Source of the DNA: Variovorax sp. TBS-050B
GTDB taxonomy: Bacteria; Pseudomonadota; Gammaproteobacteria; Burkholderiales; Burkholderiaceae_C
Assembly (NCBI RefSeq): GCF_029893635.1
Contig: NZ_JARXYR010000002.1
Span: forward strand, 1,897,001 to 1,961,000
Length of the DNA: 64,000 bases
Direction: 5' to 3'
The position numbers and the translations under genes were made by a program. A model generated the notes under the pieces. The model searched no databases and was not told the origin of the DNA. It worked only from the letters and a program-made list of their open reading frames with translations. Positions within the stretch are counted from its first letter, which is position 1; each line of letters opens with the position of its first letter. Below are positions 1 through 64,000 of this stretch, in pieces.

Positions 1-1
1 T

Positions 2-412
2 TCGCTCATCGGCGAACTCATGATCAGCCATGCCAAGGTGCGCGGCATCGCCGGGCTGGTGCTCTGGGGCGCGGTGCGCGACCTGGCATGGATCCGCGCG
101 CAGGAACTGCCGGTGTTCGCCGCCGGCGTGAGCCACCGCGGGCCCTACAAGGACGGGCCGGGCGAGATCAACGTGCCGATCGCCATCGAGGGCATGGTGA
201 TCGAGCCGGGCGACCTGCTGCTCGGCGACGACGACGGCGTGCTCTGCGTGCCGCATGCGCAGACGGAGGCCGTGTTCCGGGCCGCGACCGCCAAGCACCA
301 GCAGGAGGAGAAGAAGATGCGCGCGATCCTCGCGGGCGAGGACGACCGGCGCTGGATCGATGCGGCGCTCGAGCGCGGGGGTTGCGAGCGCGAAGGGTCG
401 GCCGCGTCCTGA
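2..412 (+). CDS. RraA-family protein (HMG/CHA aldolase-like), 5'-truncated
   Basis: This is the C-terminal part of a RraA/MenG-fold protein; its start lies before the window and reading frame 2 is open from the first base. Visible family features are GELM near the left edge, the GAVRD motif that supplies the conserved Arg-Asp pair of the metal/substrate site, and a GDDDGVLCVP segment close to the end. Family members are class II 4-hydroxy-4-methyl-2-oxoglutarate/oxaloacetate-type aldolases or, in enterobacteria, RNase E inhibitors; sequence alone does not separate these. The tail of charged helix (QQEEKKMRAIL) is typical of the aldolase branch. In this metabolic neighbourhood an aldolase role is more likely, but that is inference. 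Confidence 0.75.
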   Translation, partial: SLIGELMISHAKVRGIAGLVLWGAVRDLAWIRAQELPVFAAGVSHRGPYKDGPGEINVPIAIEGMVIEPGDLLLGDDDGVLCVPHAQTEAVFRAATAKHQQEEKKMRAILAGEDDRRWIDAALERGGCEREGSAAS

Positions 413-652
413 GCGCGTCGCGTCGCCTGTGCGCCACAGCCCTGCGCGCAGGCCTTGCGCGTCGCAGGCGGCCTCGCCACAATCCGCCCTTCTTTTTTCA
501 GCGACAGTTTTTATTTCCATCCGCGCGCACGGCGACGATCGACCTCCCGTGCGACACCTCAGCTCCATGAACCGTCTCCTGAACACCTGACGCACACCGA
601 CCGCCCCGGCCGGAGGTGCATCCACGCATCCCGCCGCGGCCGAATCGACAAG

Positions 653-685
653 GGCCCCGCGCGCAAGCATTGCCGGGGCCTTTTT
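653..685 (+). terminator. Intrinsic terminator-like hairpin
   Basis: A perfect 7-bp stem, GGCCCCG (653-659) paired with CGGGGCC (674-680), has a 14-nt loop and is followed directly by TTTTTG and more T. It may end transcription from the RraA-like gene, or act as an attenuator in the leader of the small gene that starts 25 bases later. A seven-codon mini-ORF (567-590) lies upstream of it. The rest of 413-652 shows no recognisable feature. Confidence 0.6.
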
Positions 686-709
686 GTTTTTGATTCGGAG
701 TGTGTGCAC

Positions 710-925
710 ATGAGTGCTCAACGCAAGGCCCGCGACGACGACAAGCGTCTGGGCCGGTTCTATTTTTCGATGCCGGGGCAGGCCCCGCGCAACCCGGTCG
801 TGGCCGCGATGGCGCGCCGCGCATCGAGCCAGGGGGCAGGGCGCCACCTGCGCACCCATCGCGCCGAGCGGCGCGCGCAGAAGGTCGCGCTGCAGAAGGC
901 GGCGCGCGAGCTGAAGGAGGACTGA
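710..925 (+). CDS. Small basic hypothetical protein (71 aa)
   Basis: A 71-residue, Arg/Lys/Ala-rich protein that I do not recognise. The ATG is preceded by GGAG at 697-700, nine bases upstream, which fixes the start. The sequence has no signal peptide and no membrane segment. Its C-terminal half is a run of basic and alanine residues (HRAERRAQKVALQKAA) likely to be helical, which suggests nucleic-acid or ribosome contact, but no motif proves it. It ends 13 bases before the convergent MFS gene. The leader carries the terminator-like hairpin at 653-685. Confidence 0.6.
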   Translation: MSAQRKARDDDKRLGRFYFSMPGQAPRNPVVAAMARRASSQGAGRHLRTHRAERRAQKVALQKAARELKED

Positions 926-938
926 GGGACCGCCGACC

Positions 939-2174
939 CTAGCGGGCCGCGGCTTTCCCGTGCGAGCGCGGCAGCAGCCGGAAGGCCGTGCTGCCCGCCA
1001 CCAGCATGGCCGTGATCGTGAGGAACACCGCGCGGTACGCCTCGACGCCGTGCGCGCCGGCCCACGAGGCAGCCACGCCGGTGGTCCACTGCATCAGCGA
1101 CACGCCGAGGAAGATCGCCATGTTGAGCAGCGAGAGCGCGCGCCCCGTCATCGCCGCCGGATAGGCCGCGCGCGTGTACGAGTACTGCAGCACCGAGTAG
1201 CCCGAGAGCAGCCCATAGACGATCGGCAGGCCGATGTCGAGCGCGAGCGAATGCGTGCAGGCCATCAGCGCGAACATCGCGGCGGCGACGAGCGCGCAGA
1301 CCATGAGCCAGCGCCCGCGCCGCGCATCGCCCGGATCGAGGCGACCGAAGAGCACGGGGCTCACGATGCCCGCGAGGGTCATCACCAGCGCCACGTTGCC
1401 GGCGTTCACGAGCGACAGCCCGTGCCGGTCGTGCAGCACCGGGCCGAGCCACAGTCCGCGCAGCGTGATGAAGGCCGCGTAAGAGACGCAGGCGAAGCAC
1501 AGCAGTCCGAGCGTGTGCGGCATCGCGAAGAGCGGCAGCAGCTCGCGCACCGCCTTGCCGAGCGACTGGCGCCCGGCCGCGGGCACCGGCACCGCGCGCG
1601 CCGGCTCGTGCACGCGCCAGAACACGAAGACCCACGACAGCAGCGCGAAGCCCGCGAGGCAGGCATAGCCCGCGCGCCAGCTCGCGGCCTCGATCAGCAG
1701 TGCGAGCGGCGTGCCGGTGAAGAGGATGCCGAGGCCCGACATGCTCATCGCCAGCCCCGACATCGCGGTGAAGCGCGAAGCCTCGAAGTGCCGCGCGATG
1801 AACACGGTGCAGGCCAGGAAGGCCGGCGCGCAGCCGATGCCGATCATCGCCTGCCCGAGCAGCAGCGCATGGAAGCTCGGCGCCAGCGCGCACAGCACCG
1901 CGCCCGCGATCGCGAGCGGAAAGGCGGTGAGCACCGTGCGCCGCACGCCGTAGAGGTCGATCGACACGCCCATCGCGAGCTGCGTCGCGCCGAACATGAA
2001 GTGGAAGGTGCCGGCCCAGAGCCCGAGCGCCTGCGCGCCGAGCCCGAAGTGCTGCGCGAGCGGCGTGGCCATCATCGCGCCGACGGTGCGGAAGGCCTGG
2101 CTCAGCGCGAAAGCCGAGGCCAGCACGATCAGCATCGAAGTGGCCGGGCGTGATGCGGCCGGAGAGAGTGTCAT
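939..2174 (-). CDS. MFS transporter
   Basis: A 411-residue hydrophobic protein with about twelve membrane segments, the usual size for a major facilitator superfamily carrier. The loop between segments 2 and 3 reads GVSIDLYGVRRTVL, a form of the MFS motif A (G-x3-D-x2-G-R/K-R). A second half-repeat follows a short cytoplasmic loop near residues 195-210. The substrate cannot be told from sequence. The gene stands alone, converging with the small ORF at 710-925 and following malate synthase on the same strand. No clear Shine-Dalgarno site precedes the ATG at 2174. Confidence 0.85.
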   Translation of the reverse strand: MTLSPAASRPATSMLIVLASAFALSQAFRTVGAMMATPLAQHFGLGAQALGLWAGTFHFMFGATQLAMGVSIDLYGVRRTVLTAFPLAIAGAVLCALAPSFHALLLGQAMIGIGCAPAFLACTVFIARHFEASRFTAMSGLAMSMSGLGILFTGTPLALLIEAASWRAGYACLAGFALLSWVFVFWRVHEPARAVPVPAAGRQSLGKAVRELLPLFAMPHTLGLLCFACVSYAAFITLRGLWLGPVLHDRHGLSLVNAGNVALVMTLAGIVSPVLFGRLDPGDARRGRWLMVCALVAAAMFALMACTHSLALDIGLPIVYGLLSGYSVLQYSYTRAAYPAAMTGRALSLLNMAIFLGVSLMQWTTGVAASWAGAHGVEAYRAVFLTITAMLVAGSTAFRLLPRSHGKAAAR

Positions 2175-2286
2175 GGGGAGGAGGGGAGCAAGGAACGGAA
2201 AGCGCCACGCATCCTAACGGGCCATGAAAAGGGCCATGAAAAACGGCGCCCGGAGGCGCCGCGTTTCGCGAAGGCGGGTCGCGCGA

Positions 2287-4464
2287 TCAGGCCGCGGCCT
2301 TGACCTTCAGGCGCCAGGCGTGCAGCAGCGGCTCGGTGTAGCCGCTCGGCTGCTCGATGCCCTTGAATACCAGGTCCTGCGCGGCTTTGTACGCGGCCGA
2401 GGTGTCGAAATGGCCGGCCATCGGCTGGTAGAGCGCGTCGCCGGCATTCTGTTCGTCCACCACCTTGGCCATGCGCTGGAAGGTCTGGTCGACCTGCGCC
2501 TTCGTGACCACGCCGTGCAGCAGCCAGTTGGCGATGTGCTGGCTCGAGATGCGCAGCGTGGCGCGGTCTTCCATCAGGCCCACGTTGTGGATGTCGGGCA
2601 CCTTCGAGCAGCCCACGCCCTGGTCGATCCAGCGCACCACGTAGCCGAGGATGCCCTGCACGTTGTTGTCGAGCTCCTGCTGGCGCTCGGCCTCGCTCCA
2701 CTTCGCCTCGGCGGCGATCGGCACCTGCAGCAGCGCGTTCAGGATGTTGTCGCGCTCGGCGTCGGCATCGATCTTCTCGAGTTCCTGCTGCACCGCGGCC
2801 ACGTTGACCTGGTGGTAGTGCAGCGCATGCAGCGTGGCGGCCGTGGGCGAAGGCACCCAGGCGGTGTTGGCGCCGGCCTTGGGATGCGCGATCTTCTGCT
2901 CGAGCATCGCGGCCATCAGGTCGGGCATGGCCCACATGCCCTTGCCGATCTGCGCCTTGCCTCGCAGGCCGCACGAGAGGCCCACGAGCACGTTGTTCTT
3001 CTCGTAGGCGGCGATCCAGGCGCTGGACTTCATGTCGCCCTTGCGGATCATCGGGCCGCCCTGCATGGCGGTGTGCATCTCGTCGCCGGTACGGTCGAGG
3101 AAGCCGGTGTTGATGAAGGCCACGCGCGCGGCGGCCTCGGCGATGCAGGCCTTGAGGTTCACGCTGGTGCGGCGCTCCTCGTCCATGATGCCGAGCTTCA
3201 CCGTATTGGCAGGCAGGCCGAGCAATTGCTCGACGCGGCCGAACAGCTCGCTCGCGAACGCCACTTCGGCCGGGCCGTGCATCTTCGGCTTGACGATGTA
3301 GATGCTGCCGGTGCGCGAGTTGCCCTTGCGCTTCAGGTCGATCATCGCGATGGTGGTCGTGACCACCGCATCGAGGATGCCTTCGGGGATTTCCTTGCTG
3401 CCGCCTTCGTAGAGCACGGCCGGATTGGTCATCAGGTGGCCCACGTTGCGCAGGAACATGAGCGAGCGGCCGTGCAGCTTGAGCGGCTTGCTGTCGGCGC
3501 CGGTGTATTCGCGGTCGGGGTTGAGGCCGCGCGTGAAGGTCTTGCCGCCCTTGGCGACCTGCTCGGTCAACGTGCCCTGCACGATGCCGAGCCAGTTGGC
3601 ATAAGCCGTCACCTTGTCGGCCGCATCGACCACCGCCACCGAGTCCTCGAGGTCGAGGATGGTCGAGAGCGCGGCTTCGAGCACCACGTCGCTGACGCCG
3701 GCCGCGTCGCTCTTGCCGATGGGGGTCGAGCGGTCGATGCGGATGTCGAGATGGATGCCGTTGTGCTTGAGCAGCACCGAGGAGGGCGCCGACGCATCGC
3801 CCTGGTAGCCGACGAACTGCGACGGATCGGCCAGCGCGGTGCTGCTGCTCTGCAGCGCCACGACGAGCTGGCCGTCCTTCACGCTGTAGCCGGTGGCGTT
3901 CTTGTGCGAGCCGTTGACGAGCGGCGCGGCCTGGTCGAGCACGTTGCGCGCGTAGTCGATGACCTTGGCGCCGCGCACCGGGTTGTAGCCCTGGCCCTTC
4001 TCGGCGCCGCCGGATTCGGGAATGGCGTCGGTGCCGTAGAGCGCGTCGTACAGCGAGCCCCAGCGCGCATTGGCGGCGTTGAGCGCATAGCGCGCGTTGA
4101 GGATCGGCACCACGAGCTGCGGGCCGGCCTGCAGCGCGAGTTCGTCGTCGACGTTGGCGGTCGTGGCCTTCACGCCCTGGGGCTGCGGCAGCAGGTAGCC
4201 GATCTTCTCGAGGAAGGCGCGGTAGGCCGGCATGTCGGCGATCGGGCCGGGATTCTTTTTGTGCCAGGCGTCGAGCTCGGCCTGCAGGCGTTCGCGCTCG
4301 GCGAGCAGCGCGAGGTTCTTCGGCGCGAGCTCGGCCACGATGGCATCGAAGCCCTTCCAGAACACGTCGCTGGCCACGCCGCTGGCGGGCAGCACTTGGT
4401 CCTCGATGAAGCGGTGGAGTTCGGTCGCCACCTGGAGCCGGTGGACGGTGGTGCGGGCGGTCAT
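2287..4464 (-). CDS. glcB: Malate synthase G
   Basis: Condenses acetyl-CoA with glyoxylate to malate in the cytoplasm, completing the glyoxylate/glycolate route. At 725 residues it has the length of the single-chain G isoform, not the shorter A isoform. Recognisable blocks include the N-terminal [16 protein letters not shown], the central [16 protein letters not shown] segment that carries acidic metal/substrate residues, [10 protein letters not shown], and the C-terminal [26 protein letters not shown] region with an [11 protein letters not shown] segment. The ATG at 4464 follows AAGGAG eight bases upstream. The gene lies downstream of, and on the same strand as, an IclR regulator, from which a long inverted repeat separates it. 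Confidence 0.95.
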
Positions 4465-4633
4465 GTTCTTTTCTCCTTGGAAGCGGATGAGATCGAGGCG
4501 ATGGCGTGGGGGCCATCCATAACCTGCACTTTATTCCATACCCCGATGCGCAGTAATGATCGAAAGCGTGATTAATCGATGACAAAAATGAGGGTAATCG
4601 GACGGTTTCTTCGGGATTGCGGGCGTTGAGAGG

Positions 4634-4828
4634 GAGGAAATGCGGACTGCCGGACGCGAAGGACGCGAAGGTTTCGCAGAGGACGCGAAAGGAATACCAG
4701 TTTTTGAAGGCTCGGGGTGGCCGGTGTCGTGCGCCGAATCACCCCGCCGCGGCCCCCCATTTTTCGGCTGTTCTTTCGCGTACTTCGCGCAACCTTCGCG
4801 CCCTCTGCGTCCGGAAGTCCGATTTCCG
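4634..4828. repeat. Long imperfect inverted repeat (arms about 58 bp)
   Basis: The left arm (about 4634-4692) and right arm (about 4770-4828) are near reverse complements: both contain the run CGGACGC followed by GCGAAGG-type repeats and end at CGCGAAAGGAA or its complement TTCTTTCGCG. The spacer is roughly 77 bases. Short ORFs crossing it give Arg/Lys-rich peptides typical of spurious calls on such elements. It fills most of the 369-base gap between iclR and glcB; the remaining 4465-4633 is the moderately AT-rich glcB leader. Confidence 0.75.
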
Positions 4829-4833
4829 CGTCC

Positions 4834-5577
4834 TCAAACCAGCCCGGTGAGCTCCCCTGCCGCCGCGAGCACCGGCGCAATGTGCCGCGCGTCGTAGCGG
4901 TGCGTCGGCATGGTCAGCGTGAGGGCCGCCGCCAAGCTGCCGTCGGCATGGAACACCGGCGCCGAGATGCCCGCGAGCTCGGCCGTGCGGTCGCCGACGA
5001 GCGCGCAGAAGCCCTGTGCGCGGATCGCGTCGTACAGCCGGCGGTCCTCTTCGGCCGCGCGCGGCCGCTCGGCCTCGGGGCCCCAGGCGATCAGCACGCG
5101 CGCGCCCGCGCCGCGGTCGCTGGGCAGCAGGTCGCCCGCGCGCACGTGGTCGCGCACGAGGTGCGACGAATCGACGCGGAACTGGCACAGCCGCACCCAG
5201 CCCTCGCCCTGCGGCTGCCGCACGTGGTAGGCCGCGCTTTCGCCCGTGGTCGCGGCCAGCGACCGCAGCACCGGCAGCACGATGCGGTCGAGCGACTGCG
5301 CCGCCGCATAGAGCCCGTGCAGCCGCGCGATCTCGGGCCCGAGCGCATAGCGGCCGTCCGCCTGCCGGCGGATCAGCCGCGCATGCTCGAGCGAGGCCAG
5401 AAGCCGCAGCGCGGTGCTCTTGTAGAGCGCGGTGCGTTCGGCGAACTGCGCGAGCGACAGCGTCTCGTCGCCGGGCTGGAAGGCCGACAGAAGGCTCAGC
5501 GCCCGATCGACCGCGGCGGCGCCGCCGGGCGCGGCAAGGCGGTCGGACACCGATTCGGTCTGGGCTTTGCGCGGCAT
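4834..5577 (-). CDS. IclR-family transcriptional regulator
   Basis: A one-domain winged-helix regulator with a C-terminal IclR effector-binding domain. From the ATG at 5577 it has 247 residues, the usual family length. The helix-turn-helix lies at about residues 20-75 (AVDRALSLLSAF, LSLAQFAERTALYKSTALRLLASL), and the effector domain follows to the end (SAPVFHADGSLAAALTL is the usual late motif). A GTG at 5625 would add 16 residues; I prefer the ATG because the family usually begins just before the helix-turn-helix. It is divergent from an HMG-CoA-lyase-like gene with a perfect palindrome between them, so it probably controls that operon. Confidence 0.88.
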   Translation of the reverse strand: MPRKAQTESVSDRLAAPGGAAAVDRALSLLSAFQPGDETLSLAQFAERTALYKSTALRLLASLEHARLIRRQADGRYALGPEIARLHGLYAAAQSLDRIVLPVLRSLAATTGESAAYHVRQPQGEGWVRLCQFRVDSSHLVRDHVRAGDLLPSDRGAGARVLIAWGPEAERPRAAEEDRRLYDAIRAQGFCALVGDRTAELAGISAPVFHADGSLAAALTLTMPTHRYDARHIAPVLAAAGELTGLV

Positions 5578-5633
5578 GGGTCGGCTTGACAGCGGAAGTG
5601 GATCGGCGGTGTAATTCTGTTCCACGGAGTATA

Positions 5634-5650
5634 GTTCTGTCTGACAGAAC
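5634..5650. promoter_or_regulatory. Perfect 17-bp palindrome, probable IclR operator
   Basis: GTTCTGTC, one central T, then GACAGAAC: eight-base arms with no mismatch. It lies in the divergent spacer, 44 bases before the lyase ATG at 5694 and 57 bases before the regulator ATG. A partial copy of one arm (ATTCTGTTCC) lies at 5614-5623. IclR-family proteins bind short palindromes in such divergent promoters; assignment to this regulator is inference. Confidence 0.65.
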
Positions 5651-5693
5651 GATCAAGCGGTCCTCCTCTTTTCTTTTCTCTCCCGGTACGGCG

Positions 5694-6635
5694 ATGCCCC
5701 CTCCCGACGTCCTCATCAGCGAGGTCGGCCCCCGCGACGGCCTCCAATCGGTCAAGGCCACCATGCCGACCGCCGACAAGCTGCGCTGGATCGATGCGCT
5801 GCACGCGGCCGGCGTGCGCGAGATCGAGGTCGCCTCCTTCGTGCCCGCGAAGCTGCTGCCGCAGATGGCCGACGCCGCCGAGGTGGTGCGCCATGCGGTC
5901 ACGCTGCCGGGCCTCACGGTGATGGCGCTGGTGCCCAACCGCAGGGGCGCGCAGGCGGCGCTCGAGGCCGGCGCGCACAAGCTCACGATGCCGGTCTCGG
6001 CGAGCGTGGCGCATTCGCTCGCCAACGTGCGCAAGACGCCGACCGAGATGGTCGAGGAAGTGCGCGCCATCGCCGCGCTGCGCGACGAGATCGCGCCGCA
6101 CGTCGGGCTCGAGGCCGGCATCTCCACCGCCTTCGGCTGCACCCTGCAGGGCCTGGTGCCCGAGGACGACGTGATCCGCCTCGCGGCCCAGTGCGTCGAG
6201 GCCGGCGCGCAGGAGGCGGGGCTGTCGGACACCGTGGGCTACGCCAATCCCGCGCAGGTGCGGCGGCTCTTCCGGCGCCTGCGCGCCGAGCTCGGCGCGC
6301 ATGCCGGCGCGGCCCACATGCACAACACGCGCGGCCTCGGCATCGCCAACTGCCTCGCGGCCTGGGACGAGGGCGTGCGCACCTTCGACGCCTCGCTCGG
6401 CGGCCTCGGCGGCTGCCCCTATGCGCCCGGCGCATCGGGCAACGCGGTCACCGAAGACCTCGTCTTCATGTTCGAGGCCATGGGCATCGCCACCGGCATC
6501 GACATCGAGCAACTCATCGCGGCGCGTGCGCCGCTCATGGCCGGCCTGCCCGGCGAACCGGTCTACGGCATGACGCCCGAGGCCGGCCTGCCCAAGGGCT
6601 TCGTCGCCCAGCGAAGCGTTCCCCATGTCCACTGA
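5694..6635 (+). CDS. Hydroxymethylglutaryl-CoA lyase family protein
   Basis: TIM-barrel lyase of the DRE/HMGL superfamily, 313 residues. The N-terminal SEVGPRDGLQ carries the catalytic Arg14-Asp15 pair, HMHNTRG carries metal-binding histidines, and GGLGGCPYAPGASGN is the HMG-CoA lyase signature with its reactive cysteine at residue 241. The expected reaction is cleavage of HMG-CoA to acetoacetate and acetyl-CoA in leucine breakdown, although related 3-hydroxy-3-methylacyl-CoA substrates are possible. Its stop overlaps the next gene, a class III CoA-transferase, by 11 bases. That makes a two-gene operon in which a CoA-thioester would be formed by the transferase and split by the lyase. Confidence 0.88.
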   Translation: MPPPDVLISEVGPRDGLQSVKATMPTADKLRWIDALHAAGVREIEVASFVPAKLLPQMADAAEVVRHAVTLPGLTVMALVPNRRGAQAALEAGAHKLTMPVSASVAHSLANVRKTPTEMVEEVRAIAALRDEIAPHVGLEAGISTAFGCTLQGLVPEDDVIRLAAQCVEAGAQEAGLSDTVGYANPAQVRRLFRRLRAELGAHAGAAHMHNTRGLGIANCLAAWDEGVRTFDASLGGLGGCPYAPGASGNAVTEDLVFMFEAMGIATGIDIEQLIAARAPLMAGLPGEPVYGMTPEAGLPKGFVAQRSVPHVH

Positions 6636-7821
6636 AGAAAAATCCTTTCCCCTGCCGTACGCCGGCGTGCGCGTGGTCGAGTTCACCCACATGGTGATGG
6701 GCCCGACCTGCGGCCTGCTGCTCGCCGACCTGGGCGCCGAGGTCATCAAGGTCGAGCCGCTCGAGGGCGATGCCACGCGGCGGCTGCTCGGCTCGGGCTC
6801 GGGCTTCTTCCCGGCCTTCAACCGCAACAAGAAGAGCATCGCGCTCGACCTCAAGACGCCAGAGGGCGTGGAGGCCGCGCTGCGCCTCGTCGCCACGGCC
6901 GACATCGTGAGCGAGAACTTCAAGCCCGGCACGATGAAGAAGCTGGGGCTCGACTACGACACGCTCTCGCGGCTGAACCCGCGCCTGATCTACGTGAGCC
7001 ACAAGGGCTTCCTGCCCGGCCCCTACGACCACCGCACCGCGCTCGACGAGGTGGTGCAGATGATGGGCGGCCTGGCCTACATGACCGGGCGCGCCGGCGA
7101 TCCGCTGCGCGCGGGCACCAGCGTGAACGACATCATGGGCGGCATGTTCGGCGCCATCGGCGCGATGGCCGCGCTGCGCCAGCGCGAGCGCACCGGCAAG
7201 GGCTGCGAGGTGCAGTCCGCGCTGTTCGAGAACAACGTGTTCCTCGTCGCGCAGCACATGATGCAGTTCGCCGCCACGGGCAAGGCCGCCGACCCGATGC
7301 CCAGCCGCATCTCGGCCTGGGCGGTGTACGACGTGTTCACCGTCAAGGACGGCGAGCAGATCTTCCTCGCGGTGGTCAGCGACAAGCAGTGGGCCGTCTT
7401 CTGCAAGGCCTTCGGCCTCCAGGAGATGCTGGCCGACCCGCGCCTGGCGAGCAACAACGACCGCGTGCGCGCGCGCGAGTGGATGATGCCGCTGCTGCGT
7501 TCGCACCTCGCCGGCCGCAGCGCCGCCGAACTCGCCGCGGTGTTCGAGCAGAACGAGCTGCCCTTCGCGCCGATCACCAAGCCGCAGGCGCTGTTCGACG
7601 ACCCGCACCTCAACGCCACCGGCGGCCTCGCGCCCGTGCGCATGAACGACGGCCACATGGCCAAGGTGCCGCTGATGCCGTTCACGCTCGACGGCGAGCG
7701 CCCCGGCATCCGGCTGCAGCCGCCGCACATCGGCGAGCACACGGCCGAGCTGCTGCGCGAGGTGGGCTACGGCGAGGCCGAGATCGCGGCCTTCGAGGCG
7801 CGGCGGGCCGGCGGGGGCTGA
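6625..7821 (+). CDS. Class III CoA-transferase (CaiB/BaiF family)
   Basis: 398 residues, the normal size for formyl-CoA-transferase-like enzymes that move CoA between carboxylic acids. The N-terminal motif RVVEFTHMVMGPTCGLLLADLGAEVIK is typical, as are NRNKKSIALDL and SENFKPGTMKKLGLDY. The catalytic aspartate that forms the acyl-anhydride is most likely Asp169 in SVNDIMGG. Translation is probably coupled to the overlapping lyase gene. No extended Shine-Dalgarno site is obvious. The acid substrate is unknown; a branched dicarboxylate or 3-hydroxy-3-methylacyl group is the natural guess because of the neighbouring lyase. Confidence 0.88.
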   Translation: MSTEEKSFPLPYAGVRVVEFTHMVMGPTCGLLLADLGAEVIKVEPLEGDATRRLLGSGSGFFPAFNRNKKSIALDLKTPEGVEAALRLVATADIVSENFKPGTMKKLGLDYDTLSRLNPRLIYVSHKGFLPGPYDHRTALDEVVQMMGGLAYMTGRAGDPLRAGTSVNDIMGGMFGAIGAMAALRQRERTGKGCEVQSALFENNVFLVAQHMMQFAATGKAADPMPSRISAWAVYDVFTVKDGEQIFLAVVSDKQWAVFCKAFGLQEMLADPRLASNNDRVRAREWMMPLLRSHLAGRSAAELAAVFEQNELPFAPITKPQALFDDPHLNATGGLAPVRMNDGHMAKVPLMPFTLDGERPGIRLQPPHIGEHTAELLREVGYGEAEIAAFEARRAGGG

Positions 7822-7848
7822 AAACCCGGGCGATATAGTTCGGGCGCC

Positions 7849-8820
7849 ATGGACCGCCTGAAGCAGCTCGAATCCTTCGTCTCGGTCGCCACGCGCGGCG
7901 GCCTCACGGCGGCCGCCAAGGCCGAGGGCGTGGCGCCCGCGATCATCGGCCGGCGGCTCGATGCGCTCGAGGCGCGGCTCGGCGTCAAGCTCATGGTGCG
8001 CACCACGCGCCGCATCACGCTCACGCACGAAGGCAGCGCCTTCCTCGAGGACTGCCAGCGCCTGCTGACCGAATTCGCCAATGCCGAGGCCAGCGTGAGC
8101 GCCGGCGGCGTCAAGGCCGCGGGCCACCTGCGCATCACCGCGCCGGCCGGCTTCGGCCGCCGCCACGTCGCGCCGCTGGTGCCGCGCTTCCACGCGCTGC
8201 ACCCGGAGGTGACGATCTCGCTCAACCTCAGCGACCGCGTGGTGGACGTGCGCGGCGAGAGCTTCGACTGCGCGGTGCGCGTGGGCGACATGCCGGACTC
8301 CTCGCTCGTCAGCGTGCGGCTTGCCGACAACCGGCGCCGCTGCGTCGCCACGCCCGAGTTCGTGCGGCGCCACGGCATGCCGCGGCATCCGAACGAGCTT
8401 TCGCGCTTCGCCTGCCTCACGCTCTCGAGCGACGCCTCGCAGACGCGCGGCTGGGCGTTTCGCGTGCCGCGCACGGGCGAGGGGCGCGACGAGGAACGCG
8501 GCGCCGCGGGCGAGGGCGGCGGCGGCAGCGAGGAACTGATCTACCTGCGGCCCGAGGGCCCGCTCGACTGCTCCGACGGCCAGGTGCTGCACGACTGGTG
8601 CCTCGCGGGCCACGGCATCGCCTGGCGCAGCACCTGGGAGGTCGAGGCCGAGATCGACGCCGGCCTGCTGGTGCCGCTGCTCGAGGAGTTCGCCGCGCCG
8701 CCCAACGGCATCTATGCCGTCTTCGCCGGCACCAAGCACCTGCCGCTGCGCGTGCGGCTGTGGCTGGATTTCCTCAAGGCGCAGTACGGCCGGCCGGAAT
8801 TCTGGGGCGGAAGGGGCTGA
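7849..8820 (+). CDS. LysR-family transcriptional regulator
   Basis: 323 residues with an N-terminal winged helix-turn-helix (MDRLKQLESFVSVATRGGLTAAAKAEGVAPAIIGRRLDALE) and a substrate-binding domain from about residue 90. An insertion of some 20 Gly/Glu-rich residues (around 205-225) lengthens it past the usual 300. A TATAGT -10-like box at 7834-7839 lies only ten bases before the ATG and no ribosome-binding site is visible, so the message may have almost no leader. It follows the CoA-transferase by 27 bases on the same strand, but its target is not evident. Confidence 0.88.
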   Translation: MDRLKQLESFVSVATRGGLTAAAKAEGVAPAIIGRRLDALEARLGVKLMVRTTRRITLTHEGSAFLEDCQRLLTEFANAEASVSAGGVKAAGHLRITAPAGFGRRHVAPLVPRFHALHPEVTISLNLSDRVVDVRGESFDCAVRVGDMPDSSLVSVRLADNRRRCVATPEFVRRHGMPRHPNELSRFACLTLSSDASQTRGWAFRVPRTGEGRDEERGAAGEGGGGSEELIYLRPEGPLDCSDGQVLHDWCLAGHGIAWRSTWEVEAEIDAGLLVPLLEEFAAPPNGIYAVFAGTKHLPLRVRLWLDFLKAQYGRPEFWGGRG

Positions 8821-8897
8821 GAGCCCGCGGTGGCGGCACAATCCGTTCGCATTTGCAAGCAACCCTCCCGCGCAACCACGACGCAACGAAAGCCACG

Positions 8898-9350
8898 ATG
8901 ACCCTCGAAGCCATCCTCGCCTATCTGCACTTGCTGGCCATCCTCACGATGGTCGTCTTCATCTCCAGCGAAGCGGCGCTGTGCCGCATGCAGTGGCTCA
9001 ATGCCGCCGTGGTCGAGCGCCTTGCGCGCGTCGACATGATCTACGGCATCGCGGCCATCACGGTGCTCGCCACCGGCATCGCGCGCACCTGGTGGGGCGT
9101 GAAGGGCACGGCCTGGTACTGGACCAATCCGCTGCTGCACGTGAAGCTCGGGCTCTTCATCGTCGTCGGCGTGCTGTCGATCTTTCCCACGCTGACCTAC
9201 CTGCGCTGGCGCAAGACCCTGCGCGCCAGCGGCACGCTGCCGGCCGAGGACGAGGTGCGCAAGACGCGGAAGCTGGTGATGGTGCAGGCGCACCTGATTG
9301 CGGTGATCCCGCTCGTGGCCGTATTCCTCGCGCGCGGCTTCGGCAAGTAG
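8898..9350 (+). CDS. DUF2214-family membrane protein
   Basis: 150 residues with four predicted membrane helices (about 5-25, 45-68, 80-102, 127-147). It begins MTLEAILAYLHLLAI, the usual start of this family of uncharacterised inner-membrane proteins, and has the RTWWGVKGTAWYWTNPLLHVKL segment conserved in it. No catalytic motif is visible and no function can be assigned. A CACAAT -10-like sequence at 8836-8841 suggests its own promoter. Confidence 0.75.
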   Translation: MTLEAILAYLHLLAILTMVVFISSEAALCRMQWLNAAVVERLARVDMIYGIAAITVLATGIARTWWGVKGTAWYWTNPLLHVKLGLFIVVGVLSIFPTLTYLRWRKTLRASGTLPAEDEVRKTRKLVMVQAHLIAVIPLVAVFLARGFGK

Positions 9351-9371
9351 CTGCAGCCAGAGCCAGCCAGG

Positions 9372-9457
9372 AACACCGCGGAACCGGCTTTGCCGGGCCG
9401 CTGGTGTTGCCCCCTGGAGGGGGGAGTCGAGCTACGCGCAGTGAGCGAGGGACGGGG
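9372..9457 (+). repeat. Dispersed palindromic repeat, copy 1
   Basis: Begins AACACC and contains the shared core GGAACCGGCTTTGCCGGGCC, then GGTGTT and CCCCCTGGAGGGGG hairpins. The same core occurs at 56743-56822 (same strand) and, in the opposite orientation, at 53087-53180. It fills the gap between two convergent genes, where its hairpins could serve as a transcription end for both. Confidence 0.7.
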
Positions 9458-9461
9458 GTGG

Positions 9462-9806
9462 TCAACCCTTGGCTGCGTCGGCCTCGCACTTCTTCATGAA
9501 GCTGTTTTTCGCGGCACCGGCCAGCGCCTTGCCGTTCTTGTCGACCGCCTTCGCTGCGCAGGCGGGGGCCGCGGCGGACTTGGCTTCCTTCTCGCACTTC
9601 TTCACGAAGCTCGCCTTGGCGGCGCCGGCGAGCGCCTTGCCGTTCTTGTCCACGGCCTTGGCTTCGCAGCCGGCGCCGGCGGCCGAGGCGGTGGGCGCAG
9701 CCGTGGCGGGCGCGGTGGCCGCCTTGTCCTGCGCGTGGGCGGCGCCGAAGGAGAGGCAGGCGCCGAGGGCGGCGGTGGAAACGACCAGCGAAAGGAGCTT
9801 CTTCAT
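9462..9806 (-). CDS. Secreted PsiF-repeat protein
   Basis: 114 residues beginning with a clear signal peptide (MKKLLSLVVSTAALGACLSFGAAHA). The mature part has a 20-residue Ala/Thr linker, then two tandem units of about 25 residues that share KAVDKNGKALAGAAK-SF-KKCE. Each unit has a cysteine at its start and end, the PsiF repeat layout seen in phosphate-starvation-inducible periplasmic proteins. Its biochemical role is unknown in the family. It is divergent from argS and converges on DUF2214. Confidence 0.78.
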   Translation of the reverse strand: MKKLLSLVVSTAALGACLSFGAAHAQDKAATAPATAAPTASAAGAGCEAKAVDKNGKALAGAAKASFVKKCEKEAKSAAAPACAAKAVDKNGKALAGAAKNSFMKKCEADAAKG

Positions 9807-9924
9807 GATGGGATCCGTCCTTCAAGGTAGGTTGTGACAGGCGCCCCTCCCGGGGCCCGCCATCCTAACGGGGGCGGGAAGCAATCGGATGACGAATGTC
9901 AACCGGCCTGGGGTTTGCCCCCGG

Positions 9925-9930
9925 TAAAAT
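9925..9930 (+). promoter_or_regulatory. -10-like TAAAAT immediately before argS
   Basis: TAAAAT ends seven bases before the argS ATG, so transcription would begin at or next to the start codon. No -35 hexamer or ribosome-binding site is visible. This suggests a leaderless message. Confidence 0.4.
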
Positions 9931-9936
9931 CCGGCG

Positions 9937-11622
9937 ATGCTATTGGTCAAACAGGAGCTGCTCGCGGCGCTCGCGAACACGCTCGAATCACTCTCGCCCG
10001 GCGCCGGCGCCAAGGCCGCCTTCGAGTCGCCCAAGGTGGCCGCCCACGGCGACTTCGCCTGCACCGCTGCCATGCAGCTCGCCAAGCCCCTCGGCCGCAA
10101 GCCGCGCGAACTGGCCGAGGAACTCAGCGCCGCGCTGCTCGCCACGCCCGTGTTCGGCCAGTGGGTCGAAGCGATCGAGATCGCCGGCCCCGGTTTTCTC
10201 AACATCCGCCTCAAGACCGCTGCCAAGCAGCAGATCGTGCGCGAGGTGCTCGCCGCGGGCGAAGCCTTCGGCCAACAGCCCGCCAACGGCGAGAAGGTGC
10301 TGGTCGAGTTCGTCTCGGCCAACCCGACCGGGCCGCTGCACGTGGGCCACGGCCGCCAGGCCGCGCTCGGCGACGCGATCTGCAACCTGCGCGCCTCGCA
10401 GGGCGAGACCGTCTGGCGCGAGTACTACTACAACGATGCCGGCGTGCAGATCCAGACGCTGGCCAACAGCACGCAGCTGCGTGCGCGCGGCTTCAAGCCC
10501 GGCGACGCCGAATGGCCGAGCGGCGAGAAGGCGCCGGCCTACAACGGCGACTACATCGCCGACATCGCCGAGGACTTCAAGGCGAAGAAGACCGTGAAGT
10601 GCGAGGACCGCGAGGTCACCGCGACCGGCGACATCGACGACCTCGATGCGATCCGCGAGTTCGCCGTGGCCTACCTGCGCCGCGAGCAGGACCTGGACCT
10701 GCAGGCCTTCCGCGTGCGCTTCGACCAGTACTACCTCGAGTCCAGCCTCTACACCAGCGGCCGGGTCGAGCAGGCGGTGGCCAAGCTGGTCGCCGCGGGC
10801 AAGACCTACGAGCAGGACGGCGCGCTGTGGCTCAAGTCGACCGAGTACGGCGACGACAAGGACCGCGTGATGAAGAAGCAGGACGGCACGTACACCTACT
10901 TCGTGCCCGACGTCGCCTACCACATCGCCAAGTGGGAGCGCGGCTTCCACAAGGTCATCAACATCCAGGGCACCGACCACCACGGCACGATCGCGCGCGT
11001 GCGCGCCGGCCTGCAGGCGGCGGGCGTGGGCATTCCCGCGGGCTACCCCGACTACGTGCTGCACACCATGGTGCGCGTGATGAAGGGCGGCGAAGAGGTC
11101 AAGATCAGCAAGCGCGCGGGCAGCTACGTCACGCTGCGCGACCTGATCGAATGGACCAGCACCGACGCGGTGCGCTTCTTCCTGCTGAGCCGCAAGCCCG
11201 ACACCGAATACACCTTCGACGTCGACCTCGCGGTGGCCAAGAACAACGACAACCCGGTCTACTACGTGCAGTACGCCCATGCGCGCATCCGCTCGGTGCT
11301 CGCGGGCTGGGGCGGCGACACCGCGCTGCTCGCCGGCGTCGACCTGTCGCCGCTCGAGAGCCCGGCGGCCCAGGCGCTGATGCTGCAGCTCGCCAAGTAC
11401 CCGGCCATGCTGACGGCGGCGGCGAAGGATTTCGCGCCGCACGACGTCACCTTCTACCTGCGCGAACTCGCGGCCAGCTACCACAGCTACTACGACGCGG
11501 AACGCATCCTCGTGGACGACGAGAAGGTCAAGCTGGCGCGCCTCGCGCTGGTCGCCGCGACGGCGCAGGTGCTGCACAATGGCCTCGCGATTCTCGGCGT
11601 CAGTGCGCCGAGCAAGATGTGA
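9937..11622 (+). CDS. argS: Arginyl-tRNA synthetase
   Basis: Class I synthetase that charges tRNA-Arg with arginine; cytoplasmic and essential. It has 561 residues. The order is an N-terminal Add-1 domain (about 1-115), the catalytic Rossmann core with its HIGH motif as HVGH at residues 135-138 after SANPTGPL, a degenerate KMSKS loop KISKR at 389-393, and a C-terminal DALR anticodon-binding helical domain (about 440-561). There is no Shine-Dalgarno site before the ATG, and a -10-like box ends just upstream. A SPOR-domain gene follows after eight bases and is probably co-transcribed. Confidence 0.96.
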
Positions 11623-11630
11623 ACCCCACC

Positions 11631-12380
11631 ATGAAGAAGACAAGCAGACAACGCGGCAACATCGTCATCGGGCTGATCATCGGCCTGGTGCTCGGGCTGG
11701 GCGTCGCGCTGGGCATCGCGGTTTACGTCACCAAGGTGCCGATCCCGTTCGTGACCAAGACGCAGCGCGGCGGCGCCGAGCAGGACGAGGCCGAAGCCCG
11801 CAAGAACCGCGACTGGGACCCGAACGCGCCGCTCGCGGGCAAGTCGGGCGCGCAGCCCAAGCCCCCCGCGGCCACCGGCCCTGTGGCCCCGGCCGGCGGA
11901 GAGAGCAGCACCACCGCCGTGGCCCCCGGCACCCCGCCGCCCGCGCCGCCGGTGCCGGTGGTCGTCGCCCCGAAGCCCGCGCGCCCGGCCCCCGTGCCGG
12001 CCGAAGCCAATGCGCTGCCGCCGTCGAACGATCCGCTCGGCGACCTGGCCCGCGCGCGTGCCGGCGGCAGCAACAGCACCACGGTCGCTTCGGCCGCGCC
12101 CAGCAGCAGCGGCGGCAACAGTGCCGCGGCTTCGGGGGCCGACCCCTTCATGTACTTCGTGCAGGCCGGCGCCTTCCGCACCAACGACGACGCCGAGGCC
12201 CAGCGCGCCAAGCTCTCGCTCATGGGCGTGGAGGCCCGCGTGACCGAGCGCGAACAGGCCGGCCGAACGGTCTACCGGGTTCGGGCGGGTCCCTTCAACA
12301 AGAAGGACGAGGCCGATCGCCTGAAGGAACGGCTCGACAGCGGCGGGCTCGAATCGGCCCTGGTGCGCGTCCAGCGCTAG
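11631..12380 (+). CDS. SPOR-domain membrane protein (FtsN-like)
   Basis: 249 residues: a short basic cytoplasmic start, one membrane helix (about 10-33), a long Pro/Ala/Ser-rich periplasmic linker (about 60-165), and a C-terminal SPOR domain (about 172-249, starting FMYFVQAGAFRTNDDAEAQRAKL). SPOR domains bind glycan strands stripped of stem peptides at the division septum, and this layout is that of FtsN-like cell-division proteins. It sits directly after argS, a common arrangement in betaproteobacteria. The FtsN identity itself is not proven. Confidence 0.85.
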   Translation: MKKTSRQRGNIVIGLIIGLVLGLGVALGIAVYVTKVPIPFVTKTQRGGAEQDEAEARKNRDWDPNAPLAGKSGAQPKPPAATGPVAPAGGESSTTAVAPGTPPPAPPVPVVVAPKPARPAPVPAEANALPPSNDPLGDLARARAGGSNSTTVASAAPSSSGGNSAAASGADPFMYFVQAGAFRTNDDAEAQRAKLSLMGVEARVTEREQAGRTVYRVRAGPFNKKDEADRLKERLDSGGLESALVRVQR

Positions 12381-12532
12381 AACAACCGCAAACAGCGGAC
12401 TGCCACGAACACCCCTTAAGCTTCGCCGCGGCGCATCCGCCGCCGCCCTTCGCATGCCGCAGGCGCGCCACCCGGCAGGGAACTCCCCGCCGCGCGCCGG
12501 CTCAGTCTGCCGTACAACTGGAGAACCCTTTC

Positions 12533-13180
12533 ATGAAACGTCGTGACTTTTCGCTGGCCGCCTCTTCGCTCGGTCTGCTTTCGCTGGCCGGCACCGGGGC
12601 GCATGCCCAGGCGCGCGCGCCGAAGGCCGGCACCGACTACCTCGTGCTCGACAAGCGCGTGCCGGTCGATGCGCCGTCGGGCAAGGTCGAGGTGATCGAG
12701 TTCTTCTCGTACAACTGCCCGCATTGCAACGCCTTCGAGCCGCAGCTCGAAGCCTGGCTCAAGTCGGCGCCGAAGGACGTGGCCTTCCGCCGCGTGCCCG
12801 TGCCCTTCGTGGGCAACGACGTCGAGGCCAAGCAGCGCCTCTACTACACGCTCGAGGCCATGGGCAAGGTCGACGAGTTCCATCCCAAGGTGTTCAACGC
12901 GATCCACCAGCAGCGCCAGAACGTGAACGGCGACGCCAACATCATCGCCTGGGCGACCGCCAACGGCCTCGACGGTGCCAAGTTCAAGGAGACCTTCACC
13001 TCCTTCGGCGTGGCGAGCAAGGCCAAGCGCGCGGCGCAGCTCACGGACGCCTACCGGGTGGCCGGCGTTCCGGCGCTGGCCGTGGCCGGCCGCTGGTACG
13101 TGGACGGCGAGACCGCCGGCAACCTGACCAAGGCGCTCCAGGTCACCGAGTACCTGGTCGGCGAAGCCAAGAAGGGCTGA
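12533..13180 (+). CDS. dsbA: Thiol:disulfide interchange protein DsbA-like
   Basis: Periplasmic thioredoxin-fold oxidase, 215 residues, that inserts disulfides in exported proteins. An N-terminal signal peptide ([25 protein letters not shown]) starts with a twin-arginine and could use the Tat or Sec route. The active site is Cys62-Pro-His-Cys65 in FFSYNCPHC, and the cis-proline loop is GVPA with Pro180. It is followed by a good intrinsic terminator, so it ends its own transcription unit. Confidence 0.92.
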
Positions 13181-13243
13181 CGCGCCTTCTCCGCGGTCGG
13201 GCCCCACGGTCCGGTCCGCGGTGTTTCCCAATGGAATGTCAAG

Positions 13244-13264
13244 GCCCGCGACAGCGGGCTTTTT
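13244..13264 (+). terminator. Intrinsic terminator after dsbA
   Basis: GCCCGC (13244-13249), a four-base loop, GCGGGC (13254-13259), then TTTTT. The stem is perfect and lies 64 bases after the dsbA stop. Confidence 0.85.
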
Positions 13265-13327
13265 CATCGGCGCGTGCGGGGCCGGCCGCCTTCGGCGCAT
13301 ACAATGCAGAGCAAGTTTCGTGCCTCT

Positions 13328-14025
13328 ATGACATCGCACTCCTACCCCCACTCCACCACCCCCCTTCTTCGTCGCCTCGGCCGGCTGGCCGCGGGCGTGC
13401 TGCTGCTGGCCGGCCTCGGATCGGGTGTCCAGGCCGAAACCGCCGACCGCAGCAAGCCGATGAACATCGAGTCGGACGCGATGCGCTACGACGACCTCAA
13501 GCAGACCAGCGTGTTCACGGGCAACGTGCTGGTCACCAAGGGCACGATCATCATCCGCGGCGCGCGCATCGACGTGCGCCAGGATGCCGAGGGCTACCAG
13601 TACGGCGTGGTCACGGCGGCGCCCGGCAAGCGCGCCTACTACAAGCAGAAGCGCAATGCGCCCGACGAGTGGATCGAGGGCGAGGCCGAGGTCATCGAGT
13701 ACGACAGCCGCGCCGACAACGTCAAGTTCATCCGCAACGCCGTGATGCGCCGCCTGCTCGGCGCCACGCCGAACGACGAGAGCCAGGGCGCGCTCATCGT
13801 CTACGACCAGAGCAACGACACCTACACCGTCAACGGCTCGACCGTGCCGCCGAACACCGCCGTCAACGCCTCCTCGGGCGGGCGCGTGCGCACCATCCTG
13901 ACGCCGAAGTCGGCCACCCCAGGCGCCGCCCCCGGCGCGGGCAAGCCCGCCGCGCCCGCGGCCCCGCAGCCCGCACCGGGCGCCGGTCTGCGTTCGTCCA
14001 CCACCCTCGACGGCGAAGGGCGCAA

Positions 14026-14029
<4 letters not shown>
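13328..14029 (+). CDS. lptA: Lipopolysaccharide transport periplasmic protein LptA
   Basis: OstA/LptA beta-jellyroll protein, 233 residues, that forms the periplasmic bridge carrying LPS to the outer membrane. A signal peptide (about 1-37) precedes the domain, which starts [30 protein letters not shown], a standard LptA opening. The C-terminus is a Pro/Ala-rich tail. An in-frame ATG at 13304 would add eight residues, but it overlaps a good TACAAT -10 box (13300-13305), which supports 13328. The stop overlaps the lptB GTG by four bases. No lptC is present immediately upstream, where it is often found. Confidence 0.88.
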
Positions 14030-14829
<800 letters not shown>

Positions 14830-14893
14830 TCGTGTCGCTCGGGTCCAAGGCAAGCCTTGCCGGCATGCGCGCAGCCTGCGGGGGAATGGCGGG

Positions 14894-16480
14894 ATGAAGC
14901 AGGGGCTGTCCCTTCGCGTCTCGCAGCATCTGGCGCTGACGCCGCAGCTGCAGCAGTCGATCCGGCTGCTGCAGCTCTCCACGCTCGAGCTGAGCCAGGA
15001 GGTCGAGCAGATGCTCGACGAGAACCCTTTCCTCGAACGCACCGCGGAAGAAGCCGCGCGCGAGGAATTCGGGCTCGATGCGGTCGACACGCCGGTGCCG
15101 CGCGACGAGGCGGCCGAGGGCGAGTTCGCCGCCGCGCCGGCCGCGGCGAGCACTGCGGCGACGGAGACCGCCAGCGCCACCACCGCCGAAACCGACGGCC
15201 CCGCTGCCGACATCGCCGAGCACGAGCCCGACTGGGAAGGCGACGGCACCGTCGACATGGCGCCCGACGACAGCGAATGGGGCGGCGATGCGCCCGCGCG
15301 CCAGAACAACCTCGGCGACGACGAGCGCGCCGACGCCACCGAGCTCGCACGCAGCCAGGAGTCGCTGCAGTCCTTCCTGCACCGGCAGGCGCTGAGCCTG
15401 CGCCTCAACGAGAACGACAGCGCCGCGCTGCGCTTCCTGATCGAATCGCTCAACGACGACGGCTACCTCGAGGATTCGCTGCCGGCGCTGGCTTCGGGCC
15501 TCGCGGGCGACGACAACGACCAGTTCGACGAACTGGTGCACCACTTCCAGGTGGCGCTCGGCCTGCTGCAGAGCCTCGAGCCCGCGGGCGTGGGCGCGCG
15601 CGACCTCGGCGAGTGCCTGAGCATCCAGCTGCGCCAGATGGCGAGCGAGGACGAGACCGAGGAACAGGCGCTGGTGCGCAAGACCGCGCTCGCGATCTGC
15701 AAGCAGCCGCTCGAACTGCTCGCGCGGCGCGACTTCAAGCGCCTGGCCACGCTCACGCGCAGCAGCGAGGAACTCGTGCGCGCGGCGCTGCAGGTGATTG
15801 CGCGGCTCGAACCCAAGCCGGGCCGGCGCTTCGTCGACGTCGAGCGCAACATCGTCATTCCCGATGTCATCGTCACCAAGGTCGGCCGCGGCACCAACGC
15901 CAAGTTCCGCGTCATGCTCAACCCCGAGGTGATGCCGCGCCTGCGCGTGCACGACATCTACGCCAGCGCGCTCAAGTCGCACAAGGGCGAGGGCAGCCAG
16001 GCGCTCTCGCAGCGGCTGCAGGAGGCGCGCTGGTTCATCAAGAACATCCAGCAGCGCTTCGACACCATCCTGCGCGTGTCGAATGCGATTGTCGAACGCC
16101 AGAAGAGCTTCTTCGTGCACGGCGAGCTCGCGATGCGGCCGCTGGTGCTGCGCGAGATCGCCGACGAGCTCGGCCTGCACGAGTCGACCATCTCGCGCGT
16201 GACCACCGCCAAGTACATGGCCACGCCCTTCGGCACCGTCGAACTCAAGTACTTCTTCGGCTCGGCGCTCGGCACCGAGACCGGCGGCAACGCCTCGAGC
16301 ACCGCGGTGCGCGCGCTGATCAAGCAGTTCGTGAGTTCGGAGAGCGTCAAGAAGCCGCTGTCGGACAGCCAGATCTCCGAGATGCTCAAGGAGCAGGGCA
16401 TCGAATGCGCGCGGCGCACCGTGGCCAAGTACCGCGAGGCCCTGCGCATCGCGCCGGCCAACCTGCGCAAGGCGCTGTAG
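14894..16480 (+). CDS. rpoN: RNA polymerase sigma-54 factor
   Basis: 528 residues. Region I is the Gln/Leu-rich activator-contact segment (about 1-50, QHLALTPQLQQSIRLLQLS). Region II is a long acidic Ala/Thr/Glu stretch (about 70-150). The core-binding domain follows. The DNA-binding part has a helix-turn-helix (LREIADELGLHESTISRVTTAKYM) and the diagnostic RpoN box ARRTVAKYR at 506-514. Sigma-54 recognises -24/-12 promoters and needs AAA+ activators. It is part of the lptA-lptB-rpoN cluster. Confidence 0.96.
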   Translation: MKQGLSLRVSQHLALTPQLQQSIRLLQLSTLELSQEVEQMLDENPFLERTAEEAAREEFGLDAVDTPVPRDEAAEGEFAAAPAAASTAATETASATTAETDGPAADIAEHEPDWEGDGTVDMAPDDSEWGGDAPARQNNLGDDERADATELARSQESLQSFLHRQALSLRLNENDSAALRFLIESLNDDGYLEDSLPALASGLAGDDNDQFDELVHHFQVALGLLQSLEPAGVGARDLGECLSIQLRQMASEDETEEQALVRKTALAICKQPLELLARRDFKRLATLTRSSEELVRAALQVIARLEPKPGRRFVDVERNIVIPDVIVTKVGRGTNAKFRVMLNPEVMPRLRVHDIYASALKSHKGEGSQALSQRLQEARWFIKNIQQRFDTILRVSNAIVERQKSFFVHGELAMRPLVLREIADELGLHESTISRVTTAKYMATPFGTVELKYFFGSALGTETGGNASSTAVRALIKQFVSSESVKKPLSDSQISEMLKEQGIECARRTVAKYREALRIAPANLRKAL

Positions 16481-16487
16481 CCGCCGC

Positions 16488-17132
16488 TCAGCCTTCGCGC
16501 ACGCCCGAGGCCAGCAGCTTCAGGCCCAGCAGCACCATCACGCCGCCCGCCGCGCGGTCGATCCAGGCCTTGTAGCGCAGGTAGGCGGCGCGCGGCGCCG
16601 CCGACGACAGCGCGAGCGCGACGATGGCGTACCAGGCCGTTTCGATGCAGAAGATCGCCACCGGTACCGCGAGCGCCAGCGCGAGCGGCACCTCGCGCGG
16701 CAGGAACGCCGCGAAGATGCTCGCGTAGACCACGGCGGTCTTGGGGTTGCTGATCTGCGTGCCCATGCCGAGCAGGAACGCGCGCCGCGCATGGCCGCGC
16801 GTGCCGGCCGGCCCCGCCTGCTGCGGCACCGAGAGCGGTTCGCGCGCGCCGCGCCAGATGCGCACGCCCAGGTACACCAGGTAGGCGCCGCCCGCGAGCT
16901 TCACCGCCAGGTACAGCGCCGGCACCGCGAGAAAGGCCGCCTGCAGCCCGACCAGCGCCGCGATGGCGAACACGATGCCGCCCGCGCCCATGCCGAGCGC
17001 CGCGGCCAGGCCGTCGCCGCGCGAGGAGGAGACGGCGGTGCGCGCCACCATGACGAAGCTCGGGCCGGGGCTCATCGCGCCGATGGTCATCGCACCCGCG
17101 ATGCCCAGGAGGGGAACCATGATCTCGTTCAT
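16488..17132 (-). CDS. LysE-family amino-acid exporter (RhtB-like)
   Basis: 214 residues with about six membrane helices. The start motif PLLGIAGAMTIGAMSPGPSFVMVARTAV is the LysE/RhtB signature, and GMGTQISNPKTAVVYASIFAAFLP is the second conserved block. The family exports amino acids or related small molecules across the inner membrane; the substrate is not predictable. The ATG at 17132 is chosen, with a second in-frame ATG four codons later. It converges with rpoN and is divergent from the THUMP methyltransferase. Confidence 0.88.
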   Translation of the reverse strand: MNEIMVPLLGIAGAMTIGAMSPGPSFVMVARTAVSSSRGDGLAAALGMGAGGIVFAIAALVGLQAAFLAVPALYLAVKLAGGAYLVYLGVRIWRGAREPLSVPQQAGPAGTRGHARRAFLLGMGTQISNPKTAVVYASIFAAFLPREVPLALALAVPVAIFCIETAWYAIVALALSSAAPRAAYLRYKAWIDRAAGGVMVLLGLKLLASGVREG

Positions 17133-17202
17133 GGCGCGCAGCATAGCCCCGGGCGCGCTGCGACAATGCAATCCCCTGCCGGCCGATGATGGCGAACCTC
17201 CC

Positions 17203-18435
17203 GTGAACGATCTTTCCCTTTTCCTGCCTTGCGCCGCCGGCGTCGAGGAATTCCTCGCCGCGGAAGTCCATGCGATCACCGGCCGCGCCGGCAACGACCT
17301 GCTGATGCTGCGCGGCGGCGTGCGGGTGCGCGCCGAATGGCGCGATGCGCTGCGGCTCAACCTGCACAGCCGGCTCGCGCAACGCGTGCTGATCGAACTG
17401 GCCCACGCGCCCTACCGCAGCGAAAACGACCTCTACGCCATCGCGGGCGGCGTGGCCTGGGAGATCTGGTTCACGCCGAAGCAGACCTTCAAGATCGAGA
17501 CCACAGCGCAGCACAGCCCGCTGCAGAGCCTGAACTTCGCCACCCTGCGCATCAAGGACGCGATCGCCGACCGCTTCCGCGCCAAGGCGAACGGCGTGCG
17601 CCCGAGCATCGAGACCCAGTGGCCCGACTGCCGCGTGTTCGCGCACCTGACCACCGACACCTGCACGCTCTACATCGACACCAGCGGCGAGCCGCTCTTC
17701 AAGCGCGGCTGGCGCCAGGACAAGGGCGATGCGCCGCTGAAGGAAACCCTCGCCGCCGCCATGCTGGCCGCCAGCGGCTGGTGGAACCCCGAGACCGGCG
17801 AGGTGAGCGCGCAGCCGCTCTACGACCCCTGCTGCGGCAGCGGCACCATCGCCATCGAGGCGGCGCAGATCGCGCGCGGCATCCCGGCCGGGTCGCTCCG
17901 GCGCTTCGGCTTCGAGAAGCTGCTGCCGTTCCAGGCCCATGTCTGGAACGCGATCCGCAGCGAGGCCGAAGCGGCCGCGCGGCCGCACGCGGTGGCGATC
18001 TTCGGCTCCGACGTTTCGCACCGCATGGTCGACTTCGCCGAGCGCAATGCCGAGCGCGCGGGCGTCTCGCAGGCGGTGGAGTTCCGCGGCGGCGACGCGC
18101 TGCAGCGCATGCCGCCGGCCGACGGCGGCGTGATCATGCTCAACCCGCCGTACGGCGAGCGCATCGAGGTCGGCGGCGTGGCGCGCTCCGGCGCCCGCGA
18201 GGCGGCCCAGACCGGCGAGGGCGGCGACGACGGCGGCGAGTTCTTCGCGCAGCTCGCCTCGCACTGGAAGAAGAACTACCCGGGCTGGACCGCCTGGGTG
18301 CTCACGCCCGAGCTGAAGCTGCCGAAGCGCATGCGGCTCAAGGAATCGCGCCGCGTGCCGATGTGGAACGGGCCGATCGAATGCCGGCTGTTCCGCTTCG
18401 ACATGGTGGCCGGCTCGGCGCGCAAGCCGGCGTAG
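17203..18435 (+). CDS. THUMP-domain class I SAM-dependent RNA methyltransferase (RlmL-N/YcbY-like)
   Basis: 410 residues. An N-terminal THUMP RNA-binding domain (about 45-155) is followed by a Rossmann methyltransferase with DPCCGSGTIAIEAA as the SAM loop and the catalytic NPPYGER tetrapeptide region. This matches the N-terminal half of the enterobacterial 23S rRNA m2G2445 enzyme; Comamonadaceae carry it as a stand-alone protein. The start is GTG, since no in-frame ATG fits the domain. An insertion of Gly/Glu-rich residues follows NPPYGER (about 325-345). Confidence 0.87.
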   Translation: MNDLSLFLPCAAGVEEFLAAEVHAITGRAGNDLLMLRGGVRVRAEWRDALRLNLHSRLAQRVLIELAHAPYRSENDLYAIAGGVAWEIWFTPKQTFKIETTAQHSPLQSLNFATLRIKDAIADRFRAKANGVRPSIETQWPDCRVFAHLTTDTCTLYIDTSGEPLFKRGWRQDKGDAPLKETLAAAMLAASGWWNPETGEVSAQPLYDPCCGSGTIAIEAAQIARGIPAGSLRRFGFEKLLPFQAHVWNAIRSEAEAAARPHAVAIFGSDVSHRMVDFAERNAERAGVSQAVEFRGGDALQRMPPADGGVIMLNPPYGERIEVGGVARSGAREAAQTGEGGDDGGEFFAQLASHWKKNYPGWTAWVLTPELKLPKRMRLKESRRVPMWNGPIECRLFRFDMVAGSARKPA

Positions 18436-18444
18436 CGCCCCGGC

Positions 18445-18870
18445 CTACCGGGTCCCCGTGACGCCGCAGGCTGCGTTCACCGTGCGGGTCGCGAGATCGC
18501 CCGGCGCGCCGTCGAAGTTCATCGGTCGCACGTCGTCGGGCTCGAAGACCTTGACCGCGATCGGCTCGCCGACGAAGTTCGGCTGTGCGAAATAGGTCGC
18601 GCCCACGTAGCGTGCGCTGCGCGCCTCGCAGTCGATGCTCGCCTGGCCGCTGAAGGAACGGAACTTGATCCCGTCGCGCGTGACGCGCGGCGCCGCCAGG
18701 CTGAGCCGCACGGCCATGAGGCGCTTCGTTCCGTCCACCACCACGCTGGTCGGATCGACCTGCACGTAGCTGTTGCCCGCATCGCCGGCCGAGCCGCCCA
18801 GCGTGAGCCATTCGGCATGGGCGGGCCAGCCGGCGGTCAGGGCGAGCAGCAACGGAAGGTGTTTGGTCAT
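18445..18870 (-). CDS. Periplasmic/surface protein, Adhesin-E-like
   Basis: 141 residues with a signal peptide cut after GWPAHA. The mature part (EWLTLGGS... YVQVDPTSVVVDG... FRSFSGQASIDCEARSARYVG) follows the pattern of the small surface-adhesin E family, in which a WxxxG start, a D-P-x-S strand and a single I-D-C motif recur. Two cysteines could pair. I base this on pattern memory, so the family call is moderate. The ATG at 18870 is chosen because it opens the signal peptide. It is divergent from the PIN-domain gene. Confidence 0.6.
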   Translation of the reverse strand: MTKHLPLLLALTAGWPAHAEWLTLGGSAGDAGNSYVQVDPTSVVVDGTKRLMAVRLSLAAPRVTRDGIKFRSFSGQASIDCEARSARYVGATYFAQPNFVGEPIAVKVFEPDDVRPMNFDGAPGDLATRTVNAACGVTGTR

Positions 18871-18915
18871 CGGGAACCAGACCATACCGCGTTTGCCGGC
18901 GGGGCGGCAGGCCGC

Positions 18916-19395
18916 ATGGTGCAAGATCGGGGTACTTCCATCGTGCAAGACTTCCTACATTCCGAAACAGCGGGCGCGGGCGGCCCGGTGGTGATCGACA
19001 CCAACATCGCGCTCGACCTTCTGGTGTTCGACAACCCCGAGTGCCTGCCGCTCGCTGCCGCGCTGGCCGCGGGCGAGCTGCGCTGGCTCGCCACGCGCGC
19101 GATGCGCGACGAGCTCGCCCGGGTGCTCGGCTACCCGCTGATCGCGGCCCGGCTCGCGCGCCGCGAGATGGCGGCCCAGGCCGTGCTCGCGGCCTTCGAT
19201 GCCCGCGTGCTGATGCTCGACGAGACACCGCCGCGCGCGCCCTGCGTCTGCAAGGACCCCGACGACCAGGTCTTCATCGACCTGGCCGTGGCACGGCGCG
19301 CCCGGCTGCTGAGCAAGGACCAGGCGGTGCTCACGATGCGCAAGCGCCTGGCCGCGCAGGGCGTGGTGGTGCAGGCGGTGCTGGCGATCGGCTAG
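18916..19395 (+). CDS. PIN-domain toxin-like ribonuclease (PIN_3)
   Basis: 159 residues containing a PIN domain from about residue 24. The acidic nuclease residues are visible: Asp28 in VVIDTN, Glu66 in RDELARVLGYP, Asp114/Asp116-117 in CKDPDDQVFIDLA and Asp135 in LLSKDQAVL. These match the putative toxin-component PIN family. No antitoxin gene sits beside it: the upstream neighbour is a divergent secreted protein and the downstream gene is convergent, overlapping by four bases (CTAG). A GTG at 18943 is an alternative start. It may be an orphan RNase rather than a working toxin. Confidence 0.8.
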   Translation: MVQDRGTSIVQDFLHSETAGAGGPVVIDTNIALDLLVFDNPECLPLAAALAAGELRWLATRAMRDELARVLGYPLIAARLARREMAAQAVLAAFDARVLMLDETPPRAPCVCKDPDDQVFIDLAVARRARLLSKDQAVLTMRKRLAAQGVVVQAVLAIG

Positions 19396-20294
19396 ACGGC
19401 GGCGCCGTACCAGCGCCCGAGCAGCCGCGCCACCGCGCGCACGCGCTGGGTGTCGCGGCCCCAGCGGCGGCTCGCGGGCAGGCGCTGGGCCCACTTCATG
19501 CGGCGCGCGGCCTCGGCGATGCGGCGGCGCACGGCCTCGTCGACCTCGGCCAGCGCCGCATGCCAGTGCTGGCCCGCGGCCTCGGGCGCGGCGGCCTCGA
19601 GCATCATCGCGGTGGAATGCAGGAAGCTGAGCCAGTCGCGCGCCTGGCACTCGGCCAGCGTCATGACCTCCGACGGGTCGTCCTCGAAGTCGATGTAGCC
19701 GATCACGCCGTCGGGGCACTGCACCAGGTTGCGGTCGAAGGCCTGGCTCAGGTGCTGGCCGCAGGCGTGCACCTTGGCGATCGCGGCCAGGCCCTCGCGC
19801 CAGACCGCGAGCAGCGCCGCCGGCCCGGCCGCCGCGGCCTGGTCGAGCCGCTCCTGCAGCACCACGGTCGCGCGGCCGCTCTCGCCGAGGTCGGAGATCA
19901 GCAGCCCGTCGGCCTGCTGCGCCAGCACCGCCGGCACGCGCAGGCCCGCGGCCGCGAGCTGGCGCAGGCGCCGCGCCTCGGTCGCGATCGCCGCCTCGCC
20001 GCCCGGGTTGGGCACGGGCTTGATGATGTCGAGCCGTGCCATGCGCGCGACCGCCGCCATCACCCGGTAGCCCCACTTGCCGTGGCGCGGGCCGGCCTTC
20101 TTGAGCCACACGCGCTCGCCGCCGAAGCGGTGGCTCGCCACGTTCTTCTGCTGCCGCGGCAGCATGGTGCGCAGGAATTCCGCATAGTCGCCGGGCGCGG
20201 GCGCCGGGGGCTGCGGCCCGCCCAGCGGCGCCGGCGCCGATGCGACCCCCTTCGCGCTCTGCAGCCGCGCCGAACCGCGTCGCAAGGGATTCAT
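19392..20294 (-). CDS. Kinase-like protein (BUD32/lipopolysaccharide-kinase type)
   Basis: 300 residues with the core of a small atypical protein-kinase fold: ASHRFGGERVWLKKAG gives the N-lobe lysine, AAIATEARRLRQLAAAGLRVPAVLA the C-helix glutamate, AIAKVHACGQHLSQAFDRNLVQ the catalytic loop and YIDFEDDP the metal-binding loop. The family includes bacterial LPS heptose/Kdo kinases and Bud32-like kinases; the substrate is unknown. Its ATG overlaps the stop of the upstream FMN-binding glutamate-synthase-like gene (ATGA), so the two are translated together. An N-terminal 35 residues are Pro/Ala-rich. Confidence 0.7.
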   Translation of the reverse strand: MNPLRRGSARLQSAKGVASAPAPLGGPQPPAPAPGDYAEFLRTMLPRQQKNVASHRFGGERVWLKKAGPRHGKWGYRVMAAVARMARLDIIKPVPNPGGEAAIATEARRLRQLAAAGLRVPAVLAQQADGLLISDLGESGRATVVLQERLDQAAAAGPAALLAVWREGLAAIAKVHACGQHLSQAFDRNLVQCPDGVIGYIDFEDDPSEVMTLAECQARDWLSFLHSTAMMLEAAAPEAAGQHWHAALAEVDEAVRRRIAEAARRMKWAQRLPASRRWGRDTQRVRAVARLLGRWYGAAV

Positions 20295-21997
20295 GCGGCC
20301 AGTGCGATGTTCGACACCAGGCCCTGCTGCGCCTGCGTCAGCGGCTGGAAGCTCTCCGCGCTCGCGAGCGGCCAGTAGGTGCGGAACACGTTGTGCTGCT
20401 TGTCGAGCGGGCCGAGCAGCGCGCCGGGCTGCACCTGCATCACGAGGTTGCTCAGCAGCCGCACCTCGGTGTCGGAGATGCGGCGCACGATGTGGTGCGC
20501 GGTGATCTGCTGCGGATGGTCGAGGCCCGCGGCCTGCACCAGTTCCTGCAGCGCATGCAGCGTGCTGCGGTGGAAGTTGCGCACCCGGTCGGCCTTGGTG
20601 GGCACCACCAGCGCCTGCTGGCGCACCGGGTCCTGCGTGGTCACGCCCGTGGGGCAGTGGCCGGTGTGGCAGGTCTGCGCCTGGATGCAGCCCAGCGCCA
20701 TCATGAAGCCGCGCGCCGCGTTGCACCAGTCGGCGCCCAGCGCCATCATGCGCGCCACGTCGAAGGCCGTGATCACCTTGCCGGCGCAGCCGAGCTTGAT
20801 GCGGTGGCGCAGGTTCACGCCGATCAGCGTGTTGTGCACCAGCAGCAGGCCCTCCTGCAGCGGCGCGCCCACGTGGTCGCTGAACTCGACCGGCGCGGCG
20901 CCCGTGCCGCCCTCGGCGCCGTCCACCACGATGAAGTCGGGCGTGATGCCGGTCGCCTGCATCGCCTTGACGATCGCGAACCACTCCCACGGATGGCCGA
21001 GGCAGAACTTGAAGCCCACCGGCTTGCCGCCCGAGAGCTCGCGCAGCCGGGCGATGAAATGCATCATCTCGATCGGCGTGCCGAAGGCGCTGTGCGCCGC
21101 GGGCGAGACGCAGTCCACGCCCACGCGCACGCCGCGCGCGGCGGCGATCTCGGGCGTGACCTTGGGCGCCGGCAGCACCCCGCCGTGGCCGGGCTTGGCG
21201 CCCTGGCTCAGCTTGATCTCGATCATCTTGACCTGCGGATCGCGCGCGTTCGCGCTGAAGCGCTCGGCGTTGAAGCTGCCGTCGTCGTTGCGGCAGCCGA
21301 AGTAGCCCGAGCCGATCTCCCAGATCAGGTCGCCGCCGTGCACGCGGTGGTGCTGCGAGATCGAGCCCTCGCCGGTGTCGTGCGCGAAGCCGCCCATCTT
21401 CGCGCCCTGGTTGAGCGCGAGGATGGCGTTGGCCGAGAGCGCGCCGAAGCTCATGGCCGAAATGTTGAACACGCTCGCGCTGTAGGGCTGGGTGCAGGGA
21501 TGGTCGGCCGCCGCGTGCGCCGTGCCGCCTTCCACCGAATGCGGCGTGCCGCCGATCACGATGCGGAAATCGTGGTTCTCCAGCCGGGTCGGCCGCATCG
21601 AGTGGTTGATCCACTCGTAGCCCGAAACCGTCACGTCGAGCTGCGTGCCGAAGGGCCGGTTGTCGGGCTCGCCCTTGGCGCGCTGGTAGACCAGCGAGCG
21701 CTGGGCGCGCGAGAACGGCGCGGCCTCGGAATCGCTCTCGATGAAGTACTGCCGCATCTCGGGCCGGATGAACTCCAGCAGGAAGCGCAGGTGGCCGATC
21801 ACCGGGTAGTTGCGCAGGATCGCGTGGCGCGTCTGCCGCAGGTCGTGCACGCCGGTGCCGCTGAGCACCGCGAAGACCACCAGCCCGAGCCAGGCGCCCC
21901 ACAGGTGCGGCGCCAGCAGCACGGCGGCCAGGCTGGCCGCGAGGCCGGCCACGCACAGGGCGAAGGCGGTGTAGCGCGTCGGAAGAAAAGGAGTCAT
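20291..21997 (-). CDS. FMN-binding glutamate-synthase family protein
   Basis: 568 residues. Two N-terminal membrane helices (about 5-55) anchor the protein. The rest is the glutamate-synthase central/FMN barrel: [76 protein letters not shown], then the cysteine cluster [17 protein letters not shown] that binds a 3Fe-4S centre. It lacks the glutaminase domain of true GltB, so the ammonia donor and the real reaction are unknown. The start at 21997 (MTPFLP) is preferred over ATG 22006; neither has a clear ribosome-binding site. Confidence 0.88.
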
Positions 21998-22061
21998 CGT
22001 GGGCATGGGAAGGAGAAGGCGGCCGGCCTGCTGCATCATAGAGGGCTGCTCCGGACTTGCC

Positions 22062-22847
22062 ATGACCACTTCCCCCGACACCCCCCCGACCCCCGCCACC
22101 GCCGCCCTCCAGCCCCTCGGCCCCGACGATTTCGATGCGCTCGACCAGGCGCTCGACGCCATGCGCGAGCACGACGAGGAAATCCCCCAGTGGGAATTCT
22201 GCGAGGGCTTCATGGCCGCGCTGATCTGCACCCGCCGCGCCATCGAGCCGGCCGAATACTGGCCCGTGCTGCTCGGCGACGGCTTCGTGCCCGCGCAGCA
22301 CATGGAGTTCGTCTGGAACTGGAAGCGCCGCTGGCGCGAGATCGAGCAGGGCCTCGACGCCGACGTGCAGTCGCTCGAGGACGAGCGCAGCTGGCAGCCC
22401 GAGGTGCTCGACACCCGCGGCGCGATCGCCTCGCTGCCCGAGGAGGAGCGCGCAGAGGTCGAGGGCGAGGAAATTCCCTCGTTCGCCCAGGTGTGGGCGC
22501 TCGGCTTCATGTACGCGGTCGAGAACTGGCCCGAGGAATGGGCCGCGCCGCGCGACAAGGAAGCCGCGCAGATGCTCGACGACGCGCTCGACAACATCGT
22601 CGCGCTGACCGAGGACGACAAGGCGAAGCCCACGCTCTCGATGTACAGCGACGACGCCCCGCCGAGCGTGAGCCAGCAGCGGCTCGACGACTTCGGCGCC
22701 GCGATCTGGGCCGTCTACGACCTGCGCCAGCTCTGGAAGAGCCTGGGCCCGCGCGTGCAGTCGGTGCGGAAGGACGCAGAGCCCGGCCGCAACGATCCCT
22801 GCCCCTGCGGCAGCGGAAAAAAATACAAGAAGTGCCACGGCCAGTAG
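22062..22847 (+). CDS. UPF0149/YecA-family protein with SEC-C zinc motif
   Basis: 261 residues. The N-terminal two thirds is a YecA/YgfB-like helical, acidic domain ([19 protein letters not shown]... [12 protein letters not shown]). The C-terminus is the SEC-C zinc-binding motif [17 protein letters not shown], the same metal tail found in SecA. The function is unknown; SEC-C proteins are often linked to protein export or RNA handling. It is transcribed divergently from the glutamate-synthase-like gene with 64 bases between. Confidence 0.82.
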
Positions 22848-22862
22848 CCGCGGCCGGCCGCT

Positions 22863-23180
22863 TCAGATCTTGAAGGCGCGCTGGATGTCGGCCCGCACGA
22901 GGTCGGCGTACTCGCGGTGCTTGCGGATGTAGCCCGCGATGAACTGGCACACCGGGATCACGTGCAGCCCGCGCGCGCGGGCGTCGTCGAGCACATGCCG
23001 CGCGAGGCCCGAGCCCACGCCCTTGCCCTCGAAGGCGGACAGCACCTCGGTGTGCGTGAACATGATCGCGTCGGTCAGCAGGTTGTATTCGGCGTAGCCC
23101 GCGAGCTGGCCGTCGAGCATGGCTTCGTAGCGGTGCTGGGCGGCGTTGTCGGCGATGGCGAGGGGGGTCTTGTCGGTCAT
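22863..23180 (-). CDS. Small GNAT-type N-acetyltransferase (COG2388-like)
   Basis: 105 residues, the size of the minimal GNAT branch that uses acetyl-CoA on an unknown small acceptor. FEGKGVGSGLARHVLDDARARGLHVIPVCQFIAGYIRKH contains the acetyl-CoA pyrophosphate loop (G-K-G-V-G-S) and the late cysteine and tyrosine typical of this group. Its ATG overlaps the upstream SnoaL-like gene stop by four bases, so the pair form an operon. Confidence 0.85.
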   Translation of the reverse strand: MTDKTPLAIADNAAQHRYEAMLDGQLAGYAEYNLLTDAIMFTHTEVLSAFEGKGVGSGLARHVLDDARARGLHVIPVCQFIAGYIRKHREYADLVRADIQRAFKI

Positions 23181-23671
23181 GGTTCGCGTGCGAGGTAGGT
23201 GGCGAGATTGGCGGCCGCGGTGGCGCGGACCTTGTTGCGCAGCATCGGCGTCCAGCCGAGGAACAGCCCGGGCGCGCCGAGCGCCTGGCGCGACCAGCGC
23301 CAGAAATCGAAGCTGTCGCGGTGGGTGGCGATCAGCCCCTCGGGCGTGAAGCCGAAGCGCGCGTCGATGCTGTTGTCGACCAGCCGGCCGGTGCTGCTGA
23401 ATCGGTAGTGTGCGTCCCAGTGGGCCCGGCCGCTCGTCTCGTCGGCCTGCACGTCGCGCCAGCGCAGCTGCCAGACGTCGGCGCCCTTGGCGCGCGTCGC
23501 GTCGCAGAGCATGCGCCACATGCCGCCCACGTGGCGGCGGCCGCGCAGCGAGAAGGCCTCGTCGTCGAAGGCCGCGTCGTCCGCGTAGCAGGCGGCCATG
23601 GTGCGGGCGTCGAGCCGCGAGAAGGCGTCGTAGAAGCGCTCGATGGTCCGGGCGTTGGCTTCTGCTGTCAT
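23177..23671 (-). CDS. SnoaL/NTF2-like fold protein
   Basis: 164 residues with the NTF2-like pattern: an opening helix NARTIERFYDAFSRLDARTMAACYADDAAFDDEAF, then alternating strands ending WRWSRQALG. Proteins of this type may be hydrolases, isomerases or plain binding domains; no catalytic residues can be assigned here. The start at 23671 is an ATG, preceded in the message by AAGGG. It is divergent from the LuxR-type gene. Confidence 0.8.
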   Translation of the reverse strand: MTAEANARTIERFYDAFSRLDARTMAACYADDAAFDDEAFSLRGRRHVGGMWRMLCDATRAKGADVWQLRWRDVQADETSGRAHWDAHYRFSSTGRLVDNSIDARFGFTPEGLIATHRDSFDFWRWSRQALGAPGLFLGWTPMLRNKVRATAAANLATYLAREP

Positions 23672-23813
23672 GAGGCCCTTCCTTGTTTTGTACGATGGAC
23701 GATGCCGGCCGCGGGAACGTCCCTGCGGCGCGGCATCATAGACGGCGCGCGGCCGACGCGCGCGCCGTGCACGACACGCGGGTCCCGACAGCGGCCCGCC
23801 CGGAGGCGACATC

Positions 23814-24573
23814 ATGGCGGAAGCGCTCAACGACTGGCAGTTCATCGAGGCGGTTCTGGCGGCGCGCACGCTCGCCGAGGTGGAGCGCATCAGCCGCAGC
23901 GCCATGGCGGCCATGGGCTTCAACCACTGCGCCTACGTGCTGAAACGGCCTGCGCCGGTGCCGGAACCGGCGGGCGGCGATCCGCTCTTCTTCTTCCCAC
24001 GACCTGCCCGAGGACTGGGCCAGGACGCGTTACGCGTCGCTGCGCAGCAGCGCCGGCGAAGCGGCCGATGCGCGCGTGCAGCACGTGCGCGCCGGCATGC
24101 CCGCCACCGCGTGGAGCTGGCTCGGGGAGGTCAGCCACACGCGCATGGACATCGGCCAGCGCGCGAAGGGGCTGCTGCGCAGTGCCGGCGAGCACGGCCT
24201 CAAGGCCGGCCTGACGGTTCCGCTCTGGACGCCGGGCATCCACTGGGCCTTCATGACCCTCACCACCGACGCGACCGCGGATCTGCGCGAACTGCGCTCC
24301 ACGCTCGGGCCGATGAACTACTTCGCTTCCTGCCTGCATTCGACCGTGCGCCGCCTGCAGGGCGATCGCCACGTGCCGCGCCTGAGCGCGCGGCAGCGCG
24401 AGGTGCTGCACTGGGTGGCCAGCGGCAAGTCGACCTGGGACATCTCCGAGATCCTGAACATCAGCGAGCGCACGGTCTACTTCCATCTCGACGGCGCCGC
24501 CCGCAAGCTCGACACGCAGGGGCGCATGGCCACCTGCGCACGCGCGCTGGCGCTCGGCCTTCTGCATCCCTGA
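23814..24573 (+). pseudogene. LuxR-family autoinducer-binding regulator, interrupted by a frameshift
   Basis: Two reading frames together make one LuxR-type protein of about 252 residues. The N-terminal part (frame of 23814, MAEALNDWQFIEAVLAARTLAEVERISRSAMAAMGFNHCAYVL) runs to about 23994. The rest continues in the next frame from about 23995 (SHDLPEDWARTRYASL, AWSWLGEV, GLTVPLW) to a GerE helix-turn-helix (LSARQREVLHWVASGKSTWDISEILNISERTVYFHL) and the TGA at 24571-24573. The switch lies in CTTCTTCTTCCC and corresponds to one surplus base. It follows GGAGG. This could be a sequencing error, a dead gene, or slippage in the repeated CTT run. The binding and DNA-binding domains are otherwise intact. 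Confidence 0.8.
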
Positions 24574-24585
24574 GCGGACCGGAGG

Positions 24586-24609
24586 ACCCCTGTCGCAACC
24601 GACAGGGGT
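24586..24609. promoter_or_regulatory. 24-bp perfect palindrome, lux-box-like
   Basis: ACCCCTGTCG, four bases CAAC, then CGACAGGGGT: ten-base arms without mismatch. It contains CT-N12-AG, the spacing of LuxR-type boxes. It starts 13 bases after the LuxR-like stop and its centre lies about 110 bases before the ATG at 24708. No run of T follows, so it is not a terminator. Confidence 0.7.
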
Positions 24610-24707
24610 GGCGCGCCGGCCGCGCGCGCCGCTGCTTCAATCGCCGCGAAGCGCATGCGAGGCCCCGCGACGGGCGCCCCGCGGCAGCGCATTCGAGGAA
24701 TGGAGCC

Positions 24708-25907
24708 ATGAGCGAACGCCGGAATTTCGTGCGTCTTCTGGGAGGTGGCATCGTGGTCGCGGCGGGAGCCACGGCGTTCGCGACCTGGTGGCTGAACGAC
24801 GAGGTGCCTGCCGCCGCGCTGGAGGCGTGGCAGGGCCCCCGCGGCGAGCGCGACCCGCGCCGCCGTGCGATCGCCTATGCGGTGACGGCACCGACCGCCT
24901 ACAACGCCCAGCCCTGGGTGGTAGACCTGCGCGAACCCGATGCGATCGTGCTCTTCTGCGACCGCGGACGGCTGCATCTCGAGAGCGATCCGTTCGGCCG
25001 CCAGGCGCTGATCGGCCACGGCGCGTTCATCGAGCTGCTGGTGATGGCACTGGCGCAGCACGGCCTGCGCGCCGTGGTGCAGCTCTGGCCGCAGGGCGAG
25101 CCCGGCCGCGATCCGCGCCACTGGCACGACCTGCCCGTGGCACGGCTGCGGCTTTCGGACGGCGGCGCGCCCGATCCGCTGTTCGCGCACGTGCTGCGCC
25201 GGCGCACCCCGCGGCAGCGCTTCGACACCGGCCGCGCGGTCTCGTCCGAGGTCCTGCAGGGGCTCGACGCCGCGGTTCCCGCGCACGGGGTGGTGCAGTC
25301 CGGCGGCACGGTCGATCCCGCGCGCGTGCGGCCGCTGCGCCGGCTGTGCATGGCGGCGGCGCGGCTGGAAATCAGCACCCCGGGCACCGGGCTCGAGAAC
25401 CTGCGGCAGCAGCGCATCGGGCCGCGGGAGATCCTCGCGCACCGCGACGGCCTGGCGGTGAACGAGCCGGCGCTGCGCCTGGCGGCGGCGCTCGGGCAGC
25501 TCGACCGCAGCACGCCGGCGCCCGAAGACAGCGGCTGGTTCAGGCAGATGCTGGGGATGCACGAGGAACAGGCCGCAACGGCGATGGGTTTCGTCTGGCT
25601 CAGCACGCGCGGCAACAGCCGCACCGAGCAGATCGAGGCCGGGCGCGCCTTCGTGCGGCAGCAGCTGCACGCCACCGGCCTGGGGCTCGGCATGCAGCCG
25701 ATGAGCCAGCCGCTGGAGGAATTTGCCGAGATGGCGCCGCACCGTGCGGCGGCGCACGACATGCTGCTCGGCGGCCCGCTGCCGGCATGCGATGCGCGCC
25801 GCGCCGGCGCGGGTGCCACGCTGCAGATGATCTGCCGCGTCGGCTATCCGATGGCGCCCGTGCCGCCCGCGCCGCGGCGGCCGCTGCAGTCCTTCGTGCG
25901 GGCCTGA
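24708..25907 (+). CDS. Tat-exported nitroreductase-like (Acg family) protein
   Basis: 399 residues. The start ERRNFVRLLGGGIVVAAGATAFATWW is a twin-arginine signal or anchor, so the protein probably sits folded in the periplasm. The body contains AIAYAVTAPTAYNAQPWVVDL and RRRTPRQRFDTGRAVSSEVLQ, the two blocks seen in FMN-dependent Acg/nitroreductase-like proteins, and a late LGLGMQPMSQPLEEF. Flavin binding is inferred, not shown. The lux-box-like palindrome upstream suggests control by the adjacent LuxR protein. ATG 24708 follows GGAG. The frame is open far upstream only by chance, through the LuxR gene. Confidence 0.75.
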   Translation: MSERRNFVRLLGGGIVVAAGATAFATWWLNDEVPAAALEAWQGPRGERDPRRRAIAYAVTAPTAYNAQPWVVDLREPDAIVLFCDRGRLHLESDPFGRQALIGHGAFIELLVMALAQHGLRAVVQLWPQGEPGRDPRHWHDLPVARLRLSDGGAPDPLFAHVLRRRTPRQRFDTGRAVSSEVLQGLDAAVPAHGVVQSGGTVDPARVRPLRRLCMAAARLEISTPGTGLENLRQQRIGPREILAHRDGLAVNEPALRLAAALGQLDRSTPAPEDSGWFRQMLGMHEEQAATAMGFVWLSTRGNSRTEQIEAGRAFVRQQLHATGLGLGMQPMSQPLEEFAEMAPHRAAAHDMLLGGPLPACDARRAGAGATLQMICRVGYPMAPVPPAPRRPLQSFVRA

Positions 25908-25916
25908 GCGGCCGGT

Positions 25917-26444
25917 TCAGGTCCGGCCGGGTTGGCCGAGCAGCACCACCAGCGCCTGCAGCGCGCACTGCACCGTGGCCGCGCGCACCGCGGCCCGGTC
26001 GCCGTCGAAGCGGCGGCGCTCGGTGCGCACCTGGCCGTCGACCGACCAGCCGAACCACACGGTGCCGACGGGTTTCTCGGGGCTGCCGCCCGTCGGGCCC
26101 GCCACGCCCGTCACCGCCACCGCCACGCGCGCGCCCGAGCGCGCGGCGGCGCCCTCGGCCATCGCGCGCGCCACGGGTTCGCTGACGGCGCCATGGGCCG
26201 CGATCAGCGCCGCATCCACGCCCAGCATCTCGGTCTTGGCCGCGTTCGAGTAGGTGACGAAGCCGCGGTCGAACCAGGCGCTGGAGCCCGCGAGTTCGGT
26301 GCAGGCGCCCGCGATCAGCCCGCCGGTGCAGCTTTCGGCCGTGGCCATGGTCCAGCCTTTGTCGAGCAGCAGTTCGGCCAGCGCCGCGACCAGCGCAGGC
26401 GTGTCGGCATCGGCGGAAGGCTGCGGAGGAAGCGTCGGTTGCAT
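25917..26444 (-). CDS. pncC: CinA-family nicotinamide-nucleotide amidase
   Basis: 175 residues, the stand-alone CinA C-terminal amidase that turns NMN into nicotinate mononucleotide in NAD recycling. The motif AESCTGGLIAGACTELAGSSAWFDRGFVTYSNAAK and the block VAVTGVAGPTGGSPEKPVGTVW are diagnostic. The ATG at 26444 follows GGTGAG; another ATG at 26456 would overlap the pgpA stop and add four residues. It is co-directional with and directly behind pgpA, with probable coupling. Confidence 0.9.
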   Translation of the reverse strand: MQPTLPPQPSADADTPALVAALAELLLDKGWTMATAESCTGGLIAGACTELAGSSAWFDRGFVTYSNAAKTEMLGVDAALIAAHGAVSEPVARAMAEGAAARSGARVAVAVTGVAGPTGGSPEKPVGTVWFGWSVDGQVRTERRRFDGDRAAVRAATVQCALQALVVLLGQPGRT

Positions 26445-26449
26445 CGGGC

Positions 26450-27004
26450 TCACCATGCGCGCCAGAGCGCAATCACCAGCAGCGTGCAGAAGGCCGCCAC
26501 CAGATCGTCGAAAAGAATGCCGAAGCCCGCGCGCCACCAGTTCACCGGTGCGCCGGCCGGCGTCTTGTAGAGCGCATCGGCCCAGCCGACCGGCCCGGGC
26601 TTGACCGCGTCGAAGAAGCGGAACAGGCCGAAGGCCACCGCCTGCGCGAGCAGCCCGGCCGGCGTCACGAGCCACAGCACGAGCCAGAACGCCACCACCT
26701 CGTCCCAGACCACGCAGCCCGGATCGGTCACGCCGAGGTCGCGCGCCGTGATGCTGCAGGCCCACCAGCCGAGCGGCAGCGAGGCCAGGATGATCCAGCC
26801 GATGGTGGCCGGCGAGAACCAGAGCTGCATCACCGCGAAGGCCGCCCAGGCCCAGAGCGTGCCCACGGTGCCCGGCGCCATGCGCGGCAGCCCGGCGCCG
26901 AAGCCCAGGGCGATCAGGTGCGCCGGGTGCGCGCGCAGGAAGGCGGCGGTGGGGCGTGGCGGCGCGGAGGCGGAAGGAGGAAGAACGGAGGGATCGGCTT
27001 GCAT
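26450..27004 (-). CDS. pgpA: Phosphatidylglycerophosphatase A
   Basis: 184 residues. Removes the phosphate from phosphatidylglycerophosphate in the inner membrane during phospholipid synthesis. Motifs are IALGFGAGLPRMAPGTVGTLWAW near the N-terminus, DPGCVVWDEVVAFW carrying the catalytic acidic residues, and FGLFRFFDAVKPGPVGWAD. About four membrane helices are present. The stop lies six bases before the preferred pncC ATG. Confidence 0.94.
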   Translation of the reverse strand: MQADPSVLPPSASAPPRPTAAFLRAHPAHLIALGFGAGLPRMAPGTVGTLWAWAAFAVMQLWFSPATIGWIILASLPLGWWACSITARDLGVTDPGCVVWDEVVAFWLVLWLVTPAGLLAQAVAFGLFRFFDAVKPGPVGWADALYKTPAGAPVNWWRAGFGILFDDLVAAFCTLLVIALWRAW

Positions 27005-27080
27005 CGCCCCGGAGTGTCGCGCATCCGGCGCACGCCGTATGCTCGGCGCCTCGTCTTTTGCGCGCGAGCGCCATCACGCC

Positions 27081-27800
27081 ATGCACATCACCTCCGCCCG
27101 AATCGGCCGTTTCCGCGCGCTCTGCGCCTGCCTCGTCTTCGGACTGCTGCTCGCGGCCTGCGGCAGCAAGGAACCCGCGCAGCGCGCCGCCTTCATCGGC
27201 TTCCTGCAGGCGCGCGTGCTCGACAAGCCGGGCCTGCGCGTGCCCGCGCCCACGGCCGAGGAAAAGGCCTCGTTCGGCGACTATGCGCAGCACTACGCGG
27301 TGATCGCCGATTTCAACGAGGGCATGAACAAGTCCGTCAGCCAGCCGATGACCCAGGTCATGGCCAAGGGCGCGCTGCGCTCGGTCGCCGACCTGGCGGC
27401 GCGGCGCGACGACATCCAGGCCGCGAAGCAGGGCCTGGGCGGCCTGCGCACCGCGCTCGACCAGGAGCTCGCCAAGGCCGACGGCGCGCGCGCCAGGCTG
27501 CAGCAGCCCGACGACCTCAAGGCGGTCTACGACAAGGCCTACGAGAAGACCGTCTCGGCGCCCGCCGCCACCTTCAAGGAGGTGTTCCCCGCGCTCGACG
27601 GCGTGTTCGACGGCGCGCTCGCGCTCGGCGACTACATCGAGAAGAACAAGGCCAAGATCCAGGTCTCGGGGACGACGCTGCGCGTCACCGATCCGGCCGT
27701 GCAGGCCGAGCTCGACCGGATGCTGCAGGCGCTCAACGGCCAGTCGAAGGCGATCAACGCCGCGCAGGCCAAGATGCAGGCGATGGTGCGCGGGTCCTGA
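27081..27800 (+). CDS. DUF3053-family lipoprotein
   Basis: 239 residues with a lipoprotein signal peptide ending LLLAACGSKEP; Cys27 would be lipidated. The rest is a helical, charged periplasmic domain (EPAQRAAFIGFLQARVLDKPGLRVPAPT, later KALNGQSKAINAAQAKMQ-type coils) as in the DUF3053/YiaF family, whose role is unknown. It abuts the convergent thiL gene with no gap. A possible -10, TATGCT, lies at about 27038. Confidence 0.75.
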   Translation: MHITSARIGRFRALCACLVFGLLLAACGSKEPAQRAAFIGFLQARVLDKPGLRVPAPTAEEKASFGDYAQHYAVIADFNEGMNKSVSQPMTQVMAKGALRSVADLAARRDDIQAAKQGLGGLRTALDQELAKADGARARLQQPDDLKAVYDKAYEKTVSAPAATFKEVFPALDGVFDGALALGDYIEKNKAKIQVSGTTLRVTDPAVQAELDRMLQALNGQSKAINAAQAKMQAMVRGS

Positions 27801-28760
27801 TCAGCCGAAGTGGTCGAAGGAGCCGAAGCGCTGCGCCACCGGCGCGCCGGCGGCATCGACGATGCGCAGCCCCGGCGCGGCCTCGATGCGGCCGATGCGC
27901 GTGACGCGCGTGGCGCTCTCGCGGCCGGCCTGCTCGACCGCGGCGCGCGCCGCGGCAGGCGCGGTGAACACCAGCTCGTAGTCGTCGCCGCCCGAGAGCG
28001 CGCAGCCGCGCAGCGTCTCGGCGTCCAGCCCCGGCGTGCCGGCGGCGGCCACCAGGCCCGCGGCCGCGTCGGCGTCGAGCGTGGCGCCGACCCGGCTGGC
28101 CGCGAGGATGTGGCCCAGGTCGCCCACCAGGCCGTCGCTCACGTCCACCGCCGCCGAGGCCGTGCCGCGCAGCGCCTGGCCCAGCGCGACGCGCGGCGTG
28201 GGCTGCTCCATGCGCGTGCGTGCCGCCTCGAAAGCCTCGGCCGGCAGCGCCAGCGTGCCGCGGAACACCTCGAGCGCGAGCCGCGCATCGCCGAGCGTGC
28301 CGCTGGCCCAGATGTCGTCGCCCGCGCGCGCGCCCGAGCGCAGCAGCGCCGCGCCGGCCGGCACTTCGCCGAACACCGTGATGCAGATGTTGAGCGGCCC
28401 ACGCGTGGTGTCGCCGCCCACCAGCTCGCAGCCATGCTGGTCCGCGAGCGCCAGCAGCCCGCGCGAGAAGCCCTCGAGCCACGGCGCATCCACCGCCGGC
28501 AGTGCCAGCGCGAGCGTGAAGGCCAGCGGCTTCGCGCCGCAGGCCGCCAGGTCGCTGAGGTTCACCGCCAGCGCCTTGTGGCCGAGCCGTACCGGATCGA
28601 CCGTCGAGAGGAAATGCCGGCCCTCGACCAGCATGTCCGACGACACCGCGAGCTGCATGCCCGGTGCCGGCGCCAGCAGCGCGCAGTCGTCGCCCACGCC
28701 GAGCGGCGAGCGCTTCGCGGGGCGGTGGAAGTAGCGTGCGATCAGGTCGAATTCACCCAT
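27801..28760 (-). CDS. thiL: Thiamine-monophosphate kinase
   Basis: 319 residues, the PurM-like ATP-grasping enzyme that phosphorylates thiamine monophosphate to the active diphosphate. Markers are MGEFDLIARYF at the start, GVGDDCALLAP (metal/ATP site), SSDMLVEGRHF, ALAVNLSDLAACGAKP, GGDTTRGPLNICITVFG, DVSDGL and ALSGGDDYELVFT. All acidic metal ligands appear present. The gene stands alone with ATG at 28760; an isochorismatase-like gene lies upstream on the same strand after 35 bases. Confidence 0.95.
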   Translation of the reverse strand: MGEFDLIARYFHRPAKRSPLGVGDDCALLAPAPGMQLAVSSDMLVEGRHFLSTVDPVRLGHKALAVNLSDLAACGAKPLAFTLALALPAVDAPWLEGFSRGLLALADQHGCELVGGDTTRGPLNICITVFGEVPAGAALLRSGARAGDDIWASGTLGDARLALEVFRGTLALPAEAFEAARTRMEQPTPRVALGQALRGTASAAVDVSDGLVGDLGHILAASRVGATLDADAAAGLVAAAGTPGLDAETLRGCALSGGDDYELVFTAPAAARAAVEQAGRESATRVTRIGRIEAAPGLRIVDAAGAPVAQRFGSFDHFG

Positions 28761-28795
28761 GGGGCGAGCATAGCGCCCCGCGTGCGCACGCCCGG

Positions 28796-29422
28796 TCAGG
28801 CCCGCGCGCGCCGGTTCGACATGACCACGTTGTCCTTCTCGATCGCGGTGCCGGCCTGCAGCGCTTCGATCCAGGCCCCGGTGGTCGTCACGGCCGCGAA
28901 GTTGCTGTGGAACACCACGCTGAAGACGCGGTGGATCTCCTCGGCGCTCGCGCGGCCGGCGGCGTTGGCGTAGGGCAGGGCGCCGCTCGCGTCCGAGAGG
29001 AACTCCACCTTCAGGCCGCGGTGCATGGCCTCGAACACGGTCGAGGCGTCGCAGTTGTGCGTCATGTAGCCCACCACGCTCAGCGTGTCGATGCGGTTCG
29101 CCGCGATCCAGTCGCCGAAGTCGGTGCCGGTGAACACGCTCGGGAAGGCCTTGGTGACCAGGTGGTCGTGCGGCCGCTTCGCGACTTCGGGATGCAGCTG
29201 GCCGTTGTGCGCATCGGCCTGGAACACCGGCGCGCCCGCGGGCGCATGGTGGCGCACCACCACCACCGGCGTGCCGGCGGCGCGCGCGGCATCCATGGCG
29301 CGGGTGATGTTGGGCAGCGACTGCTCGACGGGCGGGTATTCGATCGGCAGGCCGCCGCCTTCGAAGTACTCGTTCTGCACGTCGATGACGACGAGGGCGC
29401 GGCGCGGTGCGGTCTGGCTCAT
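28796..29422 (-). CDS. Isochorismatase-family cysteine hydrolase
   Basis: 208 residues. The catalytic triad of the family can be placed at Asp14 (VVIDVQNEYF), Lys91 (HLVTKAFPSVF) and Cys124 (VVGYMTHNCDAST). Such enzymes hydrolyse amides or imides, for example nicotinamide or carbamoyl compounds, or vinyl ethers; the substrate is unknown. It is divergent from the GlxA-type regulator, with 101 bases between, so that regulator may control it. Confidence 0.88.
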   Translation of the reverse strand: MSQTAPRRALVVIDVQNEYFEGGGLPIEYPPVEQSLPNITRAMDAARAAGTPVVVVRHHAPAGAPVFQADAHNGQLHPEVAKRPHDHLVTKAFPSVFTGTDFGDWIAANRIDTLSVVGYMTHNCDASTVFEAMHRGLKVEFLSDASGALPYANAAGRASAEEIHRVFSVVFHSNFAAVTTTGAWIEALQAGTAIEKDNVVMSNRRARA

Positions 29423-29511
29423 GGCGTATGGCTCTTGAAGATGGGTTGCGATGGCACCGATTCTGGAGGCCGCCGGCCGCGCGAGAAAGTGGCCCGGATG
29501 CCATTCGTCGA

Positions 29512-29517
29512 TAAGAT
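29512..29517 (+). promoter_or_regulatory. -10-like TAAGAT immediately before the GlxA-type gene
   Basis: The hexamer ends seven bases before the ATG at 29524, so the message would begin at the start codon. No ribosome-binding site is visible. Confidence 0.4.
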
Positions 29518-29523
29518 CGGGCC

Positions 29524-30501
29524 ATGGCCTCGACCACCCCGGAAACCATCGCCGTCGTCGCCTTCGACGGCATCAGCCCCTTCCACCTGTCCGTGCCCTG
29601 CATGGTCTTCGGCGAAGACCGCACCGAGACCGGCGAGCCGCGCTTCCGCCTGCGCGTCTGCGGCTTCGAGCCCGGGCCGCTCGCCACCAACGCGGGCTTC
29701 ACGCTCTCGGTGCCGCACGGCCTCGAGGCCATCCGCCAGGCGCAGATCGTGATCGTGCCCTCGTGGCGCGACGACGGCCGGCCCGCGCCACCCGCGCTGC
29801 TGCGCGCGCTCGAGGCCGCGCACCGGCGCGGCGCGATCGTGGTGGGCCTGTGCCTCGGCGCCTTCGTGCTGGCCGAGGCCGGGCTGCTCGACGGCCGGCC
29901 CGCGAGCACGCACTGGAAGCTCGCCGATACGTTCGCGCGCAAGTACCCGAAGGTGCGGCTGCATCCCGAGGTGCTCTACGTGGACGACGGCGACGTGCTC
30001 ACCTCGGCCGGCACGGCCGCGGGCATCGACTGCTGCCTGCACCTGCTGCGCGTGCGCCACGGCGCCGAGGCCGCGAACCGCGCGGCGCGCCGCATGGTGG
30101 TGGCGCCGCACCGGCAGGGCGGGCAGGCGCAGTACATCGAGCAGCCCATCGCAGCCGCCGCCGACGGCGACCGGCTCGCACCGCTGCTCGAATGGCTGGG
30201 CCGCCACCTGCAGGGCGCGCACGAACTCGATGCGCTCGCCCGGCGCGCGCTGATGAGCCGGCGCACCTTCACGCGGCGCTTCCGCGAGGCCACGGGCACC
30301 ACGGTCGGCCAGTGGCTGCAGAACCAGCGCCTCGCGCTCGCGCAGCGGCTGCTCGAGACCACCGACCGGCCCGTGGAGCGCGTGGCCGCGGATGCGGGCT
30401 TCGGCTCGGCGGTGTCGCTGCGCAAGCACTTCACCTCGGCGTTCAAGGTCTCGCCGGCGGCGTATCGGCGGCAGTTCTCGCAGCAGGCCGGGGCGGCTTG
30501 A
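29524..30501 (+). CDS. GlxA-family AraC-type transcriptional regulator
   Basis: 325 residues: an N-terminal DJ-1/PfpI-like amidotransferase-fold domain (about 8-180) with a cysteine in the nucleophile-elbow position (Cys110, GLCLGAF), then two AraC-type helix-turn-helices (about 225-318; MSRRTFTRRFREATGTTVGQWLQNQRL, VAADAGFGSAVSLRKHF). Regulators of this shape sense small nitrogen compounds in many bacteria. The divergent isochorismatase-like hydrolase is the nearest likely target, which is inference. Confidence 0.9.
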   Translation: MASTTPETIAVVAFDGISPFHLSVPCMVFGEDRTETGEPRFRLRVCGFEPGPLATNAGFTLSVPHGLEAIRQAQIVIVPSWRDDGRPAPPALLRALEAAHRRGAIVVGLCLGAFVLAEAGLLDGRPASTHWKLADTFARKYPKVRLHPEVLYVDDGDVLTSAGTAAGIDCCLHLLRVRHGAEAANRAARRMVVAPHRQGGQAQYIEQPIAAAADGDRLAPLLEWLGRHLQGAHELDALARRALMSRRTFTRRFREATGTTVGQWLQNQRLALAQRLLETTDRPVERVAADAGFGSAVSLRKHFTSAFKVSPAAYRRQFSQQAGAA

Positions 30502-30528
30502 GCGGGGAGCAAATTGCTTGCGACTTGT

Positions 30529-31026
30529 TCAGTCGGAGAGAATGAATCTTGCGTCCAAACGGTCTAGCAGGTCGAAGGTATCGATCCAGGCGACGCCATA
30601 GTGCTGGCAGACATTGGGAATCAGGAATTTTTTGCGGTTCTGCAGATTCAGGCGCTCGTGCGTCACGATGGTATGGCCCGTGACACGCGCCTTGGCGATC
30701 AACCAGGGATCAGCACCGCTCAGAAACTCGTCGAGCGCGCCAGCTTTCATGCTCGTTGTCTGCGCCGCGAGATGTCCTGCAATTTCGGCGAAGGCTGTTT
30801 GCGTGGCTTCGTCCGACTCGGCCAGAAAGAGGTCCGCCTGCGACTTCACCCACTGCGCGAGCTCATCGTTTCCCCGACGAAGTTCCGCACTTACGCTCTC
30901 GACGCTGGCCAGCCTTCCCTCGCGTTTCGTCCGGGTCAGCCAAGTCCAGTATCCGGGACAGAAACGCATCTGGTAGTAGCGGTTCTTGGCCTCGATGAGG
31001 GTGTTGGAATCCAGCAGATAACTCAT
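30529..31026 (-). CDS. DUF4411-family PIN-like toxin
   Basis: 165 residues starting MSYLLDSNTLIEAKNRYY, a PIN-fold opening with Asp6 as the first acidic residue, then ESVSAELRRGNDELAQW (Glu) and SGADPWLIAKARVTGHTIVTHE with further acidic positions, the usual DUF4411 layout. Its ATG overlaps the stop of the upstream XRE-ImmA gene by four bases. The codon use is clearly less GC-biased than the neighbours, so the pair looks transferred. A ribonuclease toxin function is inferred from the fold and its partner. Confidence 0.82.
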   Translation of the reverse strand: MSYLLDSNTLIEAKNRYYQMRFCPGYWTWLTRTKREGRLASVESVSAELRRGNDELAQWVKSQADLFLAESDEATQTAFAEIAGHLAAQTTSMKAGALDEFLSGADPWLIAKARVTGHTIVTHERLNLQNRKKFLIPNVCQHYGVAWIDTFDLLDRLDARFILSD

Positions 31027-32162
31027 GACCCGAGCTGCTCAGCAAACTTTCGAATCTTGTCTGGCTGTATGCCGAGCAATCGGCCCGCGTCGCGTAGAAG
31101 AAGGCGGCCGCTCAGGGCTTCTGTCACGACCGCCTGTGCGAACCTCGCGCTGTTCTTGAACTCGGCGTTGCGGTAGAAGCTTCCTCCCGCATTCTCCTGA
31201 TTCCGGAATGCAGCAAGCATGGCGAAGTAGCGGTCGTTGTAGATCGCTCGGTCGATCAAACCCAGGTCCAGTGCGCGCCGCATGATGACGAAGCGACTGA
31301 CGTGGAACCGTGCGGCCAGTTCCGCGATCCGGCTGTCGAACTCTTCCGGCGCCAATTGCCAGTGTGCTCGGAAAGTGTGTTCAGGCGCCAGAAACTCGCC
31401 CGCGACAGCATTGCAGAAAACTTCTTCATGACGGGCATCGGCTGGCGACACATGGGAAACACCGCTGCTGCCGATCCAGATATGTGCCAGTTCGTGCAGC
31501 AAGGTGAAGAGCCTTGCTGCCGGAGCATCCGCCGAGTTGATGAAGACGACCGGCGCTTGCGCATCGCTGATTGCGAAGCCTCTAAATTCGCTCACTTCGA
31601 GTTTTCGACGCGTGTTGTTCCCTACGACGCCGCTTCGCATGATCAGGACCCCGGCGCGTTCCGCAGCCTGGACCAGATCTCGAAAGTAAACCTCCCAGGT
31701 CCGCTGTCCTGTTTCGATGTCAACCTTCAGCTCTCGCCGGATATCTGCAGCTACGTCTTCGATCCGTGCACTGGTGTTGAAACGGCCGACGAAAGGAAGC
31801 GAGTCCAACTCATGATCTTGCCGATACTCCAAATACCAAGCCTGGCGTTGCAAGGCGATGCGGACAGTGTCGAGAAGGTTGAGGCTCGGGGGCTCGGCGG
31901 GCCGACCAGCCACGGTTCGCAGATCGGGAAGCGGGAGCGTCTCTTGAGGCGGCGCATCAAGAAACAGGTATCCGAACGGGGCGTGAAGTGCGTGCGCCAG
32001 ATGCTGTGCCTGGCGAAAGGTGGGGCGGCTTTCCCCGGCTTCCCACGAGGCGAGTTGCGCCGATTTGACATTGGCAGTTTGCGCGGCGTCCTCGAGAGAC
32101 AAGCCCGCACGGTCTCGGGCCCAACGCAAGAGCGCAGGGTTGATGAGTGCCTGGGTTGCCAT
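31023..32162 (-). CDS. XRE-ImmA/IrrE metallopeptidase, probable antitoxin/regulator
   Basis: 379 residues. An N-terminal XRE helix-turn-helix (about 12-62, RDRAGLSLEDAAQTANVKSAQLASWEAGESRPTF) precedes an ImmA/IrrE metallopeptidase domain with zinc motif His223-Glu-Leu-Ala-His227 and downstream acidic residues in EEVFCNAVAGEFLAP. COG2856-type proteins of this kind are commonly paired with DUF4411 toxins, as here, with a four-base overlap. The protein could repress its own promoter and release it when the peptidase is triggered. Moderate GC suggests horizontal gain. Confidence 0.88.
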   Translation of the reverse strand: MATQALINPALLRWARDRAGLSLEDAAQTANVKSAQLASWEAGESRPTFRQAQHLAHALHAPFGYLFLDAPPQETLPLPDLRTVAGRPAEPPSLNLLDTVRIALQRQAWYLEYRQDHELDSLPFVGRFNTSARIEDVAADIRRELKVDIETGQRTWEVYFRDLVQAAERAGVLIMRSGVVGNNTRRKLEVSEFRGFAISDAQAPVVFINSADAPAARLFTLLHELAHIWIGSSGVSHVSPADARHEEVFCNAVAGEFLAPEHTFRAHWQLAPEEFDSRIAELAARFHVSRFVIMRRALDLGLIDRAIYNDRYFAMLAAFRNQENAGGSFYRNAEFKNSARFAQAVVTEALSGRLLLRDAGRLLGIQPDKIRKFAEQLGS

Positions 32163-32236
32163 ACCTCAAGGATAAGGGATGGCACGCGGCAGCGTGCCCG
32201 AATCGTCCAGCGGGATTTCGCGCGGGCGGAAAAACT

Positions 32237-33463
32237 CTACGATCCGCCGCGGAACCGCAGCGCCGCCTGCCGCACCACCTCCGCGAGCAGCCGCTCCTTG
32301 CCCTGCTTCTCGCGCAGCCAGCGCGCGTCGTTGCGGTTGGCCTCGACGCTGGTGCGCAGCTCGCCGAGCGCGCGCGTGGCGTTGAGCGCCTCGCTGTGCC
32401 ATTCGAGCTGGGTCATGGTCATGAGGATGTGGTCGCGCAGCGGCATGTGCTGCCCGGTGGCGGGGTCGACGTACACCGCGTCGAGGCCGAAGCGGCAGGC
32501 CTGGAAGCGGTTGTAGGTGTAGACGAGGTAGTCGTCCTCGGTCGGCTCGAAGGGCTGCTCCTGCAGGAACCACGCGGCCAGCGACTGCACGTAGCCCGCG
32601 AGCGCGGCGGCGCGCTCGACGGTGAGCGGCGTGTCGAAGACGCGGATCTCGATGGTGCCGAACTCGGGCTTGGGCCGGATGTCCCAGTAGAAGTCCTTCA
32701 TGCTGCGCACGACGCCGGTGCGGGTCATGCGCTCGAAGTAGGCCTCGAACTCCTTCCAGCTCAGCGTGAAGGGCGCGCGGCCCGAGAGCGGGAAGGCGAA
32801 CACCGAGTTGAGCCGCGCCGAATCGAACTGCGTGTCCTGCCCCTGCACGAAGGGCGACGAGGCCGACAGCGCGATGAAGTGCGGGATGTAGCGCGACATG
32901 CGGTGCAGCATCAGGAGCGCCGCATCGGCGTCGGGGCAGCCGATGTGCACGTGCTGGCCGAAGATGGTGAACTGCTTGCTCAGGTAGCCGTAGAGCTCCG
33001 ACAGCTCGCGAAAGCGCGGCTTGTCGTAGATGCGCCGTTCGTGCCACTGCTGGAACGCATGCGTGCCGCCGCCGACCACCGCGATGTTGAGCTTGTCGGC
33101 ATTGCGGATCAGCGCCTCGCGGATCGGCGTGAGCTGGCGGATCACGTCCTCGGCCGAATGGCAGATGTCGGTCGAGATCTCGATCATGCTCGAGGTCATC
33201 TCGGGCACCACGCTGCCGGGCAGCGGGGTCTGCGCCATCAGGCGCAGCATGTCCTCGGCATAGGGCGCGAGGTCGTAGTCGTGCGTGTTGACGAGCTGCA
33301 GCTCGAGCTCCACGCCGAGCGACAGCGCCTCCGAGCGGTTGAAGGGCTCGAGCTGCACCACGCGGCTTTCCGGGTCCGCGGGCAGCGGGGCGGTGCGGAA
33401 GTCGTCGCTGTCCGCGGGGTTCGCGGCCGCGGCGGCGTCGTTCAGGGGCATGGGCGCGCTCAT
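32237..33463 (-). CDS. YbdK-like carboxylate-amine ligase (GCS2 family)
   Basis: 408 residues of the glutamate-cysteine ligase type 2 family. [24 protein letters not shown] opens the ATP-grasp-like fold, [12 protein letters not shown] holds the histidine pair, and [25 protein letters not shown] is the C-terminal motif. YbdK-type enzymes have weak gamma-glutamyl-cysteine ligase activity, so the physiological product is not certain. The ATG overlaps the antiporter stop by four bases, so both are one operon; glutathione-linked control of an antiporter is an attractive but unproven link. Confidence 0.88.
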
Positions 33464-34731
33464 CGCTGCGTGTCCTCCGTGGTGCTGAAGGCCTGCGGCG
33501 CCCAGGGCACCGAGCTCTCGCCGACGGCATGGATCGCCACCGTGGCGAGCACCGCGCCGAGCACTTCCATCAGCAGGATCGAGGGCAGCGCCACCTGCGT
33601 GATCATGGTGCCGAGCAGCGGCGAGGCGGTGGTGAAGTTCGAGGCGATCAGCAGCGCGATCGACGACAGCGGCGACATCGCGCAGCCGACCCAGAAGGCC
33701 TGGTTCCAGCTCGCGCCGCTGCCGGGGTTGGCGATCGCCACGCCCGCGATCTTGGCGAACAGCCGGATGCCGATCACCGCCAGCACCACGCTCGCCACGG
33801 GCAGCGTCCAGTCGGCCTGCGCCGCGACCATGGACACCAGCACGAACATCAGCATCGTGAGCAGCGAGGCGGCGGTGCCGAGCTGCCGCTGCCAGGCCCA
33901 GGGCTTGGGATTGAGCGTCTTGAGCAGCACGCCGCCGACCAGCGCCGCGAGCGGCGCCGAGCCGCCGAAATGCGCGGTCAGCGCCGCGCCGGCCGCGATC
34001 AGCGCGAGCAGCAGGATCGAGGTGTTCTCGCTCGTCGGGCTCATGAAGCGCAGCGCCATGCGCAGCGCCAGCGCGAGGATGCCGCCGATCACGAACGAGA
34101 GCCCGAGCACCACCGCCACCGGATAGAGCTTCTGCAGCAGCGTCTGCGGCGCGCGCTCGATCAGGCCGGCCTGCGCATAGCCGAGCGCGAGCGCGTAGAA
34201 GGTGTTGAGCGTGGCCAGCGTCATCGCGCGTTCGGTCACCGGGCCCGAGGCGCGGGTGTCCATGATCACGCGGCTCAGCACCGCGGGCGAGGCGACGATG
34301 GCCATCAGCGCGATCGGGTTCGCCACCGGATCGGGCAGGCCCAGCAGCCGCAGCATCCACAGCACGCCGAAGTAGGTCAGCGTGGCTTCGAGCAGGCTCT
34401 GCACCAGCACCATCGGGTTGTGGCGGAACCAGCGCAGCGGCAGCCGGCCGCCGGCCTCGAACAGCACCACGGCCGCGCCGAGCTCGAGCAGGAACAGGCT
34501 GATGCCGCGCAGCGGCCAGATCGCGCCCTCGAAGCCGGCGAAGCCGAACACCGCGCCGACCATCGAATAGCCCACCACCTTCGGAAAGCCGAGGTAGCGC
34601 TGCACCACATGGCCCGAGACGGCCGCGGCCGCCAGCAGCAGCGACCACAGCACCGTCGGCAGGCCGGCCGACGGCCGCAGCCATTCGGACCAGAAGCCCA
34701 GCATCTCGTTGATGAAATTCGTCAGATTCAT
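33460..34731 (-). CDS. Cation:proton antiporter (Kef/CPA2 type)
   Basis: 423 residues with about twelve membrane helices, without the C-terminal nucleotide-binding RCK domain of KefB/KefC. Characteristic segments are [20 protein letters not shown] and [23 protein letters not shown] near the N-terminus, and the paired unwound-helix region ([19 protein letters not shown]). The ion is probably sodium or potassium. It precedes and overlaps the YbdK-like gene. The 225 bases upstream (34732-34956) show no gene or clear motif. Confidence 0.85.
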
Positions 34732-34956
34732 TCAGATAGGAAAAAGCGGATGGCCGGCTGCGTCCGCACGGGAGCGGAGGAAGCCAGGCCCGGAATGCGT
34801 GTGCGCATGAAGTCGTCCCACCCTCGCGCCCGAGCGGCGCCGGGAAAAGCGCCGATGCGGGTTTGTAACGCATCGCAGCGACAGGCCCGTGCAGGACAAG
34901 GGCGTTTTCTGTGCCGCCCGCGATCATGCCGGCGGCCAGATCCGGCCGGCGCCGTG

Positions 34957-35352
34957 CTAGTGCAGCACCCGGGAGACCGGCGCACCGCCGATGTCGGCCT
35001 CCAGCACGAACATCGGGATCGGCACGTCGAAGCGTTCGCCCTCTTCGGTCACCACCAGGTAGCTGCCGTGCATCGTGCCGCTCGGCGCCTGCAGCCGGCA
35101 GCCGCTCGTGTAGCGGAACGATTCGCCGGGTGCCAGGAGCGGCTGCTGGCCGATCACGCCGAGGCCCTTGACTTCCTGCGCATGGCCCGAGGCGTCGTTG
35201 ATGAGCCAGTGGCGGGCGATGAGCTGCGCGCCCGTCGGGCCCACGTTGGTCACCGTGACGGTGTAGGCGAAGGTGTAGACCTTGTCCTTGGGAGAGGACT
35301 GGTCCGCGAGGTAGCGCGGCTCGACCTGGACACTGAAGGGGCTCTGGGACAT
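34957..35352 (-). CDS. apaG: ApaG protein
   Basis: 131 residues, a single FN3-like beta-sandwich. The family is linked to Co2+/Mg2+ resistance and diadenosine-tetraphosphate metabolism, with unclear mechanism. [33 protein letters not shown] and [40 protein letters not shown] are strong family blocks. It is divergent from rpe with a 51-base spacer. Confidence 0.93.
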
Positions 35353-35390
35353 GGGCGCGATGGTAACTGGCCGGGGCCGGCGGCGGCTGC

Positions 35391-35396
35391 GACAAT
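35391..35396 (+). promoter_or_regulatory. -10-like GACAAT before rpe
   Basis: It lies seven bases before the rpe ATG at 35404, within the 51-base spacer shared with apaG. No Shine-Dalgarno site is visible between the box and the start codon. Confidence 0.35.
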
Positions 35397-35403
35397 CGGC
35401 GCC

Positions 35404-36099
35404 ATGAGCACGCCGTTCCGCATCGCCCCCTCCATCCTCTCCGCCGATTTCGCCCGCCTGGGCGACGAACTGACCCGGGTCATCGCTGCCGGCGCCGACT
35501 GGATCCACTTCGACGTCATGGACAACCACTACGTGCCGAACCTGACCTTCGGTCCGATGGTCTGCAAGGCGCTGCGGCCCTATGCCAGGACCGCCGACGG
35601 CACGCCGGTGCCGATCGACGTGCACCTGATGATCGAGCCCGTCGATGCGCTCGCCGCCGCGTTCGCCGAGGCGGGCGCCGACTACATCAGCTTCCATCCC
35701 GACGCCTCGCCGCACGTGAACCGAAGCATCCAGGCCATCCGCGCCGCGGGCTGCAAGCCGGGGCTGGTGTTCAACCCGGGGCTGGGGCTGGAGGCGCTCG
35801 ACTGGGCGATCGACGACATCGACCTGGTCCTGATCATGAGCGTGAACCCGGGCTTCGGCGGCCAGAGCTTCATCGACTCGGCGCTGCGCAAGATCGAGCT
35901 CGCGCGCGAGCGCATCACGCAGAGCGGCCGCGACATCCGGCTCGAAGTGGACGGCGGCATCAAGGCCGACAACATCGCGCGCGTCGCCTCGGCGGGCGCC
36001 GACACCTTCGTGGCCGGCAGCGCGATCTTCAATGCCAAGGACTACGCGGCGGTGATCGCGCAGATGCGCGCGCAGCTCGCGGGCGTGGCGCAGCGCTGA
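35404..36099 (+). CDS. rpe: Ribulose-phosphate 3-epimerase
   Basis: 231 residues, TIM barrel interconverting ribulose-5-phosphate and xylulose-5-phosphate in the pentose-phosphate pathway. Signatures are [35 protein letters not shown] (metal His and catalytic Asp), [23 protein letters not shown] and [12 protein letters not shown]. The usual downstream gph/trpE neighbours are absent; a short disordered ORF follows on the other strand. Confidence 0.96.
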
Positions 36100-36124
36100 G
36101 CGGGGTGGCCGGCGCGGTCGGCGC

Positions 36125-36406
36125 TCAGCGCCGGAGCTTGTCGTTGTAGACCCGGTCGGTCTCGGCGCCGCGGCTGGTGTCGACCACGCCGCGCTCGACG
36201 TCGTCGTGGCCCTTGCGGCCCATCTGCGAATGCTGTCCGTCCTGCGCCTCCTGGCTGTCGGCGGACTGGTCGCGCTCGTGCGGCAGGCGCGGCGCCGAAT
36301 CGCCGCCCTGCTCGACCTTGGTGTCGCCGCCGCCCGCGTCGCGCAGCGGGTCGTTCGGGGTGGCGGGGTCCTTCTTGGGCGACGGGGGCTGGCTGCTGCT
36401 GCTCAT
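36125..36406 (-). CDS. Small hydrophilic, probably disordered protein
   Basis: 93 residues, rich in Ser, Asp, Gln, Gly and Pro, with no hydrophobic stretch. I recognise no domain; the composition resembles stress-associated disordered proteins of Burkholderiales. The ATG at 36406 has AAGGAA upstream in the message. Its upstream region carries two CCTAC pentamers 23 bases apart, like those upstream of ku, which hints at general-stress control. Whether it is translated is unproven. Confidence 0.55.
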   Translation of the reverse strand: MSSSSQPPSPKKDPATPNDPLRDAGGGDTKVEQGGDSAPRLPHERDQSADSQEAQDGQHSQMGRKGHDDVERGVVDTSRGAETDRVYNDKLRR

Positions 36407-36478
36407 GGCATGGTTCCTTCACTGCTACGCGTTCGTAGGTTGCACCGCTCAGCGTGCCCCGCCGCACCCGGCGCCCCG

Positions 36479-36506
36479 GTAGGACAGCCGAGGCAGGCGC
36501 TGTAGG
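36479..36506 (-). promoter_or_regulatory. CCTAC-N18-CCTAC motif upstream of the disordered protein gene
   Basis: On the minus strand, CCTAC occurs at 36506-36502 and 36483-36479, 23 bases apart, the second followed by CGGGGC. The same pentamers with the same spacing stand before ku. Confidence 0.4.
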
Positions 36507-36617
36507 TCCGCCGCGCCGCGGGCAGGCACCGCGCAGGGCCACAAGGCGCCTGAGGATCGCGCTATCGATACAGGAGCATCTTTGCGTGGGCCGGAGCCCT
36601 CCGCAATAATCGCCCGG

Positions 36618-37622
36618 ATGTCCTCCGATCCCCTGGCCGCCACGGCCACCGACAGCCTGCGCATCCACGCCTTCGCTTCGCTGAACCCCGGCCCGCGGCT
36701 GCTCGTGCTCGGCGGCGTGCACGGCGACGAGACCTGCGGCACCGCCGGCATCGAGCGCGTGCTGGCCGAGCTCGACGGCGGCGCCTTCCAGCTGCTGCGC
36801 GGCGAGCTCACGCTCGTGCCCGTGGCCAATCCGCTCGCGCGCCGGCGCCTGCAGCGCGAGGGCGAGCGCAACCTCAACCGCCTGTTCAAGCCCCAGGCGG
36901 CGCCCGCCGACTACGAAGGCCGCGTGACCAACGTGCTGTGCCCGGTCATCGAGCGGCACGACGTGCTGCTCGACCTGCACTCCTTCCAGAGCGCCGGCGA
37001 GGCCTTCGCGATGATCGGGCCGCGCGACAACACCGGTTCGCTCGAGCCCTTCGCGCGCGCCGCGGAGGAGGGGCTGCTCGCGCTGCACCTCGGCACCCCG
37101 ATCGTGGTGGAGGGCTGGCTCGACATCTACGCCGCCGGGCTCGCGCAGCGCGCCGCCGGCGGCGCGGTGGCGGAGGACGCCATCGACTTCGGCCGCGGCA
37201 CCAACGAGTACATCCGCAGCTGCGGCGGCTACGGCGTCACGCTCGAATGCGGCCAGCACCAGGACCCCGAGGCGCCCGAGGTCGCCTGGCGCGCGATCCG
37301 CCGCGCGCTCGCGCTGCTCGGCATGGCGCCGCTGCCACAGGGGCTCGCGGCGCTGCCGCCGGCGCCGCCGCGGCTGCTCCGGCTCGCCAGCGTGACCGAC
37401 CGGCTGCACGAGGACGACAGCTTCGTGCGCGACTGGGCGACCTTCGATGCGGTGCGGCGCGGCGAACCCATCGGCATGCGCCACGACGGCACGCTGCTCT
37501 GCGCGCCGGACGACGGCTTCATCGTGTTTCCCAACCCGCTCGCGCTGCCGGGCGCCGAATGGTTCTACTTCGCCCGGCCCAGCGAGCGCGTGCTCGGGCC
37601 GGCGCCGGCTGCCGCCGCCTGA
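36618..37622 (+). CDS. Succinylglutamate desuccinylase/aspartoacylase-family metallohydrolase
   Basis: 334 residues of the M14-like zinc carboxypeptidase fold. LLVLGGVHGDETCGTAGIERVL gives the zinc His and Glu, NPLARRRLQREGERNLNRLF the substrate arginines, and DVLLDLHSFQSAG the third zinc ligand. The C-terminal domain has the GMRHDGTLLCAPDDGFIVFPN segment. The amide or ester it cleaves is unknown. AATAAT at 36605-36610 is a possible -10 box just before ATG 36618, and no ribosome-binding site is seen. Confidence 0.85.
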   Translation: MSSDPLAATATDSLRIHAFASLNPGPRLLVLGGVHGDETCGTAGIERVLAELDGGAFQLLRGELTLVPVANPLARRRLQREGERNLNRLFKPQAAPADYEGRVTNVLCPVIERHDVLLDLHSFQSAGEAFAMIGPRDNTGSLEPFARAAEEGLLALHLGTPIVVEGWLDIYAAGLAQRAAGGAVAEDAIDFGRGTNEYIRSCGGYGVTLECGQHQDPEAPEVAWRAIRRALALLGMAPLPQGLAALPPAPPRLLRLASVTDRLHEDDSFVRDWATFDAVRRGEPIGMRHDGTLLCAPDDGFIVFPNPLALPGAEWFYFARPSERVLGPAPAAAA

Positions 37623-37623
37623 A

Positions 37624-37651
37624 CCTACGCGCCGCGCCGCCACGCTCCTAC
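37624..37651 (+). promoter_or_regulatory. CCTAC-N18-CCTAC motif upstream of ku
   Basis: CCTAC at 37624-37628 and 37647-37651, 23 bases apart, the latter followed by ACCCGG. It lies 51 bases before the Ku ATG, directly after the previous stop codon. Confidence 0.4.
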
Positions 37652-37701
37652 ACCCGGCGCGGCGCAGGCGCGCAAAGTTCGCAGACTGAAGGAGTGTGTC
37701 C

Positions 37702-38754
37702 ATGGCAGTCTCGAAAAAAGCATCCGCGCCGCGCGTCCTGTGGAAGGGCGCGATCAGCTTCGGCCTCGTCCACATCCCGGTCGCGCTGTATTCCGCCACC
37801 TCCAGCCAGGGGATCGACTTCGACTGGCTCGACAAGCGCACCATGGACCCGGTGGGCTACAAGCGCATCAACAAGAAGACCGGCAAGGAGATCGCGCGCG
37901 AGAACATCGTCAAGGGCATCGAGTACGAGGACGGCGAGTACGTGGTGCTGAGCCCGAAGGAGATCGAGGATGCGTATCCCAAGACCACGCAGACCATCGA
38001 GATCGAGAGCTTCGTGCCCGCCAACGGCATTCCCTTCGTCTACCTCGAGCGGCCCTACTACGTGGCGCCGATCAACCGCGGCACCAAGGTGTATGCGCTG
38101 CTGCGCGAGACGCTGCAGCGCACCGGCCGCATCGGCGTGGCGCGGGTCGTGATCCAGACCAAGCAGCACCTGGCCGCGCTGGTGCCCGTGGGCGCGGGGC
38201 TGGTGCTGAACCTGCTGCGCTGGGGCGCCGACATCCGGCCCTGGGACGAGCTGCCGCTGCCTTCGGAGAACGCCAAGAAGGCCGGCCTCACCGAGCGCGA
38301 ACTCAAGATGGCGGAGCAGCTGGTCGAGGACATGAGCGGCGAGTGGGACCCGGACCGCTTCAAGGACGAGTTCAAGGACGAGATCATGCGGCTGGTGGAG
38401 CGCAAGGTCGCCGCCGGCCAGACCGAGACCGTGACGCCGATCGAGCCCGAGGAAAGCCAGACCATCGAGAACCGCGGCGCCAAGATCATCGACCTCACCG
38501 AGCTGCTGCAGCGCAGCCTGCGCAAGGGCGGCGGAGGCGGCAAGCAGTCGGCCGCGTCCCGCGCCGCCGACGAGGATGACGACGACGAAGACGACGGCGA
38601 AGATGCCGCGCCCGCGAAATCGAAGCCTCGCGCCAGCGCCAAGACCAAGGGCAAGGCGCACGGCAAGACCGCCGCCAAGACCACGGCCAGCGCCGCCCGC
38701 AAGCGCACCGGCACCACCACCAAGACCGCCGCGGCCCGGCGCCGCGCGGCATGA
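37702..38754 (+). CDS. ku: Ku-type DNA end-binding protein
   Basis: 350 residues. Ku homodimers encircle broken DNA ends and recruit LigD in bacterial non-homologous end joining. The core begins VLWKGAISFGLVHIPVALYSAT and includes DWLDKRTMDPVGYKRINKKTGKEI, IEIESFVPANGIPFVYLERPYYVAP and AEQLVEDMSGEWDPDRFKDEF. The last 75 residues are an acidic patch, then a Lys/Ala-rich tail that probably binds DNA. AAGGAG stands seven bases before ATG 37702. The stop overlaps the next gene, a LigD polymerase domain, by ATGA. Confidence 0.95.
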   Translation: MAVSKKASAPRVLWKGAISFGLVHIPVALYSATSSQGIDFDWLDKRTMDPVGYKRINKKTGKEIARENIVKGIEYEDGEYVVLSPKEIEDAYPKTTQTIEIESFVPANGIPFVYLERPYYVAPINRGTKVYALLRETLQRTGRIGVARVVIQTKQHLAALVPVGAGLVLNLLRWGADIRPWDELPLPSENAKKAGLTERELKMAEQLVEDMSGEWDPDRFKDEFKDEIMRLVERKVAAGQTETVTPIEPEESQTIENRGAKIIDLTELLQRSLRKGGGGGKQSAASRAADEDDDDEDDGEDAAPAKSKPRASAKTKGKAHGKTAAKTTASAARKRTGTTTKTAAARRRAA

Positions 38755-39803
38755 GCGCCGCCCGGCCGCCCGAAGAGGCTCGCACCGCAGCCCGCCAGGG
38801 CGAAGGTCGTCCAATGACCGCCCGCGGCACCACGACCTGGCCGCCCGAGGCCGCGCGGATCCGCGAGCGCGCAAGCCGTCCCCAGCCGCAGCGCGCAGCC
38901 GCCGCGACCGCGAGCAGCAACGTCAAGCTCCCGCGCGTCACCCACGCGGAGCGCGTGATCGATGCCGCGAGCGGCCTCACCAAGGGCGATCTCGCGGCCT
39001 ACTACGCAAGCGTCGCGCCGCTGATCCTGCCGCACCTCAAGGGCCGGCCGGTGGCGCTGGTGCGCGCGCCCGATGGCGTGGGCGGCGAGCTGTTCTTCCA
39101 GAAGCATGCGCAGCACAGCGAGATCGCGGGCATCAAGCTGCTCGACCCCGCGCTCGATCCGGGCCACGAGCCGCTGCTGCAGATCGACACGCCGCGCGCG
39201 CTGCTCGGCGCCGCGCAGTTCAACACCGTCGAGCTGCACACCTGGAACGCCACCTCGCGCGCCATCGCCAAGCCCGACCGCATGACCTTCGACCTCGACC
39301 CCGGCGAGGGCGTCGACTGGCAGCAGATCCAGGAGGCGGCGCTGCTGGTGCATCTGCTGCTCGACGAGCTCGGCCTGCCCTCGTTCCTCAAGACCAGCGG
39401 CGGCAAGGGGCTGCACGTGGTGGTGCCGCTCAGGCGCGACCTGGGCTGGGACGAGGTGCGGGGCTTCTCGCGCGCGATCGTCGAGCACCTCGCGCGCATC
39501 GTGCCCGAGCGTTTCGTCGCCAAGAGCGGACCGCGCAACCGTGTCGGAAAGATATTCGCCGACTACCTGCGCAACGGCTTCGGCGCCACCACCGCCTGCG
39601 CCTGGTCGGCGCGCGCGCGGCCCGGCATGGGCATCTCGGTGCCGCTGGCGTGGGAGGAACTGCCCGACCTTTCGGGCCCCGCGCACTGGACCGTCGCCAA
39701 CGCGGCCGAGCGCATCGCCGTCGGCAATGCGCCGTGGGAGGCGATGGAGCAGCGCCGCACCGGCCTGCGCAAGGCGATGGCGATGCTCGGCTACATGCCC
39801 TGA
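38751..39803 (+). CDS. ligD: Stand-alone LigD polymerase (primase-type) domain protein
   Basis: 350 residues. The first 57 are a basic, low-complexity stretch; the rest is a complete LigD polymerase domain of the archaeo-eukaryotic primase type. Seen are PRVTHAERVIDAASGLTKGDLAAYY, FDLDPG (metal aspartates), FLKTSGGKGLHVVVPL, GKIFADYLRNGFGATT and SARARPGMGISVPLAWEEL. It fills gaps with ribonucleotides or deoxynucleotides at broken ends. The ligase and phosphoesterase domains of full LigD are missing here, so joining must rely on a ligase elsewhere. Its ATG overlaps the Ku stop. Confidence 0.9.
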   Translation: MSAARPPEEARTAARQGEGRPMTARGTTTWPPEAARIRERASRPQPQRAAAATASSNVKLPRVTHAERVIDAASGLTKGDLAAYYASVAPLILPHLKGRPVALVRAPDGVGGELFFQKHAQHSEIAGIKLLDPALDPGHEPLLQIDTPRALLGAAQFNTVELHTWNATSRAIAKPDRMTFDLDPGEGVDWQQIQEAALLVHLLLDELGLPSFLKTSGGKGLHVVVPLRRDLGWDEVRGFSRAIVEHLARIVPERFVAKSGPRNRVGKIFADYLRNGFGATTACAWSARARPGMGISVPLAWEELPDLSGPAHWTVANAAERIAVGNAPWEAMEQRRTGLRKAMAMLGYMP

Positions 39804-39829
39804 GACGGCGCCGCCGCCTCGGGGCACGG

Positions 39830-40648
39830 CTACGCCGGCACTTCCTCCGTCGTCACCTCGAAGCGGCGCAGCTCGTTGGCGCCGAACACCGTCGTGATCG
39901 CCACGTCGGCCGCGTCGCGGCCGCGCGCGATCAGCACGCGGCCGATGCGTGGGATGTTGTGGCGCGCATCGAAGGTGTGCCAGCGGTCGCCGAGGTAGAC
40001 CTCGAACCAGGCGCTGAAATCCATCGGATTCGGCATCGGCGGCACGCCGATGTCGCCGAGGTAGCCGGTGGCGTAGCGCGCGGGGATGTTCATGCAGCGG
40101 CACAGCGTGATCGCCAGGTGCGCGAAGTCGCGGCACACGCCCGTGCGCTCGCGGAAGGCGTCGAGCGCGGTGCGCGTGGGCCGCGCGCTGCGGTAGTCGA
40201 AGCGCAGGTGCTGGTGCACGAAGTCGCAGATCGCCTGCACCCGGTGCCAGCCCGGCGTGACCTGCAGGAAGTTGTCCCAGGCGAAGGCCTGCAGTTCGCT
40301 GTCGACCTCGCAGTAGCGGCTCGGCAGCAGGAAGGGCAGGGCGGCGACGGGCAGCCCCGAGGGCGTGTGCTCGATCGCGCCGTAGTCGACCGGGTCGGTC
40401 CAGCCCGGGTCGAAGATCACCGCATGGTTGCGCAGGCGCACGCTCGGCACGCCGGCCGGAATGCGCACCCGCGCGCAGTGGTTGTCGTAGCCGTCCATGT
40501 AGTGGTCGGTGGGCAGCGGCGGGCTGATGGTGATGTGCTCGCCAGCCTGCAGGTCGGCCGCCCGCGAGGGGTGCACCTGCAGCATGTAGACCAGCGCGGT
40601 CGGGGCCGTCACGGCAAGCTCGATGTCGAAGCCGATCCTGATCTGCAT
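39830..40648 (-). CDS. Transglutaminase-like family protein
   Basis: 272 residues. A beta-rich N-terminal domain (1-110) precedes a papain-like transglutaminase core with Cys172 in TGVCRDFAHL. The second catalytic motif usually reads H-A-W; here it is DFSAWFEVYLGDRWHTFDARHN with Ser212 in that place, so His224 or His230 may serve. Such proteins probably act as proteases or amidases on unknown targets. It is divergent from the katE pair across a 284-base region holding a CGTAG-N21-CCTAC variant. Confidence 0.82.
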   Translation of the reverse strand: MQIRIGFDIELAVTAPTALVYMLQVHPSRAADLQAGEHITISPPLPTDHYMDGYDNHCARVRIPAGVPSVRLRNHAVIFDPGWTDPVDYGAIEHTPSGLPVAALPFLLPSRYCEVDSELQAFAWDNFLQVTPGWHRVQAICDFVHQHLRFDYRSARPTRTALDAFRERTGVCRDFAHLAITLCRCMNIPARYATGYLGDIGVPPMPNPMDFSAWFEVYLGDRWHTFDARHNIPRIGRVLIARGRDAADVAITTVFGANELRRFEVTTEEVPA

Positions 40649-40728
40649 CTGGGGTCCCTCGTTGGATTGTTCAGGCCGATGCTACGGGGCGCATCTGCCG
40701 CGGCGGGGGAGCGCGCGGCCCGAAGCGT

Positions 40729-40759
40729 CGTAGTCCGGACGCTGTCGGTGCGCTCCTAC
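40729..40759 (+). promoter_or_regulatory. CGTAG-N21-CCTAC variant motif between transglutaminase and katE
   Basis: CGTAG at 40729-40733 and CCTAC at 40755-40759, the latter followed by CCGGGG. It resembles the motifs at 36479-36506 and 37624-37651, but the spacing differs. It could serve either divergent gene. The rest of 40649-40932 holds no recognisable gene. Confidence 0.3.
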
Positions 40760-40932
40760 CCGGGGCTCGCGCGCTCTCCCACATCGCCGGGCGCGCCGCC
40801 ACTACGGGTAACAGGATGAGAAAAACTTAACCTTTGTGACCGCACGCAATCGCCCTGCGGCCGCACCCGCGGTCTGCCCGGGCTGCGGCACAAGCATCGT
40901 GTTTTTTCTCATTGGATCTGCTGGAGCGAATC

Positions 40933-41096
40933 ATGGATTTAGCGTCGCTGTTCGATTCACTCACCGGTGCTTGGGGTGATGAAATCCTGTTCTGGGTGGT
41001 CGCCGCCGTGGCGGGGTTCATCTGCCTGATCGCGGTGGTGAACGTGCTGGACATGTTTCTCGACAACGAAGTTGACCCTCCCATGAAAGATCCTCG

Positions 41097-41100
<4 letters not shown>
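40933..41100 (+). CDS. Small single-span membrane protein coupled to katE
   Basis: 55 residues, MDLASLFDSL then a membrane helix of about 22 residues (ILFWVVAAVAGFICLIAVVNVL) and a short polar tail with NEVDPPMKDPR. GGAG stands before the ATG at 40933. The stop overlaps the katE start by ATGA, so translation is coupled. I recognise no family. Its position suggests it either tethers or regulates the catalase, or simply lends its ribosome-binding site to it; neither is shown. Confidence 0.65.
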
Positions 41101-43283
<2,183 letters not shown>

Positions 43284-43434
43284 GCGGGCGCTAGTTCTTT
43301 CGCGCTAGACCGTCTTGCGAATAGGCGGCGCGCGAGGGCGCTCCTAGACTTTCCCCACAAGGCCTGAACGGTGCCCACTTCGGCGGCGCCGGCATCCCGC
43401 GACCGCGGGCGCAGGGGCCGCACGCGGGGGTCCA

Positions 43435-45594
43435 ATGACGTGGTTTTCGAGATCGGGATCGGGTCGCTCGGCCCGTCGTGGTGAAAGGCTGCTCGTGCAC
43501 GCGCTCGGCGCCGCGGGCCTGGCGCTCGCGCTGCTCGGCCACGGGGCCGCGGCCTTCGCGCAGGCCGTGCCCAGCGCCGAGGCCGCCGCGAGCCGCGCGG
43601 AACAGGCCCGGCTGGCGGACACCGACACCCTGCTCGCGCTGACCAGCGAAGGCGCGGTGCTCTACGGCCAGGACGCGGTCAAGCTCTCGGGCTACCAGTA
43701 CTGCAGCCAGGCCGTGGCGCTGGCCGAGGCCGGCGAATTCCGCCAGAGCGTGCGCGCCGCGAGCAAGGCGCTGCACCTCGCCAATGCCACGCGCGATCCG
43801 AACCTGCTCGCGATGGCGCACCGCGACCTCGCGATCGTCTACAGCTATTCGGGCCAGCTCGACAAGGCCGAGCAGTTCGCGCGCGAGGCGCTGCGTCATC
43901 CGGCACGCGATCCGAAGCTGGTGGTCGGCCCGGCGCACAAGGTGATCGGCGACGTGCGCACGCGCCGCGGCGACCATGCGGGCGCGGTGCTCAGCTACGA
44001 CGAGGCGCTGGCCAACAGCTCGGCGCGCTATGCGCCGCTGGTGCAGGCCTCGCTCGTCAACGCGCTGATCGAGGCGGGCGACGCCGCGCGCGCACGCCAG
44101 GTGCTCGCCGCCATGCCGCCGCCGAAGGACGCACCGCTGGCCGCGCAGCTGGACCGCACGCGCGCCCGGCTGCTGCTGGCCGAGAACCGGCCCGCCGAGG
44201 CGCGCGACCTGTACCGCGCGCTCACCGCACGGCAGGCCGGCACCGACGCCGAGTACTACCGCCTCTGGGCCTGGGACGGCGTGGCGCGCAGCGAGCTCGC
44301 GCTCGGCCGCGAGCAGGCCGCGGCCGAGGCGGTGGCGCATGCGCTCGGCAGCGTGGACCAGGTGCGCGCGAAGTTCCGCAGCGAAGAATTCAAGATGGGC
44401 CTGTTCTCCGACCTGCAGACGGTGTTCGAGCGCGCGGTCGGCATCTACAACGACGCGGGCGATGCGCGCCAGGCCTTCGAGGTGAGCGAGCGCAGCCGCT
44501 CGCGCGCGCTGCTCGACGCGGTGCGCGGCCGCGCGAAGATCAGCGAGCGCGCGGCGACCACCGTCGATCTCGCCACGCTGCAGGGCGCGCTCGCGCCCGA
44601 CGAGCGCGTGGTGCAGTTCCATTCCCTGCCCGACCGGCTGCTGGTGTGGGTGGTGGGGCCGGCCGAGATCAAGGCCAGCACCGTGGCCGTGCGCCGCGAG
44701 GAACTGACCGAACTGGTCGAGGTGTTCCGCAATTCCATCGTGCGCGGCCGGCGCGCGGCCGTCACCAATGCCGACCGGCTCGGCGCGGCGCTGCTCGGTC
44801 CGCTCGGCCTCGCGCCCGGGCAGCGGCTGGTGGTGGTGCCGCACGGGCCGCTGCATTACCTGCCGTTCCAGGCGCTGCGCCTCGACGGGCGCTACGTGAT
44901 CGAGACCCATCCGGTGGCGGTGGCGCCGTCGATCAGCATCGCGGTGCAGCTCGCGCAGCGCACGCCGCGCGTGAATGCGGCGCTCACCGCCTTCGGCAAC
45001 CCGCGCATCGAGGACAAGTACGACCTGCCGGGCGCCGAGGCCGAGGTGAAGCAGCTCGCGCAGCTCTTTCCGCGCAACACGCTGTACATGGGCCCGGCGG
45101 CCACCAAGACCCAGTTCCGCGAGGTGGCCGCGCGCTCGCCGCTGATGCACGTGGCCGCGCATGCCGAGGCCGACGCGGTCGACCCGCTGTACTCGCGCAT
45201 CCTGCTCGCGAACGAGGGCGGCAGGCAGAACTTCCTGGAGGCGCACGAGATCCTCGGCCTGCCGATGGACGGCACGGCGCTGGTCACGCTCTCGGCCTGC
45301 GAGTCGGGGCTGGGGCGCATCGCGCAGGGCGACGAGGTGCTGGGCTTCACGCGCTCCTTCCTCTCGGCCGGCAGCTCGAGCCTGATCGCCTCGCTCTGGC
45401 CGGTGTCGGACGACGCCACCGCGGTGCTCATGGGCACGCTCTACGGCGAGCTCGCCAAGGGCCGCGACCTGCAGAAGGCGGTGCAGGCCGGCCAGCTCGC
45501 GGTGCTGCGCGACCCGAAGATGGCCCATCCCTTCTTCTGGGCGCCGTTCAACCTGATCGGCAACTGGCGCCTCACCGTGGGGAGCCCGGCATGA
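43435..45594 (+). CDS. Secreted TPR-CHAT (caspase-like) protease-domain protein
   Basis: 719 residues. A signal peptide (RLLVHALGAAGLALALLGHGAAAFAQA) is followed by TPR-like helical repeats (about 75-340) and a C-terminal CHAT domain (about 420-719). The caspase-type dyad is His576 in MHVAAHAEAD and Cys622 in VTLSACESGLG; FLSAGSSSLIASLWPVSD and FWAPFNLIGNW complete the domain. It probably acts in the periplasm. It stands first in a run with a TpsB transporter and a TpsA-like exoprotein, so processing or quality control of the exoprotein is a reasonable guess. The upstream 151 bases hold two GCGCTAG direct repeats (43288, 43302). Confidence 0.88.
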   Translation: MTWFSRSGSGRSARRGERLLVHALGAAGLALALLGHGAAAFAQAVPSAEAAASRAEQARLADTDTLLALTSEGAVLYGQDAVKLSGYQYCSQAVALAEAGEFRQSVRAASKALHLANATRDPNLLAMAHRDLAIVYSYSGQLDKAEQFAREALRHPARDPKLVVGPAHKVIGDVRTRRGDHAGAVLSYDEALANSSARYAPLVQASLVNALIEAGDAARARQVLAAMPPPKDAPLAAQLDRTRARLLLAENRPAEARDLYRALTARQAGTDAEYYRLWAWDGVARSELALGREQAAAEAVAHALGSVDQVRAKFRSEEFKMGLFSDLQTVFERAVGIYNDAGDARQAFEVSERSRSRALLDAVRGRAKISERAATTVDLATLQGALAPDERVVQFHSLPDRLLVWVVGPAEIKASTVAVRREELTELVEVFRNSIVRGRRAAVTNADRLGAALLGPLGLAPGQRLVVVPHGPLHYLPFQALRLDGRYVIETHPVAVAPSISIAVQLAQRTPRVNAALTAFGNPRIEDKYDLPGAEAEVKQLAQLFPRNTLYMGPAATKTQFREVAARSPLMHVAAHAEADAVDPLYSRILLANEGGRQNFLEAHEILGLPMDGTALVTLSACESGLGRIAQGDEVLGFTRSFLSAGSSSLIASLWPVSDDATAVLMGTLYGELAKGRDLQKAVQAGQLAVLRDPKMAHPFFWAPFNLIGNWRLTVGSPA

Positions 45595-45755
45595 ACCACG
45601 TTCGTTCTCCTCGCGCGCATTTCTCCCTCCCCTCCCGGGGAAGGGCAGGGGTGGGAGCACGGCGGCCTCCGTGCGGTCGCTGCCTCTGCTTGCTGTCAGG
45701 GCGCGATCGAGAAGCGCAGCGCAAGAACCGCCCGCCCCCGCACCGCGCCCATCGT

Positions 45756-45845
45756 GCGCAGGGTACCGGGTGCGCCCCGCAGCGAAATAAAGGAGGAGCC
45801 GAAGGCGGGGGACATTCGCGGAGGGGCGCACCCGGTGCCCTGCGC
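45756..45845. repeat. 23-bp inverted repeat with one mismatch
   Basis: The left arm (45756-45778) starts GCGCAGGGTACC and ends GCGCCCC; the right arm (45823-45845) is its reverse complement except for one base. Two further bases pair outside. The 44-base spacer is GA-rich. The element lies within the 324-base gap between the CHAT gene and tpsB, which otherwise holds a CAACAG-type microsatellite (about 45868-45897) and no gene. Its GGGTGCGCCCC end resembles the dispersed repeat family. Confidence 0.75.
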
Positions 45846-45918
45846 ACACGCCCCGAACAGCAGCACTCAACGCAACAACAGCAACAGCAACAGCAACACC
45901 CCGCGGTGGAGCCCTGAC

Positions 45919-47631
45919 ATGCGCGCCTGCCCACGCTCGACCCCCATCGCCCTCGCCACCGCGGCCCTGTTCGGCGCCACCCTGCTCGCCGCCCCCGGTC
46001 GCGCGCATGCGCAGCAGGAGGGCGCCACCACGCTGTTGCCCACCGCCGACCCCTGCGGCAGTTGCGACCGCCCGCTCGCCCAGGCGCCCACCGGCGCCGT
46101 CGCGCCGCAGAGCCTGCCGGCGCGCCCGGCGCCAGGCGAGGCCTCGTTCGTGCTCAACGACCTGCGGCTCAACGGCGTCAAGGCGCTGAGCAACGAGGAG
46201 CTGCAGGCCATCACCGGCCCCTACATCGGCCGCAGCGTCACGCTCGGCGATCTCGAAGGCCTGGCGCAAGCCATCACCGCGCGCTACAAGGCGCGCGGCT
46301 ACTTCCTCGCGCAGGCGGTGGTGCCGGTGCAGACGGTGCAGGGCGGCATCGTCGAGATCAGCGTCGTCGAAGGCCGGCTCGGCCGCGTGGACGTGGTGGT
46401 CGCGCCCGATGCGCCGATCGCCGAGTCGCGCGTGCGCGGCTTCCTCGCGCCGCTCGCGCCCGGCGAGGCGGTCAATGCGCCGGCCTACGAGCGCGCGATG
46501 CTGCTGCTGTCGGACCAGCCCGGCCTCAAGGTCTCGTCGGCGCTGCAGGAGGGCACGCAACCCGGCACCACCGATCTCTCGGTCGAGGTCGCGGCGGCCT
46601 CGCGCTGGGCCTTCTCGGCCGAGGCCGACAACCACGGCACCAAGGAGTCGGGGCGCTTCCGCGTCGGCGGCACCGCGCGCTGGCTCAGCCCCTTCGGCAT
46701 CGGCGACAACCTCGACATGCGGCTCATGGTGTCCGACAGCAACGCGCTGCAGTTCGGCCGCATCGCCTACGAGGCGCCGATCGGCACCAGCGGCCTGCGC
46801 GCCGGCGTGGGGCTGGCACGCGTCAGCTACGAGCTCGGCGGCCAGTTCGTCGACCTCGAGGCGCAGGGCCGCGCCGACGTGCTCGACTTCGCGCTCAACT
46901 ATCCGCTGATCCGCCAGCGCCAGCAGAACCTGTTCCTGCGCCTCAATGCCGACGTGAAGGATCTCACCGACGAGCTGCGCGGCGTCGGCTTCACGGCCCG
47001 CAAGCGTGTGCAGGGCTTCGGCCTCGGCTGGACCTGGGAGCGGCGCGACGAGCTGCTCGGCGGCGGCTACTGGGCCAGCTCGGGCACGCTCTACCACGGC
47101 GATCTTTCGATCCGCGATGCCGAGAGCCGGCAGGCCGACCAGAGCTTCGGCGGGCGCGGCACCGAGGGCGGCTTCACCAAGCTGAGCTTCCAGGTCTCGC
47201 GGCTGCAGGCCATCGTGCCGCGCCATTCGCTGTACCTCTCGGTCGGCGGCCAGTGGGCCAGCAAGAACCTCGACGCCTCCGAGAAGCTCGCGCTCGGCGG
47301 CGCGCGCGCGGTGCGCGCCTATCCCTCGGGCGAGGCGCTGGTGGACCAGGGCGTGATCGGTACGGTCGAATGGCGCTGGTCGCTCGACGAGGCGTTCACG
47401 CCCTTCGTCTTCTACGACGCCGCGCGCGGCCGCATCGCGCGCCGCCCGACGCCCTTCGACGGCGACAACACCCGCAGCCTGCGCGGCTTCGGCCTCGGCC
47501 TGAGCTGGTCGCGCCCGGGCAATTTCTCGGTCAACGCGACGCTGGCCTGGCGCGACGGCACGCCGCGCGCGCAGACCGACGGCGGCGGGCGCAATCCGCG
47601 GCTCTACGTCCAGGTCCAGAAAGCCTTCTGA
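45919..47631 (+). CDS. ShlB/FhaC/HecB-type two-partner secretion transporter (TpsB)
   Basis: 570 residues. A signal peptide (about 1-30) and a Pro/Ala-rich linker precede a POTRA domain (about 75-150: FVLNDLRLNGVKALSNEELQAITGPYIG, ITARYKARGYFLAQAVVPVQTVQGGIVEISVVEGRLG) and a 16-strand outer-membrane barrel (about 215-570) that ends in a C-terminal phenylalanine, QKAF. The conserved ShlB barrel motifs ALGGARAVRAYPSGEALVDQG and GFGLGLSW are present. It would export the exoprotein encoded two bases downstream. Confidence 0.93.
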   Translation: MRACPRSTPIALATAALFGATLLAAPGRAHAQQEGATTLLPTADPCGSCDRPLAQAPTGAVAPQSLPARPAPGEASFVLNDLRLNGVKALSNEELQAITGPYIGRSVTLGDLEGLAQAITARYKARGYFLAQAVVPVQTVQGGIVEISVVEGRLGRVDVVVAPDAPIAESRVRGFLAPLAPGEAVNAPAYERAMLLLSDQPGLKVSSALQEGTQPGTTDLSVEVAAASRWAFSAEADNHGTKESGRFRVGGTARWLSPFGIGDNLDMRLMVSDSNALQFGRIAYEAPIGTSGLRAGVGLARVSYELGGQFVDLEAQGRADVLDFALNYPLIRQRQQNLFLRLNADVKDLTDELRGVGFTARKRVQGFGLGWTWERRDELLGGGYWASSGTLYHGDLSIRDAESRQADQSFGGRGTEGGFTKLSFQVSRLQAIVPRHSLYLSVGGQWASKNLDASEKLALGGARAVRAYPSGEALVDQGVIGTVEWRWSLDEAFTPFVFYDAARGRIARRPTPFDGDNTRSLRGFGLGLSWSRPGNFSVNATLAWRDGTPRAQTDGGGRNPRLYVQVQKAF

Positions 47632-47633
47632 TC

Positions 47634-50600
47634 ATGAAGCCACGCACCTCTCCCCCTCTTCTTCGCGCGGCCGCGCGCCGCCTGCGGCTGCGGCCGGTGG
47701 CGCTGTCGCTGATCTGCGCCGGCGCCGCGCCCGCGATGGCGCAGGTGCTGCCCACCGGCTTCTCGCTGGTCGGCGGCAGCGTCGCGATGAGCCAGAACGG
47801 CGGCGTGATGAACCTCACGCAGAGCACGCAGCGCGGCATCGTCAACTGGACGACCTTCTCGATCGGCGCGGGCGGCGCCGTCAACATCCAGCAGCCGAAC
47901 GCCGCGAGCATCCTGCTCAACCGGGTGACCGGCAACGAGACCTCGACCATCGCGGGCCAGCTCAATGCCAACGGCCGCGTGTTCCTGATCAACCCGAACG
48001 GCGTGATGTTCAACGGCACGGCGCAGGTCAACGTCGGCGGGCTCGTGGCCTCCACGCTCGCGCTCGCGACCAGCGACAAGAGCTTCATGGAAGGCGCCAC
48101 GAACCTGGTGTTCGAGCGCGACAACGCCAACGGCGCCACCGTGCGCAACCTCGGCACCATCCAGGCCAGCGGCGGACCGGTGGTGCTGATGGGCGCGGAC
48201 GTCGGCAACGCGGGCAGCATCACGGCCGACGGCCAGGCGATCGCGCTCGCCTCGGGCCGCAGGATCACGCTCGACCTCGCGGGCGACGGCCTCACCAGCA
48301 TCGCGATCAACACCGACTCGATGGCCACCAACGCCGCCGTCTCGAACAGCGGCGTGCTGCAGGCCGACGGCGGCCGGGTGGTGATGGTGGGCCAGTCCAC
48401 CACCGTCGGCGAGCTGGTGGTGAACCAGAGCGGCATCGTGCGCGCGCGCAGCATCGGCCTGCGCAACGGCGAGATCGTGCTCGGCGCAGGGGTGGGCAAC
48501 GAGGTGCGCGTGGGCGGCACGCTCGATGCCACCGGCAGCGCGGCCGCGGGCGGGCGCATCGATGTCGCCGCGGGCCGCGTGCGCGTGGAGGGCGCCACGC
48601 TCGACGCCAGCGGCGACACGGGCGGCGGCACCGTGCAGGTGAAGGCGCTCACCGGCCTCGCCGTCGCGCCCGACGCCACGCTGCGCGCCGACGGCCGCGC
48701 GGGCAACGCCGCAGGCGGCACCATTCGCATCGAGGCCGCGGACCCCGCGAGCCTGCCCGGCGGCGCGCCCGGTACGGCCTCGCTCGGCCTGCACCTCTCG
48801 GGCACGCTCTCGGCCAACGGCTCGGGCAGCGGCGCGGGCGGGCTGGTGGCCACCGGCGCGAGCGCGGTGGCGGTCGGCAGCGACCTCTCGGTGTCGGCCG
48901 CGGGCGGCGCAGGCGGCGGCGCCAACGGGCGCTGGGAGCTGCGTTCCGACAAGCAGATGGTGGTCTCGAACGACGCACCCGCCTACGACCCGGGCAGCTA
49001 CATCAATGCCGCGGGCACCGCCGCGAGCCCGGTCAACGCGGGCGCGGTCGGCGCCGCGCTGGGCCGCAACACCGACGTGCGGCTGCAGAGCAACGGCGAC
49101 AACGCCGAGGGCGGCCGCGAGCGCTATGGCGTGTTCTTCGCCGCCGGTAGCCAGGTCGTGAAGGACCAGGGCGGCGATGCCGCGCTGCGCGTCGATTCGG
49201 CCACCGGCATCGGCATGGGCCCGGGCTCGGCGATCCAGTCGAAGGCGGGCGCGCTGCACGTCGATTTCAATGCCGACGCCTACGGCACCGTGCCCGGCGG
49301 GGGCGATGCGCCGCTGGCCGACGGCAGCAGCATCGGCGCGCCGATCCGGCTCGACGGCGCCACCATCGAGACCAATGGCGGCAACGTGCGCTTCTACGGC
49401 CAGAGCGATGCCGCCAACGGCCGCGCGATCGGCTATGCGCCGCGCTTCGGCACGCCGGTGGCGGGCGTCGAGATCGTCAACAGCCGCATCTCCACCTGCG
49501 CGCCCGGCGCCGCGAGCTGCGCCGGTGGCGGCAGCATCAGCCTGCGCGGCCAGGGCCAGACCCAGGTGGCGAGCGCCTTCTTCTCGGCCAGCGCCGGCGT
49601 GCTGCTCGGAAGCGCGGAGCTCGTCACCGGCAGCGGCGCCATCGGCATCGACGGCGTGGGCGGGCTGATGGCACGCGGCGTCGAGGTGGGCCTGAGCGAC
49701 AACGACGGCACGCCCGGCCCGCGCAGCCGCATCGCATCGACCGGCGGCGACATCACGCTGCGCGGCAGCTCGCGCGGCTGGACCGCGGGCACCGATCCGG
49801 TCGGCACCTTCGACTACAACCAGGCGGGCGGCGGCGTGGCGGTGCGCGACAGCGACATCGCCACCGGCGGCAACGTGGCCATCGAGGGCCGCGGCGCCAA
49901 CCTCGACGCGCTGCTGAACGACGCCAGCTTCCGCACGCTGGCGGCCTCGGCCACCATCAATGCCTCGCACGGCGTGCTGATCGACGGCGCGGCGGTCTCG
50001 GCCGGCACGGGCCGCAGCCTGGCGGTGCGCGGCACCATGGGCAGCGCGGGCATGGTGCTCGACAGCCTCGGCGTGCCGGAGCCGCCGCCGGCCGGCATCG
50101 ACGCGCGGCTCACGCCCGCGGCGGTCTGGGTGCGCGCGAGCGGCGAGGGCGAAGGCCTGCGTGCCGCGGGCGGGCAGGTGATCGTCGACGGCGCCGACGG
50201 CGACGTGCTGCTGCAGCGCGGCAGCCAGTCGAACGCGCTGCTGAACGCGGCCAACGGAAGCGGCGCGGGCGGGTCGGTGCGCGTCACCGGCCGCAACATC
50301 TACAGCGGCAGCTTCTCCGACGATTCGGGCACGCTGGCCGACGCGAGCGGCAGCGCGGGCGGCGGCAGTGTGCGGCTCGAGGCCACGGTGCGCACCGCCG
50401 ACGGCACGGGCGGCATGCTCGCGATGGAGAACAGCCTGTCGATCCGCGCCGACAACAGCTCGGCCGCGGGCAACGGCGGCAGCATCGTGCTGCTCGCGGG
50501 CAACAGCCTGCGCGCGCACGGCAACCTCTCGGCGCGCGCCGGCGCCGGCGGCGGCAACGGCGGCTTCGTCGAGACCTCGGGTTCGGCGCTCGATCTGCGC

Positions 50601-53075
50601 GGCATCCGCGTCGACACCTCTGCCAGCGCGGGCCAGGCCGGCAGCTGGCTGATCGATCCCTTCAACATCTCGATCGTCAGCGGCACGGCCTCGGGCTCGC
50701 TGCCGGCCAATCCCTTCGTGCCGCTCGCCGACTCGGTGATCCAGGACGGCGACATCAACGCCGCGCTCAACGGCGGCGCCAACGTGAAGATCACCACCGG
50801 CACCGGCGGACCCGGCAACGGCAGCATCTCGCTGGCCAACGACGTGCTGGTGGACTACGACGGCGCCTCCGGCGCGCGCACCTTCGAGCTGGCCTCGGGC
50901 GGCGGCATCTTCGGCGGCGGCAGCGACACGGTGATCCGCTCCTCGGGCGCGGGCGCGCTCAACGTGGTGTTCGATGCCGGCGTGAACCCCGACGGCACGC
51001 CCTCGGGCAACAGCGGCTTCATCACCTACAACGGCAGCATCGACACGCACGGCGGCAGCGTCACCATGACGGCGCGCGGCACCGGCAGCCCCACCAGCGG
51101 CAGCATCAACATGAACGGCGCGCAGGTGCAGACCGACGGCGGCGCGGTGACGCTGTCCGCCGGCCAGCCGGGCGCGCCCACCGGCTACGTCACCCTGGTG
51201 GACACCCGCATCGACACGCGCGTGGGCCAGAGCGACGCCGGCGCCGGCGGCAACCTGCAGATCGCGGCCGGCAACGTGCGGCTCGCGGGCGTGCAGCTCT
51301 CGGCGTCCACCGGCAGCATCGACATCCGCGGCAGCTCGGCCGACTGGACCAGCGGCGTGGTCGTGACCGACGGCCGCACGACCTCGGCGCTCTCGACCAC
51401 CAGCGGCAACATCACGGTGCAGGGCGTGGCGCGGCGCCAGGCCTCGGCCACCTTCGCCGGCGCGCACGGCGTGCTGGTGAACGGCGGCAGCACGATCACC
51501 AGCGGCAGCGGCGACATCGTGCTGCGCGGCTACAACTTCAACACCGATTCGAACCCGGCCGACACCGGCGTGCGGCTCGAGAACGGCGCGCGCATCGCCA
51601 CCACCGGCGGCGGCGACATCGAGATCACCGGCGCCTCGCAGAACGGCGGCGCGGGCGTCTCGATGCAGGCCGGCGGCGGGGTCAGCGCGCCGGGTGCGCT
51701 GCCGAGCGTGCAAGGCAGCGGCAACGTGGTGCTGCGGGCGGTGAACAATGGCAGCACCGACGCCATCGTGATCGGTGCGCCCGTGAGCGCCGCCAACACC
51801 CTCGACCTGCGGCCGGGCGGCATGGACGCGAACTTCGCGGCCTTCGATGCGACGACCGCGCCGATCGTGCTCGGCGGCGCGGGCGGCGGCGGCTTCTCGG
51901 TCTCGGCGGCCGAGTTCGCGCGGCTGTCGGCGCCGGCCATCGTGGCCGGCAGCAGCACGCATGCGGGCGACATCACGGTGGCCGGGCCGCTCGCCACGCC
52001 CGGCGCGCTCACGCTGCAGAACGACGCGGGCGGCAACATCGCGCTCAACGGCGCGGTCTCGGCCTCGGCGCTGGGGCTGCTCTCGGCGGGCAACATCGCG
52101 CAATCGGCCGCGGGGGCGATCAGCGCGAGCACCCTGCTCGCGCGCTCGACGGGCGGCTCGGTGGACCTGGGCAACGCGGTCAACGACGTCGCCGTCGTCG
52201 GCGGCGGTGCGGCGGGCAGCTTCCGCTACGTCGACGCGAACGCGGTCACCATCGGCACGCCGGCCGCCGTCGGCTTCGATGCCGCGGGCAACCAGCCGGC
52301 CGTGGCCAGCGTGGGCTCGATGGCCGCGAACGCGGTGTTCGTGCGCACGCTCGCGGGCGACCTCACGCTGGCCACCAACATCAACGCCGCAAGCACCGAG
52401 CTCGTGGCCGCCTCGCGCTTCCAGAACGCCGGCACTTTCGCGATCGGCGGCGGCAACTGGCGCATCTGGGCCGACACCTGGCTCGGCGAGACGCGCGGCG
52501 GCCTCGCGGGCACGGGCACGCTGCCCAACCTCTACCACTGCGCCTACTTCGGCCTGTGCACGGTGACGGTGCCGGCGGACGGCAACCACTTCATCTATGC
52601 GCAGCAGCCGGTGGCGCGGATCGTGATCGCCGACGCCTCGCGCCGGCAGTGGATGCCCAATCCGCTGTTCCTCTACAGCATCAACGGGCTGATCCTCGGC
52701 GACGGCCCCGGGGGCTTTAGCGGCATGCTCTCCACCACCGCGCTGCCGGGCAGCCCGCCGGGCAGCTATCCGATCAACGGCAGCTTCGCCTCGGCCGCGG
52801 GCTATGCGATCGAGGTGGTGCCGGGCACGCTGCGGGTGGACTTCGGCATGCTCGAGCGGCCCTCGGTGGACGTGGTGCGCGAGCAGCCCTCGACCTGGCT
52901 CTACGACCGCAACATCGGCCAGGCGCCGATCTGCCTCGCGACCGGCGCGCTCGAGGGCGACCGCGCGGCGCAGGACGGCGACCTGCTCGCGCGCGAGTGG
53001 ACGCGCGTGCGCTCGCGGCCCAACCTGCTGAGCTGCGTCAACACCGAGCGGCGAAACGGCTGCTCAGACTTCTGA
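47634..53075 (+). CDS. Filamentous-haemagglutinin-type exoprotein (TpsA)
   Basis: 1813 residues. A signal peptide ends near APAMAQ, then comes the N-terminal TPS secretion domain (about 40-270), with NPNGVMFNG (Asn120-Pro-Asn-Gly) after GRVFLI. The bulk is Gly/Ala/Ser-rich parallel beta-helix, with two similar modules (about 570-830 and 1120-1330). A GSWLIDPFNISI motif is at about 1005, and the region 1680-1745 (LFLYSINGLILGDGP... GYAIEVVPGTLRVD) resembles an MBG domain. The C-terminal 60 residues carry several cysteines (APICLATGA, LLSCVNTERRNGC) that may pair. It is probably a surface adhesin or matrix protein. Confidence 0.92.
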   Translation: MKPRTSPPLLRAAARRLRLRPVALSLICAGAAPAMAQVLPTGFSLVGGSVAMSQNGGVMNLTQSTQRGIVNWTTFSIGAGGAVNIQQPNAASILLNRVTGNETSTIAGQLNANGRVFLINPNGVMFNGTAQVNVGGLVASTLALATSDKSFMEGATNLVFERDNANGATVRNLGTIQASGGPVVLMGADVGNAGSITADGQAIALASGRRITLDLAGDGLTSIAINTDSMATNAAVSNSGVLQADGGRVVMVGQSTTVGELVVNQSGIVRARSIGLRNGEIVLGAGVGNEVRVGGTLDATGSAAAGGRIDVAAGRVRVEGATLDASGDTGGGTVQVKALTGLAVAPDATLRADGRAGNAAGGTIRIEAADPASLPGGAPGTASLGLHLSGTLSANGSGSGAGGLVATGASAVAVGSDLSVSAAGGAGGGANGRWELRSDKQMVVSNDAPAYDPGSYINAAGTAASPVNAGAVGAALGRNTDVRLQSNGDNAEGGRERYGVFFAAGSQVVKDQGGDAALRVDSATGIGMGPGSAIQSKAGALHVDFNADAYGTVPGGGDAPLADGSSIGAPIRLDGATIETNGGNVRFYGQSDAANGRAIGYAPRFGTPVAGVEIVNSRISTCAPGAASCAGGGSISLRGQGQTQVASAFFSASAGVLLGSAELVTGSGAIGIDGVGGLMARGVEVGLSDNDGTPGPRSRIASTGGDITLRGSSRGWTAGTDPVGTFDYNQAGGGVAVRDSDIATGGNVAIEGRGANLDALLNDASFRTLAASATINASHGVLIDGAAVSAGTGRSLAVRGTMGSAGMVLDSLGVPEPPPAGIDARLTPAAVWVRASGEGEGLRAAGGQVIVDGADGDVLLQRGSQSNALLNAANGSGAGGSVRVTGRNIYSGSFSDDSGTLADASGSAGGGSVRLEATVRTADGTGGMLAMENSLSIRADNSSAAGNGGSIVLLAGNSLRAHGNLSARAGAGGGNGGFVETSGSALDLRGIRVDTSASAGQAGSWLIDPFNISIVSGTASGSLPANPFVPLADSVIQDGDINAALNGGANVKITTGTGGPGNGSISLANDVLVDYDGASGARTFELASGGGIFGGGSDTVIRSSGAGALNVVFDAGVNPDGTPSGNSGFITYNGSIDTHGGSVTMTARGTGSPTSGSINMNGAQVQTDGGAVTLSAGQPGAPTGYVTLVDTRIDTRVGQSDAGAGGNLQIAAGNVRLAGVQLSASTGSIDIRGSSADWTSGVVVTDGRTTSALSTTSGNITVQGVARRQASATFAGAHGVLVNGGSTITSGSGDIVLRGYNFNTDSNPADTGVRLENGARIATTGGGDIEITGASQNGGAGVSMQAGGGVSAPGALPSVQGSGNVVLRAVNNGSTDAIVIGAPVSAANTLDLRPGGMDANFAAFDATTAPIVLGGAGGGGFSVSAAEFARLSAPAIVAGSSTHAGDITVAGPLATPGALTLQNDAGGNIALNGAVSASALGLLSAGNIAQSAAGAISASTLLARSTGGSVDLGNAVNDVAVVGGGAAGSFRYVDANAVTIGTPAAVGFDAAGNQPAVASVGSMAANAVFVRTLAGDLTLATNINAASTELVAASRFQNAGTFAIGGGNWRIWADTWLGETRGGLAGTGTLPNLYHCAYFGLCTVTVPADGNHFIYAQQPVARIVIADASRRQWMPNPLFLYSINGLILGDGPGGFSGMLSTTALPGSPPGSYPINGSFASAAGYAIEVVPGTLRVDFGMLERPSVDVVREQPSTWLYDRNIGQAPICLATGALEGDRAAQDGDLLAREWTRVRSRPNLLSCVNTERRNGCSDF

Positions 53076-53086
53076 AGTGATGAAGC

Positions 53087-53180
53087 ACCCCCCAAGCCGC
53101 TTCGCGGCTCCCCCCTCTCTCGCCTTCGGCGGGAGGGGGGCGCACCCAGAGGCCTGGCAAAGCCAGTTCCTCGGGTGCCC
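53087..53180 (-). repeat. Dispersed palindromic repeat, copy 3 (reverse orientation)
   Basis: On the minus strand it reads GGGCACCCGAGGAACTGGC then TTTGCCAGGCCTCTGGGTGC, with G/C-run and GCCGCGAAGCGGC hairpins, matching the copies at 9372 and 56743. It lies between convergent tpsA and the GT25 gene and could end both transcripts. Confidence 0.75.
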
Positions 53181-53240
53181 TGGAGACTTCGCTGCGCTCG
53201 CCGGCTTGCGTGGCCTGTGTCGTGCGGTGCGGACAGGCGC

Positions 53241-54077
53241 TCAGCGCGGCGCCTGTGCCGTGATGACGAAGAGCTGCGCCATCAGGTCGGCGAGCAGCCG
53301 CAGCTGTGCGTCATCGGTGAGCGGCGCATGGCGGTAGTCCGCCACGCCGGCTTCGAGGCCCTCCAACGGCCCCGCGAAGAACATGCGCCGCAGTGCGCCG
53401 CCGAGCGCGTCGTAGGCCGGCACGCGCTCGCGGTCGTCGATCGTGCTCGTCGCCTCGCTGCCCGCTGCGGGCGTGGCCAGAAAGGGCGCGAGCACCGCGG
53501 CCTGCAGGCGCCCCGCGGCGATCAGCCGGTTGAGCGTCATGTCGAAGGCGAAGGCCGGCCCTTCGGCCAGCGCCTCGCGCAGCAGCGCGGGCAGGGTGCG
53601 CCGGCCGCGCGGCGTGACGAGGTAGGCGGCCGCGCCCCAGTTGTAGAGGCCGCGCGCATCGAGGATCTCGATGCCGCCGAGCACGCCCTGCGGCATGTGC
53701 TTCTTGCGGCTCTGCCACAGCGCGAGCAACGCCGGCGCCGAGGCATAGGGCAGGCATTCGAGGAACACGAGCTCGTAGCCCGCCAGGCGCGCGAGCGCGG
53801 CCTCGTCACCGAGCAGCGCGGGCGCGGCGCGGCTCAGCTGCGCGTCGTCCTCGAGCACCAGGAAGAAGCCGTCCCCGGGCGCCGATTCGATCGCCGCCGC
53901 GTGCGAGAGGAAGCAGGCATGCTCGCGCGGGCTCACGCGGGCCGCGCCGTGCGGCAGGCCCTCGATGCCGATGGCTTCGAAGCGCGCGATGCCGCCGAGG
54001 CCCAGTGCCTGCAACTGCGCTGCCATGGCCTCGCGCCGCGCGCTGCTGGCCGGCAGATTGATGAAGCAACCGTTCAT
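53241..54077 (-). CDS. Glycosyltransferase family 25 protein
   Basis: 278 residues. GCFINLPASSARREAMAAQLQALGL and the REHACFLSHAAAIESA segment are typical GT25 openings. LEDDAQL (75-81) is the metal-binding acidic motif, and GAAAYLVTPRGRRTLPALL comes later. GT25 enzymes add galactose or related sugars to LPS or to proteins. It is convergent with tpsA and divergent from the next glycosyltransferase with 89 bases between. Confidence 0.85.
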   Translation of the reverse strand: MNGCFINLPASSARREAMAAQLQALGLGGIARFEAIGIEGLPHGAARVSPREHACFLSHAAAIESAPGDGFFLVLEDDAQLSRAAPALLGDEAALARLAGYELVFLECLPYASAPALLALWQSRKKHMPQGVLGGIEILDARGLYNWGAAAYLVTPRGRRTLPALLREALAEGPAFAFDMTLNRLIAAGRLQAAVLAPFLATPAAGSEATSTIDDRERVPAYDALGGALRRMFFAGPLEGLEAGVADYRHAPLTDDAQLRLLADLMAQLFVITAQAPR

Positions 54078-54166
54078 GAGGACGCCATGCCTTTCGGGCC
54101 GATCGAAGGAAGATGCGGGTGCCGCGCGTGCGCCACGGCCATGGCGCCTGCGCGGAGGCAGCGCGC

Positions 54167-55933
54167 ATGACGCGGCCCTGGCTCAGCGTGGTGATGCCGT
54201 TCTACCGCAAGCTTGCGGAGTTCGAGCGCGTGGTCGCGCGCAATGCGCCGTACTGGGCGCGGCCCGGCATCGAGGTGGTGATCGCGCTCGACGAGCCGTC
54301 GGAGGAAGCGGCGCTGCAGCGCCTGCTCGACCGCTTCGCCGGGGTGCGCTGGAAGGTGCTGGTCAACGACCGCGCGCACGACTGGCGCCCGCCCTGCCGC
54401 GCGATCAACGCCGGCGTGCGCCATGCCGCGGGCCGCTTCGTCTTCGTGCACTCGCCCGAGTCGGCCTACGTGGGCGACGCGCCCGCGGTCGCGCTGCATG
54501 CGGCGATGGCGGGCGAGCGCCACGTCGCGCTCGGCCGCGTGGGCTTCGCACGCTTCGAAGCGCTCGATGCCGCGGGCGGCAGCCTGGCGGCGGCCTTCGT
54601 GGCGGCGGTGCCCGAGACGCTCTACCTGCGCACCTTCTACGGCTCGGTGTGCTGCGCGCGCGAGGCCTTCGAGGCCGTGGGCGGCTACGACGAGAGCCTC
54701 GACCTCTGGGGCGGCGACGACGACGACTTCCGCGTGCGCCTGGAAATGGCGGGCTGGCAGTTGCAGGCCTGCACGGCGCTGCAGATGCTGCATCTCTCGT
54801 TCGAGCCGCGCGACGGCGGCGAGCGCTTCGATCCCGACAACGACTGGCGCCGCTGCACGCCCGCGAGCGCGCGTGCGAACCGCGATGCGGCGGGCGGCCC
54901 CGATGCCTGGGGCCGCGACTTCGGCCGTCTCGCGCGCGACGACGCGCCGGCCGCCGTCGATCCCGGGGGCGACGCCGCGGTGCCTGACTGGCTGGTGGCC
55001 GCGCCGGTGTTCCCGGTCGGCTCGCGGCGCCAGTGCGAGGTCTGCGCGCGCATGCTGCACCACGAGCCCGCGCCGCCGTACTTCTGTCCCTTCTGCAGCC
55101 GCGAGGCGCCGCAGCGGCTCACCGCGCGGCCGCGCATCGTCTGCGTGATGCAGGTGCGCAACGAGGCGGGCTGGCTCGAGGGCTGCCTCGCGCACCTGCG
55201 CGACCACGTGGACGGTTTCATCGCGCTCGACGACGGCTCCACCGACGGCACGGCCGGGATCCTGCGGCGCGAGCCCGGGCTGCTCGAGCTGCTGTCGAAC
55301 CCGCCGGCCGAGCCGCACCGCTGGGACGAGCCCGGCAACCGCCTCCGGCTGCTCGAATGCGCGCGCCGCCACGGCGCGGGCTGGGTGCTGGCCTGCGATG
55401 CGGACGAGCGCTTCGAGACGCTGTTCCTGCGGAATCTGCATGCGATCGTCGACACCCTGCCGGAGGACCGGCTGGCCTGCCTCTCGCTCTCGTACCGCGA
55501 GCTCTGGGATGCGCCCGACCGCTTTCGCGACGACGGCGATTGGGGCCGCAGGACGCGCGCGGCGCTGTTCCGGCTGCCGCAGCAGATCGCCTTCGACGAG
55601 GCGCCGGCGCTGCACGGGCCGTGGTTTCCCGATGCGGTGGCGCGCCATGGCGCGATGTACCGCAGCTACTACCGGCTCTACCACCTGCGCATGGTGCGGC
55701 GCGCCGACCGCCTCGCGCGCCGCGCGCGCTACCGTGCGCTCGATCCCGGGGCGCGGCTGCAGGCCGCAGGCTATGACCACCTCGCGGACGAGGGGCCGGC
55801 AGTGCGGCTCTCGCCCGTGGCGCCGGCGCGCGGCTACGACATGGCCACGCTGCCGGCCGTGCTCGTGCGCGGGGACGGCGCTCAAGGCAGCGGCACGCCC
55901 GTGGCCAGCGTGCGTGCGAAGTCGCCGCGGTAG
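54167..55933 (+). CDS. Double GT-A glycosyltransferase with internal zinc ribbon
   Basis: 588 residues with two glycosyltransferase domains. The first (about 5-215) begins PWLSVVMPFYRKLAEFERVV and has GGYDESLDLWGGDDDDF (Trp181-Phe188). A rubredoxin-like four-cysteine ribbon follows: Cys290-x2-Cys293 and Cys307-x2-Cys310. The second (from about 325) starts RIVCVMQVRNEAGWLEGCLAHLRDHVDGFIALDDGSTDGT, a GT2 fold. No signal peptide or membrane segment is present. The 3' end overlaps the convergent neighbour by 52 bases. Acceptors are unknown. Confidence 0.8.
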   Translation: MTRPWLSVVMPFYRKLAEFERVVARNAPYWARPGIEVVIALDEPSEEAALQRLLDRFAGVRWKVLVNDRAHDWRPPCRAINAGVRHAAGRFVFVHSPESAYVGDAPAVALHAAMAGERHVALGRVGFARFEALDAAGGSLAAAFVAAVPETLYLRTFYGSVCCAREAFEAVGGYDESLDLWGGDDDDFRVRLEMAGWQLQACTALQMLHLSFEPRDGGERFDPDNDWRRCTPASARANRDAAGGPDAWGRDFGRLARDDAPAAVDPGGDAAVPDWLVAAPVFPVGSRRQCEVCARMLHHEPAPPYFCPFCSREAPQRLTARPRIVCVMQVRNEAGWLEGCLAHLRDHVDGFIALDDGSTDGTAGILRREPGLLELLSNPPAEPHRWDEPGNRLRLLECARRHGAGWVLACDADERFETLFLRNLHAIVDTLPEDRLACLSLSYRELWDAPDRFRDDGDWGRRTRAALFRLPQQIAFDEAPALHGPWFPDAVARHGAMYRSYYRLYHLRMVRRADRLARRARYRALDPGARLQAAGYDHLADEGPAVRLSPVAPARGYDMATLPAVLVRGDGAQGSGTPVASVRAKSPR

Positions 55934-56676
55934 GTGCGGCTGCCGGTGTGCGTGAGGCGCGAGCGCGTGTCCACGTGCACCTTGCCGCCGATCGACTGCC
56001 AGCGGCGGCAGAAGGCGAAGTCCTCGCTGAGATAGCGGCCGTTGCCGGGCTCGGCCCAGACGTCGAAGAAGCGGTGGTGCGGCCATGCGGCCGCGACCGG
56101 GTCGTCCATGCGGTCGGGCGTGTAGCGCAGTTCGGGCATGGCCGCGGCGAGCCGCTCGAACACCGCGCGCTCGATCAGCATGAAGCCCGTGGGCGCATCG
56201 AGCACTTCGAGAAAGCCGTCGGGCTCCACGCGCCCGGCCAGGCCGGGCTCGGCGAGGTTGACCGGGAACACCGCATGCCGCGCCTCGAAGTCCTCGCGCG
56301 TGCTGCCCGCGGGCAGCGGCGCGGCCAGGCCCGCGCGCGGCCAGCCGTCGTCCTTGTGCGGATAGATGCCGGCCACCACCGGCCGGCCCGCGCGCAGCAG
56401 GCGCAGCGCGTCCTCGGGCGCGAAGCCGATGTCGGCGTCGATCCAGAACAGATGGGTCCAGCGCGCGTCGGCCATGAACTCCGCCACCAGCCGGTTGCGT
56501 GCGCGCGGGATCAGGCTGTCGCCGTCGAGGAAGCGCGCCTGCATCGCGAAGCCGTGCTGCCATGCCGCATTGACGAGGCCGAGCAGGCTGCGCACGTAGT
56601 CGCTGGTCATCGTGCCGCTGTGGCTCGGCGTGGCGATGAAGGGGCGGACGGTCTTCAGGATGTCGGTGTCGGGCAT
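55882..56676 (-). CDS. GT-A-fold glycosyltransferase-like protein
   Basis: 264 residues. ATPSHSGTMTSDYVRSLLGLVNAA opens an Anp1/GT2-like nucleotide-sugar fold, LIPRARNRLVAEFM is conserved in that group, and WIDADIGF holds the DxD motif (Asp80, Asp82). SEDFAFCRRWQSIGG resembles the base-helix region near the active site. The acceptor is unknown. The gene overlaps the convergent double glycosyltransferase at its 3' end. Confidence 0.72.
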   Translation of the reverse strand: MPDTDILKTVRPFIATPSHSGTMTSDYVRSLLGLVNAAWQHGFAMQARFLDGDSLIPRARNRLVAEFMADARWTHLFWIDADIGFAPEDALRLLRAGRPVVAGIYPHKDDGWPRAGLAAPLPAGSTREDFEARHAVFPVNLAEPGLAGRVEPDGFLEVLDAPTGFMLIERAVFERLAAAMPELRYTPDRMDDPVAAAWPHHRFFDVWAEPGNGRYLSEDFAFCRRWQSIGGKVHVDTRSRLTHTGSRTYRGDFARTLATGVPLP

Positions 56677-56735
56677 GCGTAGGCCGGTAAAGGGAGGAAA
56701 GACGATATCTGCGCAGCGCCGCGGCCACAACGGCC

Positions 56736-58811
56736 TCAGCCCGGGGCACCCGTGGAACCGGCTTCGCCGGGCCACCGGGTGCGCCCCCCAGTGGGGGGAG
56801 GCGCCGAAGGCGCTTCGGGGGGCGTCGTTCCTCGGCGGGTGGACAGGAGCGCGCGCAGCTTGGCCGGCGCGACCGGCTTGGTCAACAGCATCACGCCGCC
56901 GCGGCGCAGCCGCTGCAGCACCTCGGGGCCGGTCGCGCCCGAGACCAGCACCGCGAGCGCCTCGGGCTGCAGCCGGCGCGCGGCGGCGATCACGTCCATG
57001 CCGTCGCCCTCGCCCGCGAGCTGCAGGTCGCACAGCACCGCGTCGAAGCGCAGGTCGCCGGTGCCGAGCCGTGCGATCGCCTCGGCGCCGGTGGCGAGGC
57101 ATTCGACGCGGCAGCCCCATTGCTCCAGCAGCGCGCGGCTGCCGTCGAGGATGGCGGGATCGTCGTCCACCACCATGCAGTTCAGGCCCGCGAGCGGCGC
57201 CACGGCCGCGGGCGCGGGTTCCTCGGGCGCGGCGGGGGCAGCGGTGGCCTGCGCCGCAGGCAGCGCGAGCGCGAAGGTGCTGCCCGCCTGCAGCGCCGAC
57301 CGCACGGTGATGCGGGTGCCGAGCAGCGCGGCGATGCGCGCGCAGATCGCGAGCCCGAGCCCGAAGCCGCGGCGGCGGTCGCGCTCGGTGTTCGCGACCT
57401 GGTAGAACTCCTCGAAGATGCGGCCCTGGTGGATCGGCGCGATGCCGACGCCGTTGTCGCGCACCTCGATGCTCACCTGGTCGCCTTCAGCACGCCGACG
57501 GCGGCGCGCGACCACCAGCACCGTGCCGCCGGGCGGCGCATGGCGCAGCGCATTCGACACCAGGTTGCCGACGATGCGCTGCAGCAGCGCCGCATCGCTG
57601 CGCACCGCCAGGCCGCGGTCGCGCCAGCACAGGCGCACGCGGGTCTCGGCCGCGACCGCGGCATGCTGCGCATCGAGCTGGTCGAACAGCGCGGCGAGCG
57701 ACACCTTGGTGATCGCCGGCGTCAGCACCTGCGCATCGAGGCGCGAGATCTCGAGCAGGTCGTCGAGCAGCACGCCCATGAACTCGGTGCTCTCCTGCAG
57801 CCGCAGCATCGCCGGCCGCTGCGCGGCGCTGGCGCCGGGCAGCAGGCCGTCGATGAAGAGGCCCATGGCGTGCAGCGGCTGGCGCAGGTCGTGGCTGGCG
57901 GCGGCCAGGAAGCGGGCGCGCGACAGGGCCGCCTGCTCGGCTTCGGCCATGCGCTGCAGCGCCACCGCGGTGGCTTCGCGCACCCGCTCTTCGCTCACCT
58001 GCCGGTTGTGCTGCAGCCGCTCGGCCAGGCGGTCGATGTCGCGCGCGAGCACCGCGAGCTCGTGCGTGCCGCCGGGGCCGGCCGCGGCCTGCGCCTTTTC
58101 CGGCGCGCCGCCCTCGACCACGCCGCAGCGCGCCTCGAAGTGGCCGGCCTCGAGCGCGGCCACCGTGCGCGACACGCGGCGCAGCGGCCGCGCCACCGTG
58201 CGCGCCATGTGGCGCACCGAGGCCCAGGCCGCGAGCAGCGCCACCAGCGCGATGCCGATGCCCGCCAGCAGCGAGCGGCTGCGCTCGCGCGCATAGGCCG
58301 TGGTGTCGCGAAAGGTCTGCACCAGCCCGATCGGCTTCTCGCCCGCGGCCGTGGAGCCCGCGGGCGCGAAGGCGCTGGCGCGCGAGGCCTCGCGCAGCGT
58401 GACCGGCGAGGTGAACATGCGCAGCTGCGCGAGCGGGGTCGCCTTGGGACCGGCCGTCACGTACACGCCGGCGCTGTTGCTGATCTCCACCCGCATCACC
58501 TGCCCGCCACGCAGCGCCGCGTTCGCGACGTTCTGCAGCGCCGGCAGGTCGCCCGCGTAGAGGCTCAGGTCCGACATCGCCGCCACCTGGCGCGCCACCG
58601 CCTGGCCCTCGGCGTCGAAGGCAGCCTCGAGCGTCTGCAGCCGGTGGTGGGTGAACCATCCGGTGAGCGCCAGCGCGACCGCGGCGCACGGCACCACGCC
58701 GAGCCGGAACAGGTCGCGCTGCAGGTTGCCGCGCACCAGCAGCGCGGGCGCGGAAGAGGGCGGCGCGGGCGGCGGCGAGCCCTCTTCGGAACGGCCGGAC
58801 GAAAGGCTCAT
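56736..58811 (-). CDS. Hybrid sensor histidine kinase/response regulator
   Basis: 691 residues. Two membrane helices (about 37-55 and 182-203) frame a periplasmic sensor, followed by HAMP-like and coiled-coil segments. The phospho-acceptor His307 is in AAASHDLRQPLHAMGLF, and the ATPase has LVSNALRHAPPGG, VRDNGVGI and GFGLGLAIC. A receiver domain (about 525-640) has Asp595 in LCDLQLAG. The last 27 or so residues, Pro/Gly-rich, are encoded by a dispersed repeat. The ATG overlaps the upstream binding-protein gene (ATGA), which likely feeds it signal. No separate output protein is beside it. Confidence 0.9.
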   Translation of the reverse strand: MSLSSGRSEEGSPPPAPPSSAPALLVRGNLQRDLFRLGVVPCAAVALALTGWFTHHRLQTLEAAFDAEGQAVARQVAAMSDLSLYAGDLPALQNVANAALRGGQVMRVEISNSAGVYVTAGPKATPLAQLRMFTSPVTLREASRASAFAPAGSTAAGEKPIGLVQTFRDTTAYARERSRSLLAGIGIALVALLAAWASVRHMARTVARPLRRVSRTVAALEAGHFEARCGVVEGGAPEKAQAAAGPGGTHELAVLARDIDRLAERLQHNRQVSEERVREATAVALQRMAEAEQAALSRARFLAAASHDLRQPLHAMGLFIDGLLPGASAAQRPAMLRLQESTEFMGVLLDDLLEISRLDAQVLTPAITKVSLAALFDQLDAQHAAVAAETRVRLCWRDRGLAVRSDAALLQRIVGNLVSNALRHAPPGGTVLVVARRRRRAEGDQVSIEVRDNGVGIAPIHQGRIFEEFYQVANTERDRRRGFGLGLAICARIAALLGTRITVRSALQAGSTFALALPAAQATAAPAAPEEPAPAAVAPLAGLNCMVVDDDPAILDGSRALLEQWGCRVECLATGAEAIARLGTGDLRFDAVLCDLQLAGEGDGMDVIAAARRLQPEALAVLVSGATGPEVLQRLRRGGVMLLTKPVAPAKLRALLSTRRGTTPPEAPSAPPPTGGRTRWPGEAGSTGAPG
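56743..56822 (+). repeat. Dispersed palindromic repeat, copy 2
   Basis: Starts GGGGCACCCGTGGAACCGGC and ends in GGCGCC, GAA, GGCGCTTCGGGGGG hairpins. It lies inside the last 90 bases of the histidine kinase frame, whose TGA is just beyond it. It shares its core with 9372-9457 and, inverted, 53087-53180. Confidence 0.75.
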
Positions 58812-59902
58812 CGCGTGACGGTGAGCCGCTCGGTCAGTTCCCGCTCCTCCGGCAGGCGCAGCCCGAGCCCGCGCGCGACGGTGGTGTTGACGCGCACCGT
58901 GGCCGGCGCGGCCGACTCCACGAGCGGGCCGGTGCCGCTGCTGCTGCTGCCGTTGCCGCTGCTGGCGAGCTTCTGGCCGAGCAACTGCGCCTGGCGGGCC
59001 AGCTGGGCCGGCGTCGACACCGCCGCCGCCAGCCCGCCCGAGCGCACCAGGCCTTCGCTCGCGCCGAACACCGGCAGCCCCGCGCCCGCGCCGGCGCGCA
59101 GCACCGAGAGCGTGGCCGCCTGGCTGTCGCCGATCAGGTCCGGCAGCACCATCAGCGCATCGCTGCGCGGCACCACCGCGCGCAGCGCAGCGGCGAGCGA
59201 GCGCGCGTCGGGCGCGTATTCCACCTGCAGATCCCACGGCGGCTGCGTGCCCTGCGCCGCCCGCTGCAGCTCGCGCACCAGCGGCTCCGATTCAGGCGTG
59301 GCGACCACGCCGATGCGCTGCTTCTGCGGCAACACCGCACCCACGAGCGCGAGCTGGTCGGCCATCGCCGGGTCGCGCAGCAGCACGCCCACGCGCCGCT
59401 GGCCGCGCTGCAGCGCCGGGCTGCTCGCGCGCAGGTTCTCGTAGTCGAGCCGGCTCAGCATCGCGAGCACCAGCGGCTGCTGGCCCGGGCGTTCGAGCGC
59501 GGCGCGCGCGGCGCGCTCGCCCACCGCCATCGTCACGAAGATGCCGTCGGCGGGCGTCGCGGCGGTGGCGGCGGTGCGCAGGCTGCGCGTGCGCACGCCC
59601 GCGTTCGCCGCCCGCTCGGGCTCGGCGCCGGCGGCCTCGGCGACGGGAGCGGCCTGCGCCGCGTCGGCCGCGCCCGGCGCCAGCCGCACCAGCTCGAAGC
59701 GTCCGCCGGGTTCCTGCGCCGCGCGCAGGTGCTGCACGAATTCGGCGTGCGCCGCGAGCTCGTCGCCCATCAGCACCGTGAGCCCGGAGGCCAAGGCGCC
59801 CGTGGCGAACTGCGCCGCGGCGAGCGCGAGCGCGAGGCGGAAGCGGCGGCGCGGCAGCCGTTTCCGAAGGAGCGAGATGAAGCGATGAACGGCGACAAAC
59901 AT
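58808..59902 (-). CDS. Periplasmic ABC-type substrate-binding-like protein
   Basis: 364 residues. A basic start and hydrophobic segment (FRLALALAAAQFATGALA) act as a signal peptide. The body resembles the ABC_sub_bind family: GVLLRDPAMADQLALVGAVLPQKQRIGVVATPESEPLVREL and DALMVLPDLIGDSQAATLSVLRAGAGAGLPVFGASEGLVRSGGLAA. No permease or ATPase gene is near, and the gene overlaps a hybrid histidine kinase, so it is more likely a ligand sensor for that kinase than part of a pump. The family call is moderate. Confidence 0.68.
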   Translation of the reverse strand: MFVAVHRFISLLRKRLPRRRFRLALALAAAQFATGALASGLTVLMGDELAAHAEFVQHLRAAQEPGGRFELVRLAPGAADAAQAAPVAEAAGAEPERAANAGVRTRSLRTAATAATPADGIFVTMAVGERAARAALERPGQQPLVLAMLSRLDYENLRASSPALQRGQRRVGVLLRDPAMADQLALVGAVLPQKQRIGVVATPESEPLVRELQRAAQGTQPPWDLQVEYAPDARSLAAALRAVVPRSDALMVLPDLIGDSQAATLSVLRAGAGAGLPVFGASEGLVRSGGLAAAVSTPAQLARQAQLLGQKLASSGNGSSSSGTGPLVESAAPATVRVNTTVARGLGLRLPEERELTERLTVTR

Positions 59903-60487
59903 GGGGACTGCTTCCGCAGCAAGGGCAGTGGTCCCAATGTACGGAAGGGCCCCGCTTCGCGCGATAAGGCGGAGGGGCTATGTCGCGCGCCGCGGGTGCG
60001 CGCGGGTGTGACGGAATGCCGCTGCGCGGCGGCCAGGCGGCCTATGTCCGACGGTCTACTGTCGCCCCAGGCCCGGCATTGGCGCGTCAGCGGAGTTGGA
60101 CGCCGCCGTCCCCGGTCTTTACCGGTCTTTTCACTGTGGTTCTTATTTGCGAGTCGCCATCAAGGCATCGCACTATTCGAATATGCAAAGATGTTTGCGT
60201 CCAATGCTTGAATTCAACAAAAGTTAAATTAATTTATTCGGCATCTAATTTGAAACATTAAAAGTCGCGCGGCCGATTTTTGCTTAGACTCCGCTCTTTT
60301 CGGCCAATTCTTTCTGTCTTTTGAATTGGCTATGAAATTTCAAAAGTAATTGCATCCGCCATGCGGTGGTTTTCTTAATGAAAGATGAGCTGACATATCG
60401 CCGTCGTGGAGAGGTCGAACAGGACTTCCGCGCAAAGAGGCCATTCCTCCCCGCGACGAGCAATGCGGTCGGCGGGCGGGAAGTGAT
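59903..60487. other. Intergenic region with AT-rich block and short inverted repeats
   Basis: 585 bases without a convincing gene. The left third is GC-rich. From about 60140 to 60370 the sequence is markedly AT-rich (for example AAAAGTTAAATTAATTTATT). It holds an 8-bp inverted repeat GCCAATTC (60303-60310) / GAATTGGC (60323-60330) and the palindrome TTGAATTCAA (60208-60217). This looks like the promoter region, possibly silenced by H-NS-like proteins, for the glycosyltransferase that follows. Confidence 0.6.
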
Positions 60488-63400
60488 ATGTCGGGGCTGA
60501 AGGACGAACCCGTCGTCCCGGAGCGCCCAACGCCGTCTCGCGATACGCCCACTGAGGCCACCGCCGGGTCACCGCCCGGAATTGTGTTTCGTGTCGTACT
60601 CGGCGCGTTGTTGTTTCTCCCGGCGGCAATCCACTGTGGCGGTGGTGCCGCAGTGTTTCGGTCCTGGCGGCGCACGCCCAACTTCGTCAGCACGATACTG
60701 ATGGCGCATCACGAGATCCACGCCCGGCTGCAGGCGCGATCGAAATGGGTGAGATGGCCGGTATTTGCTGCGTTCTCGCTTGGCTTCCGGCTTCACTCGA
60801 AGGGGACCATCCAACGCGCCTTCCGCGACACGTGGCACCTTCTTCGTGAAGACGGGTTGAAAAAGCTTCCGGGCGCAGTCCGTCTCACCGTGCCGGGGGG
60901 TATCGGGATCGAGCTGCCACCGCGGAAACAGCAAATCGACGCTGCGGTCGATGTCGACACGCCCGCCTTCCGTGTGCGCGCGAGACGCGTACTCGTGCTG
61001 GACTACCGCATCCCTCGCGCAGACAACTCGGCGGGCGAGTTGGCGATGCTGGGGGTTCTCCGCGACCTTGTCGCCTTGGGGTACGGCGTGGTCTTCATGC
61101 CGAACGACATGGCGCCGGCTCCCCGGCATGAGTCGGTGCTGCGGGATCTCGGTGTGGAGGTCGTCACCCGCGAATCCGGGTTTTCAGGCACGAGGCATTT
61201 CATCGAACGCCATGGCGCCGAGTTTGGCGTCTTCTACGTCGCGCGGTTCGATGTGGCGGAAAGCGCGTTGAGCGCGATTCGCACCGCCGCGCCGACAGCG
61301 CGCGTGCTGTTCCATGCGCCGGATCTCCACTTCCTGCGCGAGCGGCGTGAAGCGAAACTGCTCGGGGACCGGCGGGCGATGGCGCGTGCCGAGGAGACGC
61401 GGCGGCGTGAACTGGCGGTCATGCACGCCTGCGACCACGTCGTGGTTGTGAGCCCGGCCGAGGTCCCGGTCCTGCGCGAAGCGCTCTCCGATGAGACACC
61501 CATCTCGATTTTTCCGGTGCTGTACGCGCCGGTGGAGGCCCGGGTAGCGCCCTATGAGGCGCGCAAAGACGTCTTCTTCCTTGGCGGTTTCGGTCACAAG
61601 CCGAACGTTTCCGCGGTGGAGTGGTTCGTGCGCGAGGTCTGGCCAGCCGTTCGGGCTTCGCTGCCTGGGGCCTGCTTCCACGTCATCGGCGCCGATGTGC
61701 CGCCCGGCATCAGCGCGCTCGAGCGGGTTCCCGGCGTGAAGGTCATCGGTTTTGTGCCGGACCTCGCGCCTGTCTTGTCCGGCTACCGCGTCGGCGTGGC
61801 GCCGCTGCTCTACGGTGCCGGCATCAAGGGGAAGGTGGCAATGACGCTGGGCGCGGGCATTCCTTGTGTCTGCACCAGGATCGCCGCCGAGGGCATGGGC
61901 ATCGAAGACGGCGTGCACGCCATGGTGACCTCGGACGCGACCGGCTTCGCGAAGGCAGTCATCGCGCTCTATCAGGACGGTTCGCTCTGGCGCCGCCTTT
62001 CCGTGCACGGGCAGGAGCTCGTGCGCGCGAGGTTCGGAGAGGCCGCGAATCGGGGCGCGCTGCTGCGTGTGCTGAACGATGCGAGGGTGCTCCCGATTCC
62101 GCTGTGGCAGGCGCATTGCGAGAACCTGCAGTCCGTCGTGGTCCCCGCCCCGCCGGCGGATGTGCCGGTCGACGTCACGATCATCGTTCCCGCATTCAAC
62201 CAGTGGGCGATGACGCGGGCCTGCATCGCCTCGATCGTCTGCGCCGGCGCAGGAACCGGTGTCCGCTACGAAGTCATCGTGGCCGACGACGGCTCGACGG
62301 ACGAGACCCGGAGCGCAGAGACGCGCATTCCAGGCCTGCGGGTCGTCAGGACGCCGCGCAACCTCGGATTTCTCAAGAACTGCAACCATGCGGCAACGCA
62401 TGCGCGCGGCAAGTACATCCTCTTGCTCAACAACGATGCCGTCGTCCTTCCGGGGTGGTTGGATGGCCTTCACGACACCTTGGAGAGCGATGCATCGATC
62501 GCCATCGCGGGTTCCAAGCTGCTCAACCAGGATGGCAGCCTGCAGGAAGCGGGGGGTGGACTGTTGTCGGACGCGAGCGGCGTGAGCATCGGTCGATGGC
62601 TCCGCACCGCAGATGGGTGGCGACGGGGTGCGCGAGACGAGGCCGTGTTCAATTTTCAACGCGAAACCGACTACGTCACCGGCGCATCCCTGATCGTTCG
62701 CACCTCTTTCTGGCGGGCAGTGGGCGGGTTCGACGAAAGCTTCGAAATCGCCTACTGCGAAGACTCCGATCTGGCCATGCGGGCGCGCGCACTGGGCCAC
62801 AAGGTCGTTTATCAGCCCAGGTCGGAGGCCGTGCACCTGGAGCATCAGAGCTATGCAGATGTCGATGAGGGTGCCGACGCCAAAGGGCGCGGAGAACTGC
62901 AGCGCCACAACAAGGCCCTGATGGCAGAGAAATGGAAGCACGTGCTTGCCCGTGACCATCTTCCCCCGGGGAGTGAATGGGAGCGGGTCGCAGCCCACGG
63001 CGAGCGGGCCATTCCGCCTGTGATCCTCGAGCGCAGAAAAAAGTCGAAGGTCCTGCGCATTCTCTACTTCAGCCCGTTTCCTTCGCACCCGAGCAATCAC
63101 GGCAACCAAGCGACGATCCAGCAATTCGCCCGGCAGTTCCAGGCCATGGGCCACAAGGTGCATTTCGTCGTCCTGAGGAGCGGCCTCTTCGATGCCGACG
63201 CGGAGCGCGCCATGCGGGAGGCCTGGGACACCCTCGACGTCCTGCCGAACTCCCATGCCCTGGGCGCCAACGGGGCGCCCATTCCGTTCGATGGGTGGTA
63301 CGCGCAGGGCTTGGGCGAACGTATCCGCGTGCTGTGCGCACGCTATGGCATCGACGTGCTGCTTTGCTCTTATGTCTTCCAGTCGAAGATGCTGGACTAC

Positions 63401-64000
63401 ATCCCTTCCTACATTCTCAGAATCATCGATACCCACGACAAGATGGGTCACCGGTACGACATGCTGCGGCAGAAGGGCCTCCCGCTGGAGTTCTTCTCCT
63501 GCACGCCCGAAGAAGAAGGTGCATATCTGCGAAGGGCCGACGTGGTGCTGGCTCGACGTCGGGAAGAGGCGGACTATTTCGATTCGGTGTCCGGGAGGAA
63601 CTCATCGGTCGTCGTCCCTCATTTCGAGGCGCCGCACTTTGTCGACAAACGCTTCGAGAAACTCGAGCGCGTCGTGATCGTGGCCAGTGCCAATCAGGTC
63701 AATCTGGCCATCGTGCGTGACTTCCTGCAGACGCTGGATCGCCGGCTGGCGGGGAAGTCTTGCCCGTTCGTGGTGGTGATTGCGGGCCAGGTCAAGGACC
63801 TCGTTGCCCTGCTCCCGCTGCAAGAACAAAAGCTGTTCAAGAGATCCTGGATTCGAATGACTGGATTCATCGAGGACATCGGCGGGTTCTATGCCAAGGC
63901 TGATCTCGTGGTGTCGCCCGTGACCATGGGCACGGGCATCAATGTCAAGACGGTACAGGCCATGGCGTACGGCATGCCGCTGTTGACCACGGCCTGGGGA
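60488..64000 (+). CDS. Giant multidomain glycosyltransferase (GT4-GT2-GT4), 3'-truncated by the window
   Basis: At least 1171 codons, open to the right edge. The frame is closed upstream by TGA at 60386, and 60488 is the only ATG between that stop and the domains. A GT4-like domain spans about 165-540 (RVLVLDYRIPRADNSAGEL, VFFLGGFGHKPNVSAVEWF, GAGIKGKVAMTLGAGIPCV). A GT2 domain spans about 560-830 (VDVTIIVPAFNQW, VIVADDGSTDET, LLNNDAVVLPGWL, YCEDSDLAMRA). A second GT4 domain starts at about 852 (RILYFSPFPSHPSNHGNQATI) and reaches MGTGINVKTVQAMAYGMPLL at the edge. Codon use is less GC-biased than upstream genes. It probably belongs to an O-antigen or exopolysaccharide locus. Confidence 0.9.
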   Translation, partial: MSGLKDEPVVPERPTPSRDTPTEATAGSPPGIVFRVVLGALLFLPAAIHCGGGAAVFRSWRRTPNFVSTILMAHHEIHARLQARSKWVRWPVFAAFSLGFRLHSKGTIQRAFRDTWHLLREDGLKKLPGAVRLTVPGGIGIELPPRKQQIDAAVDVDTPAFRVRARRVLVLDYRIPRADNSAGELAMLGVLRDLVALGYGVVFMPNDMAPAPRHESVLRDLGVEVVTRESGFSGTRHFIERHGAEFGVFYVARFDVAESALSAIRTAAPTARVLFHAPDLHFLRERREAKLLGDRRAMARAEETRRRELAVMHACDHVVVVSPAEVPVLREALSDETPISIFPVLYAPVEARVAPYEARKDVFFLGGFGHKPNVSAVEWFVREVWPAVRASLPGACFHVIGADVPPGISALERVPGVKVIGFVPDLAPVLSGYRVGVAPLLYGAGIKGKVAMTLGAGIPCVCTRIAAEGMGIEDGVHAMVTSDATGFAKAVIALYQDGSLWRRLSVHGQELVRARFGEAANRGALLRVLNDARVLPIPLWQAHCENLQSVVVPAPPADVPVDVTIIVPAFNQWAMTRACIASIVCAGAGTGVRYEVIVADDGSTDETRSAETRIPGLRVVRTPRNLGFLKNCNHAATHARGKYILLLNNDAVVLPGWLDGLHDTLESDASIAIAGSKLLNQDGSLQEAGGGLLSDASGVSIGRWLRTADGWRRGARDEAVFNFQRETDYVTGASLIVRTSFWRAVGGFDESFEIAYCEDSDLAMRARALGHKVVYQPRSEAVHLEHQSYADVDEGADAKGRGELQRHNKALMAEKWKHVLARDHLPPGSEWERVAAHGERAIPPVILERRKKSKVLRILYFSPFPSHPSNHGNQATIQQFARQFQAMGHKVHFVVLRSGLFDADAERAMREAWDTLDVLPNSHALGANGAPIPFDGWYAQGLGERIRVLCARYGIDVLLCSYVFQSKMLDYIPSYILRIIDTHDKMGHRYDMLRQKGLPLEFFSCTPEEEGAYLRRADVVLARRREEADYFDSVSGRNSSVVVPHFEAPHFVDKRFEKLERVVIVASANQVNLAIVRDFLQTLDRRLAGKSCPFVVVIAGQVKDLVALLPLQEQKLFKRSWIRMTGFIEDIGGFYAKADLVVSPVTMGTGINVKTVQAMAYGMPLLTTAWG

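Follow-up and report, generated by a model that had tools for sequence, protein, structure and literature searches.

A lux-box-like palindrome between a LuxR solo gene and an Acg-type flavoprotein gene as a candidate operator in Variovorax

The window, which is the whole stretch of 64,000 nucleotides of Variovorax sp. TBS-050B DNA that was analysed, contains a compact locus in which a LuxR-type regulator gene, a perfect palindrome and a gene for a predicted flavoprotein follow one another. The features of the locus are as follows.

23177..23671, minus strand: SnoaL-like gene (Pfam SnoaL_2), the divergent upstream neighbour, which marks the conserved slot by synteny
23814..24573, plus strand: luxR-type gene, frameshifted in the assembly; the N-terminal piece is in the frame of 23814 and the C-terminal piece in the frame ending at 24573, and the pieces were translated apart
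24586..24609, no strand: perfect palindrome with 10-bp arms and a 4-bp centre, read directly; the proposed operator
24588..24607, no strand: lux-box-like 20-mer core CCCTGTCG-N4-CGACAGGG with CT-N12-AG, from the comparison of three genomes
24633..24641, plus strand: extended -10-like element TGC-TTCAAT, with 4/6 matches to TATAAT, 25 bp after the 20-mer
24708..25907, plus strand: gene for an Acg-family FMN oxidoreductase-like protein of 399 aa (NCBIfam NF047509), the proposed target gene
24708..24797, plus strand: twin-arginine leader-like N-terminus, ERRNFVRLLGGG followed by a hydrophobic stretch, read in the translation by eye

The palindrome reads ACCCCTGTCG-CAAC-CGACAGGGGT, exactly at 24586-24609, and direct reading confirms the ten-base arms, the four-base centre and the CT-N12-AG that the original prediction had described. 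The CT-N12-AG lies in the inner 20-mer at 24588-24607, CCCTGTCGCAACCGACAGGG, and the lux core within the palindrome is CCTGT-N8-ACAGG. The luxR stop codon occupies 24571-24573, and 98 nt separate the palindrome from the ATG of the flavoprotein gene (24708). When the window genome (5.54 Mb in two contigs) was searched with the arms at up to three mismatches, this was the only site returned. A dispersed repeat is ruled out by the single copy.

The shape of the palindrome by itself says little, as perfect hairpins are common in this DNA. Those with arms of at least 9 bp and loops of 3-8 nt amount to seven entries in the window, two of which are the palindrome itself, compared with about 12 expected under a first-order Markov model of the window. 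Over 464 kb, 290 gene-like ORFs were called heuristically, and 19 of them are followed, no more than 30 nt past the stop codon, by the start of a perfect hairpin whose arms measure 8 bp or more; for arms of 10 bp the number is 10/290, the luxR palindrome included. Palindromic shape alone is not beyond chance in G+C-rich DNA, and it is the combination of features that stands out. In a simulation, the expected number of perfect CT..AG 20-mers with 8-bp arms is 0.14 per 64 kb, and that of CCTGT-N8-ACAGG sites is about 0.8 per genome. The latter pattern has one place in the window genome (G000) and two in each of G006 and G027, the two relatives with the same luxR; in every case one of the places is the luxR locus. 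In G006 and G027 the second place has a sequence unlike that of the luxR locus, and the reversed control pattern occurs just as often (none in G000, one each in G006 and G027), so we take these second places as chance matches.

The gene preceding the palindrome had been read as a LuxR-family gene with an autoinducer-binding domain, and this is borne out by matches above cut-off to GerE (PF00196) and Autoind_bind (PF03472). The gene is intact in G006 and G027, with scores of 43.6-45 bits for PF03472 and 59-61 bits for PF00196. The C-terminal piece of the window gene gives 26.3 and 61.1 bits respectively, both also above cut-off. Past the frameshift, the window gene is 88-90% identical to its relatives, with identities of 92% at the first, 93% at the second and 70% at the third codon position; the gene is broken, yet its later part shows purifying selection. 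Such constraint is that of a functional protein and the palindrome has remained intact, so the break would be recent or an assembly error. The frameshift could alternatively mean that the system of the window strain is a relic, with a broken luxR and a defunct box, which would be compatible with a working operator in G006 and G027. In view of the identity past the frameshift, the codon-position pattern and the unblemished palindrome, a relic is considered rather doubtful.

No luxI had been seen in the window, and this absence extends to the whole genome as far as the LuxI model PF00765 shows, with matches in 0/3 of the luxR genomes. The same model matched 0/14 control genomes, and in the family it gives matches above cut-off in 22/200 genomes. 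The regulator has the PF03472 and PF00196 domains in a genome with no PF00765 LuxI, which is the make-up of a LuxR solo. The sole Autoind_bind gene in each of G006 and G027 is the LuxR beside the palindrome, and G000 has two such genes. The second LuxR of G000 (L076, at G000:C2:3915190) is flanked by an AraC-family gene on one side and an aldo/keto reductase gene on the other.

An AlphaFold2 model of the LuxR protein was obtained with a mean pLDDT of 86.8 and a pTM of 0.77. QscR and RhlR were the top Foldseek matches, the best being QscR at 25% identity, with TM-scores near 0.5 and high rmsd; we read these values as the domains being set differently in the model. The protein was also compared residue by residue with 20 family LuxRs, comprising 14 from the 16 loci that matched best outside the own genome (all except L056 and L068), four second loci, L109 and L111. 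Position 66 is L, where 18/20 family members have Y, position 88 is A in place of a P found in 20/20, and position 196 is Q in place of an E found in 20/20. W70 is as in 19/20 of the family, and D87, W102, G130, G134, L200 and G206 are shared with all 20. Extra residues relative to the family are present at 73, 77-79, 108 and 112-117, among others. The changed sites 66, 88 and 196 presumably correspond to TraR 57, 71 and 178, a mapping based on the RhlR alignment. With this mapping, the protein has L at 57, W at 61, A at 71 and Q at 178, and so departs from the signature of AHL-type receptors, while the equivalents of D70, W85, G113, L182 and G188 are retained. The nine signature residues of AHL receptors are given in the relevant part of PMC4338825 as W57, Y61, D70, P71, W85, G113, E178, L182 and G188. 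In PMC8546723, loss of the W57 hydrogen bond is taken to indicate that solos of pseudomonads have other ligands. As three signature or pocket residues depart from those of 18-20 of the 20 family relatives, an unusual ligand for this LuxR is plausible.

Solos situated beside the gene that they regulate are already known, such as QscR with the phenazine genes and XccR/OryR with pip, and LuxR solos bind lux boxes, according to sections of PMC4338825. The arrangement of the PAB solos XccR/OryR/PsoR and pip is similar in having a solo beside its likely target, changed pocket residues and a lux-box-type operator (parts of PMC4338825 and PMC10134790). The PAB solos, as described there, carry W57M and Y61W, whereas the LuxR discussed here has L, W, A and Q at 57, 61, 71 and 178; their target is a proline iminopeptidase, whereas the neighbours here are a SnoaL-like gene and an Acg-type flavoprotein gene. 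Membership of the PAB/pip group is ruled out by the L at site 57 and the lack of a pip neighbour. QscR and the phenazine operon share with the present locus a solo regulating an adjacent locus, as proposed here, and QscR is also the best Foldseek match; in the account drawn from PMC4338825, however, QscR answers the endogenous AHLs of its host, whereas no PF00765 synthase was found here. The CepR2 group (araC - cepR2 - geneX), which includes Variovorax, likewise consists of Burkholderiales solos, some with E178Q. The present LuxR differs from that group, as portrayed in the same portion of PMC4338825, in having no araC neighbour and in keeping the W85 and G113 equivalents. The second LuxR of the window genome, L076, fits the CepR2 context better (PMC4338825, in part).

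In a set of 101 genomes of the genus, an orthologue of luxR is found in three (G000, G006 and G027; E <= 7e-98), and weaker LuxR-like matches occur in all 101, the best of these at 2.7e-13. The original prediction was to be rejected if the palindrome proved not to be conserved where relatives share the pair of genes; luxR, the palindrome and the Acg-type gene occur together in 3/3 of the luxR genomes. The gene order is also the same in all three, with the SnoaL-like gene, luxR, the palindrome, the flavoprotein gene and, 3' of the latter, a gene that we take to be CinA-like. The three genomes agree at 16/16 arm positions of the 20-mer; between the arms the window has CAAC, and G006 and G027 have GAAA. 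Invariant columns account for 21/24 of the palindrome and for 47/93 of the remaining spacer, counted ungapped (Fisher p = 0.001). Four-fold sites are 68-70% identical in luxR among the three genomes and 64% in the flavoprotein gene, for which the window and luxR-less Variovorax give a similar 61-63%. The flavoprotein proteins of G006 and G027 are 95% identical, and the three luxR genomes therefore count as two deep lineages instead of three independent cases. Among 20 named flavoprotein loci, the palindrome arm is present only at L013, which is the G006 locus and belongs to V. boronicumulans NBRC 103145.

A conserved hairpin behind a stop codon could also function as RNA, either as a Rho-assisted end of the luxR transcript or as a stabiliser of its mRNA, with the likeness to a lux box being accidental. 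The start of the palindrome 12 nt past the luxR stop in the window, and 8 nt past it in G006 and G027, is in line with such a role, as are a strong predicted fold (-17.9 to -19.7 kcal/mol for the 24-mers, with z of -3.6 for a longer segment), the GAAA loop in two genomes and the frequency of post-stop hairpins in the survey above. However, none of the three sites has a T tract on either strand, whereas 8/19 of the surveyed hairpins have at least four T in the next eight bases. There is also no compensatory change in any pair; the sole arm change, in G006, lies outside the 20-mer and breaks the outermost pair. Furthermore, the lux core is present in none of the 18 other post-stop hairpins, yet occurs in the one beside a LuxR gene. 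A purely RNA-level function is thus regarded as unlikely. An intrinsic terminator is ruled out, as there is neither a T tract nor a terminator call at the palindrome for either strand of the three loci. An Rfam scan gave one match, inside the next gene, with 15.4 bits where the gathering score is 50, and a known structured RNA is ruled out.

Outside the genus set, a close orthologue of the LuxR was not found in 399 family genomes, for which six candidates per genome were scored, in 399 order genomes or among the plasmid matches listed, although these draws contain few genus genomes beyond the 101. Of the family genomes, 17 match at E <= 1e-15; one of these is the own genome, and the rest are 30-39% identical. 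Besides the own genome, the order set gave two at E <= 1e-22, both at 35% identity. The ten plasmid matches listed were 28-32% identical, and 5/360 plasmid records, outside that list, have a best place of 60-80% identity.

The predicted target had been described as a Tat-exported, Acg/nitroreductase-like protein. Its assignment to the Acg family holds, with 203 bits for NF047509 against a cut-off of 199, and PDB 2ymv (Acg) matches residues 53-148 at E 2.9e-7; the Pfam nitroreductase models are below cut-off. The twin-arginine motif is also present. The N-terminus begins MSERRNFVRLLGGG, with the stretch RRNFVRLLGGG seen by eye, where relatives have DERRNFVRLLGGG, and the protein is probably exported. 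Mycobacterial Acg is controlled by DosR. The protein resembles the Acg/Rv3131 FMN oxidoreductases in passing NF047509 and in the 2ymv match; it differs from them in its twin-arginine leader-like start and in having LysR or LuxR regulators as neighbours. The nearest named relatives of the gene are from Variovorax.

The flavoprotein gene is present in 26 of the 101 genus genomes (E <= 1e-60). A full-length, divergent, adjoining LysR gene accompanies it at 17 of these loci, the identity of the LysR domain having been checked by Pfam on one member; one locus has a LysR remnant, five have no match to this LysR and three have luxR. A 60-aa piece beside the flavoprotein gene in L097 and L008 corresponds to the C-terminal end of LysR, and is likely a relic of recent LysR loss. 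In Acidovorax (L015, L016, L017 and L019) a related LysR (63-64%) is found about 1.2 kb upstream, not adjoining. From its presence at 17/26 genus loci and at the four Acidovorax loci, LysR is probably the older partner of the flavoprotein gene. This distribution suggests that LuxR replaced LysR in the luxR lineages. Trees of 21 flavoprotein rows and 17 SnoaL-like rows need two changes for the gain of luxR, with a single gain in 28% and 36% of bootstrap trees, and do not settle whether the LuxR loci go back to one shared gain or to more.

The loci also differ in their promoters. In 17/17 close LuxR-less orthologues, defined by at least 68% identity (L084-L098, L101 and L102), a sigma-70-like promoter lies directly before the ATG, compared with 0/3 of the LuxR loci. 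It has the form TTGTKA (TTGTTA or TTGTGA)-N17-GATAAT, with a spacer of 16 in one of the 17. GATAAT stops 7 nt short of the ATG at 16 of the loci, one of which (G100) was measured by eye, and 6 nt short of it at the remaining one, which suggests a leaderless mRNA for a predicted exported protein. The promoter is kept in the five of these 17 orthologues in which LysR is missing or reduced to a remnant; its loss therefore goes with LuxR and not with the loss of LysR. The remaining six genus loci (below 60% identity) have neither the LuxR-type nor the sigma-70-like arrangement. In the three LuxR-locus spacers, sigma-70 consensus scans that required a -35 box found no promoter. The sequence TGC-T(T/G)CAAT is nevertheless situated exactly 25 bp from the 20-mer in 3/3 of them, across a gap without indels, with indels on either side. 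For a start 7 nt after the -10-like hexamer, the centre of the box is computed at about -50.5. This is farther from the -10 than in classical lux boxes and is not their spacing.

Taken together, the palindrome is likely to be the lux box, or operator, of the adjacent LuxR solo and to serve the promoter of the flavoprotein gene. It contains a 20-bp palindrome with the CT-N12-AG of lux boxes at a putative promoter position, and the single lux-core site of the window genome adjoins one of its two Autoind_bind genes. In the 142-220 nt upstream of luxR, no CT-N12-AG 20-mer had more than 4/10 pairs among the best four of each genome, and the intergenic box is thus the only candidate found at the locus. 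Evidence against the operator comes from site 178, where the E of the DNA-binding-domain signature is Q here, from the abundance of post-stop hairpins, from the count of two deep lineages only, and from the negative promoter scans and non-classical spacing described above. A scan of family LuxR/LuxI loci revealed no equally strict 20-mer except at L072, L056 and L110, so these loci do not provide a rich positive control for the box search. L072, a Comamonadaceae LuxR gene outside the group, has a lux-box-like CCCTGTCAGATCTGCCAGGT at 1225-1244, 34 nt before the start of the gene.

From these comparisons we infer binding, activation over repression, the promoter element, the ligand and export. 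A LuxR dimer would bind the box, probably together with a small molecule that is not made via a PF00765 LuxI enzyme. The bound LuxR would then recruit RNA polymerase to a weak promoter, which lacks a -35 box and has only the extended -10-like element 25 bp away, and the oxidoreductase would be made when the signal is present. Activation is favoured because the LuxR loci have lost the promoter seen in their relatives, and a lux box with a weak element is the usual build of an activator-dependent promoter; the non-classical position of the box leaves room for repression. The box may instead be a repressor site for the adjacent LuxR, or an operator for another protein, either the second Autoind_bind LuxR of the window genome or an unrelated dimeric regulator. 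The presence of that second gene and the long distance from the box to the -10-like element would agree with this. However, the adjacent LuxR is the single Autoind_bind match in G006 and in G027, and among the loci examined the box occurs only where the adjacent luxR is present, which makes this explanation improbable.

The original overall reading is supported in part, namely for a LuxR solo with a conserved box and an Acg-family protein with a twin-arginine motif, with an unusual signal plausible and control of an exported flavoprotein putative; a solo beside its target is not in itself a new arrangement. Among the papers searched, none combined LuxR, nitroreductase and lux box, and the titles and beginnings of abstracts consulted showed no such pairing. 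Solos that control their neighbours being known, the comparison of loci adds the apparent replacement of LysR by LuxR and the change of promoter, which a single window could not reveal. It is possible, and is put forward tentatively, that a LuxR solo with a rebuilt pocket, responding to a non-AHL or foreign signal, displaced the ancestral LysR of a periplasmic Acg-type flavoprotein, by which a leaderless, constitutive-looking promoter became signal-dependent, and that it represents a new subgroup of LuxR solos.

With its single regulator, single box and single target, the locus is a compact unit open to testing, in a soil genus that is easy to grow. A simple reporter could serve to screen for the ligand of the solo. 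Sister species with LysR or with neither regulator offer natural controls for the replacement of a regulator. If the reading is true, the Acg-type flavoprotein would be tied to outside signals in these bacteria.
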